A program made the translations under genes and the position numbers. The notes beneath the pieces are model-generated. The model ran no database searches, was not told the origin of the DNA, and saw only the letters and a program-made list of their open reading frames with translations. From Harmothoe impar (taxonomy: Eukaryota > Annelida > Polychaeta > Phyllodocida > Polynoidae): DNA of 64,000 nt. The stretch is taken from contig OX381721.1 of the NCBI GenBank assembly GCA_947462335.1, positions 33,902,303 to 33,966,302 of the forward strand, read 5' to 3'. Positions 1-64,000 of this stretch are shown here, piece by piece (position 1 is the stretch's first letter; each line of letters begins with the position of its first letter).

Positions 1-510
1 TCTAAATGGGCCAAAACTGGACCCCATTTAGAGGGATACATTTAAGAATTGGTCAAAATTGGACCCCTTTTAGTAGGATACCTCAATAAATTGGCCAAAA
101 ACGGACCCTAATTTTTAGCACAAATCCCCACAAAATATTCCCCTTTTTACAGGAATGTTTCGACTTTTTGATTAGTTATTCTTGGCCTAAAAACATACCC
201 CTTTTGACCCAAAATGGCCCAAAAGGGCCCCTAATGGCGGGTCCGGCCGGACGCGCCAATGGGACCCAAAAGGGACCCCTTTCCCGGGTTTTTGTGTACG
301 CACATAGCTACTATAGAAAACATAGGAAGTGGCCCCCCTGGGTACCAATGTGATTGACTCTGCTCGGGCTGTAGGCTGTAGGGAGTGAGGTGCAAGGCAG
401 GTACCGGGGTAGTAGTTAACCGTGACTGTGTCGTCTGCATGTAGTGGCCAGAGACAGGGTACAGGGGGGGGGGGCGGTAGTAGCCTGTGCCTGAGTAGAA
501 GCACCCAGAG
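1..510. repeat. Fragment of a dispersed repeat shared with 44040-44435
   Basis: Short near-repeats of ggaccccattt-type sequence open the window. The stretch about 165-350 (aaaacatacccc, gggtcc, cacatag, agtggcccccctggg) recurs in the same order at about 44280-44430. No coding sequence is evident. Confidence 0.5.
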
Positions 511-825
511 CATTGTTGTTGAAGGTGTGCTACACGCTTTCAGGTCCAGGGGTGACTAAATCCTCGAAAAAACAGGGTTATATTTTGGTTATTCCGAGCA
601 TATTATGGTTTAATGTTCTTACTTTTTCTATAATTAACACATTTGAATCGAACATCAAGGCCAAATTGTGTAAATAAATGGAATATACATGTGGAGAGGG
701 GGGACTCTTTCTTTCCCTGTGTAGTCAGAAGACAAGAGGTGCTATGGCCATCATCTCCTTCTATCCAGTAAGTAAACACACACAAAATGTCTAATTTCTG
801 ACCCGGGAGTCATTTAATAATAAGT

Positions 826-971
826 ACAGGATTGGTAAAACTGACTTTGGGGTATCCGTATCAGGTATCAATTTTTAAGTATCAGGCATCGGCCCTATAA
901 GGGCCTGCAGCCTGATACTTAAAAATTGATACCAGATACGGATACCCCAAAGTCAGTTTAGCCGATCCTGT
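826..971. repeat. Near-perfect inverted repeat (hairpin) with about 60-bp arms
   Basis: Arm 826-886 (acaggattggtaaaactgac onward) is the reverse complement of 911-971 with few mismatches, around a 24-base centre that itself holds ggccctataagggcc. The ends read acaggat and atcctgt. It is probably a fold-back MITE. Confidence 0.85.
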
Positions 972-1430
972 CTACGTATGTGTGATATACACATAGCTAC
1001 CCCATGTAGCTGTTAATTGGCCCTGGGATAAATATATCACCCTGTAATTACCTTGATTGTTAGACCCTTCTCACTTGCATGGTGACCTGGTCTGAGGGTG
1101 CTTATGTCCAGTATTTGTAGGCTCATATGGGATGTGTAATATTAACAACATTACATGTAATTGTACTGCAACGTGTACGTGTATCCCTTGACGTAGCAGT
1201 ACCCGTACACGTTTCACAATCTTAAACTCTCTATTGTCTCATGTGCTCTTCGTAACTCGTCAAAATGAGTTTTCTATCAGTCCTCCTTATGATGAGATAG
1301 CATTATACGTAAGGTTATGATTTAGCAGGTAGAAGCTTATGATGTATCTATTTTACTGCATCATTCTATAATGTTCAATATATTTAAACCTCTGATTGAT
1401 TCAATCTTTGCCTTCATGTCTTTGGTACAG

Positions 1431-1553
1431 GCTAATATCTCTGCTGCTCCGCAAGACGACCGAGAGTCCCTGAAAGAAGCGGCAAGTCAAAGTAGAGATT
1501 CAAGAAGGAAGTATGCCACATCTAGGCGACAGTACACTTATCTCATCACCTGA
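1431..1553 (+). CDS. Possible last exon of a gene starting before the window
   Basis: A good acceptor (ttcatgtctttggtacag, ending at about 1430) is followed by 40 open codons (ANISAAPQDDRESLKEAAS onward, then a basic RRKYATSRRQ tail) and a TGA at 1551-1553. An AATAAA is at 2305-2310. A second candidate terminal exon follows an AG at about 2260 and encodes an acidic DEEEEEEDIC tail. I recognise no family. It could be chance. Confidence 0.35.
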   Translation, partial: ANISAAPQDDRESLKEAASQSRDSRRKYATSRRQYTYLIT

Positions 1554-1562
1554 CAACACACC

Positions 1563-1620
1563 ACATGACGTCATCACCACGTCATGACGTCATCACACCT
1601 ACGTCATGTCGTTACGTCAT
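1563..1620. promoter_or_regulatory. Cluster of ACGTCA / TGACGTCA motifs
   Basis: Two perfect CRE-type palindromes (1566-1573 and 1585-1592) and several further acgtca half sites lie within 58 bases just after the putative exon stop. A regulatory role is inference. Confidence 0.4.
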
Positions 1621-2311
1621 TTAGGCCTAATCATATAGTGACGCATACAAATATTATTGCGAAATAACAGTACTTGATATCATCTGTACCTTTGACCAGC
1701 CAGACGATCAGAGGTCCGAGGTATAATTAACGTTGTAAAGCACGCCACTATCACGTCATCACTGGGAATCAGGACAAACAATTTGATCATGTGACAATTA
1801 TTTTGCACACACAATAGGAAAGTGTGTTAGATATGTTATACTGGTTCTTATTCTAGTTCTGTTGTTACTATGGTTACTATAAAGACTGCGTGTTGGATCT
1901 CTCAGAAAGAAGACTAAAGACTAAACAACGATATATCAGAATCGAGCCGAGAGACATTTTGTGATATACAAAGGCAACAGTGGGTTGCATTCCTTAGTAA
2001 ATGAACACGAACCGTAGTTAATTTGTTGCTATAAGTCTTATGCTAAATATGTTACAGTCTTTGATATCAGGGGCTGTGGATGAACACTAATCTATTGCCA
2101 ATTTCTACAGCATTGGCAACTCATAGAAGTGAGCGATAATACAAGTCACAGAAGTGAGCGATAATAGAGTCTCTGCCCCATACCTAGTCCCTTTGTGTGT
2201 TCCTGTGTTGTTACTTTGCACCTTTCTCACATCCGGGTGTAAAATGTATATTTTTACAGATGAGGAGGAAGAAGAAGAGGACATTTGTTGATCAATGGTT
2301 ACAAAATAAAA

Positions 2312-3849
2312 GTTTGATTAAACCTTTCTAAAAAAGGCGTCTATTTCCTACGGCTCATTGGTTATGGTGAATAAAGTCCACTGTGAATCAACCTGGTCTC
2401 TTAAAGCATTTCAAATTTCTGGTATGGAATTAAGTCATTTTGATTTTTCTTGTCGGCAAAATGGTATGTCTGATTTGATGTTCCTGTAGTTGACAAACAG
2501 AATATACGCTTGAGATCTGGTATCTATATAATATGAAACCATCATAAAAATACCAAAAAAACAACATCATGATTGATAGGTCCATAATCAGGACCCACCC
2601 AGTGGGCACAAAATTCATTCCAAACTTGAATCAGCGTTAAATCATTATAGAATCAACATTGACAACCGTTTGTCAATATTGACTTACCAACATGTGTAAA
2701 GCCCCAAATCCACCTTCTACTTTTTGACAAACGGCTGCTCAAATTTAAAATTTAAATACCAGCATATCACAAAAAGGCGCCTGGTCTTTATGGAGTGCGG
2801 GCCTTGTATAAGTGCCCGACTGTAAAGGTCTTGAAACTCATATTAAGCAGTAAAACAGCACATTGAATAAGTGCCTCCCTCCAAACAGAACTCATGAATG
2901 ACACAAGTCAGAAACATGTGCATTTCCTGGGAATATCACAAGCTGTATACCAAAGATAGACACAGGAGATTATTGATCATAGTGAACATTTCTAGTGAAA
3001 TGTTCTATGGTGATGTGCATTTCCCAAGTTTTACTCATGTAAAAAGCTGAAATTGCTCAAGTAGAATGAAGACATGTATTTCCAGAGTTTCACTACAAGA
3101 TATGACAGGGAATCTGACACTAGAAATCTTCAAAAGAAAACGTTCAAGAAATGTTCTGAAAAGTTTTGACCCGAGAATGACACGAGTTCCGCTCGAAATT
3201 TTAAATGCGGGGCTGTCTTTTCAAATGCATCGGGGGTAACACCACCGGCAAATAGTACAGTGTCCCAGTGCATCATCACAATTTAGGGTCTTTTTTGAGT
3301 ATTTGGTAAGAACTTAGTGTTGACATTCTTATTGTGATGTTGGCTAGCGGATCTCTATGTCAACCATAAGATATTAGAGTAATAAATTATCATCAAAATT
3401 TACAATGGTAAAACATAGCATAGAAGCCTACGCTTATACGCGAGTCACTCTTAGCTTTCTTTATGATTACTGTGGATTGTATGTAAATTTATGTTCATCA
3501 CGAGTTTGACAGAGGGTCCAATGAGTGAAAATTAAATAGACTCTACTAATTGGGCCTTTGGATGTGTGACGTCTAAAAATTGTCTCGAAATAGATTAACT
3601 TTGGTGGCAGACAGACCGTGAAATAACTATGGCTATGTCATATCAAATGGGGGCGATGGAGTAGCGTGTTCCCAATACTTAAGCATATTGTCTTTTGTAT
3701 TCAATGTGAAATCAAGGCAAGATTATTTGATTCCATTATTTTAACCTATAGATACATAGCACTACAATACCATAGTAGAAGTCGACGTTCAGGTGAAAAG
3801 CATTTTATAAAACTGCTGGGTACTGCTGCCCTATCTGGAGAAACGTTAA
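2312..3849. other. Noncoding stretch
   Basis: AT-rich sequence with short reading frames only. I see no coding exon, RNA gene or clear repeat boundary here. Confidence 0.5.
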
Positions 3850-3852
3850 GTG

Positions 3853-3985
3853 CACTGTAAAAAGTTTTTGTAGGTGTACAGTTCATTGTATCTCTAGTAG
3901 ATTCTACTGTGAATCCATTCTACAGTAGATTCTACTGTAGATCTACAGTAGATTCTACTGTGTGCCTACACTAACTTTTACAGTG
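3853..3985. mobile_element. Small MITE with cactgtaaaaag termini
   Basis: The element starts cactgtaaaaag, ends cttttacagtg as an inverted repeat, and contains palindromic tagattctact units. Related internal motifs recur at about 23751-23822. Confidence 0.65.
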
Positions 3986-4244
3986 TAACACACTACAGTC
4001 CACAGCATAGAATTATCAAGAAGCTGTTGGATATTCCTCTTAAAAAGCCATTTCCCGAAGTTAATTAATTGTTCAGGCCTCTGATGTCACTGGGAACTTG
4101 TTATTCTTGAAAGAATAAGTAAAAATTGAGAAAAGAAGAAAAAGAATAATCTCCAAAATTGGGGAAAAAATGCTGGAATAACCACAAAATCAAGTGTCCG
4201 TCTCAAGGTATGTGTCCGACTCTTGGTGAATCTATCCTACAGCA

Positions 4245-4740
4245 TTAATAGTTGCCACAGTACAGGGCATTGTGCCCTTTCATAATACATTGGGAGACTC
4301 TGAAATGTTTTTCAGCAATACATATATAGAAGGATATGGCAACGATGACCTTCAAATAAGGTGTAAGTTGGCCGCACAATGCACATATCATATCACACGT
4401 TGGCCCAGGGTGTGAGAGGTTGGCCTTTGCTTTGTACATAAGGTTCAAATTGGAAAACCATCCATATCAATTCCGTGCCTTCTACTATGGCACACATCCT
4501 ACAAAGGATGGAGATTCCATCCAACATTGAGATTCTTAGCATGGACTTTAACCCCTTCTGGACGGCATGATACCTTAATGCATCATGCCCTTGGTCGTAA
4601 TGATGCATGAATGCAGCCCTGGCGAGTTACTTGCCAAATGTAATTACTACAAATTTCATCTTTTAGTGACATCCATTCTTAAAGCGTCAATCCTTTGAAA
4701 ACTGCATAGGGGCCTACAGTGCTTTGGTGCAGTATACTCA
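4245..4740. repeat. Palindromic 'atgcat' repeat family, copy 1
   Basis: The stretch contains catgataccttaatgcatca, gatgcatgaatgcagc and gcgagttacttgcc, diagnostic words of a family also seen at 9119-9370, 10445-10640, 11990-12155, 16325-16735, 20320-20400, 25491-25645, 33722-34135, 54170-54300 and 58664-58765. Internal inverted repeats suggest a fold-back element. Boundaries are uncertain. Confidence 0.55.
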
Positions 4741-5074
4741 TTGTCGTCAGTATATAAATGAATGCCACTCAACCAAGTCACTGACAAGGCCTGCAGTAAA
4801 GTGGCATGCTAACCCTACGTGGTCGATACAATTATAAATGGTTGGAATTAACCATGACTGCACCACTGGCGAGGTATTCAAAGATACTTTAACATATTTT
4901 AGACCATTGTCACATGAAATAAATACAAATTTCCACTTAGCAGAGACTATGTACATCATTCTTAACGGGTCGGACCTGGAGTTGTTCACACTTGACATCC
5001 TTGTGCGATACAACCCCCTGTCCCACTCGTGACGAACATTGTACATTAATCATCTTAACACCCCAGGCCTTAGT

Positions 5075-5540
5075 CTGTAGTGGCTATCCCAGGTTAGTCA
5101 TAGGGATAATTTCAGAATAACGACCTGATATTCAAGAATGACTGAGGCATAACTAAATACGAATAATGCCTTAGTCAGAAAGACTAAGCCCAATACTCAT
5201 TGAAATAATGGAAAGACTAAGGTGAGTTAGTCACCACTGACTAAACATGATAGTCTAAACCAACAGTGGTTGGTCGTATAGGGAGCCAAACAATGACTGA
5301 CTAGATTAGCCACTCATAAAATAAAGGAGTCAAAAGTTGTCTAACCTATCAGGATACCATCCAACATACAGAATCAGGAGGTGGCAAACGTTGGGTCCTG
5401 GGCTGGCAGATGCCAAGTGGGTCTTCTATCTCCAGCTAGAAGGCCCGCTTCCTTGTCACTTAGACAAGTTTTTGAGTCATTTATTGTATGACTGTCACTT
5501 GGAAGAGTCTGGAGACAAGTTTACTTTTTGAGGGCAGTAC
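5075..5540. repeat. Two dispersed repeats (ggttagtc type and aaaagttgtctaacc type)
   Basis: The part 5075-5310 shares ggtcgtatagggagcc and neighbouring words with 37210-37540. The part 5333-5540 (aaaagttgtctaacctatca to agtttactttttgag) matches 23009-23191 over its whole length. Confidence 0.65.
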
Positions 5541-5782
5541 TAGGTAAGGTCAGAATATCAGAGTACACAGACTCCACTGCTATGGGCTTTTGTCTATACA
5601 GCCGCAGTGTACTCCCCACCCTGACTGAGGATTAGAATACACCAACAAGGCTCCAGATTGAAAACCGAGGTACTTCCCCAAGACAAGAATGAGTAATCTC
5701 TACCCTCATGCATAAGGCATGGGTCCACTCTCCACCAATCAGGGATGAGCTATGGGCCGGCTTAGGCTACTGCACTCTCCCT

Positions 5783-6014
5783 AGTATAGGGTAGATTCAC
5801 CTTGAGTCGGACACATACCCTGAGAGGGACACTTGAATTCATGCTGATTCAATCATCCTAATCTCTCTAAGTGTGGAGAATGGCAAAGATTAAGTTTCAT
5901 TATTTTTCCATCAAAGAGTACCTAGAAGGCTAATGATACATTGATAATTAGATATAGGCCCCCCTATCAGTGTCCATCTCATGGTGTGTGTCCGACTCAT
6001 GATGAATCTACCCT
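5783..6014. mobile_element. MITE with about 45-bp terminal inverted repeats
   Basis: The left end (agggtagattcaccttgagt then cggacacatacc) is the inverted match of the right end (gtgtgtccgactcatgatga then atctaccct). Partial relatives occur near 4190-4235 and 36635-36685. Confidence 0.6.
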
Positions 6015-7215
6015 AGCTCACAAAACTCCCGGCCGCAGCGCACTGCTGTGGGTATAAAGTATTTCAGTGTCAAACGCGCTAGAAATATAGCGAGGTTACT
6101 TTGATGCTACTCTCCCTGGGATTAACATATTATAGTTCTTTCTGCTGAAATCACATAAGGGGCTCTTCAAAGTATGCTCCACTATGTTACAATTTAAAAT
6201 TTGCATGTGACTTTTCATTTATGGACCATTTGATCACTTATGGCGGTTTCATGAGTATAGGCCAATGTGAACGTCTATGACCGGGTGCAATCTATGGCCG
6301 GGTGCAATCTATGACTGGGTGCAATCTATGACCAGCATGACAGAAAAAGGCTTTTTTAGGGCAGATTTACAGAGGAAGAAGAGAAAAAAAGGAGAAGAAA
6401 AGAGGGAAAACTGTTAAAATACTGCATCCTAAAATGCGTGAGAATGCACCATTTCAAGTCTAGATCAACAGAATTTTCTTGGGGGGGGGGCATGCTCCCA
6501 AACCCCCCTATAGTGTGGCTAATGCGCTTCGCTCACAGGAAACAGACAGTGAATCCGAGTTGGCCAGGTTTGCCCCCCCCCCCTCTTGACAATCATAACT
6601 TGTTTGGCACAGTATAGAAAAACCGTATCTAAACACAATGTAAATAAGGATAAAGTCTTTATACTGGTAATCCAAAAACACGATATGCACCTTGGAGTTT
6701 TAAGATATGTTAACAAATATTGTGTCAAGAAAATAATGTAAACCACTCGTCGTAATGTAAAAAAACATAATTAAATACATTGTGATGTACTACCTCATAT
6801 ATTTGGATACCCGATATTTATAATGAAGGACTGTCTGTCTCAAAAAAATGCCAAATAAAGTTAAATTGTTCTTAAATAAAAAGCACACAAAAAAACACAC
6901 CTGTTGTGTAGAGTTCCCAGGGAAGCGCGCCCACACTACTTATACTACTACATGTACCAGTGATATATGTGTCTGGTTGTCAGGAACTAGAAAGGTCCAG
7001 GACACCATTAAACGATACCTTCCCAGAATGCTCTGTCATCATGTCATCCCTTTATTGTGGGATGACATGTTTTCTGTCAGTGTTCTTCATTTTGCCTCGG
7101 TGCTTGTCTGATGTTTATCACTGAGTGTGTTAGGCCTATCGTGTCTGCACCCTCAGAAAAGTGAGCGTCACTGTCGCCAAAAGCACTCTCAGCTGAAAGT
7201 CAGGCACTGCCTGGC
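6015..7215. other. Noncoding stretch
   Basis: The stretch holds a triplicated ggtgcaatctatgac motif (6280-6335) related to the element at 10964-11226, and otherwise nothing I can assign. Confidence 0.45.
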
Positions 7216-7437
7216 TTTCAGGTGAGTGTAAATTCCCGCATATAACCTGCATCTCACGTGTACCCCACACCCCGACTTTGGAGGAATCCTATAACCCGCA
7301 CCAGAGGTCTGAGAATTACGATTTTTTTATACACTGCCAAAAACCCTCGTTTTATTCACACATAGACTTTTGTAGAATCTGCACTGGGAGTTTGATTCCC
7401 CTAAAACCTGCGGATTATATGAGGGAATTTACGGTAG
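7216..7437. mobile_element. MITE of the 'ataagccgcacc' family, subtype with taaattcccgcatataacc ends
   Basis: The ends taaattcccgcatataacc and ttatatgagggaatttacgg form inverted repeats around 'accccgact'-type internal sequence. A related copy is at 34681-34859. Confidence 0.6.
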
Positions 7438-7495
7438 TTTAGACTGATCCGGAAGCTGGGTGTGAAAAGGCTCCCAGGATAAAAAACAATGCACT

Positions 7496-7584
7496 AAAAG
7501 GCTCATTTGCCATTAGCCGATTCGGGGGTCCCATCCGTTGGTCGACCCACTAAACCAAATCGGCTTATGGAAAATGAGCCTTTA
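7496..7584. repeat. Hairpin repeat
   Basis: Arms aaaggctcatttgccattag and cttatggaaaatgagccttt are inverted around gattcgggggtcccatccg. It is too short and unlike a tRNA cloverleaf. Confidence 0.6.
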
Positions 7585-9118
7585 CGGATGCTGTACCTGT
7601 TGGGCTGCTCGACGTAGTGAAGGAATATTAAATCGTTTTTAAATGAGAATTTTATTTCATCTATGATTAACTTTTTTGAGCAGCCATGCACGGGAGATAA
7701 TCTGTATACCCCTGCTCTACAGATAATTTTAGATTTATTCCTTACCTATAGCTATTAAGGTTGATGGCTACTCATTGAATATGGACTACTGCGCAGCTCT
7801 CTGCGCATATAGCTTAAAACTGTCAGAATGGGTTAATATTAGAAAGATAGGAACATATATATGCACACTAAGCCATTTTCAAAAATTGGACAATTCCGAA
7901 CTAAATTGAGCATTTTATTGCTCTTTAAATATTTGATACATTTTGAGCTAGTGATATTTGCTATTTTTATAATAGATCAGAATATTGGAATTATTTACCA
8001 ATAAATCATTATCAAGATTGATATAGATCTCATCACTGTGCTTAAGACAACCAAGGGTATAAGATATATACACTTTTTACCCCAATCCTAGGGCTTTAAC
8101 CCATTGTTTTGGCCTTTGAATATGAGATTTGGACATTTTTTCCCCTATTTTTTAACTTCAAAGGCCCGAAACCCTAAAATCATGCCCTGGACCCCCCCAT
8201 CAAAATTACTTTTTTATGTTAGCAAATGATCTAAACTATTTTTTGAGAAAATAAAAAAAAAAGTCTATGGATTATTTTTTGCTATTTTTAAGATATTATT
8301 GACAAATTTTGCATCAGATTTGATTAATCGTCCTAAAACGACCACTTTTTTTCACAAAAGGGTTGATTTTGGAACAGAATTAATTTTTTCCTATTTAAGG
8401 ACACAATATAAGACTATTCATTTGAAATATGACATTGATGTGAGCAGTGGTTCACTAAGAAAGAAAATCGTCAAAATTTCACAATTTTTGGTATTTTTTG
8501 CCAAAAATAGGAAATACGTTTTTTTTTCAAAATCTGTAATAACAAAAGTAGCTCGGGACCCCCCTATTCTTTTTACATTTTCCATTTTCTAATGATCTAA
8601 ACTAACCTAAATTAGGAAATTCTATGGATGAAAAGTTAAGAGTAGCGATCAACCTTAATTTGGTATTTATCCTGAATTAAAATGAAATAAAGGGTGGTGT
8701 CTTACTTTCTGCGCTTAGCTATCTGTGTTGGCACTAATTTCTATTGTATAACATTTTTAAGTATATCATGACTTTCATATTGGACATTTTTATCTTAGGA
8801 AATAAAACCAGGAAAATAGGCAATTCCAAAGCAATCCTTCAAATATCTTATCATCATCATTGCTGCATGGCTCTCCCATTATGAGGATATGCTTTGCTAT
8901 AAATAGTCTTCTTCCACAGTGTAACACCCTACACCTACAGTATGGACCAGCAGGTGGGAGGGTGTCACAGAGCCAGGGCAATCTGAATATCCCAGTCGGC
9001 GGTCACACATTCGGTGAAAGCGACTCGCGCGGTGGTGACTTAGCACATCTCGGTATAAAGGTGGAGCGATGGGAGGGTACACTCTGGTATCTGTGACTAT
9101 GTACACTCCTGTCACGTC
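7585..9118. other. AT-rich noncoding stretch
   Basis: Long T-rich runs are present; the frame at 8299-8592 lacks any motif or splice context. I see no gene. Confidence 0.5.
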
Positions 9119-9510
9119 CTTAACGCTTTAAGGGTAGCGTGGTGCCTTAAGGAGCTATGCCCTTTGGTCTGATGAATGCATACGGCCATATTGCGTTTAT
9201 TCGAAATGGCTGCATTGATGCATTATGCCGATGCATTGCCGGTGTATCAATGCTGGTCGTCATGATGCATGAATGCAGCCTTGGTGAGTTACCCGCTAGG
9301 TCTGCAGCCATTTATCATGATGCTAAAGGGCATGAAACATTAAACACTAAGCGGCCCTTAAAGGATTAAAGGCAATATGACGATTTGTGACACCAGGGTA
9401 GGAGGATTACCCCCAGCCTCCTTCTCCCTCCCTGACTGACGACATGGCCCAGTGTAAGACCCAGATTCCACCAAATCTCCATCCTAGTTACCATGGTTAC
9501 ATTACTGTCC

Positions 9511-9715
9511 CATGCCTCCTTTAGTGAAGAGCGTAGCTTTTCTCTGCCTTCCATCGGGAAGAGTCTAGCTTATTTCTGCTTCCTTTAGTGAAGAGCGTAG
9601 CTTATCTCTGCCCCCTTTAGTGAAGAGTGTTTCTCTGCCTCCTTGAATGAAGAGTGTATCTCTACCTCCTTTAGTGAAGAGAGTGGCTGATTTCTGTCTC
9701 TCTGAGTGAAGAGCT
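9511..9715. repeat. Degenerate minisatellite, about 40-bp unit
   Basis: Five or six copies of a unit with cctcctttagtgaagagcgt and tttctctgcc follow one another with indels. Confidence 0.7.
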
Positions 9716-10182
9716 CCAATGTTGTCTGTTCAGCAGAGACTCCCGTAAAGTCTGGCGTACAAGACACAACTTGTACACGAATCAGAACTAGCTAAAATTT
9801 GGTACCAAACATGTTGATGTAGCAAGCGGCTTATACAAGGGACTTTAGAAGTATATAATAATACTGAAGTAGCTATAATCTAAGCGCTGGTTTGGCTTGT
9901 AGGATTTCCACAAGCTAGGGGTGTGGCTTTTATGAGAATTGGACTTAGATGCGAGACCTTACGGTATATGGTGACGTCACGGGAGGGGAGCAGGGCGCCC
10001 CTCACCCTCCTGTACTCCACACCTACACCTGCCTTTTTATCACGTGACCAAATCCACTTCCACCCCAGTGTGCACATGCGCACTTAACACCCCATTCAGC
10101 CTGAGCATGCGCAGTAACCCACCTCCTCAAATAGGTGTCAGAAGGGGCCGGCTGATTTCATACCCTGTAAGGTGGTCCCTTA

Positions 10183-10448
10183 GGGAGTGGTCATTTTTTA
10201 ACAACAGTGGGGGGTCGGTGAATTTCCGCGCGAGCGGGTCAGAATTTTTTTGGTCAGCCAGGTTGAAATTGAGCGCGTTCGACCCCTTTGAGCTATAGTA
10301 ACGCGCGGGCTTTTCCGCTAAAAAAGGGTGTCCCCCCCTCAGAAGGGGTCCAAATTTTTTTGGTCCCACCCTTCAAGGGATCCAAATTTTTTTGGTCCCC
10401 CCCCCAAATCCACCAACCCCCCCCTGTTGTTAAAAAATGACCACTCCC
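10183..10448. mobile_element. PIF/Harbinger-like MITE (gggagtggtcatttttt family), reference copy
   Basis: The terminal inverted repeats are gggagtggtcattttttaac and gttaaaaaatgaccactccc, flanked by TTA on both sides (10180-10182 and 10449-10451). A 3-base TTA/TAA target is typical of PIF/Harbinger elements. It has no coding capacity. Confidence 0.85.
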
Positions 10449-10963
10449 TTAACCCTTCCAGGACAACATGATGCCTTGAGGTTCATCTTTTTCTGTCTCC
10501 ATGATGCATCATGCTTAGTTACCAGTGCTGCATTGGTGCATCATGACGACCCTCCCGGGGTGTCGCGACTCGTAGGGTCTGCATGATACATGCGTGCAGC
10601 ACTGACAAGTTATTCGCCAAAGCTACATTCATTCAGGCATCAAGGCAAAGTGCAATAAAGCACTGGGTTGCTCTAAAAGAGTTGAAGACGAGGGGCTTGA
10701 TTCCTCATTGGTATCATCAGGTGCTAGTCACCTCATGTAAGGTACTGGTGAATTACAGGATTCCAACATTTCGCTTAAGAATTCATTTTGTTCAAGATGC
10801 CCTGCAATTGAATGGAGAGGGGGCATCCTTTGAATCTGGCAATGCCGCACAAGGCTGGCTTTTTCTCTGGGAGAAGAAGCGTATAGGTTTGGTAACATCG
10901 GATGAATAAAGAGATTTTTTTGAAGGAGTATGCAGGCTATTGGTATTATACACACAATGTTAG

Positions 10964-11226
10964 GGGCTGTGTCTCATGGAATTGAGCCATCATGAACGTC
11001 TTTGACTGGGTGCCATCTTTGACCGGCTTAATAGAAAGAAGGTTTATTTAGGGGAGATGGAGATATAAATGGGCTGGAAAAAGGTTGATGGTTATCATAA
11101 CAACTTAAATTAGTAATTAGTAGCCCATTTATATCTTCACTGAATAAACTTTTTTCTATCAAGCCGGTCAAAGATGGCACCCAGTCAAACAATGTTCACA
11201 TTAGCCTGATTACATGAGACACAGCC
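10964..11226. mobile_element. MITE with about 100-bp inverted arms
   Basis: The left arm (ggctgtgtctcatgg, gactgggtgccatctttgac) and right arm (gtcaaagatggcacccagtc, catgagacacagcc) are inverted. A left-arm relative lies at about 24183-24310. Confidence 0.8.
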
Positions 11227-11566
11227 ACAGATGTTTCAGGCAACTCCACATGTGGGATACCTACTGGTGTAGACGTAGCCACGATACCATCAGGACTCCT
11301 ACCTAGTGGCAGCAGGAGTCCTGGTAGGACAAGGTTAAGAAGGAGACACACAGGGGGGGGGGGGCAAATTTAATCTTACTAAACGGAGGCCAAGCCGGTG
11401 AGATGGCGACACAAGGATGATGAATGAGGGATTATCCGGCCGTGTGAGGGCTGGGTGAGGGCTGGGTGAGGGTTAGGGTGGGGGTGAGGCCACAAGTAGC
11501 GGATCAGGGGGCAGGTAGCCTGCAGGGAGACGTGGTGGCAGGGGAGGGTGCACCCAGGCATTTGTT

Positions 11567-11975
11567 GGAGTGGTCATTTTTTGACATGGTGGTTGATGGA
11601 TTTGAGGGGGGAGAACCAAAGGGGTTCGGTTACTGTAATACCTCGCGTATAAGCGTAACTCGCATATAAGCCACACCCCTACTTTGGGCCGATCCTATAA
11701 TACATATTTATAAGCTGCACCAGAGATCTGATCATGGTGACTTTTAGTATTGTACCACAGTAGCAAAAACTCGCATATACGCCGCACCCTGACCCTTGGC
11801 CGATACTATAAGCGGCACTGCTGATCTGACTCGTGTACTAGCTGTGGCTTACATACAAGGTTTTACGGTAAATTTGGACCCCTCTCGCAGGGGGGAGGGG
11901 GGCTAAAAAAGGTTTCAGGCTGCTTGTGTAAAAATCCCCCAACCCACCCCTTGTTTAAAAAAAATGACCACTCCC
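11567..11975. mobile_element. PIF/Harbinger-like MITE interrupted by a nested element (11631-11870)
   Basis: The outer ends ggagtggtcattttttgac and aaaaatgaccactccc match the family. Inside is a copy of the ataagccgcacc element with ends tactgtaatacctcgcgta and acaaggttttacggta, showing the order of insertion. Confidence 0.75.
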
Positions 11976-12397
11976 TAACTCCGCAAAGGCTGCGTGATTA
12001 TCAGGTTTTAATGCATTATGCCCTTTATCTGTTGGATTCAGCGCTCGTGAGTAACTCCCCTGGACTACGTTGAGAGTTGTGCTAACCCTGCGTGGTTTAT
12101 ACACTCCGGTCGGCATGGTGCATGAGAGTACAGCCTGGAGTTTATGCAACAGGACTTCATTTAAGCATCTTGATGGCTAGTGGGCATAAGTAAAGTTAGG
12201 GTGAAAAATATTTTTATTTGGCTATAAATCATTTCAGAAACAGGATGATCTTCATTATATAGCTAAAGAAGACTATCAAGTATACAGAGAGGTATTCGGG
12301 CCCAATTCTATATGAATGACCTCAAATGGTACACATGTCCCTTGGCCAGTTTACTCATATCACAAAAAGTATGCAATGCATTTGTACGTACATCAAG

Positions 12398-13163
12398 TCA
12401 ATGCTTAATGCCTTTAGATAATCTAAGGTTTTTGTTCTGTATGACTTGAAGTCTCCTTACAGCTGTGACAGGAGCGCTGTCAAGAATAAAATCACAGTAG
12501 TCCAACATGGGTAGTGACATTGTCATGGATATAGTTAGGCCCAGGCTGTCATCTATGTCTGGCCTCAGCTTACAAAGTTGTACGAATCTAGAATGTGCCA
12601 TTGAGTGGACCTTTTTACATTGTAGGCCAAAGTCCAAGTTAGAGTCAATTATGACACCAAGGTACTTAAAGTGATGCACCCGTTGGAAAGTGTCACCGCC
12701 CAAGGCCAGTGAACTGTTGTTGAAATCAGGTGGGTGTCTCCTGGGGTAACACCATAATACCTTGGTCTTAGCCACAATCACAGTTAGCATATTGGAATAG
12801 CACCAATTATAAATACTATTCAGGTCCTCCTGTAGTAAGCTTCTCATCATACCTATATCTTTACCATTGATTACTACAGCCAAGTCATCCGCATATAAAA
12901 AGTATTTTGAGTTCTTTATACATTTAACTACGTTGTTAATATATAATAAATAATAAAGGCCCCAGTACCAAACCCTGCGGTACTCCACAATTAATGGGCA
13001 TGCTGCTAGATAGTTTGTTATTAGCTCTGTTTCTCTGGCGTCGTCCAGTTAGGTAGTCCCGGGACCACATAATGCTATTAGCATTACAACCCATTTTGCT
13101 TAGTTTATCCAAAAGTATCAAATGATTTACCGTATCGAATGCCTTTTTTAGGTCTAAAAACAA
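12398..13163 (-). pseudogene. LINE-type reverse transcriptase remnant, frameshifted and truncated
   Basis: Two adjacent minus-strand frames form one broken non-LTR reverse transcriptase. The upstream part (from 13163) has FLDLKKAFDTVNH and GVPQGLVLGPLLFIIY. After a frameshift near 12950 the second part has FLYADDLAV (catalytic YADD), TKVLW, FKYLGVIID and LPMLDYCDF. Motif order and spacing fit a Jockey/CR1-like element. The endonuclease and the N-terminal RT are absent, so this is a dead 5'-truncated copy. Confidence 0.85.
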
Positions 13164-15000
13164 AGCTTTGATACCAAAATACTATACTCAAATGGGAAGC
13201 ATATCAAATAGTGATGAGGCAGTAAAGTTATCTTCTAGGGGATTGGAAATACTCTAGAGTTCTGCAGATCAATGATACGAGCGTTGGTGCATGTTATATT
13301 GTATTCCAATTTGTTGTCCCCCCCCCCCCCACCATCGGCAGGCTGTAATACTTTTTACCATGATACATATTGATTGTTGTTACTGTGATTTACCATTGTA
13401 TTTCAATACTATAATAAACAATGGCTTTTATATCATGGTATATTATGGTTAACTCAGGTATGTTTGGGTTGTTACACTAAATATATACACACTATGCTAC
13501 CTGAGGTTTGCCTCTACAGCATATACCCTACACCCAGGTGAGACAACACAAACATCTAAAAGAAAAGAGAAAGAAGAATAAAACGGGGGTTGGTGGACAG
13601 AGCCCCCCCCCCCATTATATTCTAGTCATCTAGACTATCTTATGTTCATTTGTTTAGTAATACTTTTAAGATAGTCTAAGATAGTTTATGATAGGATTAA
13701 GATAGTTCAAGATAGTATTAAGATTGCGCTGTGAACGTTTGTCTGTGCGCCTAAGATGTAACTGGTGGCTTGTGCCTCAAACGACTCGGCATTGACCCCC
13801 TGGAGAATGATTGTGTCTACCCTTACCCTTTCCCCTGCCCTTTGTTATTTCTCACCTTCTGTGTCCACATCCAGAGGACAATTCTTCACCGTCTTTACCG
13901 TCCCCCCCCCCACCCAACAGGTTAACGAGGCCACGGCTTGGTGAATAAGTGGATGGGCTGTACATAGTGTAACAGAAGGATATAAATGGGGATGGACCCC
14001 TACCTTAGAGAAAAGTGACTTACCATGGGATATTGCTTAAAGTCGTCCTCTATACGCACCAAAGGTGGTGCAAATAGTGGCGCTTATACGCACCAACCGC
14101 AGTTGGTGCATATAAGCACAACTATTTGTATCAAACAGGACTTATAAATTTGATTATTTGAAAAGCTATGATATTTGTCTTGGTTGCAAACCATATAATC
14201 ATATGAGATTAAGATCTAATATAAGTTGGAAAACCACAACGGTAACGGATACTGGGCCACGACTTTTGGTGCGTATTAGCGCCATTATACCCACCAGCAG
14301 ATTGGTACGTTTAGCTCCTGCGTTAAATAGGACAAGGCACATGAAAGGTTCTTGCTGGTGACATTCCAGTCAACACAACAACGTTGGTCAGATGTAAATC
14401 TACGTTGATTTTGGTCTGAACTACGTAATTTTAGAAGGTTTATAAACGGTCCAGAGTCCTTCAAAGTAGGAAATTGGAAAATTATGGTTACTTTCCAATT
14501 TTATTGTGTTTTTTTCCCCAATTTTCTTTCTTTGAACAGCTGTGTAGACCTTAATAATTAGAATATCCATAAAATGCGACACCCTTCCCTAGAAAATCCT
14601 GTATAAATTGCATACCTACCATCAGAACTGTTCTTAGGATGATATTCCATCCAATAGGCCTGTCCAAAGAAAAAGAACCTAAAAAATAACGTGTTTGTTC
14701 CATTTGCATTCCATCCCTAGCAACAGAAATTTGAAAGGGGTATGATATACGGTCATAATGGTGTATAATTAGTACCGTAAAACCCCACCTTTAAGACGGA
14801 TTTATTTTTGTATTTATTTTTCCTACAAGACAGATTTTTATCTGAAAATAGGGGGTCGTCTTAAAGGTGGGATTTTCTTACATAGTATCAAAGAGAGAAT
14901 AATTTTAAAGCCTTTTTCCTACAAGACGGATTTTTATCTCAAAGTAGGGGGTCGTCTTAAAGGAGGGGTCGTCTTAAAGGAGGGGTTTTACGATAATGCA
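13164..15000. other. Noncoding stretch with repeats
   Basis: It holds a run of taagatagt units (13640-13730), inverted gcttatacgcacc-type words (14040-14300), and an element at 14773-14994 whose ends are ccgtaaaaccccaccttta and ggaggggttttacg. No exon is recognised. Confidence 0.5.
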
Positions 15001-15599
15001 TGGGTGAAAACTCATTATACGACTCTGCATTGAAGGGAGTTCTGGCTGCTGATGAGGCTATACTTCGAATGCAAAAAAGGTAAAATCACAGGTGTTGCCA
15101 AATATCTTCCAGATAGAACGGTGTATGTGGTTTTATGGTGTGTAAAGGGTTGGGTATTTTATAAGGAATGCAAAAGTTGATGCTGTCAAAAGTCGATTTC
15201 AGGTCTAAGACAAGACAAAATTACCCTATCCAATATTCGGATACACTGTGTGTCAGGGATGGTTTCGTCAGGCTATGGCTAAGAATATGATCAACAAACA
15301 TTGTAGATGGTTCATTTTATGCGTTAGGCTATATAGAAACACAGGGGAAAAATATTTTTTTCAGTTTTTCAAAGTTTTTCTGTTTATAATTTCCAGTCAC
15401 TCACCAAGCCGAGGTTTAGTTAGAACCTGTGTACCCCCCGGTCGGTACTACACTGTGAGGCCCCCTAGTGAGTGTTCATGGAACCAGGATAACAGATCAA
15501 CACCAGGGCGCCACCTACAGTGCTCATTGAGAACTTCACATCTTGATGACAACCTCTTTAGAAAGGTGACAGCTTCTTGCCTCTACATGGGTAAAAATC

Positions 15600-15760
15600 G
15601 ACATGGGCGATGCCGCGACGTGGCGACACGGCAACACGGCCGTTTTAGGAATGGACACGGCAACACGGCCCTTTTAAAAATCGACAGACACAGCCATTTT
15701 TATCATGCCCCAGTATATTTAATATGCATAAAAATCGACACGACGACCTGGCCCTTTATG
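15600..15760. repeat. Diverged 'cgacacggcaacacggcc' minisatellite
   Basis: Repeated gacacggcaacacggcc units occur here. Related tracts with 'catgtcgcatgtcga' units are at 51060-51180 and 62010-62220. The open frame across this tract is a by-product of the repeat. Confidence 0.6.
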
Positions 15761-15889
15761 GGGACCTCTGTACAGGAACAGCTTCTGCAGAAAACATTAG
15801 AAAATGTTACATTATATCCCACCTTAACCTCCAACCTCCATTATAAAGGCCTAGAGTTCCGGTCCACGCTCCATCCCGACTGTTAGTGG

Positions 15890-16930
15890 ATGGATAGCAA
15901 ATGTTTGGCCTTTAAGCTATTACTCTGATTAGAGTGTAAGGGAGGTTTTTACGTTTATCATATTTAAGTTGACAAGACTTTTGAAGCAACTATCACCAGC
16001 TTTTAGTCATTTCAGGATAAAGCAGTACATCTGAGGAACTACTAAAGTGCAACTCATACAGTAGGCAGCGGGGGACAGGCACACAAAAACTTCTATAGGT
16101 TGTGCCAAACCTAGGAAATGGGGGGACTTTACATGATTAAATTGTGTTTATGTTCATTTTAGCAGAACGCCTGTCAGTATTGTCGATACAGGTGTCTTTA
16201 AAAAATGGGAGTCGGAGGATTCTGATGTCAGATTTCGGTCTGTTTCAATTGGATACATGATGATATCCCATGCCATATTATATTCACAATCTATTATTTG
16301 CTCCCCCATTTTCTCCCATCTAAGCATGCAATTGTTTAATCATGATACATGAATGCAGGCCACACATGCTATATCTATGCATCATGCCGACCCAACAGGC
16401 TTGATGCATTCCTGACTGGTAGAGATGAGGCATGATTCAGGCACCAAGCTTTATAGATGACTGCAGCCCTTAATGTGGTAACCCTTTAAGGATCGTCTGT
16501 ACCTAAAATGTGACAATTATCGTCATGACGCGCCAATGCAGCCCCGGCAGCTAACTCATAAGTGCTGCATTGCAGCATCATGCTGACCATTTGGGAATGT
16601 ATCAACGTCGAAGGGTCTGTATGATGCTAGAATGCATAGTTCTGGCGAGCTACTCGCCAGGGACGCATTGGTGCATCATTATAACTAAGGGAATGATGCA
16701 TTGAGACCTTATCCCTTCCTTAACGTGTTAAACACCAGCAGATAAGTGGCTATTGACAGTGCTGTAAACCCCAAGTGCATGTTGTATCAGTGGCCGCCTA
16801 TGGTGGTGCACAGGGCGTGCTATCAGTGTCCGTCATAAGGAGGGTCAACACTCCACCCCACACCCTACACCACGCAGCTGCCGCCCAGCAATGCAATACA
16901 GCAACCAGTGCTAACTAAGCACTGCGCAAG
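15890..16930. other. Noncoding stretch before the cyclase gene
   Basis: It contains three clustered copies of the atgcat repeat (16325-16735) and no recognisable promoter. Confidence 0.45.
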
Positions 16931-16933
16931 TAA

Positions 16934-17166
16934 GGGAGTGGTTATTTAAGAACGAGACGGTGGGGGGGGGGGGATAAATAAGATATAGGCCCTCTATTGT
17001 AAAGCCTGCAATAGTATACATCTTCATGGTAACTCCGTTTCAAGTATAAGTAAAGTATACTCATTACTCATTACTACAACCAAAAGAGGGCAGAGACTAC
17101 AGTTTGTAGGGATCGGGGAGTGGGGCTGGGGGTCAGGCAAAATTTTGCTAAATAATGACCACTCCC
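16934..17166. mobile_element. PIF/Harbinger-like MITE just upstream of the cyclase start
   Basis: The ends gggagtggttatttaagaac and taaataatgaccactccc are diverged family termini. It ends about 200 bases before the first coding exon and could carry part of the promoter region. Confidence 0.65.
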
Positions 17167-17369
17167 TGCATATACCCAGCCCTTGCCAAACCAGGGTAGG
17201 CTGCCACTGTACCAGTATGAGGTGATAATTGTCCTAGACCAGTTAGCTGATAGGCGTTGTGATTTGGGGCTAGTGTTGAAGAACACAACCTCCTAATATG
17301 TTGAAGAATATTCAATTACATCAACTCATAACGTCACATGATCTCTACACAATGTCACAGCATCTCTAC

Positions 17370-20300
17370 ATGACGTCACACGTCGTGTTAATGACGTCAC
17401 TCCTGACTTGCCTGCTGCCCACTGGTAACAGCGTCTCTCTGACCGGAAGTGGGGCTACGTTTCCGGCGGAAGTCTACGAGAGTTGGATGCCTGCGTTCCA
17501 GTACCACAGGTCTGACTTTCTCACTATAGACCTGGAGTATGAAGAGGTAAGTGTAAATTTACATCTACACATATCCCATTATCACACTGTCATCCCAACA
17601 CAGATTGCCTGGTCAGCAACCTGCCCTGGTGACTAGTTTACTCCAAAAGGCTAGGTATGATGCAGCAATGCAGCACCAGCGAGTTACTCACTGGTGCTAC
17701 ATGTCGACAAATGTCATCTTTTAGCAAGGTATCGTCCTCAAATCATATTGTAGTCCGTGTTTGTGTACGCAGGTGGGCAGTGCTGCGGGTAAGGCCGAGT
17801 TCATGCAGCTGCCACCAGGTGGAGCCATGTATGCGGGGACGGACGCTGTACTCACGGACGCTGAGAGGTCACATGACCTGCTCCTGGTTCCTGTCATAGC
17901 TGGGTAAGGGCCAAACATTCTCCTCATCCTTTTAAATGAAGAAAATTAGATATTCTCTTCATAAAAACCTGGTTTTAAGATAAATTGCTTAGGTATTGTT
18001 TGGGTATTTCTATGTTTTACAAGGTTCCAGGTTCCATAAAGTATGTACGCAGTAAGGGGGGTAGGGGGGGGGGGGGGGTCATGGCAAATAGCATACTCTT
18101 TTGTAACGCATTTTCACATTTTTTTGTGAGAGAAAGCAAGGCAATCCGAAAAGAAAATTGTGGATAAAACTGAGTTAAATATTTTTTAATGTCTTAATTT
18201 CTACCATGTGTGTAGAGCTGTGGTGCTGGCCTACAACCTGCCGGGGGTGCCCTCCCTGGTCCTGTCCCGTCAGGTGGTGGTCGACATCTTCAATGGTACC
18301 ATCCGTACCTGGGACGACCCCCTCCTCCAGGCGCTAAACCCCAATATGTCGCTACCGTCAACAGACATCCGGGTTGTGGTGCGTGCCGACGACTGCGGGA
18401 CTACAGAGATATTCACTGCCGCCCTGTCATCCTTCTCAGAGGCTTGGGCTCAGCAGTATGGCACATTCACTGAAGGGGTGAGCTGTTGTTGTTGTTGTTT
18501 TTACATTTCAAAATCTAAACTCTTGGAGGTTCAGACAGGCATACAACAGCATTCAGAGCCTATGCCAAAATACAAATAATTTGACTAATAAATGCGGGAT
18601 TATCCAGGAGGGATGTGGGGGACTAGAAAAAGAGAGGATTATGAGGAAAAGCCAGGTTATTGACTATTGACAATTTATAACCCAGGTCAAATAATGGCAG
18701 CACTAAAGGTGTAGGAATCCCTTAAGGGGAGCCCCTTAGTGACATGAAGGCTCCATTTCCCAAGGGGTGGGGCAATCATAGTTGGAACTCTATAGGGGTG
18801 AGCAGTATAGAACATGATAATATCTTGAAAATTATGATAGTAGAATCTTCTAAAAACACTGATAAAAAGTTATACACTAGATGGGGCTTTAGGTTGTCCA
18901 GGTAAATGCGGATCACATTTACCTGGACTACTTGAAGGCCCCTTTAGTGTAGAACAGATATCAGGCCCTCATTGAAGAAATTAAAAAGTGTACTCCAAAG
19001 TTTCCAAAGGACATTTAGTATAAATCCTAAATTATGATCATAGTTAAAAAAATTGTTAGAAGATTGATGTCTTAGCTCCAAAAGTGCCAAATATTTTGAT
19101 ATTTTCATAGAATATTCTTTGTTCTAAGTAGAGTCGTGATCTGCATCCAAACTAAGAAGCAAAATAAATACTATCAAAGCAAATGAAAACGTATTTTTTA
19201 GATTTTCTCATAAAACTGTTGCTAAAAAATTGGCAGTTTTTAGACAGACTTACTTGAAAGTTGGTATCCCAGCTGCTTTGGTCTTCTGAAAAGCAAGGTC
19301 ATGTTCTAAATCATATATGCCAAAGTATCAAATATCTGGGAGCAATATTTCAATGCAGATATACGCATTCACTGGGTTCATTGAAAATTTCCTGAGCAGT
19401 TGAAATTCATGTTGTTTACCAATCATCTCTCACTCTAGGTGGCATCTGTGTGATGTTTGTACAGAGTTCATTGTAAGCCCATACCTTCAGGGTCCCTGCG
19501 ACCTATGCTTAGAACTATAAACAATAAGTGGGAGCACATATCATGTGGCAGACCAAGCTCGGGTTCTCTCTAGATTAGATACCTTACATGCGATCATTTA
19601 TGTATCATTCTAATAGGAAATGTGTACTCAATTTACCAGAGATATATATTTACAACATTTTTAGCAAGTATTACGAAAATTCAATTCCAGTCATCCTAAC
19701 TGATGTACTAACTTTAATGTGTTTCACCTACAGGTAGATAGTGATGAGGTAGCTACACGGTGGTCAAAGTCAGTTCCTGCCTTGTTGGGCCGCACTAACC
19801 GGGGAGTGGCTGGTATCGTCTACTCCTATGCCTACTCCATTGGCTATGTCAGTGTCGGTGAGTCGCGGGTTGGACAGCTCCCCTATGCTCTCCTAATAAA
19901 CCGCGCAGGTAACACGGTCTCTGTCGGCCATGCCAGCTCCACACAAGCTGTCATGGCTGAACGTATGGGTAGCTTTACTGATGACTTAACATGCACCCTT
20001 GTTGACTCTTCTCTCCCCGATGCCTACCCCATCCTCGGCTACTCCTACCTCCTCATACATAAGGAGTCTAACAGCACGGCAGGTTCTGACTCAGCGGCAG
20101 ATGTGAACTGTGCGGCTGCCATAGAGTTGTATCGCTACATCGAGTGGATCATTACGGACTCATACTCTGCCGAAATTGCAGCTGACAAGAAATTTGCTCA
20201 GGTACATATTGCATTTGGCATACTTCCATTTACCTTTTACTATTTAGGGGTATTCTGTTTTGTATTTGATGATTTTTATTTTGTAAAATCATCTATTGCA

Positions 20301-20611
20301 TAAAAATCAGCATATTGCTTGAATGCAGGCCCGCCAGGCCTGCAATAACGCATTATGAAATAAACATTGTGCATTGAAGTACTATGCTGTCCTGGAAGGG
20401 TTTAGGCAATGAAGGCACATTTGCAACAATAAGCTTCATTACAAATCCATCCCAAATGAAATAATTAAAATTATTCACCCAGGTGACGTCAGCGGTAGGA
20501 CAGCTTGTGACGTCACACGTCCTGCAGCGACTGAGGTGTGAGGGGGAGCTGGTGGAGACGCTGGTAGGTCAGCAGAGGGAGGACGAGTACTGGGGCCAGC
20601 AGACATGGACG
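17370..20611 (+). CDS. Signal peptide and PstS-like periplasmic-binding-protein domain (exons 1-5 of the cyclase)
   Basis: Five exons encode a complete two-lobed substrate-binding fold of the PstS (bacterial phosphate ABC transporter) family, about residues 22-385. The N-terminal motif [12 protein letters not shown] matches the PstS phosphate-binding strand. It is followed by VGSAAGK, then [10 protein letters not shown] with the ligand-contacting Asp, then WDD, then [10 protein letters not shown], the phosphate loop with its Arg, Gly and Thr kept but a Cys where PstS has Ser. [15 protein letters not shown] matches the conserved C-terminal lobe strand. A hydrophobic stretch ([12 protein letters not shown]) just before the domain is a plausible signal peptide, placing the domain outside the cell. 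Introns split the domain at five places, so it is a resident eukaryotic gene and not bacterial contamination. Exon 1 could instead start after the AG at 17429-17430 if a separate signal exon exists upstream. Confidence 0.85.
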
Positions 20612-22640
20612 GTAAGAGAGTGCTCAATTTTTAACAACATGGGGGGTCGGTGGATTTTTGCGCAAGCGGGTTGAACATTTATTCGGTCCCTCCCATAGGC
20701 AGGTTGAAATTGATCGCCGCCGACCCCTTTGAGCTATAGTAGCATGCAGGCTTTTTTGCTGAAAAGGGGTCGACATTTTTTTGGTCCCCCCTGAAATCGA
20801 CGAACTCCCCCTCCCTGTTGTTAAAAAATGACTACTCCCTAAGGACCAACTAGATTCCAGTGTGTTATGCATTAATGCAAAGACTAGTGAGAGTTCTTAC
20901 AGCAGTTTTGATAGGAAAATTTAATACTCAAAGATGTTGATAACACTATTGATAAATTGTTCAGAACTATAGCCAGTTTGAACTGTTAATAAAAAGTAAG
21001 ATTATAGTGGCCCAGTTGACTGCCTCATGGACAGTTTAAACTGTCAATAACAGATCTCATTGGCAGTCAATTGTCAACAGGTCAATATAATACCATAAAC
21101 AACAGGCTATCAGAAAGGATACTCCATAGATGATATCTTACACTGCATGGATGTTTGCATTTAAGCAAATTCAAAATCCCTTTAAGGCTACTTAAAAAAT
21201 GAAATGGTTTCTCATCGCCGTGTGCATCAAAAAAATCTGGTTTTGAAAAACCTTTCTTTTTTTTGCCTAATTTTTTTAATGAAAAACATGATAACAATGG
21301 ACAAATATTGGCAAATTAAAGCTTATACTGAGAGCAATGCAGTGGAATAGAAATCACTTACACTTTCACCACTTTCAAAGATCAATAAATTCTTAACTAC
21401 TAAAATGTGAATTTTGGTCACCAAAAATGTATTTCATCCTATATATTTAAGCTTGCGGATTAAAAAAAAGCCTCGCTCGTCAGATTTTTCAGTCATTGGT
21501 GATGAGAAACCATTTTTCTTTTGGAGTGGCCTAAAAACCGTTTTAGTGGATTGAAGTCCACAAATGGCATGTAAATTTCCCAGAAAGGTCATTTGAGTGG
21601 TTTTAAGTGGCATTTACTCAAAAAAAAATGCTTAAAGCGTTTTCTTTCAAGCATTCTGAATTTACTTTAATGCACACATTCATGCAGCAGTATTCATGCT
21701 TTCTCATATAATTGCAGATTTGAGATTGATCTTAACTTTATAAATATATCTTTGCAGGTGCCTGTGGTGGTGATTGTCTGTGTGGCTGGTACCCTGATCC
21801 TGGTACTGGGTGTGTATGTGGTGTACCAACAAGCCGCCTTACGTCGCGCGGTGGCCGCAGACCTCTGGTACATCCCGGCTGATGACATCAATGTTACGTT
21901 AGACCAGGGGAAAGGCTGGCAGTCAGCAGTGTCCGGGATGACCTCAGGACTCTGTGATGATGCTGCTTACGCATGGCCTGCTTCTGTTATTAAGGTGATT
22001 TGACAAATGTTAAACAGACTTTACCCAAATTTGTATTGTATTCGGTGATCTTGTATTGAATATTCTTGTTTTTTATAATATAGTACAGTTTGTATTGTTT
22101 AGCATCATTTCGTGTGGGCCTAGTAATATTAATATTGTTTATATTGTTGAGTTATTTAATTTTTTCTTCATTAGAAAAAGGCTTGGAATCAATTTTACCA
22201 TCTTATTTGCCTCATGATGGTTCAAAAAAAAATTGAAGGAAAGGCCTTTTCTTTAAAATATTGTAAATTTTGACATGCAGGAAAGACTTTAATTCAATAA
22301 TCTTATACTTGAAGGTCGGCGCATGGGGAACAGAACGAGTCCTGATACGACGACTACCAACATCAACCGGTAGAAACCTACGGAGTGTAAGCAACCACAC
22401 CAAGATGTTAATATTAAAATGGCGGACGAAGATGAAGCAGCCCAACCTGCTGTACTGCTACGGCCTGACCTGCTACGACGGGGCCCCGTTCATTGTCAGT
22501 GAGCATGCACAGAAGGGAGTCCTGGTGGACGTGCTCCAGAACTCAAGGTATGTTCATCTCTACGTTTGGCAGATACTTCGCTCCATACCTTCTCATTAAT
22601 CTCTACATCAATCTCTAGGCATAAAATGCCCTATACACAT

Positions 22641-22705
<65 letters not shown>

Positions 22706-22908
22706 ACCCACGGTGGGCGGCTAAGACAAAGGATTCGCACCTTGGTTATATTGCATACCCGAGGGTTAAATCAGATAGACGACACCTGTACCCTGGTATG
22801 CCTTCATAACAACTGCCCACTGGTCAGCGACTCGGTGTATAACACCTCGTTTCGACCTTGTGGGGCAGTGGTTATGAAGCATACCAGGGTACAGGTGTCG
22901 TCTATGTA

Positions 22909-22968
<60 letters not shown>

Positions 22969-25900
22969 TATATGTATATACCTAATCGACTATCATAAAA
23001 TGAACCTGCCAAAAGTTGTCTAACCTATCAGGCTACCATCCCACAAATAGAATCTGGAGCCGGGGAATGTCGGGTTTTGGGCTGGCACATGCCAAGCCGC
23101 CTTTTTCATCACTTACACAGGGTTTTGACTTGTTTATTTTATGACCGTCACTTGGAAGATTCTGGAGACAAGTTTACTTTTTGAGTGCAGCGTACCTTCT
23201 CCATGGCATCAGCTGGGGATGCAGCTGAGTGGTAGGGAATCAGTCCTGGCATCTAAAGGTCGTGGGTTCTAGTCCCACTTGCTTCAGATGATTTTCCGTG
23301 TCTTTTACACAGGCATAACTAAACTTTGATTTGAGTGGTAGAATGAGATTCAACAAGCTATGTTACAATCTTCTTCACAGGTATCAACTCGGGCATGAGT
23401 TTAAGTTCTCAATGGCGACTGACGTTACGTCAGGTGTGGACTTCTTACACCGACAAGGCCTTGTACACGGAGGTCTGACGTCACACTCCTGTTATCTAGA
23501 TGCCAGGTGGAATGTTAAGGTAAGTTTATTTGATTGTGCTTAATGAGATTTCTGTCTAAGAGCAACAGTTTGTGGGGCGTACATACACTACTATATACAG
23601 CATTGGCACAGTGACGGCTGTGTCACTAAGCACATTTTTTTCTTCTTGCCAAAATATTAAATTTTGTGATTCATTGGTAAGGTATGACCACACTGTGATA
23701 TAACCGCAGGTGAACAGCAAAAGCGACTGTAGTGTTATCGCATCTTCTGTAGATTTACAATTGACTCTACGGTTTACCTACACGAAATTGCAGATCTACA
23801 GTAGATTCTACTGTATATCTACAAATAAGGCAACCAACGTTTTATGTAATAGACATGGTACAAGTGAGTCGCCACATAGAGAAAGGAAACAGCGTCATAA
23901 GGGAGTCCAAGTTGCCTCCAGAATGACTCCCCTCTCTGGGGGAGCCCTGGTCCTCATGTGACTCCCTTAGTTGAGCCAGAGAGCTATATGACTCCCCCAG
24001 GTGACTCCTCTAGGTCAGTAAGGGGGTCACCTAGGCTCCCTTAGGAGGCATGGGTCATTCTAAAGGCAACCTGGACTCCCTTTTGAACCTGTTTCTTTTC
24101 TCATTGTAGATGAGTGTCATAAGCAAAGAACAGGATAATTGTCAAAGACACCACCAAGGATAATCACCATTGTTCAAGGCTCATGGCTGTGTCTCATGAT
24201 ATTGGGTCAGTGTGATAGTCTTTGACTAGGTGCCATCTTTGACCAGCTTGAGAGAAAACGGTTTATTTAGACCAGATGAAGATACAAATAGACTGAAAAG
24301 GTTAATGGATAGTATAACATAATCATATTTTATTTTTTATGAAATACAGCAGTCCCATTGACTTACCCAAGGAATGCCGTATTTAACACCCCCCGTGAAA
24401 TAACCCATGGCCGTATTTCACGGCCCTGTGACGTCATCAAAACGGCGCTTTGTTTACATTTGAATGGCATAGAAAGAAGCCAATTTAGCCTTTTTAGGCT
24501 CCCCCTACCATAATTTTGGTATTTGAATCGAAAAAGGTAAAAAATAAACACAAAGGCACACTCGTTTTAGTCTGTTGTAGAGTTATTTCAATTGTTGAAG
24601 AGGGGGCCGCATTTCACTCGACCTACGGCCTCGTGAAATACGGCCCCCCTTCAACTCGTGAAATAACCCTGTCAACAGACTAAAACTTGTGAACCTTTGT
24701 CTATGTATCACACTGTATAGCTGAGATCTCCTCATGTAGATAGCAGACTGGGAGCTGCTCACCCTGGCAGGGGACAGTCCCAAGGTGAGCCGGGCTGAGT
24801 CAGACGCCGATGACGTCGCACGGGGTCGGTACTGGACCGCACCGGAGCTCATCCTCCTAGACAAGGTAAGGACACTCAAAGACTGGATGCAAGGAATTCC
24901 GAGTAGTGAAACTCCTCAGAACTCATATTCAACTAAAGTGACAGCTAGTTGATAATTTAGTTAGTTTTTTTTAATGCAATCGTAAAAAAAACCACAGTAT
25001 GGGATCATGGTTGTATTATGAACCATTTAAGTAAAGAATTTTATTTTAAGAATGTTTGGGTTCATCTTTCAAATTGTTGAATTTAGAAAAAAGCCAGGAT
25101 TCGATCTCACCAGGATGTCATTGTGGGAATGGCTCACTAGATTCACTTCTGAAGGAGTATTGCCAGACACAAACCAAATTCTCGTTTTCTAATTCTCAGG
25201 ACATCCACGTTGTAAATTTATCTTTTTTGATCATACAGTTCAAAATAATGTCGCTATCCATGTTCAATCATTTTGACTTGTGTCATGTGTAAAATACCAG
25301 TATACAGTCTCAAACTCTCTATTCGCACCCTACAGGTGTCGACCCCGACGCGGCGCTCTGACGTGTACAGTGTGAGTGTCCTCCTGGTGGAGATCTTCAC
25401 CCGGCAGGCCCCCTACCAGGAGCTGCAGGGCAGGATAGAGCCACAACAACTCATACAAGCTGTCGCCAAGGTAGCTGCTTTAACCCTTTAACCATTTAAG
25501 GACGGCATCATGCATTAATGCATCATGCCCTTGATCGGAATGATGCATTAATGCAGCACTGGCAAGTAACTTGCCAGTGCTGCATTCAAGCATCATGTCG
25601 ACCCTAGGAGATTAATACACTCCTAAAGGGTTGGCAAGATGCACCGATGCAGCAATTTTTCTCCCGTCATATTCTCAGGAATCTCTCATTTTTGAACAAG
25701 TGAAACTCTAGAAATGCTTGCAACATTTTACACGTGGACGTATACTTGTGGAATTCCGTATAATCCTGCAAGAACAGCCTAACCTCAACCAAAATGATAT
25801 AAACCCCTTTTTGGTGGAAAAGCCCATGGGTTATTAAAGCTCAAAGAGGTTGGCTGTAATAAATGTGAATCCAGGCTGGAGAGGGGTTGAAGCATTTTGG

Positions 25901-28900
25901 ACTCCTTCTAACTTTTCTAAAATCAGCCTGCTCAGGCAAAGATCCATCACCCCTCCTGTTGTTAAACAATAGCCACTCCCTTAGGCTTCCACAAATCTAA
26001 CCCATCTTAAAGCTTGACCGTCATGGTTGAAGTGAGGCCAAAAGCACTTATGGATATAGTTCAGCTTTCATTCACAAGAGGGCTCTTAAGGGCTTGGAGC
26101 TCAGCACAAGATAGGGTGAATATGTTGTAGCTGGACAATGCTTATGATCCCCTGTCCAAACACTGCTGCCCTCTGGTGGAACTGTCATTTTGGTCTAAGT
26201 ATGGAAAATGCTGAATTTACTCCCTGACGGCCCAGCTTTAATTAAAATGTCTTGTTGTAGGCTGGTCTCCGCCCCAATATCCAGGAGCTCCAGCCTGAGG
26301 CGGTGCGTGACGTCATACGGCAGTGCTGGGACGCCGACCCCATGTGCCGCCCCACAGCAGGTCATGTGACCAAGGTGTTGTCGGCGCGACGTCCTACCAA
26401 GCGGTCCGTGCTGGAAGCCATGATGGAGACCCTGGAGGGGTATGTGATCACCCTGGAGGAACGGGTTCAAGTTAGTGTGAATTTCGGATTCAGAATATGT
26501 TGCTCAAGAACAATGCATTATTTCTTTGCTTATGGTACAACAGACAGTAGTAGCTCAGTGGCTAAATAGCTAAATAGCTTTGGGCATTCTTTGATTGCTA
26601 TTGCACAGGGCATTCTTTGATTGCTATTGCTTAATTTGTATATTTTGTCAATGATCAGAACTATATCAGCGGTCTCTTTCACAGGAAGCTACAGCAACTT
26701 CATCCTCATCATGAGACTGTTTGAGAGATGCTGTCACAGAGTTGGTAAAAATGATCAAGAGTGTATGGCAGAGTTCACTAAGTTCACCCTGACTTTGAAC
26801 CAAAGGTGTGAACCTACATTTCCAAGCACAGTTTTAGTGGCTGGATGGGTATTAGAATAAGGTTTAGCCACTCTTGGCTCTACACTGGTGGCATGTGCCG
26901 GGTCTCTGTGCTATGTTGCTCCTGCACTATGCTGTGGCTATGTAGTATGTCAATCCTGCAGTAATCTTGGTGCAAGGCAGAGGGGAGACTTTTCTTGAAG
27001 GGGCTGTATCATTAGTTAAAATGGTTAAAAAAATTGCAAATTCTGGATACCAGGCATATTACTATTTATGGCTAATGACAATATGTGACCTTTCAATGAA
27101 TTTTAATACATGTATTCTTTCCAGAATACGATGCTCAAAGGAGATGGGGACTTTGAGTGGCTTACCCTTATTCCAATACCCACCCAACCACCAAGGTTGT
27201 GCTTGCAGATGTAGGTTTACGCTTTTACCTTGAACCTCTTAAAATGGAAACTGGTGCAGAGTTGACCAAGGTTACTGGCCCCTTGACTCTCTTTTACAGC
27301 AACGTACAGTGCAGAGCAGTCCAAGTTTACCATAATCTTGAATTTCCTTTACAGGAATCGACGTACAGTTGGCCAAGGTTAATTGATCCTTGAATCCAAA
27401 GATGTAACAGGTGCGCACGCTAGAGCTGTCCAAATTAACTATATTACAGTGAATACGTTACAGAAATCGACATGGAGTTGGCCAGAATTAACCCAATTAA
27501 TCTTTGCATCCAGAGATAGCTAAAGTTAACCATGCATGACGTTGAATCTCTTTGACAGGAACAGACGCAGAGGCTACACAGGTTACCCCTATCGATCATT
27601 GAATCCTTGAATTTAACAGGAGCGTATACAACAGCTTACCCAAGTGCACCACTACCTAGAATCTTGTTTACAGAAATCGACATAAACTTATTGACCCTCT
27701 AACCTTTTTTTTACCGGGAGCGCACAGTTCAACATAACCTTTAATCTCTTTTAGAGTTGCCCAAAATTCCCCCTATTAATCCTAGTATCCTCGATTTTAA
27801 CAGGAGCGTAGAGCAGAGTTGGTCCAAGTTCACCATAACCTTTAATATCTTTCAGAGGAACTGACATAGAGTTGGCCAAAATTAACCTTATAAATACTTA
27901 TATCCTTGAATTGACCAGGAGCGTACGGCAGAGTTGGCCCAAGTACACCGTAACCTTGAAGGTCTGTTACACCAGATCCTGCCCCCGTCAGTGGCTGCCC
28001 ACCTCGCGGCCGGACGACCCGTCACACCCGAGAGCTACGACTCGGTCACCGTCTTCTTCTCAGACGTTGTCGGCTTTACCTCTTTGTGCGCAGACTCTTC
28101 CCCCATGGAAGTGGTAGCCTTCCTCAGCGATCTCTATTCGACCTTTGATGCTACTATTGACCTCTTTGATGTCTACAAGGTCAGTTTATCTGATGCACTG
28201 ATTCTATTAGACTAAGCTCCCACTATATGAATTGTATTTTGATATTTATCATTAGGATTTCAATGAGGATTTATTGTTCTTGATGTGGCCATTTCACCTA
28301 ATGTTGCAGCTAACATATCCAGTATATCATGTACAATCTAATCTGACTTTGATAAGCCAAAATGTTTTGAATGATGTCCATGAAATTTCAGGATAGTCTG
28401 GGGAGAAATCAAATCTGACAATATCTCTAGTCGATATAAAATCAATACAAAAGGCTTTATTGACTAATGTAAGAATACATTCAAGTCAGAAATATTTCCA
28501 AAATATACAACTTTGATGTTTTTATTGCAGGTTGAGACTATCGGAGATGCCTACATGGTAGTCTCTGGGCTTCCCGAGTCTAACGGCATCTTACATGCCT
28601 CTAATATCGCCCACATGGCCCAGGGCTTCCTCCAGGCCGTGGGGGCCTTCCGCATCCGACACAAACCCCAGGTACGGAATTCCATTCACAAACCCCAGGT
28701 ATGGAGTTCAATTTGCCTAAGTTCTAGCAGTAGCACACCTGGGCTTGTTTGGTTATGCCATTCACGTTAATTATGAGGCCCTCTTTTTCGTATCGAAAGA
28801 AGCAAGCCCCGCAGGTGTTAATTATTCTAATGTGTTTAATAAATTTCCATTCATTCCTTTATATATCATCGCACTTTGGCCCCAACTGACTTTATTCCTA

Positions 28901-31022
28901 TAGAAAAAAGCTAATCATTCTATTTTTTTCTGAATAAATTTCCATTACCACGGCCGGCTTAATAAAATAGTTATTTCGTTGTTCCGTTACAAACATGCAC
29001 ACTGTGCTTATGCCCTAATACGAATTTGGGGAACAACACACATTAGGCCCAATTTTGTCAAATTCTTGATGGAACAGTGTGGTTGTTCCATTACTACATG
29101 GTGCTACGGCCTACTCAATGCTATGCCTATGGGACCTCCATTGGCCCCATGGAGTACGGTGTAGCCATACTCCATGGCCTCCAATTCTTTTGATTTTCTG
29201 CATTTTAAGACAGTAGGCCCACCTATTAACATAAATACACATCATGCATCATGAGTTGAAGCTGGGTCATTTCACAGTCAGCCTTCGGCATCGTGTGATA
29301 TGACCCAGCTTCAACTCGTGAAATATGACGTGCATGCACCGTAAAACCTCACATAAGAGCCGCTGCTAGTACGTGATTCAGACTCAGCTTTCTTTTGATA
29401 CCAAACATACCTACATAGGGTGTGGCTTATACGAGAGTCTTTGTAAGAATACTACAGTACCAAGTTTACAATTTTGAGACCCCCTCTGTGGCTTATATAA
29501 TCTGTCAAAGTTAGGGGTGCGGGTTATAAGCGAGGTTTCATGGTATGTCAATGGCATAGAATTTTGCCTAATTACCCAGGTCAGACTGCGTCTGCGTGCG
29601 GGGGTACACTCGGGGCCGGTGGTGGCCGGTGTGGTGGGACAGAAGATGCCCCGGTATTGTGTGTTCGGGGACACGGTAAACACCGCCTCCAGGATGGAGT
29701 CCACATCACAGCCCATGAAGGTCCAGGTAGGCAGAAAATTGTACCAACTGCACCAAATTGCAGTCTTTGTGAAATCTTTTTGATCTCACAATACATTCGG
29801 TCCTGCAAATTTTCAATGTTGAAGGACCGGCTACATTTTTGAAGGACCGGATAGCCACATATCTGATGATTTCTGTTTTTTAAGAATAAATCAGTTTTGT
29901 CCATGAAAAGTATAATCTATTTGTAATAATTCTTTTCCAAATCAAGATAGATATTATATAGTTTTACACGGTATATTGACATAAATATTTCAGCTTCAGA
30001 ATCCCAACTGAATTCTTCTAGTTACAAAAGCCCAACATACAACTGGACATTTGGTCCTGCTACACTTGTCAATCTGCTGGACCGGTGGCCTTTTAGAAGG
30101 ACATTGCCTGAATTGGCATTTGATGAAAAATTGTATTCCATGAAGTTAGATCCAGGGGCTACACACTGTAAAAACTGAGTTTGAAAATAAATATCAAATA
30201 GCCGAAACTTGTTGCTTAAAATCAGAGTTTGAGCACCTTCAGTTCTAGTGAATGCTACCTGAACTGCAAATATGCCATTATGATCTTTCTGTGACAATTA
30301 TTGAACTGAAAGCCGCTGAAATAACATTCACGCAATGCATCCGACAACCTTCCTGTTCCAGGTGTCCTACCCCACCTACAAGCTGCTCATAGAACAAGGA
30401 GGGTTTGAGTTCACGTTCAGAGGGGAGGAAGTCATCAAGGTAAGAGACTCCTTTTCAAGTTTTTAATACATTTTAGGAAACTGCAGACTAACGGTGAAGC
30501 TTTTCTGAGGTAAACGCTTCCGTGAGCCAACAGAACCAGCTAGGCCATGGGGGGGGGGATGGCTATCTTGAATGTGCACCCCTGATGTCATCTTGGGTTC
30601 TAGCTAAAAAGAAAAGAGAGAATAGCTTGTCTCTTTACCCACTACAGGACACCAAGGCTCATAAGCCACAACAGACCCTTATCATTATAACCTGAAACGT
30701 CTCCCATGTTTCTAGTGGACAGTGACTGCGTCAATCTTCGTTCAGATCTGACATATTTCAGATGTGAGGATCCCGAAAATTCATTTCACCAAAACGAACA
30801 ATACATTTAAGCCTATAAGCCTCTCAACATTGTAGCATTTATTTGAGTGATGATTGTGCCTGAAAACATGCTATGTAAGGAATGCAATTGAAACTACTTA
30901 AACTTGAGACAATAACCAATATCTTGGGTCCCACTGACTATTTACAGACTTTCCTTTCCTTCCAGGGAAAAGAGAAGATGCCGACTTTCTTCCTAGTGGA
31001 CTCTGAGAAGATAAAACAATGA
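17370..31022 (+). CDS. Receptor guanylate cyclase with PstS-like phosphate-binding ectodomain (16 coding exons)
   Basis: This gene predicts a type I membrane receptor that makes cGMP from GTP when its ectodomain binds ligand. Coding exons seen: 17370-17546, 17773-17903, 18216-18477, 19734-20201, 20483-20611, 21758-21994, 22315-22547, 23381-23519, 24740-24865, 25336-25470, 26261-26470, 27919-28179, 28531-28671, 29580-29726, 30362-30439, 30966-31022. All junctions are AG/GT, the phases agree throughout, and the joined length (2931 nt) is a multiple of three, giving 976 residues. Domain order: signal peptide, PstS-like domain (about 22-385), membrane helix (about 390-412), kinase-homology domain (about 430-715), coiled coil (about 716-775), class III cyclase (about 785-960). 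The start is the first ATG of the likely signal peptide; an in-frame ATG at 17391 and one further upstream at 17298 are alternatives, as is a missed upstream exon. The architecture is read directly from the sequence; phosphate as ligand is inference. Confidence 0.88.
20616..20839. mobile_element. PIF/Harbinger-like MITE inserted at the donor of cyclase exon 5
   Basis: TAA target duplications lie at 20613-20615 and 20840-20842. The left TAA is positions +2 to +4 of the exon 5 donor (exon ends at 20611), and the first base of the element supplies the G at +5. Confidence 0.85.
21184..21532. mobile_element. MITE with aatggtttctcatcacc ends, copy 1
   Basis: Termini ggctacttaaaaaatg...aatggtttctcatcgcc and ggtgatgagaaaccattttt then ggagtggcc are inverted. 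The second copy is at 33244-33523. Confidence 0.75.
21758..26470 (+). CDS. Membrane helix and kinase-homology domain (exons 6-11 of the cyclase)
   Basis: Exon 6 opens with a 20-odd residue hydrophobic helix ([19 protein letters not shown]) followed by basic residues (LRR), the expected single-pass orientation with the cyclase inside. Exons 7-11 align by eye with the kinase-homology domain of receptor guanylate cyclases: [10 protein letters not shown], the SVLVD-like segment, VHGGL at the catalytic-loop position, [26 protein letters not shown] and [11 protein letters not shown]. Catalytic features of true kinases are missing: the glycine loop is not recognisable, the Lys strand reads VLIRRL, HRD is replaced by HGG, and DFG by DWE. 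The domain is therefore a pseudokinase, as is usual in this family, relaying ligand binding to the cyclase. Exon 11 ends in the dimerisation helix (LEERVQ). Confidence 0.82.
22641..22971. repeat. (AT)n and (CA/TA)n microsatellites enclosing a hairpin element
   Basis: Dinucleotide runs lie at about 22646-22702 and 22912-22965. Between them, 22776-22904 is a fold-back repeat with arms tagacgacacctgtaccctg and cagggtacaggtgtcgtcta. Confidence 0.85.
23206..23290 (+). repeat. tRNA-derived SINE head
   Basis: An A-box-like gcagctgagtggtag is followed by a T-arm gtggg-ttctagt-cccac at 23262-23278 with B-box form. No functional cloverleaf closes, so it is a SINE or tRNA pseudogene. Confidence 0.6.
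24366..24718. mobile_element. Fold-back element with cgtgaaataacc words, copy 1
   Basis: About 340 bases match 59398-59705 in the same orientation, including catggccgtatttcacg, tgacgtcatcaaaa, ttgaatcgaaaaaggtaaaa and ttcaactcgtgaaataacc. A diverged copy lies at about 56540-56765, and short hairpins with the same words at 29246-29328 and 53474-53580. Confidence 0.75.
26754..27918 (+). repeat. Tandem degenerate copies of a 3' splice site plus exon 12 start
   Basis: The intron upstream of exon 12 contains about 13 divergent units of roughly 38-63 bases. Each ends in a pyrimidine-rich stretch plus AG (for example tttacag, ttaacag, tctttcag) and begins with a variant of the exon 12 start (gagcgtacggcagagttggc). 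Best copies start at 27620, 27718, 27804 and 27856; weaker ones start near 27246, 27302, 27354, 27411, 27464, 27559 and 27674, with an outlying copy at 26756. Several copies still spell ER..AEL.QVH in frame but reach stops soon after. The functional acceptor is at 27917-27918. Confidence 0.8.
27919..31022 (+). CDS. Dimerisation helix and guanylate cyclase catalytic domain (exons 12-16)
   Basis: Exon 12 completes the signalling helix ([19 protein letters not shown]) and enters the cyclase at [12 protein letters not shown], which holds the first metal-binding Asp. Exon 13 has [15 protein letters not shown] with the second metal Asp and the Glu that recognises guanine. Exon 14 has [13 protein letters not shown] and [16 protein letters not shown], including the guanine-selecting Cys and the Asn and Arg of the transition state. 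All residues needed for a catalytic homodimer are present, so the enzyme should be active and GTP-specific. Exons 15-16 complete the fold ([18 protein letters not shown]) and end at the TGA at 31020-31022 with a short tail. Exon 13 has a duplicated donor site, and the intron before exon 12 is filled with decayed copies of the exon start. Confidence 0.9.
28660..28713 (+). repeat. 27-bp tandem duplication of the exon 13 donor site
   Basis: Two adjacent 27-base copies (28660-28686 and 28687-28713) differ at three positions. Each contains cacaaaccccag followed by a GT donor (gtacgg and gtatgg). Using the second donor (exon end 28698) adds exactly nine codons (VRNSIHKPQ) in frame. Confidence 0.85.
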
Positions 31023-31197
31023 TTATTCAAAAGGGGACGTCAATAATTAAATGAATCATTTCCTAACTTCATGTATAGCTTAGTCTAGAATATCTAAAGA
31101 TGAGTAACTGAATGTCGATGCAGGCATCCTGTTTTTTTACGGACACATTAGCTCTGAATACGGCGCATCATGATTGGAAGATTCACCTTGTGGGATT

Positions 31198-31203
31198 AAT
31201 AAA
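31198..31203 (+). terminator. Candidate polyadenylation signal of the cyclase gene
   Basis: A canonical AATAAA lies 176 bases after the stop codon of the guanylate cyclase gene, a normal spacing for a short 3' untranslated region. No other AATAAA was noticed nearer to the stop. Confidence 0.5.
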
Positions 31204-31423
31204 TAGAATTGTAAAATATTACAGTTTGAAGGTCGCTTATAGCATCAGTTTTAGAGTAATTTAACTGTGTAGGTCAATAATGCCATGTGTTCCTAATTGA
31301 GATAGATACAGAGAATTAAGGTACCGTCCTTTTCGTTATGAAGCAACTTGAGTTCAAACAACCATTACTTCATTACTAGCTCATAATTATGATGCCTACA
31401 ATTCAGAAAACACTGCTACACCT

Positions 31424-32254
31424 ACACTGTAAGAAGTTACTGTATTTAAACAGCAGAATGTGCTGTACATTTACAGAACTGTTTGCTGTAGTTGGTATTA
31501 CAGCACTATTTGCGGTATAATTACAGCATTATGTACTGTAAATTGGGTCTCCGGCAATCTTTCTGTACATTTACAGTACATTGTGCTGTAGATTTCCGCC
31601 GCTAGGTAGCAGCAGTAAACCATTTCTGTATTAATTATTCCACCCAACTCTTTCCCGAGTCAAATAAAACCTCACAAACTCTCAAGACATCCTAGAATAA
31701 GAATGGATGAGAGAGACTGAATGCAGTTATCATAAAGTGTATTGATATTTGCATAATTGTGTTGAATAATACAAAAATGCAGCAAAAGTATAGAATAGAC
31801 ACCACATTGGTGGGAAAAGTTAAATGCTTAAGTGCCCGGACTGGGGAAAAGCTGGTATCACATATGGTTAAGCTGTATTGAAGCAGGATTAAACCATTAC
31901 TTTGTGAAGTGTGTATTATCCTAGCTGAGATTGAACTATTATGCAGGAAAGTGCTCTCCATGCATGCATATTAATTGATATGAATTGATGAGAACAACGA
32001 TATGAAACCTACAGTAGATGTTGCTGTAACGTTACAACACCCAGTTGCTGTACATGTACAGCAAAATCTACTGGAACAAAAGTTGCCAGCAACTTTTGCT
32101 GTACATGTAAGGTAGAAGTTGCTGTAAATTTACAGTAGAAGTTGCTGTAAATTTACAGCAAGTCAGTTGCTGTACACCTACAGCAAAATCTACTGGAACA
32201 AAAGTTGCCAGCAACTTTTGCTGTAGGTGTACAGTACTTACTTCTTACAGTGTA
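31424..32254. mobile_element. Terminal-inverted-repeat element with tgctgtacatgtacagca units; inverted copy at 63470-64000
   Basis: The ends tacactgtaagaag and cttcttacagtgta are perfect inverted repeats with TA at both edges, consistent with a TA target. The interior has many inverted ctgtaaatttacagca-type units. The stretch 31735-32254 reappears reverse-complemented at the right edge of the window. Confidence 0.75.
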
Positions 32255-32377
32255 CAAACGATTTGGTAGAGGGAGAGATTGGTATATTTTGAATTTTGCG
32301 TAGGTCCCGTGACCCTATAGAGCATGCAGAACAGCTGGAGCGTGAAGAACGGCCCATGGATACTGCATGCAGCCTTA

Positions 32378-32664
32378 GGGAGTGGTCATTTTTTTAACAA
32401 CGGCGAGGGAGGGGGTCGGTGGAGTTTTGCGCAAGCAGGTCCAAATTAATTTGATCTCCCCCTCCAGGCGGATTGAAATGGAACGTGACCGACCCCTTTG
32501 AGCTTTAGTAATGCGCTGGCTGTTTCACTAAAAAAGGGGTGAACAATTTTTGCCCCCCTCCCTCAAGATGGGTCCAGTTGTTTTTGTTCCCCCTCACAAG
32601 GGGTCCAAATTGGTCCCCCCCCAAACCACTAACTTCCCCCTGTTGTTAAAAAATGACCACTCCT
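32378..32664. mobile_element. PIF/Harbinger-like MITE
   Basis: Ends gggagtggtcatttttttaa and gttaaaaaatgaccactcc, with TTA on the left and a similar tta just beyond the right end. Confidence 0.75.
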
Positions 32665-33243
32665 TTAGGAAATAGCGCTCCCACAGGTTTAACTTGACAT
32701 AAAATATTTACCCTGAAATAAAGTACAGGATCCGTTATTTACCAAGAAAGAATTGTTAAAAAATGTTTAGAGAAAAAAATCAGGGGGAAATTATCAATAG
32801 AACTATATTAAAGCACCCTCTGAGGTCAAACATAATGAACACAGCTTTTTTTCAGTAAGCCTTTATTTACTTGAATCCAGTCAATTTTAATTGCACCAGA
32901 ATACTTGCATTATAATACATTGTCAAGAATATCGCAAGGAAACGACTAGTTCACTCCATCCCAAGGTATCACATTTACTTGTAAATGGTAAGAAAACGCA
33001 TGAGAATAGTTCAGATTTGTATTCCACAGCTGTGAGGAATTGTCCTTCATCACTCAAATATGAAAATATCTTTATTAAAATCTGTTATATCCACAATCTC
33101 AACCGACGAAATCATGTCTAATTGGCTCGAGCAGTGGATTTAGGATTTAACCTATGTATTATCAACCCTAAGGGAGAGGGAAATAAAATTTTGTCTATAC
33201 ATCAACAGCTCCCCCTCTAGTCTCTCCGGGATACTTCCTAGGT

Positions 33244-33523
33244 TAGGCCACTCAAAAAATAAAATGGTTTCTCATCACCGCCAATATCATGAAAATCGTG
33301 TGTCGGAGAAAACTTTTCTTCTTTCTTTTAACGAGTTTTAAGGCAGAATATGTTTTAAAAATGGACAAATATTGGCATATTTGGTATCAAACATAAGCTC
33401 ATACTTTCGGTATCACTCCTTGAAGTTGATGTGAAAATCATTCAGAAATTACATTTTAAAAATGCCCTCATCATCTTATTCCCTGCCGGGTGATGAGAAA
33501 CAATGTTCTTTTGGTGTGCCCTT
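33244..33523. mobile_element. MITE with aatggtttctcatcacc ends, copy 2
   Basis: It has the same inverted ends and internal word atggacaaatattggca as the copy in the cyclase intron. Confidence 0.75.
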
Positions 33524-36036
33524 AAATCACACATCTAACTCTCCATGAGGACAGTTCCGCAGATATCACAATTGTCCCCATGTATACAAAGAGATAGTAG
33601 CAGTAAAATAAGGTCTACCTCTAAAGTTTGAGTCCATTTACATCTTTCTTGTAGGAATGGCAGTCAGATCGTTTCCATATTGTACAACAATCACAAGGAA
33701 TGTTATTGAAGGTTATTTCACCCTTTAACCCTTAAGGGATGCATGTCGCTAAAAGATAACATTTATCATCATGATTTATCAATGCAACGCCGGGGAGTAA
33801 CTCGGCAGTGCTGCCTTGGTGCATCACATAAACCCTGTAGCGTCGGCATGATGCTTGAAGGCAGCTCTAGTGAGTTACTCACCAGGGCTGCATTCATGCA
33901 TCGTGAAAACAAATTGACACTAAAGCCACCATCCCGTCATTAAACAGTTTAATACCCCATGAATGTCCTTTCATCATCATGATGCATAAATGCAGCACAG
34001 GTGACTAACTGGACAGTGATGCATATGTGCATCATGCTGACCCTATGAGGTTGATACACTCTTTAAGGGCCAGAATGATGCATGAAGCGATGCAGTGCTG
34101 GGGACTTCCTCACCGGTGCTGCATTGACGACAATTTACCATGAACATTGACTTAACTTAAGAGTTATGCAATCTGCAATGAGATTATTTACAGCTTTCAG
34201 CTTTAGGCCGTTGCATTTATCATCTGTTGGAAGACAGGCACATAGTGGAAGCATTCAGTTAATCCTACTGTATTCTATACCACCCAGGGGGTCAATGTCA
34301 GTACTGCATGAACATTGACATTTAAGCAAATATTTTAATGCTTAAAGCTACTCTTTAGACATCTTTAATTACAGAAAATGCTACTTTCAGCCGCTTAAAC
34401 GTCATTATCACCTTTTTGATTTAACGGATAATTGAGGGCTTAGGCCTAGGTCTAGATTAGTCTAGTAGATTCAACCCATTTGGTGTGATGCTACAGAGTC
34501 GGTGCATCACCTTTTTGTGACACTTACTGAACTTAAAGCTGCTTAAGAAGTGACTTCATGGCGTACAAAATTTGCTTCAATGCTAACTTTCATGCAGTGT
34601 GGTTTATTCTGAGTGGTGTCACCCAGATCAATATCATTATTTAGCCACCAAATTATTGTAATATATTTAATGGAAAATGTACTGTAAATTCCTGCATACT
34701 TCCCACAGGTTGTATCCGAACCAAACATACCTATATGGGATGTGGATTATACGCCGGTTTTTATCACTATAGAACAATCAATTTTTCAAATAAAAACCCA
34801 GTGAGTTGGGGGTGTGGGTTATACGTGAGATGCTGGTAGTACGCGGGAATTTACGGTAGTACATACTCTAGAACTATCTTGTAACCCAAAACGGCATAAA
34901 TTATAATGTTGGGAATACACTGTAGGCACTTTTATAGCATGGTCTGTATACTTGACTTCAATGAAAGCTAAGGCTATTTTAAAATTAAATCTATTTTAGC
35001 ATCAGGATTTTAATTTGTAAGGCACATTTTATATCATAATATTGGCTAGGGCTATTCTAACGTTGGCTATTAAGGCACATGTTAATGGCAGCACTTTTTT
35101 TGCAACTATTTTAAACGTTTATCAGTTTGTGGAATCATTGTCAGCTGGCTGTGTAAGTATAGTCTCTATTATATTGCACTAATTCTGATAAGCAGATTTA
35201 GTTTTATTCGGTTGCTATTATGAGGCACACATATCAAAGCTATTCATTGTTACTATCAAAGTTACTCTGTCAAGTTATTGGCATTCTATGTTGAAAGATA
35301 ACAGCAATTATGTAAAATTTTTGTTCTTTTAAGAGCATAGTTCACAGGTACTTTAAAATCGCCCTAAATTAGTCTAACATGGTTGGTTATTTCAAATAAT
35401 TAAAGTTTATACTGTTAAACATAAAACTAGAGATAATATCATTTTCAAATAGTTATCATTCATTTTCAATGATAAGCCCTTTCACATTTCAGTGATTTTA
35501 GGTGGAACCATGAACTGAAGATCACTTTATCAACATCTCATATCAGGAGATTCACAAGACAATTATCGTTTAAATAGTGTATATTTAAATGCAGAATTTT
35601 AAGGTTATATTCATGTATTGGTCGGTCACGCTTCAGAAATGTTTAAAAATGTTATCAACAACTTTTCTGAGAAACCTGTTGTTGCTGCAATGATCTATAT
35701 AGTAAGGCATCATTAATATGGCTTAGTCCCATGAGTGTGGTGCAGATGTTTCTGACCAGCTGTAGTTGTTATCTGCCTGGCTAGGTTTCTGACTGGCAGT
35801 AATTTTCTTGATAGATTTGTACATAATACCCTTTCCTCGCCCCCTTTCCCTAGGGGGTCATTCTGAGTTGCATATGTTACAATATTTTTCCATTCTTAAC
35901 AATTATATTTTGGCCAGTTAGAAACTGGTTAGACACTGTCGGAAAAAACACACACCTGCATCGCACTCGTGAGACAGAGCCTTATCGTCTTCAGACATCA
36001 CACGCTGCATTAAATAGTTTAAAATTCCCCTAGGGA

Positions 36037-39000
36037 TTACTTTTTGTCACCCTCGTCATCGCCACCATCGTGTAACAAAGCTTTAAGTAGTTCCCGCACC
36101 TCAGTTTCATCGTTGCGTTCTTCCACGACCCGTTGACCCATCTCTCCCTCCCAGCCGACCGGATGACCCCTGTTCTGCTCCTGTAGCCACCTGATGAGGG
36201 GCCTGAAGTACTCCTGTATGGGCTCAGCACTGAAGTCCCTCTGCCCGGTCAGTACCTCCATCACCTCCGGCCATGGGCGGCTGCTGCCCAGACTCAGCGC
36301 CTCCCTGAAAACATACAAGGGTGAAAATGATATAGCGTAAATCACCTGGAGATGAACACATACCTTAAGAGAAAAACCTGATTTTTAAAAGATTTTTTTC
36401 TAACAGAGCAATGCTCATTTTATTTCTTTAATACAGGTTATATAGTTCATCTACATTTCTGGATATTTTTTATGGGTCATCATGAGTACAAATATTCATG
36501 TAAATCAAGGTTAATGAACACCTGATTTTGTCGATATTCATGCATTTCAAGCCCTTTATTTGTGAACAATAGTAATAAAAATAAATAAAGTTAAAGTGTT
36601 ATTCATTCCAGAAAAACACTGGAAGTATGTAGTAGGGTATGGTCCGTCTCAGTGTATGTGTTAGACTCAGGGGGAATCTGCCCTAGACCTATCATAAATT
36701 CTCACATAGAAATCACCATGTTTGTATGTCAATCACACATTAGCATGTTAGTGAAATGAAGGTGATATATTGATGTATGCAAGTTAGAATTGTATCTTTA
36801 TAATAAATGAAACAACCTCTTCTGTTATTCAATGGAATCCAATGTAAATGTCCATGTATACTTTTACATTAAATGTCCAGAATAAACAATCATCAAATTC
36901 AGAAGCCGCAGCTAGTACCCGAGCCACATCTCCCGTGCGGCTTATAGGATCAGTCGTTCTGAGTACAGTTTACACCTGGTGTTACACCTGGTTGATAGAT
37001 TCCCACTCACATATACACACATTCATAAACATGAAGGTATAATCAGCAGGACATGGAGGTTCTTCACATGCCTAGTATTGGCTGTGGGTAATTTACTTGG
37101 AGGGCCAATTACTCCTACTGGGTGGGGGAGGGGGTATGGGTCTGTGTTAAAGCAAGCTGAGGCCCATGCAGTGGTATGCACTGAAAATCCATTGATTGAA
37201 AGGGTTAGTCAGTACAGACTATCCTAGGTTCCTCATATGTGTGTTAGTCATAATGGCAAAGTTATATAAAAAAAATGCCTGAGGGGTCAGTTAGTAGTGG
37301 CCAACCTAGGTTCATCATTGGTGTGTTGTATTTGTATGCCACTAGTTGGTGCCACCTGAAAGATACTAAAATCACCACTTGGTGGCTCCACCTGGAAATT
37401 AAAAGACTTAGGTGGGTTGGTCAGTACTGACCAACCTGACATTAATAACTTACCTAGGTTAGTCGTATAGGGAGCCAAAAAATGACTAACTAAGTTAGGC
37501 ACTACTGACTACGAGATTGGTTGTATAGGGAGCCTAGGAATATCAGTGTGGTAGTATTGCTTCAAGTGGTCTCCCACCTGAGAGGTGGTGCTACCTTGTG
37601 GGCAAGCAATGCAAGCCAAGAAGGACAATGTGCAGGTATATTTCATATCGATGAAACACCTCCAATCTAGTACTGGTAAAAGCCTACGTGACTCACCAAG
37701 GCATCATACACTTGGCTGATTAAGCCATGTGGCCATGAAGTTAAAAAAAAAGTTTTTTGGTCAATTCTAGGGTCTGCGGCGAGGCTGGCTAGCACTTTGA
37801 TGTTTAAAAAAAAGTTTAAAAAGAAATAAATTCCGACCTTTCTGCCCATGCTACCTGAAACAAACCTTTTTTTTCTTTTTTTCTTTTTTTTTGGCTTTAG
37901 ACTTACTTGAGTCTTTGTCCGGCTGGTTTAGACTGGTATATGTCACATTCATGGAGTTTCCCAGTTTTGCCGGCCACATCGCACAGCGCCTTCTGGAACT
38001 GGAACTGTCCCAGGAAACTCAGGAAGTACCTGAAACATAAATACTATATTAAATTCAGAGAATCATTGTATGAAATTATTAAACAATTTAGTGTAAGGGA
38101 AGGTTCATTATCTAACAACAGGGGGTTGGTTGATTAAAGTTGGTATCCAATGTGTAGCGGTGGTTAATTTCCACATTTGGCATGAGGATCAGCATGGTAA
38201 TGTTGTAAGTCATATGTGAAGATAGTACCATAAAACCTCGCGTATAAGCCTAACTCACGTATAAGCCGCACCCCAAGTTTGGGACAACCCTATAAGCTGC
38301 ACAAGGGGTCTGATTATGGCGACATTTGTACAGTACCATAGTAGCAAAAACTCTCGTATAAGCCGCACCCCGACTCTGGGCCGAAGCTATAAGCCGCACC
38401 AGCGATCTGACTCGTGTACTAGCCGAGGCTTATACGCGAGGTTTTACGGTAAGCAATGTTTCTGTATAGGAATTCCCGTATAATAGGTCAAATGCATTTT
38501 GACTGACCTGTCATAAATAGGGTTTTTAGCATGCTTCTCTTACATCACACAAGATGTCACTAGCGTGTGTACACAGGATTCCCACTGCAGACCCAATAGC
38601 TCATTCCCATGCACACATTACTCATTAGTGCAATATATTCTCTACAAGTGGCAGCATATATCTCAGGTGGTGGCGTAAGAGGCTAATGGCCATCGAACCT
38701 GGCGGCTCCAGCTATACATAACGATATATACTATGCAAATGGCTACAACCAAGATTGTATCCTTCAAGATAACTATAAAAACTACAATAAACAACAACCC
38801 TAATGATACAGTCCTTAGCAGTACATCGATTATGTATTGTGTGTTGTATATAGTTATAATTGATCTTGAAGGATATACTTGGAGCCGCCAGGTCCGATGG
38901 CCAACAGCGTATTGCGGTGGTGGCCCATGGTTGTGTTTGCTCCAACAATGCTGTGGATCTGTACTTATCTTACATTTAAGCATTTAGGACTCTTGGTGAT

Positions 39001-41944
39001 AATAATTTCAGGAGAGAAGTATATATTCAGGGATTTAAGATTATTTCCGATGGAAAACAATTTTATTCGCCATAGTTGGGGTACCAAATTTAAGTTGCTA
39101 TAGATCAATGCAGCAAGAAAGGTGCCTTTTCAGACAAATTGTTGATAAAGTTTGGAACATTTCTGAAGTGTGACCGACATGTACATAAAGTTAACCTCAA
39201 ATCCCGCCTTCTAATGTATACTATTTAACGAATTATTGTACTGTGAATCTACTGATATGAAATGTTTGCAAACATAGCCATCACAAACTATGCTAAAACT
39301 AAAGTGAAATCAATTACCGTAAAACCTCACGTATAATCCTAGCCTGCATATAAGCCGCACCTAGAGTTTGGGCCTATCCTATAAAGCCGCAATGATGATC
39401 TGATTATAGTGACTTTACTGCTGTACCATAGTTGCAAAAACTCGTGTATAAGCCGCACCCTGACTTTTGGCAGATCCTATAAGGCTCACCGCGGATCTGA
39501 CTCGTGTACAAACTGCGGCATATACGTAAGGTTTTTTTCAGTATGAGAAGTCCCCCTTTCTTGCTGCATTGGTCCCTAGTGCATGTATATTCCACTCCTA
39601 CAATGTGACTTACCGCATATAAGGTACGTTAGCAGCCACGTGGTATTTGGCGCCTGGATCGAAGTCGTCCTCAGACCGAGGTACGGGTGCCACAACCCCC
39701 TGGTACTTTAGTCTGTAACAAATACTAATAAACTTAATAAGGTAATATAAGACAGGGATGCTTTATTTTGGCACAAAACATGCCAAATAGGGTGCAGATT
39801 GTATGAGATTTTTCAAATCCTATCTCTCAGGATTTTGAGACTATCTCACATGTTTGCGACTATCTAGCCTGATGGTTGCGAGATACGAACAAAACTATAG
39901 TATTTTGAGACTATCTCGCAGTTTTGAGACTATCTAGCCTAACAGTGTTCCCTTTTTTGGGTACTGGATATACTCCTGGGGGTCAAGAGGCAATATCGTT
40001 GATATAAGCCAAGGCCGAAGGCCGAGTCTTATATCAATGATATTGTCTCGAGATATATCGAAATACAGCCGGCTTGCATAGATTGATTATGTATAATAGC
40101 CTGATTACAGCTCTTATTCCACACATGTAGCCTAGGAGGATATCCTGTAGGAGGTTATATGATCATCAAACATCTTCTCCGTGTGTTCTCATAGAAATAC
40201 AATGATCATAGGATATGCTTGAGGAGTGTAGCCTCATTCTGATACAACCTAGTCATATATAATACTTACCATGAACCATGACTCACAGCCAGACATAGTG
40301 GTCATGATCCTTGAGTACATGGTATTTCTGATTTGGACTTCCAGATGGAGGGTTTGAATCCCATGTCCAGCAGAACTTTGATATGCCTGATATACATTTT
40401 TTGTTTTATTGGCTATTCTGATATTTCAAGAAAAAAGAAGAAAAAAAGAAGAAAAAAAGTGTGGGTGTGGGGGCAGAACCCCCAAATTATATAACAGCAG
40501 CACTAAATAAACAGTACTCTTAACTTTGTCTAATGGGACAATGCCTCACCAATATAGGCCCTAGTTAGCTAGTTGGTTATTCTGATATTTCAGGACAAAA
40601 AAAGACAAAAAATGAAGAAAGAAAACGGGGGTGCAGTGGCAGAGCCCCCGATTTATTCAACAGCAGCACCAACTAAACAGCAATCATAATTTTGTCTGAT
40701 GGGACAATGCCTCACCAGCATAGGCTTTAGTTAACAGGCTGAAACACATGTGGCTGTGTGGCCCTGCTGTTAGGATACAGGGTACTTCTTGTTGGCATTG
40801 GATCGAATGGGGTTCAAACCCCTTAAAGTTTTTAGTTGGCGTGAGACTGGCGTGACTCATTGGGCTCAAAAGGCAGAAGCAGTACATATACTATTGGGTG
40901 ATGAGTATCATTGCTTTTTGAGTTCAAAATATCTTTATTCTGGTAAATTATAAAGTTACATATATACATTTGTGTCTTTTGTTTTTCTACCAGTCCAGCT
41001 TACAAGATGTAAATAAGCCGATTTGTATATGATAATTGTGGTAAATGCAGAAAAGTTATTCATTCTAATTACGACATAATGTAAACAAAGTGTTTGTGAA
41101 ACCTTTTGTTCCTTACTTGGTATTAGTAACATGAGTGAAATGCAATGTAGCACTGACAGTCTCCTATATATTGTGTTGCACACAAACAGAGTGCTAGCCT
41201 GCATGAGTCCCGATGGAGCAGTTGGTTAGCTGGCGGGCTCAATTGTTCTGAGGTTGTGGGTACGGATCCTGCTAGATACCCTGGCTCTCAAAGAGAAAAA
41301 GAGCTCTTAAATATAACTACCTCCTAGGGGTGTATGTGTCCTTACCTGTACTGCCACCACTTGGCGTTGTAGTTGTGGTTGTTGATGGTGCCTCTAAACA
41401 CGTCCCAGCGGTACTTGTCTATCAGGTACCCGAACGGCAGGAAGGCAATCTTCTCCAGCGCCATCTTCATCAGGAAGTTTATCTCACGTTTATCTGGAAA
41501 ATAGATTTGAATCATTTTATACTAGAGCCATCTTAAAGTGTACCTTTCAGGTGAATAGGTATCGGACATGTTAGATTTTAATGAATTCTATATGAGAGAC
41601 ATACAGATTGGGAATATAATAATATGTTTATGAGTATCTATAGTTTTGTAGTTAATTATTATCTTAAACTGTCAATAGGTGGGAAAAAAACTGTGCAAAC
41701 TTATTTAGATTGTACCATATAGAAAAGAAAAGAAAAGAAAAGAAAGACAATTATTATATAGAAAGACCACTTTACTAAATTCATCACAGCATTTGGAGCT
41801 TGGTCCATCTAACACCAAACAATCTGGCCTCACCCCACTTTTCCTTGGTCCCAGTCCCTGCTGGTGGAGTTGCCGGAGAGTCGGTGAGGAGGCCAATCTT
41901 CTTTAAGTGCTCCGGAGTCATCACCGACAAGGCTATGGTATCAC
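36037..41944 (-). CDS. ACE: ACE-like gene: exons 10-14 (C-terminal half of the catalytic domain)
   Basis: Exons 41944-41834, 41493-41346, 39712-39614, 38029-37907 and 36304-36037 encode in order: [53 protein letters not shown] with the substrate and chloride residues; [12 protein letters not shown] and [15 protein letters not shown] with the conserved disulphide; and [16 protein letters not shown]. The last exon continues into a polar acidic tail ([11 protein letters not shown]) and stops at 36039-36037. No transmembrane stretch follows. Confidence 0.9.
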
Positions 41945-44900
41945 CTGTAAAATGTACGTTTTTTAACAGACCTTAACAAGCCTGAATTGGCATCGTTCGT
42001 GAAGATAGGGTTCTTGCGGCATTTAAAAACTAAAGGAGTGCTCATTTTGTTAACAACAAGATGGGGGTTAATGGATATAGGAGGGCCCCCAAAAAGGAAA
42101 TCGGGCCCTTTGAGGAAGAGACCAATAAAGCCCGGTAACTATAGCAGGGAGTTTCAATTTTGGGTAAAAAAGAAAAAATCTTGTATAGCCCTATTGAGCA
42201 TTGTGACAGCTTTTCAGATCTGTTGGAATCATCTTCCTATCACTCATAGGTCCGGAGGAATCATGATGAACGTATCAGAACTTGGGGGCTATTCAGGCAG
42301 TGCTTAAGCTCAATGCATTTCTGTGATCTAAAACAGGCCAATATCAAGGCTGCACTGAAATACTCTGCCATTTCTTCATATTTTTGAATGAAATCTTTTA
42401 CACATATAGAACATAATGGGTACCACAAGTTGACCTTGTTCTGTAAGCACCACATGACCTCTGACCTAGTTATGATTGACCTTTGACCTATCAAAGGAGG
42501 AGAAAGGAGGAGGGAGAGAGAGAGAGGGCTGGGGGAGAGGGAGGACAGGGGAAGGGAAAGGTAGGGGGAGGGGAGTACTTCAGATAGGGTATTGGACAGT
42601 AGAGAGAGGTAGCTCTCACCCACAGGACCAGAATGAAGGCAGTAGCTGAACAGGGGCTGCCTAGGGCAGTACCACACAGGTCAAGTTCACATGGATCTAG
42701 GCAACATTAGGCATGGCCAGAAATACCTGGATTTCACATATGTCATTAATAACACAATTACCAAGTTCCCCATGCTACCATACTTATACAGTCTATATTC
42801 TTTGATCATTTTTTCATATGGTTTAGGTCACCATAAAATTCTCTTCCACACCAATCAAAGATTCATACCTTCCTCCCCTCATAGCTGTATCCATGCTGAC
42901 TGCAATACTGTTGTGATTAGTATGAGGGGCTAGCCATTTTTATAGGCCTAAAATTGAGGTCTGAAGGTATTTTTAAAGCAGAGTACCAGTGAGGCCACTT
43001 CTACTAGGCAGGTTGAAGATTGGGTCACTGAAACGCGCGGACCGCAGCGGCACCAGTTTTACAGGATACGCAACTCCCTAACTATAGCTCAGAACTAACA
43101 GAAGTGTCAGCCACGCTCAATTTCAACCTGCCTGTGGGGTAGCAAAAAGATTCCGATCCCTTTCAAATTTTTGACCTGCTCAGGCTAAATTCTATCAACC
43201 CCCTTCCTGTCATTAAAAATTACCACTGCCATGAGCTGCACTAATTTAAGACCCCATGTGCTTATGTAAAAGGCAGCATATCTAAATCATAAGCCGGTGA
43301 TCCACTGCCGCGAATTTGCTTCGATTTTGCTTCATTGCAGTCGTGCATGTAAGCACTTAGAGAACATTCTATCAGTGGATCTGCTCCCTGTGACAATGTA
43401 GTTGCGAGGGGCATGTGACCTGCGAGTAAATTCACAGAAATCTAAAAATTTTGATATTTGCGAGTGTACTCGCAAGCTTCTCTCGAACGACAACATTCGC
43501 AGTAAACTCGCGGCAGTGGATCACTGGCTATACCCACCGACGGCCTCGTGGAAGGCTGAGTTGCCGCCGTTCCTGAAGATGGGGTTCTGGTGCCGGTACA
43601 GCATGAAGTACTCAATGTGCCCCATCTCGTGGTGGATGGTGGTCAGGTCGTCCTGGTTTACCTCCGTACACATCTTTATTCTACAATGGATGAAACATAG
43701 CACATTAGGGACTAATTGTCTGATCTAAGGGGGTTTTGGGGCTAGTAAATATAGTGGGCAGGGGAAGGGAGGGGAGGGGACTTAACAATGTTGAAAGTGA
43801 CAGTGAACGCAACAGTTGTGCCTGTAGTGACTATTGACTACTGACTAGTGATAGTCCTTATCCTAGTAACCTGTCACAGTTGAAGTACCAGTGATAGTTG
43901 CATACGACAGGGCTTATTAACAGTAACAGTGACAGTGCCTCTTGATAGTGACAGTGACAGTTGACATTGCCTATTGACAGTGACAGTTGACGGGGGGGGG
44001 GCACTCCCTATATTTTCTATAGTAACTATGTGTGAACATCACCTCAAATTTGATACCCATATCACAGGAAAGAAAACAACAATATAGCACCCTTTTCACG
44101 GACAATTGAGCTCAAAACATACCCTAATCAAGAAAGAGTAGGAAAAATATACCCTTATCGAGAAATATCATATAAGAAACCCACAAATGGTGGGCCTTAA
44201 ATGTACCCTAATATTTCTAATTTCAGAACAGAAATAGACTAAGATTTAAACCTGTACGTTTTTCTAGTCATAAGGCCTTAAACATACCCCTTTTCCTCCA
44301 AAATTACCTAAAAAGCAACCCTTTTCAAGGGCCCTCGCGGGTCCGTGCCTAGGGTCCAAAAACATACCTTTTCCCTTGGAATCGTGTTCACACATAGTCA
44401 GCAAGGCTGAGGGAGTGGCCCCCCTGGGAGTGACAGTGACAGTTAACAGTGACCTCCTACTTACCTGTAATCATCACCTTTGAAGAAGTCCTCTGCCGAG
44501 GCGTGACACACGACTTCCCTCCCATCTGTCGGCCTTGTGATCATTGATTTCTCCCAGAATGTTGGTGTCATGGGTAGAAGACCGATGGAGGTATAAAAAC
44601 TCTCAGCCACCTGTAAAACATATAAAACTATTTTTTATTGGTGTTATATTTTTCTTTCAAAGTTGATTTTTTTTGCTATCAACACTGATTTTACAGCTAA
44701 AGGATAGATATTGGTTAAATAGTATCAGTTGACAGTTTATAAATCCATATTGACAGCAACATTTTGCCTAGTTTACAGTTGAAAACTGACCAATCAATGT
44801 TGAAAACAACTCTTTTCTTTTTTTGATCTTAACAGTTGACCATTGACAACTAAAAATAAGTTGTAACTATTCTCAACATCCATGCTTGCCCTTGGCCGGC

Positions 44901-47900
44901 AGTTGACCAATGCCCTACGTTTTTTGTTTTGTTTCAATGAGCCCTTTCGAAACTCGTTTATTAACAAAACATGCGTTCGAGACGTGGCGTAACATTTGTT
45001 AACATATGATACAAAAAAAATCATTACTCTGTGAACTACACTACAGGCGAATACCCCTGGACATTGTAATGATAATGTAACCATTTAAGTAGTTGGTAAG
45101 GCAGATGTTGATAGATTTATTCCTGAGATGACTGGCATGTTTACATCTTCAAATATGGCTCCATAATGGCTGCTCCCCAAGTTCCCCAGTCCACCACCAG
45201 GTGGAGTCAAAGGCTATATTCTTAGTTCCTGTTTATACCACTTGGTGGGGTGGCTATCACTGGATATCACTACATCCCCCTTATTACAAAGATGTTATGG
45301 GTATATGAAATCAATTTGTCAAATTGTCTTATGTATTGAAGATTATATGTAATGGTGGGTTAAGGGTAGACTGCCCTGTCCCCCTGACGTTTGTAGGGAT
45401 TATTTTGCCCTAGTTGTCAAACGTCAACTTTAGTCTTTATATCTGCTCGGCATTATTGACACCCGTCCACTCCGGGTAGTTGTTCCCGCATGACTGGCTG
45501 GTGCATCTAACGGCCTCGATGGTGGTTTTGGCGGAGGTGGATGCTTCGGAGCCAGTTGTGGTGACGGTGGTCGTTGCAGCCTTGGAGACGTATCTGAGGC
45601 AGGCGGATGTGATGGCCTTGGAGACACAGGCGGATGTGATGGCCTTATAGGTGTTGTCGGCTGCTGAATCTCCAATGGTCTTCCTTCTGGTCTCTCTTGT
45701 AGATGGACTCGATTACGCCTAACCAGACTTCCTCTCTGGTTCTCCACGATATATGATCGAGGTGCTGCATCACTTGGCTCAATGACCTGTCCTGGACGCC
45801 AAGCATGTGTCGACTTGTCGTACACACTGACCCGTTGCCCAGGGTATAGTGGTGCTAAGTCCTTCGCTCCTCCATCATGGTAAGCCTTGCTTTTGGTCTG
45901 CCGTTCCAGCATTCTTTCTTTCACTGGTCCACTTGCAGTTTCTTCGCTGCGGAATGGAAGACTTGCTGTTAGTTTTCTGTTCATCAAAAGCTCCCCTGGC
46001 GACGGAATGACATTGTCTATGGGGGTTGCTCTGATGTTAAGTAGGACCTTTTGGATGTTTTGTCCTGACTTCATTGCTTTCTTTAGTATTGGCTTAATCC
46101 ATTTAATCTGTCGCTCTATAAATCCATTGGATTGTGGGAATTCAGGCGATGATGTTACGTGCTGGATCTCCCACTCTCTGCAGGTTTTCTGGAAGGCTTC
46201 TCCTGTGTACTGGGGTCCATTGTCAGATCGGATGGTGTTAGGCTTCCCAAGCACACTGCATATACCTTCTACGTAGCTTGCTACGGAGGCAGAGGTTGCT
46301 GAGGAAAGTTCCTTCACAAATGGAAATTTCGAATAATAGTCAGACACAATGATAAACATCTTGCCTTTTATCTCAAATAGATCAGTACCTATTACCTTCC
46401 AGGGTCCATCAGGAACCTCTGTGGGTAACATTGGTTCTTTCGTGTTTGCTTCCTGGAACTCCTGGCAAAGTGGGCAGGTCTTGATCATTTTGCTGATATC
46501 ATCGTTTATCCCAGGCCAGTAGATGGTTTCTCTTGCTAACAATCGTGTCTTCTCGATACCCTGGTGTCCTACGTGTAGTTGCTTCAGTAGCTCAGGCTGC
46601 ATCGATGGTGGTATCACAACCTGCTTTCCCTTGCAGATCACACCATCCTCTATTCCTAGCGTGTCACGGAAGCTCCAGTAAGGCCGCAGGTCAGTAGGAA
46701 GCTCTTTGATGCTTTCCGGCCATCCAGTATAGATGACTTCTGCGAGTGCGTTCAACACTGGACACTCCCTGGTCTTGGTTCTCAGGTGGTGTTGTTTCTC
46801 GGGACTGAAGTGTATCAGATCCAGGGTGATATCATCGACTCTGACATCAAGCGTGACATTTCCTGTATCTTTCGGGTTAGGCAACCTGGAAAGTGTATCA
46901 GAAATGACCATTTGGCTCCCTGGACGGTACAAAACACTGTAGTCGTAACCTTGTATCTTCAGTAACATACGCTGCAGTCGTGGCGGGGCGGATGAGAGTG
47001 CTTTACGCGCAATCATCTCTAACGGCTTGTGATCGCTCACTACTGTAAATGATCTGCCGTAAAGGTATGATGTGAATCGTTCAACCCCATAGACAACGGC
47101 AAGCATTTCTCTCTCTATGTTGCTGTAGTTGCTCTGTGTTGTGGTAAGTGTTTTGGATGCGAAGGCAATTGGTTTTCCTTCCTGTACTAGACATGCACCC
47201 AATCCCTTCATCGACGCATCAACTTCTATGCTGATGGGCTTGGTAACATCGTAGAAAGCGGCGATACGGGATGTCATGACTTCTTTCAGCTTCTTGACTG
47301 CGATCGTATGAGTTTCTTCCCAAATGAAGACAGAGTCCTTCTTCAACAGATCTCTCAGCGGAGCGGCAAGTGAGCTGAGGTTGGGAATGAATGTCCCAAG
47401 GTACGTCAGTAGCCCTAAGAATCGTTGTAGGTCTTCAGGATTCTTTGGTTCGGGCATTTCATTGATAGCTTGTACCTTGGCTGGATCTGGTGATATCCCT
47501 TCTGCACTGTACGTATTGCCAAAGAAGGATATTGAGCTGGCCTTGATGGTACACTTTTGGGAGTTGAAGACCAGTCCATACTCTTTGGCTGCATCCATCA
47601 ATGCAATCAGATGCTTGTCGTGTTCCTCTTCGGTACGACCGAACACGCAAATGTCGTCAGCTATGCCCACACACCCATCGAGATTCTCTAGAAACTCGTC
47701 CATCCGTTGCTGGAAGATATCTTGGCTTATGTTCAGGCCGAAAGGCAATCTCCTGAAACAGTATCGTCCAAACGGAGTACGGAAGGTGGTTAGCAATTGA
47801 CTCTTCTCCTCGAGGGGTACACTCCAGTAGCCTGCTTTGGCATCTAGCTTACTGAAGATTTTGGCACCAGCGAACTTTGGATTGACCTCTTCTAGAGTAG

Positions 47901-50900
47901 GCATTTTATGAGGACATCGCTTTATGGCATTGTTCAGACATTTAGGATCCAGACATATCCTGAGACTACCATCTTTCTTTGTGCTGTACACAAGACTGGA
48001 GCACCAGTCGGTGTGCTTGGTAACCTTGCGGATCACGCCTGTTTCCTCCATCTCCTTGAGTCCTGCCTTTATCTTTGGTAACAGATTGACGTTGGACTTA
48101 CGAGGTCGGTTAATGTGCGGCTCAGCGTCTGGCTTCAGGAGGATTTTGGCAGGCTCCTTGAAGCGACCAATGGCATCGAACTGATCTGGGTATCGGCTTT
48201 TCAGATCGTCCACGGTGGACACAGATCGGGTGATCTGGTCAACTGTAACCCTCGTACAGTTGATCGTGATGAGACCAAGGGCCTCGCACGTTGGTAGTCC
48301 TAGTATTACAGGTCCGTCGACTTCAACGACGTAGAATGTAGCCTCGTGCCATTCGGACGTTCGAGACTTGCATCTAACTGCCATGGTTCCAAAGCAGTTA
48401 ATGGTGTTGCCTGAATACGACGACAGCTTCGCCTTGGTAGTAGGCGTCAGGATCTCACGCGGGTCGCGGTCACCATACATCTGACGGAAGGTACGTAGGG
48501 GTAGAGCATTAGCATTAGCACCAGTGTCAAGCTTCACCTTGAGCGTGTGCTTGCCCTTGACATCTGGTATTTTCACATCAAGGTTGGTGAATGCTTTGTC
48601 CTGCTCAACTGCATCAAGGTCTCCCAAGGTGACGGCATAGAACACTTTGATAGGCTCGTCGGCACTGTCGCTGTCTTCTGAGGTACTTGACGCGTTGTTT
48701 TGTACGGCATGTACTTTCTTACGACCTTTCTTCTTGTGGTAGTCTTTCTTTCGTGACTCCTTGTCTGGCGCGCTGGCAGTTGCACCGCTGTTCTTTGGAT
48801 GACCCAACTTCTTGTTGTGGCAACAGTCAATCCAGTGGCCCATATTACCGCAGTGGCCACACTTCGAGTTGTATGCGGGGCATTCGCGGTACTTGTGTAT
48901 TCTTCCGCAGTTCCCACAGGGCTTTCGTTTCCCTTTTCCATCATGCTTCTGAACGTAGTCGACATTCGGAACTTCCTTACGGGAACGTCGTTTAAGGGAT
49001 TCCAGTCGGAGAGAGCCTTTGGTTGCAGCTTCATGCTGTCGACCCTCCTTCAAGACTTGTTCGAGCGTCAAATCCTTACCCTTGTCAAGCAGGCTTCGAC
49101 GGAAAAGCTCTATTGGCGTAGAAGCTATCACTAACTCGATGACGCGTTCTTGAAGCTCGGCATCGGTAAACTCGCATTGTAACGCCTGGGTACGCGCTCG
49201 CGATACGAACTCGTCTAGGGACTCGTTTTCGTCTTGTTCATACTCAAACATCAAATCAAGGCGGTGTACTCGGAAATGTACAGAGATATTGAGTTGGTCT
49301 TCAAAAAAACTCCAGATCTTGTCCGGATCTTTTAAGTGTTCTGCGCTCAGCCCTGAGGCATTTAGCCGGCGCAAACCCTCATCCCCCAAACCTATCTTGA
49401 TTTTACGAGCTATTTTGACCTTCTCGGTAACCTCATTGTCCTCAATTACTAAGGACATGCGTTGCTTGAATAGCTTGAACACCTCAGGTCTATTGGGGGT
49501 GTCCCAGTTCATGGTAGGGTATTTGGCAGCCATATTGTTGGAATTGGAATTTTGTGACAACAATTGTCTTTTTTTTTCACAGTGTAGGTAATGGAAGTGA
49601 AATTTGTGACAACAGTTTTTTTCACAGTGTAGGTAGTGACAACAGTTTTTTTTCACAGTGTAGGTAGTGGAAATGAATTTTTGTGACAACTGTTTTTGTT
49701 CACAGTGTAGGTAGTGACAACAGTTCTTTTTTACAGTGTAGGTATTACTATACTATGGCTGTATAGTTATAGGCAGTCACTGTAGTCAATATACAGGTAG
49801 TAGTATATAGACTATAGACAGTCACAAAAGTCAAATACACAGGTAGTAGTGCATGGACTATAATCACTTTCCTCCAACTTGTAGATCTATCTAACACATG
49901 GTATTGGTATAGGCACTGTCAACTGTAAATGGTTCCTCCTCCTGGTGTGGTACCATTGGCATTGTAGAAGAAGATTTCCTACTCACAGTTTTTGGTGTAA
50001 CCTGATGTTGGTGTTGCTCAAAACATACATCAATTCATCATTTACTTTACCACTGCCACCATGTAATGATAATGTAACCATTTAAGTAGTTGGTAAGGCA
50101 GATGTTGATAGATTTATTCCTGAGATGACTGGCATGTTTACATCTTCAAATATGGCTCCATAATGGCTGCTCCCCAAGTTCCCCAGTCCACCACCAGGTG
50201 GAGTCAAAGGCTATATTCTTAGTTCCTGTTTATACCACTTGGTGGGGTGGCTATCACTGGATATCACTACAGACATGGGACCCTGACATGTGGTTAGGTC
50301 ACCTGCTACCACATCACCGAGAGCTAATATGAAATTGAAGCAAAACTTAAAGCTACACTGGCGTGTACTGGACATACTCGCTCACATTGACACCCCCTCT
50401 AGTGGGTAGAAAAGACACTAAGATTACTATGGGTTACACAATCTTAGCTCAATGTCCAAGCACAAGATGAAAGCTATCTACAATTCTTCATGCTCAGTAG
50501 GGGTCACAGCAGGTGGTCTCTCACCTCTGATCCCATGTGAGCAGCTCAGACCTCCTGCTGTGATGTGGTGTCATAGGGAGTGGTAATAGAAAGGATGGTT
50601 ACATCTACAAAGAGATGGGTAGATTACTATGTGTTTATGTTATGTAAAGTTATGGTTTAACACATTTAGACACTAAAACAGCCAAGATGTGACAGGTGGG
50701 GGCAGGGAAGAGCCCTGGAGAAGAGGGGATGGGTGGATTGGACCTGGAGGAGTTATATTTCTTGATTATATAAGGCCTGCTAACGGCGGCGCCATTAGCA
50801 GCAGAAGTGAGTTCATGCCAGAGCAGCTTTAAGGTTGTGTAAATCTAAGTAAATGCCACACAATGTTGATTATGGCATCCTGGCCCTCACCTTAAACATC

Positions 50901-53900
50901 TTGGTTGGGGTGTAGTTCTGAGCACGCATTGTGTCGGAGACGTCGATCGGAGTGACGTCTGGGAAGGGGACCACCAGGTCATAGATGTCGTTCCACTGCT
51001 GGGCCCACATGTTGCCTGTTTAGAAAGAAGTGATAGTATGTTGGCTCTAGATCCCTAAATTTGACACGGCAACATGGGTCATTTTGAGGCTTAGTGACTT
51101 GGGACAGGAGGAAAAATTGGATAGTGACATAAGACATGGGATGGAGCATTTCTTAAAATCAATATAGCAACATGGGCTTTTCTTAATACAGGGTAGGGCA
51201 GGGTGCCCTACCCTGCCCTACCCTACAGCACCCTGCCCTGCTCTGCAGTCCCCTCCCCTGTCCTGCCCTGCAGCAACCTGCCCTGCAGTACCCTGCCCTT
51301 CCCTGCAGTGCCCTACCCTGCTTTGCCATGCCTTGTCATGCTCTGTCATGCCATACTACACCACACCATGCCATATCCTTCCATGCTATGTCGCACCCTG
51401 TCCTGCCCTACCATGCATATTGATATTGATATTCCATGTCATGCTATTCCATCTAATGCCCTGCCTTGCCCTGCCTTACCCTGCCTTGCCCTGCCTTGCC
51501 CTGCCTTGCCCTGCCCTGCTCCAGTCCATATCTTCTTGCATAACCCTCTCACCTCCCAGGCTTAAAGACTACCTGTCTGAAGCTTTAATACAGGTAGTTG
51601 ACAGACAGACAGCAACAATCTGTCCCTGACAGCAATCTCAAATACAGAAATTAACAGACTGACAGCACATTTTAAGGGTTAACAGCAATGCAAACATGCA
51701 TATTCTACTTGTCTATATACTAATGTACCAGGGTCTATATATGAGATCACTCAGAGACATAGTGCATGTCTATGACCCTCCTCGGCTTCCGTACTAATTG
51801 GGTATAACCTGAATTTGATTCACTTACAAACCACGAGTTTTAGATAGAAATACAGCATTTGGATATTACAAAAAGCCACCAATTCCCCTGTTTCCCAGAC
51901 TAAATACTCTGCTTGATATATTTTCTTGATATGATAATAATGCACAGCAAGCACAGTTTGAGAGTGCTATACTAACCTAAGAGGTGTGCAGGTATAGGGC
52001 CTGTAGGACTGATGCGGCCGGGGTACTGTTCCATCAGCTTACGCCTGATGTAGGCATGCAGCTGTCGGTAAATCGGTGTCACCTGGCGGAATAACGAGTC
52101 GACCATCTTCTCGAGCTCCTTGTCCATGTCGTAGTTTGATACCCGCCAGTGGACGCCTGCATCGGGTAAACCTGGAAATACAGAGAAGACAATAAAGAAG
52201 TTAGGACATCCGGAAAAACTGTACATCCTGCTACACGTTGTTCTGTACTCTGCACTGACAGCAACCTTTTTTTCTGTTTCACCTTGGTCACATATCACTT
52301 TCATGATCTTATGTGACTGCTTAACCTTTATTACCAAATTAAATCCTTGTTGCAGTTGTTGATAAATGATTACCACCAGAGGCTTGCAGGAAGTGCTTTC
52401 TGGCACAGATGAGGCTATTTATAATCTCTAGTGCTCATTAATATCTCTCAACCCCACTTACTAATTGATTCATCATAATGCTAGAAGTGTTTCCCGATAT
52501 GACTCATCAAGATGAGTGTTGCCGGTGACAAGCGGAGGATAGCCTCTACATCTAAGCACACAAGGCGCCTGACCGAGGCTGGAACCAGCGCAAATAGCCA
52601 CCAGAGGGCGCCAAATGGCAGCGCATGATGAGGACAGTTCTGATAAAGCTCTTGTTGGTTTTGGGAGAGGGGCCCTCTATGTGAGATTATTATGAAGCAT
52701 TACTCAATAGAAGGAGATATTATGAAGCATTTGTCAGGAGCATTTGGAACCAGCTCCCTGCTGGTGCTAGTCCTGTCATGACTGACCACAAGCTCTTTCA
52801 CCAATGAGAATCTAGTTTTCTCAAAGTTAGGTACATTTTGAGGTAGCCATCGTCGGACATATGGTGCAGAAGTAGGTTATGAGCACATGTGAGAAAAAAT
52901 AATTCAGGGACCCCCTATTATCGCCTGCAAGCTTGATGTATGGGTGGAAAATTTGTTCTCCACATGTCTCTGCTAATAATGAGAGTTGAGCTTTAGAATT
53001 CCAGATGTAGGACCTATTTAAGCTACCCTACCTGTAGGTATTTTAGTTAGAACCGGAATTCTTTTAATGACAATATATATCTGGGGCATTTTGCGGTATT
53101 TTCTAGAGTCTTAGCTGCGCTATCATTTGTGTAGATGTAGGTAGAGGCTTTCAAGTCTGGGCAATATTCTGAGACAGGACATGGGATTGTTGAGTCCCTC
53201 TCTGCCTACCCTAATGGCCTGTACAAACAACCGGGTGCTTATATTCCCGACGAGGCTCTAATAGTAGAGAATGAGTTCCCCAGCTAGGCGCTTATTGATT
53301 TAATTTCCCTTTCCCCCTGGTGCTCATTTGTGACCAATGCTTATTTGAGACCAGAATATAGTGCATTAATCTATTTCACGACTACTTTTATCAGTGGCAC
53401 TTATTTGAGATCCACCCCATTTTAAGACCCTAGTCTGGATACATAGACAAATGCCAATGCTCATTGATACCGTCTCTGTTGTATTTCACGAGTGGGGGCT
53501 GGGGCAGTATCCCACAAAGCCGCAGGCTGAGTCGGATGCGCGCCAGCCCCCACGAGTGAAATACATCAGAGCGGTGTCAATGTAGTTGGCATTTGTGTTT
53601 ATTTTTTAATTTGAAGCCATTTAATGAAGGAAAAACAACTTGAATACGGCCACATTGTATTCAATGGGGGTCATTGAATACGGCCTGCCAGTGCTTAAAC
53701 ATAGGAGATCTTGTATTTCCAAAAATAAAAGCCAATACAGTATCCAAACTCCTACCTACCTATGTCATGTGCGCCCTGGTTCTGGAGCTGCACAAAGCGG
53801 TCAAACAGCGTCCTCATCTTACGCCCCGTCTTGTTGCGCCACCCAGTCCACGCCCACAGCAGCTCGTCATAGTCATGTGACTCAGACATGAGTTTGGTGA

Positions 53901-56900
53901 TGCCAGGCTCCAGTTTGTAGGTCTTGCCACCCTTAGTGAGGGAGGCCTTAGAGTAGATGGTCTGTAGTTGTGTGCCTATGTGGATCATCTCACTGTAAAG
54001 GGGAGTATAGTGGTGGTGAGCTTAACTCTTTAAAGAGGCATTCTCACCACTCACACTGAATCACATAGTAGACTACAACAGTATTAGAATTGTGAGTTTG
54101 ATATGCTTGATGATTATGCCACTTTAAGGGAAGCCTAACACTCTGAGACACCCTTTTGTAAGAATTATAAATGAGTGTAGCCCTCCAATGTAATTAGCTA
54201 GAGCTGCATTCATGCATCGTGCAGAGCATATTAGCTTGATACACTCTAATGATGCACTAATGCAAGTGAAGCTAGTATCTTGCTAGGGCTGCATCCATCT
54301 ATATGATAAAAAATACATTTTTAGGTTAGGTTCCAAAACAATGTTTTATTGTTTAAAACCATTGCACAACATGGCACGTTCCTATGAAAAATAAAAGTTG
54401 GATTATAAGCAATGAATACTTCATTTTGTCATCCATCAATCCTTTTTTGGTTGTGTTTATTGATGACTTCATTATCATTCTGATAATTTATCTCTCATAT
54501 CATAAATCATAAAAAGATAACAACAAACGATAACTTAAACAGCACTTACTCCCTGAGTGTCTGGTTCTTTGGTGCGGAGCTGCTCTGGGTGTTGACAATA
54601 ACGCGCAGTGCGTAGGTGATGTTTTTGGGTTTACACGGCGCGAGGCCGCTGTCACAACGCTTAAAGAAGTAGTAGAAGCGACGGGCATCAGGCTGCATGT
54701 CCTCAGTCCACTGGATAGCCTCCTTCTCAACTTCCTCCGACTAGAATTAAAATGTTATAAAAAATTAGATCGGTGATAGTTAGGTGGAAGCGTTCATGAT
54801 GAAGTAAATTGAATAAAGCTACAGTTAGATTTAAAATTCCAGCCAGCTTCCAAATTTATAACAAACAATATTTTCATGATAATTGATCTTATTACTACAT
54901 TAAAATGTCATAATAGAAATACCATTATTTGTGGGACAATTCATTTCAATATCAAAGAGTGTAATCTTGATGTGAATGACAGCTGCCAATTACAAGAAAA
55001 GTGTACCATTCATCTACACATCAGTCAAATTAATTTCATGATAAAGATTATTTTTAAAATAAATGTGAATGCAATTTTGGGTAGGGACAAATTAGTGTAA
55101 GCGTAGTTTATGCAGAAAGCGCTTACAAGATTAGTTCTGAAATAAGAAGAAGAGAAACACTGAAATCCTTGATGTTTAATCCGAAATGTTTTCCCCTGTA
55201 TCTTACCAGAATTTCTCACATCAGCCGATGTATGACCTGATATATTTTGTTATCTCTGATGTATTGATAGTATTACTTGTCCAAGAATTTTGAATTTACA
55301 GTTTCAAAATGATCAATTGGCATTTGATACATGAGACTAGGTTTTGTTAAAGTGATTGTGATATCTCTTTGCTGTAGCATGCTGTATACAGGTCCAATGC
55401 TACAATGTCCCTTCGTTGATTGAGTACACATGTGTCAAGAAGGTGCATGTACACATCTCACCTTAGCCGCATTTTCGTCGGTGATGTTAGTTTCGTATTC
55501 AAAACCGGCGAGGGCCTGTTTGTTGACATGGCACTCATACTCTGCGTTGTATTTCTCAAGCCATGTTTCTGCCCTCCATTCTACAAGGAAGACCAGCAAA
55601 TAGGAAGCAAATTAGGCTCGATGGAAGAAAGTTTCCAAATGCTAAAGAAAAATGAGGCAGTTGGAAAATGATATTAAATGCTGAAGTAATATAAAGGAAA
55701 CAAGCGATGAGTTCTTCGATGATTGTTTAATTTGCAGGCACTGTAAATGAAGAAGAAAGGCAATCATTGTTCAGGCTGAATGCATGATGTCTGGAATGCG
55801 GGTTAGAATAGAAGCATAACATTTGGTACCCTCTGGTATAATGTATCAATCAAGAGCAAAGTGCATTAAAGCATGCTATTGCCATCAAAGGTTCAAGTGG
55901 CAAGCCGTGGTGGGAAAGGCGCACGGGACGAAGCATGAATAGAGAGAAGATTGGGGCTAAGCTTAACCCTTGTAATGTCCCCAAAAAAAACTCTTTCAAA
56001 GTCAGGGACTGCTGGACTCTCTTTCAAGGCTCCAAGAGTCCAGCACTGCCTGGCTCTGAAGGTAGAGTCCAGCTTTGCCTCAACTTTCTTCTCTGTGTGG
56101 AGTGGTGTGGCTCCACTGCATAAATGTTGACATTTAAGTAAATATTAGACTGCTTAAAGTCACACTTTAAGCATGTTTTAATCCCAGTAAATGCTACCAG
56201 TCAGAGCAGCTTTGTAGCCATACCTACATGGCATTTACTGAAGTTAAAGTTGCTTACAAAGTAACTTTAAGCAATATAAACTTTGCTTAAATACCAACAT
56301 TCATGCAATGGGAAGCCCATGCCTCACCTGTGCGGCATTGTGGTCGCTGACGTTGGTGGCATAGTCCCACCAGGTTTGGGCCTCAGCCCGGGTCAGGTTC
56401 ACCAACCTACAGCTGTAGTTCTCTAACCACAGCTCCACATTGTCTAAGTTACCATAGGAACCACCTACAAACATAACCAACAACTCAAGGTCATCTCTTT
56501 CATGTTCTATGGAAAACTTCAGTTCTATTTACTAACCAAAGAATGCCATATATCACACATTCCGTGAAATACCGCACAGCTCTGTGAAGTCTTTAAAATG
56601 GTGTGTTCTCCTTTATATTTGTATGGTGTACAAAATATATTTGAGGTCCCCCCTACCAGGATTTGAGTAACTTGAACCGAAAAAAGAATAGGATAAACAC
56701 AAAGGAGCACTCGTTTTAGTCTGAAAATGCTTATTTCACTTGTCAGGCCACACTTTTATTCGGCCAGCATCCTTGTGAAATACAGCCTGAAGCAACTACA
56801 CAACTGTAATAGATGGTCCCACACCAGCCGAATCTCCACTGAGGTAACCGTAAATTCATGATGCTGTAATAACTCAGTAATTAATTCTGTATAACTACAT

Positions 56901-59900
56901 ATAACTGTAATAATGTCAAGCTGACTCATGGTGCAGTGAATACAATATGATGACGATGACTCATTACACAATGAATACCTGTAGTGTAGGATAAGTATGT
57001 AACCTAGTTCGATAAACCATTTGTCGTGCAAGCAAGGCGGGACACTGTCGCAAGACATTTTCATTAACTGATTCATGCAAGATGATATGAGATAAAAACA
57101 AAGAAACCACCAAAAGAAAAAAGAACACTTCCAGATGTATATATGTATATCCTAATAGTGTTTCTACCTCATGAAAATATCCCCCTGTAACACATATAAG
57201 CAGAACCATTGTATGGAGCTGAATACAGCGTCTCTGTTACATCCGGGACCATAGCACAGCATTCCAGGTAACCATGGGGACTGCATTTATGGTTGTGTGT
57301 GGGGGATGGGATTAAACCTCTGAGCACTAATGCTGTAGGGTGTCATGTTCATCTCTTTACGAAAATAAACTGCAGTAACTAACGTGATCTGCATTAGTGC
57401 AACACTGTTAAGATTTTCCCGTAAAATTGCGGGGAATCACTGGCATCATATTTAGCTTTCCCCGTAAATCTTATGGGCATTTTCTGTTGTGATCTTACAG
57501 TGATTCATTCATTGATATACATATTTCATGATATCACTTTAGTTCCAGACCTGTAAATATCAGGCTGGAGTAGCGTAATTGAATGGCTCATAGCAATATA
57601 CAATTACAATCGATGAGCAAAAGGTACTACTGCAGTCTATACGAAAAGTTTTTCACCTTGCGTGGCATTCGGTCCTGCAGATTTACAAATCTGCAGGCCC
57701 GGCTTAATGTTTGGAGGCCCGGATACCCCGGGAAAATGTTTGTATCTAGAAATGTATTGTAAAAAGCAAGAATTGACATAGGAAATGATATTCAATAGAG
57801 GTTACTGGTATATCTAAATCATTTTAATAATCATGATTTGTAACCCTTCGTGTTTTTGTACATAATATTCAGGCTTTCTAGTTAACTCTCTAGAAACCTT
57901 AATAATCGTCCGATTTACAAGCCATAAAAACTGGCATGTGGCCCAGGATAACAGCCAGTCAGTGGGACCGGCAGACACATACTTTCTGCCGGACCAGCAG
58001 GCTATAGCCGGTGTCTGGCAGGTTTTCATATAGACTGCTACTGGATTGTTAGAAGAAACTCTGACAACAGCCTCAATATGTATCATTCTAATTACTAGTT
58101 CGCAGGGTCTCAAAAAGTGAAATTACATATATTTTATCTTTGATTGTGTGATTAATGAGGTAGTTAGATATCTTTATAAATCTAACACATTTAGGTATGT
58201 TTGAAAGTGATAGCTTCCACTTAAGTCTCTCTATTGAACCAAGTTGCCGCCTGGTGGGCAAACATTTACCGTGAGCTTAACCGTAATTGAAAAAACATTG
58301 TTTCAAGGTACTGGTTTACGGATCTTCAATGTAAAAGTAATTAGTACCTCACCCTTAATCACAATTTTTTACATTTTGCAGAAGGACATAGGGGCAACTA
58401 TGAAGAATCTTTCATATTTTATTGATCCTACAGATCATTTTTTAAATTCTAGTATTTTGATGCAGATCACGTTATTTTAGAGCAGATCATAATCGGATGG
58501 TCTGTCGTTGACTGCAGATCACGTTAGTTACTACAGATCACGGTTGTATATCTCTGCTCTTAATACATCAAAAAGTGTTCAGAAAAGTAACTTGGTGGCA
58601 GTGAATATATGGCCCCTAAGGATTCAATCAACCCTAAGCAATATCATACTGTTACCACGATACAGGAATGCAGCGCTGGCAAGTTCCTGGCCAGAGATGC
58701 ATTCATGCATCGTGCCAACCAACAGGCACAGCCCATTAAAGCACTGTCTGGCCATTAAAGGGTTAATATACTTATAGATGAATGCAATGTCCTTTTCAGA
58801 TGTAATTATACAGTGGCCTTCACCCAGTAGGTGATAGTCAGATGAGCTCTATATTGCCAAAGCTACTCTCTATAGGTTTATGTGGTTCAGAGGAAGTCTG
58901 GCAATGGTGCTGGCATATCTTTCATTGTCCAGCCATGAAGGAGTCAGCTATATTCTGAGAAGAAGATTGTTCATGATTCCTTGCTGAATCTTCCGTGATA
59001 ATGAAAGTATAGGAATTTTTCGTGTTTTTTTGTGATACGAGAGTTACTAAGCTGAAGTACTGATATTCCCGTATTCCATGCCACCCTAGGAATACTGTGT
59101 TTCCGTATAGTATCAGAGGCTGTGAGATCATCATGCTCTGTGACGTCACATGCCAATATGAGAGTAAATCCTGTTTTTCTTTATTTTACAATGAAAATAA
59201 ACTCCATTGATTCCCTTTTCATAATTTTTCACCTGGGGCTGGGACTGCATTACCTTGTGCCTGCAGCTTTGTGTGATATACCCACGCCAAACGATGAAAA
59301 GAGAATTGATCAATGTTCGTTGGCCTTTGTCCTGGTCAAAGACGTTTCAATTTTATTTTTTACCAAAACGATTGGTTAAACCTAGGGATCCCTTATTGCA
59401 CACCCCCGTGAAATAACCCATGGCCGTATTTCACGCCCCTGTGACGTCATCAAAATGGCAGTTTGTTTACATTTGAACCATCTTAAAAGAAGCTATTTCA
59501 GGTGATTTAGGCCCTTCCTCCCTACAATAACTAAATTTGAATCGAAAAAGGTAAAAAATGAACACAAAGGAACACTCATTTTAGCCTGTTGACAAGGTTA
59601 TTTCACTTGTTGAAGGTGGGGCGGCAGTTCACTTGAAATACGGCCCCACCTTCAACTCGTGAAATAACCTTGACAACAGGCTAAAACTCGTGCACCTTTG
59701 GCTATGTACAATTATTGTATTGATCTCATGAGATACAGCCCTATAAGTGAGTCCATCATGCTCTTACCTTCTGTGAGCTTCTTGAGTAGCACCGGCAGTC
59801 GGTTTATAGTGAGCACCTCGGCCGAGTCAAACAGTACGTCGTCTGTGCCCCCACGCTCATCTGCCACCTGCAAGTTGTCGTTTACAGAAATAGCACATTT

Positions 59901-61599
59901 AGCCTCCTATTCTCTGAGTCAACTAAGGCTGTAGGGGGCGCTGTGTTCAGAATCGGCAGCCATTTTGTTGGGGGTAAAACATTGTTTTGATACAGGAAAA
60001 TCTCATAAATTCCAGATTTTATCAAGACAAAACTGTTGTCAGTTCCCTAAGCAGGCAATACACTAAGAGAAACGAATATTTCTTGATTAATCAGAAGTTT
60101 TTTTTTGCTAATTTGAGCACTCATTCCATCATAATTAAGTCTTTTGTGTACTACGTCCAGACAAGACAACGTTTTATGTCCCCCAAAAAAGGCAGACATC
60201 TGATGTAAAAATTGACTGGAAATCATTATCAGACTCGGAGAATTTAGGGGACCAGTGACGATCACATTTGTCAAGTTTATTTAATCCATATATGTTGTTA
60301 AATAGTACCTTCAACTTAGATTTGCCAGTAGTCATTCTTAATAATATTGTTCCAAATGTGTATTTGTGTGCATTTTATGGGTTTAGATTTTGACAACAAA
60401 GAATTATGACAATGCAATAGGAAGCAAAGTCCTAGTGAACTAGTCGAGGGGGATGCCCTCGTAACCCACTAGTTTGACAGCTGTGCTTCTCTTGAGGTGC
60501 TCGGGAGGACATTATATATATTCCCACTTCCATCAGGTATAAATGGACTCACTAGGCACCCTCTTCCATTAGAGCTGAGGTTGGTCAGTGAATTCCATAT
60601 ATACTGTTCTATATAAAATTACAGGCTATAAGCCTTAGTACTGGACAGTCTTCTCTAAATAAACAATTACAAACAAACAAACATCCAATCACACCAATTT
60701 GACCATATTTTGTCCCCCCCCCCTCCCCCTTAAGAGTGACATCTCTGCTACAGATTTTCATTTCATTCAGAGGGGGAATTCCTAGGTGAACCTTTGTCTG
60801 AGGATGGCATTTTAAGCAGACACCGCCCGCATCTGTTAAAAAGGGCCGCATCGGGGCTTTTTATTTCTTTTTTTTTTCCATAAAACAACATGGCCAGAAT
60901 CCTGCATGCATGAAGAGGCTAACATATGATATACAGAACAAACCTCATCTCTACAAATTATTGGTGTAGAAACTAGATTTAAAAAGCATTTTACTCTACG
61001 TCTATTATCAATGTATTTAAATTACAGTTTCCATCATTTATGATGGTAATGTTGAGGATTATATATCAATTTATGTATCCAATATCTATCAAACCAAAAT
61101 AAAAAATAAAACTGACCCCCCCCTCATGGCATCAAATATGAATATCACATGAAATAAAAGGCCTCCCTTCGCACCCTTTTTCCCCAAAAGTATCTGCAAA
61201 GCTGATACTATTTTTTAAGGGGCCTTGGGCCAAAAAAAAATAAAGGTTTGTTTCAGGTCACCCGACGGACCCTATCAAAAGAGGGCCGACCCTAAGTTTT
61301 ATTATGCAATTTTGAAGAAATTTCATTATTTTTAGCCTTTTTGGGTCAAATTTCGGGTCTTCGGAGAGGCCGGGTAGTACTTTCATGTTTAAAAAAAAAG
61401 TATTTAAAAAAAAGAATCCGACCTACCGACCCTACATTTTCATGCCATGTTACCTGAAACAAACTTTTTTTTTTGGCCTTACCTTGACAATGCCGGCACA
61501 GCAGGGCAGCAGGCAACACGTGACCAGCACAGCCACCAGCACAGACCAACGCGCCATCACCGGGGTACGCGTTCTACCCGCCCCTCACTCGGTGTATCC
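36037..61599 (-). CDS. ACE: Angiotensin-converting-enzyme-like peptidyl-dipeptidase, family M2, secreted single domain
   Basis: This gene predicts a zinc dipeptidyl-carboxypeptidase that removes C-terminal dipeptides from extracellular peptides. Coding exons in transcript order: 61557-61483, 59867-59768, then either 56464-56328 (A) or 55580-55462 (B), then 54740-54550, 53992-53760, 52171-51977, 51015-50891, 44610-44465, 43680-43538, 41944-41834, 41493-41346, 39712-39614, 38029-37907, 36304-36037. Phases fit at every junction; the joined length is 2094 nt (697 residues) with A or 2076 nt (691 residues) with B. HEMGH (residues 418-422 of form A) and E446, 24 residues later, are the zinc ligands and catalytic Glu. 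K557, H559, Y566, R568 and Y569 match the conserved substrate and chloride site. There is one M2 domain, a cleavable signal peptide and an acidic tail without a membrane helix, so it is a soluble secreted form. Exon 1 carries about 42 bases of 5' UTR after an acceptor at 61600-61601, so at least one upstream noncoding exon is implied. Confidence 0.92.
38226..38451. mobile_element. MITE of the 'ataagccgcacc' family, reference copy
   Basis: The terminal inverted repeats are taccataaaacctcgcgta and tacgcgaggttttacggta. Further copies or fragments are at 39315-39541, 11631-11870 and 29338-29544, the last ending just before cyclase exon 14. Confidence 0.8.
38669..38913. mobile_element. Fold-back MITE with about 40-bp ends
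   Basis: The left end (gcgtaagaggctaatggcca, ctggcggctcc) and right end (ggagccgccagg, tggccaacagcgtattgc) are inverted. A second inner pair is atccttcaagat and atcttgaaggat. Confidence 0.75.
39987..40049. repeat. Short hairpin
   Basis: Arms gaggcaatatcgttgatata and tatatcaatgatattgtctc surround ggccgaaggcc. Confidence 0.7.
41210..41285 (+). repeat. tRNA-derived SINE head or tRNA pseudogene
   Basis: An A-box-like gagcagttggttag and a B-box-like gggtacggatcc lie about 30 bases apart. The T-stem is imperfect. Confidence 0.45.
43538..44610 (-). CDS. ACE: ACE-like gene: exons 8-9 with zinc-binding HEMGH (44610-44465 and 43680-43538)
   Basis: Exon 8 encodes [15 protein letters not shown]; the Cys pairs in the family with the Cys of exon 9 (RIKMC). 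A Glu sits where vertebrate ACE has Trp after HASA. Exon 9 contains [12 protein letters not shown] and FHEAVG, supplying both zinc His residues, the catalytic Glu and the third ligand Glu. Exon 9 ends one base into the Gly codon of HEAVGD. Confidence 0.92.
43796..43995. repeat. Degenerate cagtgacagttgacagt repeats
   Basis: Multiple gacagtgacagt and agttgacagt units; related short tracts are at 44435-44455 and 44725-44850. Confidence 0.6.
45065..45274 (-). repeat. 3' LTR of the Ty3/Gypsy element
   Basis: This 210-base copy is preceded (minus strand) by the polypurine tract and followed by the target duplication gacat at 45060-45064. Confidence 0.92.
45430..49533 (-). CDS. Gag-pol polyprotein of the Ty3/Gypsy element
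   Basis: One uninterrupted frame encodes, from the likely start [10 protein letters not shown] at 49533, 1367 residues. The order is a capsid-like helical region, two zinc knuckles ([13 protein letters not shown] and [13 protein letters not shown]), an aspartic protease ([11 protein letters not shown]), reverse transcriptase ([26 protein letters not shown], with IADD at the YxDD site), RNase H ([18 protein letters not shown]), an integrase with HHCC zinc finger ([11 protein letters not shown]...CPLC) and catalytic core (GTDL, SDNGPQY, GFIERQ), and a proline-rich C terminus. No frameshift separates gag from pol and there is no envelope gene. The frame stays open upstream to an ATG at 49689, but that stretch is the tandem repeat of the leader, so the internal ATG is preferred. 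Confidence 0.9.
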   Translation of the reverse strand: MAAKYPTMNWDTPNRPEVFKLFKQRMSLVIEDNEVTEKVKIARKIKIGLGDEGLRRLNASGLSAEHLKDPDKIWSFFEDQLNISVHFRVHRLDLMFEYEQDENESLDEFVSRARTQALQCEFTDAELQERVIELVIASTPIELFRRSLLDKGKDLTLEQVLKEGRQHEAATKGSLRLESLKRRSRKEVPNVDYVQKHDGKGKRKPCGNCGRIHKYRECPAYNSKCGHCGNMGHWIDCCHNKKLGHPKNSGATASAPDKESRKKDYHKKKGRKKVHAVQNNASSTSEDSDSADEPIKVFYAVTLGDLDAVEQDKAFTNLDVKIPDVKGKHTLKVKLDTGANANALPLRTFRQMYGDRDPREILTPTTKAKLSSYSGNTINCFGTMAVRCKSRTSEWHEATFYVVEVDGPVILGLPTCEALGLITINCTRVTVDQITRSVSTVDDLKSRYPDQFDAIGRFKEPAKILLKPDAEPHINRPRKSNVNLLPKIKAGLKEMEETGVIRKVTKHTDWCSSLVYSTKKDGSLRICLDPKCLNNAIKRCPHKMPTLEEVNPKFAGAKIFSKLDAKAGYWSVPLEEKSQLLTTFRTPFGRYCFRRLPFGLNISQDIFQQRMDEFLENLDGCVGIADDICVFGRTEEEHDKHLIALMDAAKEYGLVFNSQKCTIKASSISFFGNTYSAEGISPDPAKVQAINEMPEPKNPEDLQRFLGLLTYLGTFIPNLSSLAAPLRDLLKKDSVFIWEETHTIAVKKLKEVMTSRIAAFYDVTKPISIEVDASMKGLGACLVQEGKPIAFASKTLTTTQSNYSNIEREMLAVVYGVERFTSYLYGRSFTVVSDHKPLEMIARKALSSAPPRLQRMLLKIQGYDYSVLYRPGSQMVISDTLSRLPNPKDTGNVTLDVRVDDITLDLIHFSPEKQHHLRTKTRECPVLNALAEVIYTGWPESIKELPTDLRPYWSFRDTLGIEDGVICKGKQVVIPPSMQPELLKQLHVGHQGIEKTRLLARETIYWPGINDDISKMIKTCPLCQEFQEANTKEPMLPTEVPDGPWKVIGTDLFEIKGKMFIIVSDYYSKFPFVKELSSATSASVASYVEGICSVLGKPNTIRSDNGPQYTGEAFQKTCREWEIQHVTSSPEFPQSNGFIERQIKWIKPILKKAMKSGQNIQKVLLNIRATPIDNVIPSPGELLMNRKLTASLPFRSEETASGPVKERMLERQTKSKAYHDGGAKDLAPLYPGQRVSVYDKSTHAWRPGQVIEPSDAAPRSYIVENQRGSLVRRNRVHLQERPEGRPLEIQQPTTPIRPSHPPVSPRPSHPPASDTSPRLQRPPSPQLAPKHPPPPKPPSRPLDAPASHAGTTTRSGRVSIMPSRYKD
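49551..49745 (-). repeat. Tandem repeats in the leader of the Ty3/Gypsy element
   Basis: About five copies of a 31-54 base unit, read on the plus strand as gtgacaacagtttttttt then cacagtgtaggta, lie between the 5' LTR and the gag start. Spacers vary between copies. Confidence 0.75.
50062..50271 (-). repeat. 5' LTR of the Ty3/Gypsy element
   Basis: This 210-base copy matches the other LTR at every base compared. The putative primer-binding site follows it on the minus strand (plus coordinates just below 50062). Confidence 0.92.
50891..52171 (-). CDS. ACE: ACE-like gene: exons 6-7 (52171-51977 and 51015-50891)
   Basis: Exon 6 encodes [16 protein letters not shown] and GPIPAHLLG, and exon 7 [19 protein letters not shown] followed by YTPTKMFK, both highly conserved M2 blocks. 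The junction splits the Gly codon of HLLGNMWAQ. The C-rich minisatellite at about 51188-51523 lies in the intron between them. Confidence 0.88.
51188..51523. repeat. C-rich ccctgccctac minisatellite in ACE intron 6
   Basis: Nearly the whole interval is built from ccctgc, ccctac and ccatgc units. The open frames across it (MPYPALPY and similar) are repeat artefacts. Confidence 0.85.
53760..54740 (-). CDS. ACE: ACE-like gene: exons 4-5 (54740-54550 and 53992-53760)
   Basis: Exon 4 contains [18 protein letters not shown] and then an unusual segment with two cysteines (CDSGLAPC) and a sequon (NIT) that I do not recognise from vertebrate ACE. Exon 5 has the conserved [19 protein letters not shown] and [14 protein letters not shown] blocks. 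The vertebrate disulphide pair expected just before LEP is absent (the sequence reads [13 protein letters not shown]); the new pair in exon 4 may compensate. Confidence 0.85.
55462..55580 (-). CDS. ACE: ACE-like gene: alternative exon 3B (lid helix)
   Basis: The exon lies between ttgtag and gtgaga with the same phases as 3A (1 in, 0 out) and adds 39 whole codons. It encodes [13 protein letters not shown] and then [12 protein letters not shown], closer to the canonical NIT-EN motif of the family than 3A is. Spliced after exon 2 it gives TEEWRAETW; spliced to the next exon it gives NAAKSEEVEK. It has one sequon (NIT). Splicing 3A to 3B would shift the frame. Confidence 0.82.
56328..56464 (-). 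CDS. ACE: ACE-like gene: alternative exon 3A (lid helix)
   Basis: The exon lies between ttgtag and gtgagg, starts in phase 1 and ends in phase 0, adding 45 whole codons. It encodes the M2 lid helices (VELWLENY, then [15 protein letters not shown]) and has three N-glycosylation sequons (NYS, NLT, NVS). It aligns without gaps over 37 residues with exon 3B (13 identities counted by eye). Confidence 0.8.
59398..59705. mobile_element. Fold-back element with cgtgaaataacc words, copy 2
   Basis: It matches the copy in cyclase intron 8 along its whole length and lies between ACE exons 2 and 3A. Confidence 0.75.
59768..59867 (-). CDS. ACE: ACE-like gene: exon 2, mature N terminus
   Basis: One hundred bases between ttgcag and gtaaga encode 33 codons (start VADERGG, end LKKLTE) plus one base. 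The phase 1 end fits either of the two following alternative exons. The segment has no obvious counterpart in vertebrate ACE. Confidence 0.75.
61206..61476. mobile_element. MITE with ggccaaaaaaaa...tttgtttcaggt ends, against the ACE exon 1 donor
   Basis: The ends (ggccaaaaaaaaataaaggt ttgtttcaggt, and acctgaaac then a T run and ggcc) are inverted. The right end touches the donor of exon 1. A diverged relative lies at about 37740-37900, against the donor of ACE exon 13. Confidence 0.65.
61483..61599 (-). CDS. ACE: ACE-like gene: first coding exon with signal peptide
   Basis: The exon holds a short 5' UTR, the ATG at 61557-61555, and 25 codons beginning [12 protein letters not shown] and ending at the donor gtaagg. 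The hydrophobic core followed by small residues (CCAG) is a typical secretory signal. The exon starts after ttgcag, so the 5' UTR is itself spliced. A MITE-like repeat with a T-rich end lies directly against the donor. Confidence 0.85.
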
Positions 61600-61616
61600 C
61601 TGCAAGGGAAGAGAAA

Positions 61617-61958
61617 ACAGTTAGTACATCTGATGCTTAAGGTTCAAAACAGTTAGTACATCTGGTGCTTAAGGCTCAAAACAGTTAGTACATCTGGTGC
61701 TTAAGGCTCAAAACAGTTAGTACATCTGGTGCTTAAGGCTCAAAACAGTTAGTACATCTGGTGCTTAAGGTTCAAAACAGTTAGTACATCTGGTGCTTAA
61801 GGTTCAAAACAGTTAGTACATCTGATGCTTAAGGCTCAAAACAGTTAGTACATCTGATGCTTAAGGCTCAAAACAGTTAGTACATCTGATGCTTAAGGTT
61901 CAAAACAGTTAGTACATCTGATGCTTAAGGTTCAAAACAGTTAGTACATCTGATGCTG
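61617..61958. repeat. 32-bp tandem repeat, about 11 copies, upstream of the first ACE coding exon
   Basis: Units of acagttagtacatctgatgc then ttaaggytcaaa repeat with an exact 32-base period from 61621 to 61941, varying only at two positions (gatgc or ggtgc; ggctc or ggttc). The array begins about 20 bases above the exon's acceptor, so it lies in a 5' UTR intron or the promoter. Confidence 0.92.
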
Positions 61959-63469
61959 AAAGGGGAATTTTCACTACTCACACTCACCTACAAAGGGGGT
62001 ATAGATGGGGGGGGGGGGTCCCCATGTCGCATGTCGATTTTAAGAAATGGTCATGTCGCATCTCAATGTCACTAAATAATCCCCATGTCCCATGTTGATT
62101 TTAAGAATTGCTCATGTCCCCTGTCACTATCTTTGCAAACCTTATGTTGCATATCACTAAGCTCCATGTCGCATGTCTATTTTAAGAAATGGCCATGTCG
62201 CCGTGTCGAATTTAGCCATCCATCCCCATTACAAAGTATACTAGAACAGTACTAGAATTATGAGTTGGATACAATCGGTGATTATGCCACTTTAAGACTC
62301 AAAAATCAATCTTTGCAAAAATGAACCAGAATGCCAAATACTTCAAATGACATGCTCACATGACTAGGACTAAAAAAACTTTCGTTAAGAATGAACTAAA
62401 AAGTTCCCCATGGCCCTATTGCATGTGCTACATACTATTAAACGTTTTATTCCCTAAAATTTAGCTTGGAATTCAACTAATTATCAGATCTTGGCTCAAT
62501 TTACTACTTTTGGAGGGCACACTATGAATCCCCCTATTGAAAACACACCTAGGCCACATTATAGGATGTCCTCTTTGGGCTCTTTTTGGCAATGGAGGAT
62601 ATTGTATTGTGCCTTATCCTCCAAATGTGATATTGTATTAACATTTGGAACACATTTAACCAGGATTTAAAGGATGGAAAAATCGGACCATGTCACTTTT
62701 ACGTTTTTTGTATCTTTTATTTACTTTCATTCTCACCACTCTTGTTGATATTGTTACATAATTGTCAAAATGAAGGAAATGAGTGCGCGAATGTAACAAT
62801 ATTGATTGTGTCAGACCTGATGATTGGACACTATGGCACCCACATGAGCCACTGATGCTTTTGGAATATATTTGCATCTCACGCATGCTCTAATTTTAAC
62901 ATTAGTAAAGAGAGAATGCAAATACAATTTATAAAAATCTATTCTGGATGTACCAACTTATAAGACATTGGCTACTTTTTGCTACCTATCTCACAATCAT
63001 AATTTCCCAAGATTGATCCTGGCCATGCATCTTTGATTGATTGATTGATTGATTTGTATAACGTCCAGTTATACATCAAGGACCTAACTGGACATATCTC
63101 AAGTTGGCAAGGAGTCATCCACAAATAGTGGTGAGTGAGTGAGTGAGTAATGGATGTTTAACACCATTTCGACAACTAAGGTCATATTCATGGCGAGAAA
63201 CTTAAATTAGAAAACAAATTGGTTCGATGGAAAATTCAATTCTTGATACATACAGTTGAGGTAGAGGTCAGAAAAGCAGATTAAGACCCCTTTACAGATG
63301 GGCTAGGGAAACCAACAAATAGTGGTAGTCTGCCTCGCAGTAGTAGAACAGATATTTATATATGCTGCTTGCCCAAAACAGCAGTGACCACATCTATGGG
63401 TGATTGAATCTATGAAATGAATGACCGCATCTATGAGATGAGGGAGCGGTCACACTATAAGATGTAAGT
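61959..63469. other. Noncoding upstream region of the ACE-like gene
   Basis: It contains the catgtcgcatgtcgat repeats (62010-62220), short (tgat)n and (gtga)n runs near 63030-63070 and 63125-63148, and no recognised exon or promoter. Confidence 0.5.
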
Positions 63470-64000
63470 ACTGTACACGTACAGCAAAAGTTGCTGGCAA
63501 CTTTTGTTCCAGTAGATTTTGCTGTAGGTGTACAGCAACTGACTTGCTGTAAATTTACAGCAACTTCTACTGTAAATTTACAGCAACTTCTACTGTTAAT
63601 TTACAGCAACTTTTACTGTACATCTACAGCAAAAGTTGCTGGCAACTTTTGTTCCAGTAGCTTTTGCTGTACATGTACAGCAACTGGGTGCTGTAAAGTT
63701 ACAGCAACTTCTACTGTAGGTTTCATATTGTTGTTCTCATCAATTTATATCAATTAATACGCATGCATGGAGAGTACTTTCCTGCATAATAGTTCAATCT
63801 CAGCTAGGATAATACACACTACACAAGGTAATGGTTTAATCCTGCTTCAATACAGCTGAACCGTATGTGATACCAGCTTTTCCCCAGTCCGGGCACTTAA
63901 GCATTTAACTTTTCCCACCAATGTGGTGTGTATTCTATACTTTTGCTGTTTTTTTGTATTATTCAACACAATTATGCGAATATTAATACACTTTATGATA
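63470..64000. mobile_element. Inverted copy of the 31424-32254 element, cut by the window edge
   Basis: The reverse complement of 31735-32254 is recognisable here: the caatgtggtgtgtattctat, ccagtccgggcacttaagca and caacttttgttccagtag words are in reversed order. Confidence 0.75.

Follow-up and report, generated by a model that had tools for sequence, protein, structure and literature searches.

A predicted receptor guanylate cyclase with a PstS-type, putatively phosphate-sensing ectodomain in the annelid Harmothoe impar

Gene structure and domain content

The window, the whole stretch of DNA that was analysed, comprises 64,000 nt of the forward strand of Harmothoe impar (GCA_947462335.1, OX381721.1 positions 33,902,303-33,966,302), and window coordinates are used below. 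Rebuilding the exon chain from the DNA gave a gene of 16 exons in a single frame of 976 codons plus a stop (Table 1), the predicted product of which is referred to as the window protein. All 15 introns in this genomic prediction have GT-AG borders. An earlier sequence-only reading had proposed a bacterial-type phosphate-binding protein joined in frame through 16 exons to a receptor cyclase, and its exon coordinates are the ones used here. The window protein was collinear over residues 1-968 with a protein from the annelid Paralvinella (P0001; 43% identity by BLASTP), and since this collinearity begins at residue 1 it is consistent with the proposed start codon. Residues 1 to about 20 are a probable signal peptide by eye.

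Table 1. Features of the PstS-type receptor guanylate cyclase gene, in window coordinates
Feature	Position	Strand	Basis
Whole gene model, 16 exons	17370..31022	+	Collinearity with Paralvinella P0001
Exon 1: probable signal peptide (by eye) and start of PstS lobe 1, pocket T30, F31	17370..17546	+	Rebuilt model, pocket alignment
Exon 2: PstS lobe 1, pocket S62, D83	17773..17903	+	Rebuilt model, pocket alignment, BLASTP against P0001
Phase-2 intron within PstS domain	17904..18215	+	Codon position common to paralogs
Exon 3: PstS, pocket R159, D161, C163, G164, T165	18216..18477	+	Rebuilt model, Pfam, pocket alignment
Exon 4: PstS up to residue 346	19734..20201	+	Rebuilt model, Pfam, NCBIfam
Exon 5: PstS end with conserved Cys, then membrane-proximal linker	20483..20611	+	Rebuilt model, NCBIfam
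Exon 6: membrane helix and juxtamembrane region	21758..21994	+	Rebuilt model; P0001 structure model
Membrane helix, residues 390-412	21758-21826	+	By eye; helix 364-417 in P0001 model
Exons 7-11: pseudokinase and start of signalling helix	22315-22547, 23381-23519, 24740-24865, 25336-25470, 26261-26470	+	Rebuilt model, Pfam
Exons 12-16: signalling helix and guanylate cyclase, 6/6 catalytic residues	27919-28179, 28531-28671, 29580-29726, 30362-30439, 30966-31022	+	Rebuilt model, Pfam, residue check

The ectodomain of receptor cyclases is usually of the ANF_receptor type, which belongs to a different family of the binding-protein fold. A Pfam search of the joined protein matched PBP_like_2 (PF12849; residues 20-308, 3.1e-19, 70.2 bits against a cut-off of 27), a kinase-like domain (residues 505-717, 4.9e-31) and Guanylate_cyc (residues 785-969, 4.9e-63), and ANF_receptor (PF01094) was absent from the four families matched at E <= 0.001. 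These matches bear out the earlier claims of a PstS domain in the place of the usual ectodomain and, together with the catalytic residues described below, of a pseudokinase and a complete cyclase behind it. The ectodomain alone matched the NCBIfam PstS model TIGR00975 at 1.6e-60 (204.9 bits, 0.1 bit under the cut-off of 205) and the sequences of solved PstS structures at 1.1e-38; scores for narrower PstS models were far below cut-off (NF008171, 148.1 of 339 bits; TIGR02136, 22.6 of 206.6 bits). The cytoplasmic half matched ANP receptor 1 at 3.4e-112, and a single hydrophobic stretch, seen by eye, lies between the ectodomain and the kinase-homology domain.

A structure model was available for the relative P0001 as a monomer with a pTM of 0.52, on which account the arrangement of its domains is unsure, and only parts 19-365 and 419-739 were well sampled in the fold comparison. 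Among the families listed in that comparison, the modelled P0001 ectodomain matched the PstS fold, as the sequence-only reading would predict for the window protein. The model has one helix at the membrane (364-417) and another in the signalling position (741-779), the latter being equivalent to the signalling-helix region of the window protein, which aligns with GC-A.

Paralogous loci in the genome

A genome-wide profile search (1.51 Gb, 736 contigs) found PBP_like_2 at only five loci, the window gene and four more, which are spread over three chromosome-scale contigs. The ectodomain and membrane region as query gave 12 matches, all within these five loci provided that an N-terminal piece 31 kb upstream of L009 is part of L009. 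L006 (contig C21) contains an open frame of 900 codons that aligns without interruption by introns to window residues 104-958 with 42% identity and carries a PstS lobe, the membrane helix, pseudokinase and cyclase in a single exon, with Pfam matches to PBP_like_2, kinase and cyclase. L007 and L008 adjoin each other on C10, and their frames (812 and 784 codons) take in the second PstS lobe, the membrane helix and the pseudokinase but only the first part of the cyclase, which is completed on a later exon. In L009 (5243-7876; C11, about 46.2 Mb) a conserved Trp near the beginning of the second PstS lobe is replaced by an in-frame TGA, past which an 843-codon open frame encodes a membrane helix, pseudokinase and degenerate cyclase (20.5 bits, cut-off 21.9); this locus may be a pseudogene. 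A phase-2 intron interrupts the same PstS codon in the window gene, L006, L007 and L008, and its acceptor side alone is seen in L009.

The one-exon layout of L006 makes the PstS-cyclase join independent of predicted splicing. The earlier reading had named transcripts that place exons 1-5 and 6-16 in separate genes as a finding that would undo it, and the genomic paralogs, above all L006, argue against such a split. From the single-exon paralogs and the same layout in other phyla, the fusion of PstS to a receptor cyclase is judged to be real.

Relatives in other organisms

The window ectodomain was searched against 5.8 billion proteins, with length limits taken from the whole protein and with scoring confined to the candidates that had most words in common with the query, and 14 proteins were returned; the Lineus ectodomain as query returned five, the query itself among them. 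PBP_like_2, kinase and cyclase occurred together in Paralvinella (P0001), the molluscs Solemya, Nucella, Saccostrea and Octopus, the nemerteans Lineus and Tubulanus and the tardigrade Paramacrobiotus, and also in P0007 and P0138; the layout proposed from the window was therefore found beyond this genome, as the earlier note had suggested checking. The records of Paramacrobiotus and P0007 are without the first PstS lobe. Bacterial-looking proteins were also among the relatives matched. The sequences are already in public databases under other names; several bear the label of a natriuretic-peptide or retinal receptor, and the source names include atrial natriuretic peptide receptor 1-like and 2-like, retinal guanylyl cyclase 2-like, GC-E-like and 2G-like.

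Other combinations were also seen. PstS with 7tm_3 was matched by Pfam in a protein of the fungus Calcarisporiella (P0008) and in P0011 and P0014, and a PstS ectodomain on a class C 7TM domain would make these possible phosphate-reading GPCRs. In P0009, Pfam matches WWE and PARP catalytic domains in addition to two PstS stretches. P0006 has two PstS stretches and ANF_receptor, and so both types of binding-protein ectodomain in one protein; its candidacy as a 7TM protein was rejected, Pfam giving ANF_receptor and PBP_like_2 and no 7tm_3. P0012 has a PstS ectodomain and a membrane helix followed by a by-eye likeness to a divergent class III cyclase, PBP_like_2 being its only Pfam match.

Conservation of the phosphate pocket

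The phosphate site of E. coli PstS, which we take to consist of T10, F11, S38, D56, R135, D137 (salt bridge), S139, G140 and T141, was compared with the animal sequences; PDB titles show that D56 and D137 mutants have been studied with phosphate. The window protein reads T F S D R D C G T at these sites and so has eight of the nine E. coli residues, with Cys at the Ser139 site, a substitution found in it alone among 21 animal-type rows. Twelve animal rows cover all nine sites, one of them (Haliotis P0016) from a record that stops soon after the membrane helix. F11, S38, R135 and G140 are kept in all twelve, and T10S is the sole departure from E. coli in seven (L006, L007, L008, Lineus, Nucella, Haliotis and Tubulanus). 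Further departures are Asp56 to Glu in Paralvinella and Octopus, Asp137 to Ser in Octopus, to Gly in P0007 and to Glu in P0071, and Thr141 to Ser in Solemya, Saccostrea and P0071.

Conservation was assessed over 146 columns whose uniformity among 47 bacterial PstS is 90% or higher, using the 21 animal-type rows, seven of which are animal by layout and tree only. Pocket cells were kept in 134 of 153 cases (0.88) against 1341 of 2478 for the other cells (0.54; permutation p 0.004), in 45 of 50 against 432 of 772 for receptors with an intact cyclase (p 0.002) and in 53 of 64 against 515 of 1012 for pseudo-cyclase members (p 0.010), these p-values comparing columns and not lineages because the rows are related. 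At the level of sequence, the phosphate-pocket residues are preferentially kept in the animal-type PstS rows.

Cyclase and pseudokinase residues

Catalytic residues were checked in 15 receptors at six class III cyclase positions, namely the metal Asp pair, the guanine Glu/Cys and Asn/Arg. The window protein, L006, Paralvinella and Paramacrobiotus have all six, as do L007 and L008 across two exons, while P0138 keeps four and eight of the 15 keep at most three (L009, Solemya, Lineus, Nucella, P0007, Tubulanus, Saccostrea and Octopus). The family thus consists of catalytic and pseudo-cyclase members, and with cyclase residues lost in eight of 15 receptors, not every member can have cGMP as its output. 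The Asp of the kinase HRD motif is Gly in all 15.

Origin of the ectodomain

Two trees were built, both without P0011 (large insertions), P0005, P0013 and P0019. The careful tree held 50 ectodomains, with 23 of 80 fetched bacterial loci, three metagenome rows and E. coli, and was made without P0020 and the long-branched P0012 and P0014; the quicker tree held 64 rows, with 32 of the 80 loci, five metagenome rows and E. coli. All 23 eukaryotic rows formed one clade in the careful tree (100/98), as did all 26 in the quicker tree (SH-aLRT 99), and P0008 and P0014 fell within the eukaryotic clade. In the careful tree, and for the bacterial sample used, the eukaryotic clade lay inside a clade with 14 Chloroflexota or metagenome rows, which was separated from the 13 remaining bacterial rows with 100/100 support, and 20 animal-type rows formed one clade (98/94) which the fungal P0008 adjoins (97/88). 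The sampled eukaryotic PstS ectodomains share common descent. The ectodomain tree and the common layout suggest a single PstS-cyclase fusion in animals.

Two Cys near the end of the PstS domain were present in all eight animal rows and all six Chloroflexota loci compared and absent at those columns in all 14 other bacteria. Elsewhere both are present in P0006 and P0009, one in the metagenome row P0045 and none in the fungal P0008; the E. coli piece stops short of the columns. Close bacterial kin of the ectodomain are at 37-38% identity. The genome-contig scan used an alignment (A3) built from Chloroflexota-like PstS and so favours Chloroflexota; a Chloroflexota donor is therefore a lead and not proof, because the queries behind the bacterial sample favoured that group. 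A scan of viral_contigs for a virus-borne origin with alignment A2, of limited sensitivity, gave 16 pattern matches and no relative.

Relation to known systems

In its layout of ectodomain, one membrane helix, pseudokinase, signalling helix and cyclase, the window protein resembles ANP receptor 1 (GC-A) and the C. elegans GCY receptors, the general receptor-cyclase domain order being that given in PMC1435932. Unlike these receptors it has PstS as its ectodomain and no PF01094 match. According to PMC5225109, the ectodomain of C. elegans GCY-8 binds an anion, Cl-, and extracellular chloride inhibits GCY-8 through it. In contrast to bacterial PstS (E. coli 1ixh/2abh, Y. pestis 2z22, M. tuberculosis PstS-1), the window PstS domain is joined to a membrane helix, pseudokinase and cyclase, is interrupted by introns and has Cys at site 139, and unlike the Pst ABC-transporter component it is fused rather than being a separate exported feeder of a permease or part of an ABC transporter gene. 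DING proteins and human HPBP (2v3q, 4m1v) gave a weaker fold match than PstS and are soluble, without a receptor part. The PstS-7TM proteins are also receptor-like, with PstS on the outside and 7tm_3 replacing the pseudokinase and cyclase.

NIT-domain cyclases are likewise a bacterial-type anion sensor on an animal membrane cyclase, and the group occurs in other invertebrates. An ORF in the same genome (L104:5556-7238, C14) has matches to NIT (nitrate/nitrite-sensing) and cyclase; it differs from the window protein in its sensor family and in the absence of a kinase match. No paper on this group was found among the matches listed, and the matches listed in the open-access literature (subscription papers and preprints being outside it) held no description of a PstS-type guanylate cyclase. 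A word search of PMC12716839 gave no match.

Proposed function and alternative explanations

We propose, with a probability of roughly 0.6, that the window gene encodes a single-pass receptor guanylate cyclase whose PstS ectodomain senses phosphate and alters cGMP. Phosphate as the ligand, a dimer as the working form, the sign of the response and the biological role are inferred. Inorganic phosphate would enter the cleft between the two PstS lobes, which would close once phosphate is bound, and the movement would pass through the membrane helix and pseudokinase to the signalling helix and shift the rate at which paired cyclase domains convert GTP to cGMP. Candidate roles would be to sample water or food as a chemosensor, or to keep track of phosphate in the body fluid. 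Bacterial PstS binds phosphate at about micromolar concentrations or below. Such an affinity suits sea water better than body fluid, so that either the receptor would face outside or its affinity would have dropped, T10S and Cys at site 139 being candidate changes for the latter.

The same layout and signalling logic could serve another ligand, such as arsenate, phosphonate, pyrophosphate, a phosphorylated metabolite or a peptide, which we regard as unlikely although deserving of weight. Such a ligand would fit the window protein's Cys at site 139, the Glu that two relatives have at site 56 and the further departures, as well as the peptides or ions read by receptor cyclases elsewhere (PMC5225109); against it, conservation is higher at the phosphate site than in the other conserved columns, and the seven of 12 fully covered rows that differ from E. 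coli by T10S only include three paralogs from this genome. Phosphate sensing might also be real with cGMP not the direct output, if the window gene acted mainly as a heterodimer partner of pseudo-cyclase paralogs or as a scaffold. An obligate heterodimeric receptor cyclase has been described (PMC5225109), and the pocket is still conserved in the pseudo-cyclase members, yet the full set of catalytic residues in the window protein and in five of its relatives makes this improbable.

Two explanations deny the fusion itself or its age. Introns of up to about 1.4 kb lie between the exons of a model predicted from genomic DNA, and an adjacent PstS-like gene and receptor cyclase gene could in principle have been merged in it; however, the single exon of L006 refutes a two-gene merge at the DNA level for the paralogs, collinear proteins occur in other phyla, and we put the chance of such an artefact in the window gene as very small. 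Smaller still is the chance of bacterial contamination or of a very recent transfer into this genome alone, for which the bacterial type of the domain and its close bacterial kin could be cited, but which is ruled out by the intra-domain introns common to the paralogs, the five loci on chromosome-scale contigs and the relatives in several phyla that form one eukaryotic clade. Chance open frames are likewise ruled out by the single-exon paralog, the introns shared among paralogs and the relatives in other phyla.

Animal phosphate sensing is still unsettled, and the window gene has the look of an extracellular-phosphate receptor. With a bacterial phosphate cleft and a cGMP-producing end, such a surface receptor would be a ready, testable sensor candidate in annelids, molluscs, nemerteans and a tardigrade, and a case in which a bacterial nutrient-uptake domain would have been turned into a eukaryotic sensory ectodomain. 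A wider interpretation, to which we give slightly less than even odds, is that of an unrecognised class of eukaryotic phosphate receptors stemming from one old capture of a Chloroflexota-type PstS, which was joined to class C 7TM domains in a fungus and other eukaryotes, to a PARP-bearing membrane protein and to the receptor guanylate cyclases of protostomes; one branch of the latter would have lost cyclase activity and signal otherwise, and the window gene would be a direct receptor for extracellular phosphate.

Other features of the window and genome

The cyclase family gave 184 matches genome-wide, many on separate exons, which points to a large repertoire, although these are matches and not genes. 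On the reverse strand of the window, a single gag-pol-like frame of 1440 codons (45430-49752) is probably an LTR retrotransposon by eye, a reverse-transcriptase-like fragment was seen by eye at 12398-13048, and an exon of an angiotensin-converting-enzyme-like peptidase lies at 51972-52418 (Peptidase_M2, 8.2e-19). Near the tandem PstS receptors, a 484-codon frame on the forward strand (L007:3-1454) resembles, by eye, a family B DNA polymerase of mobile elements.
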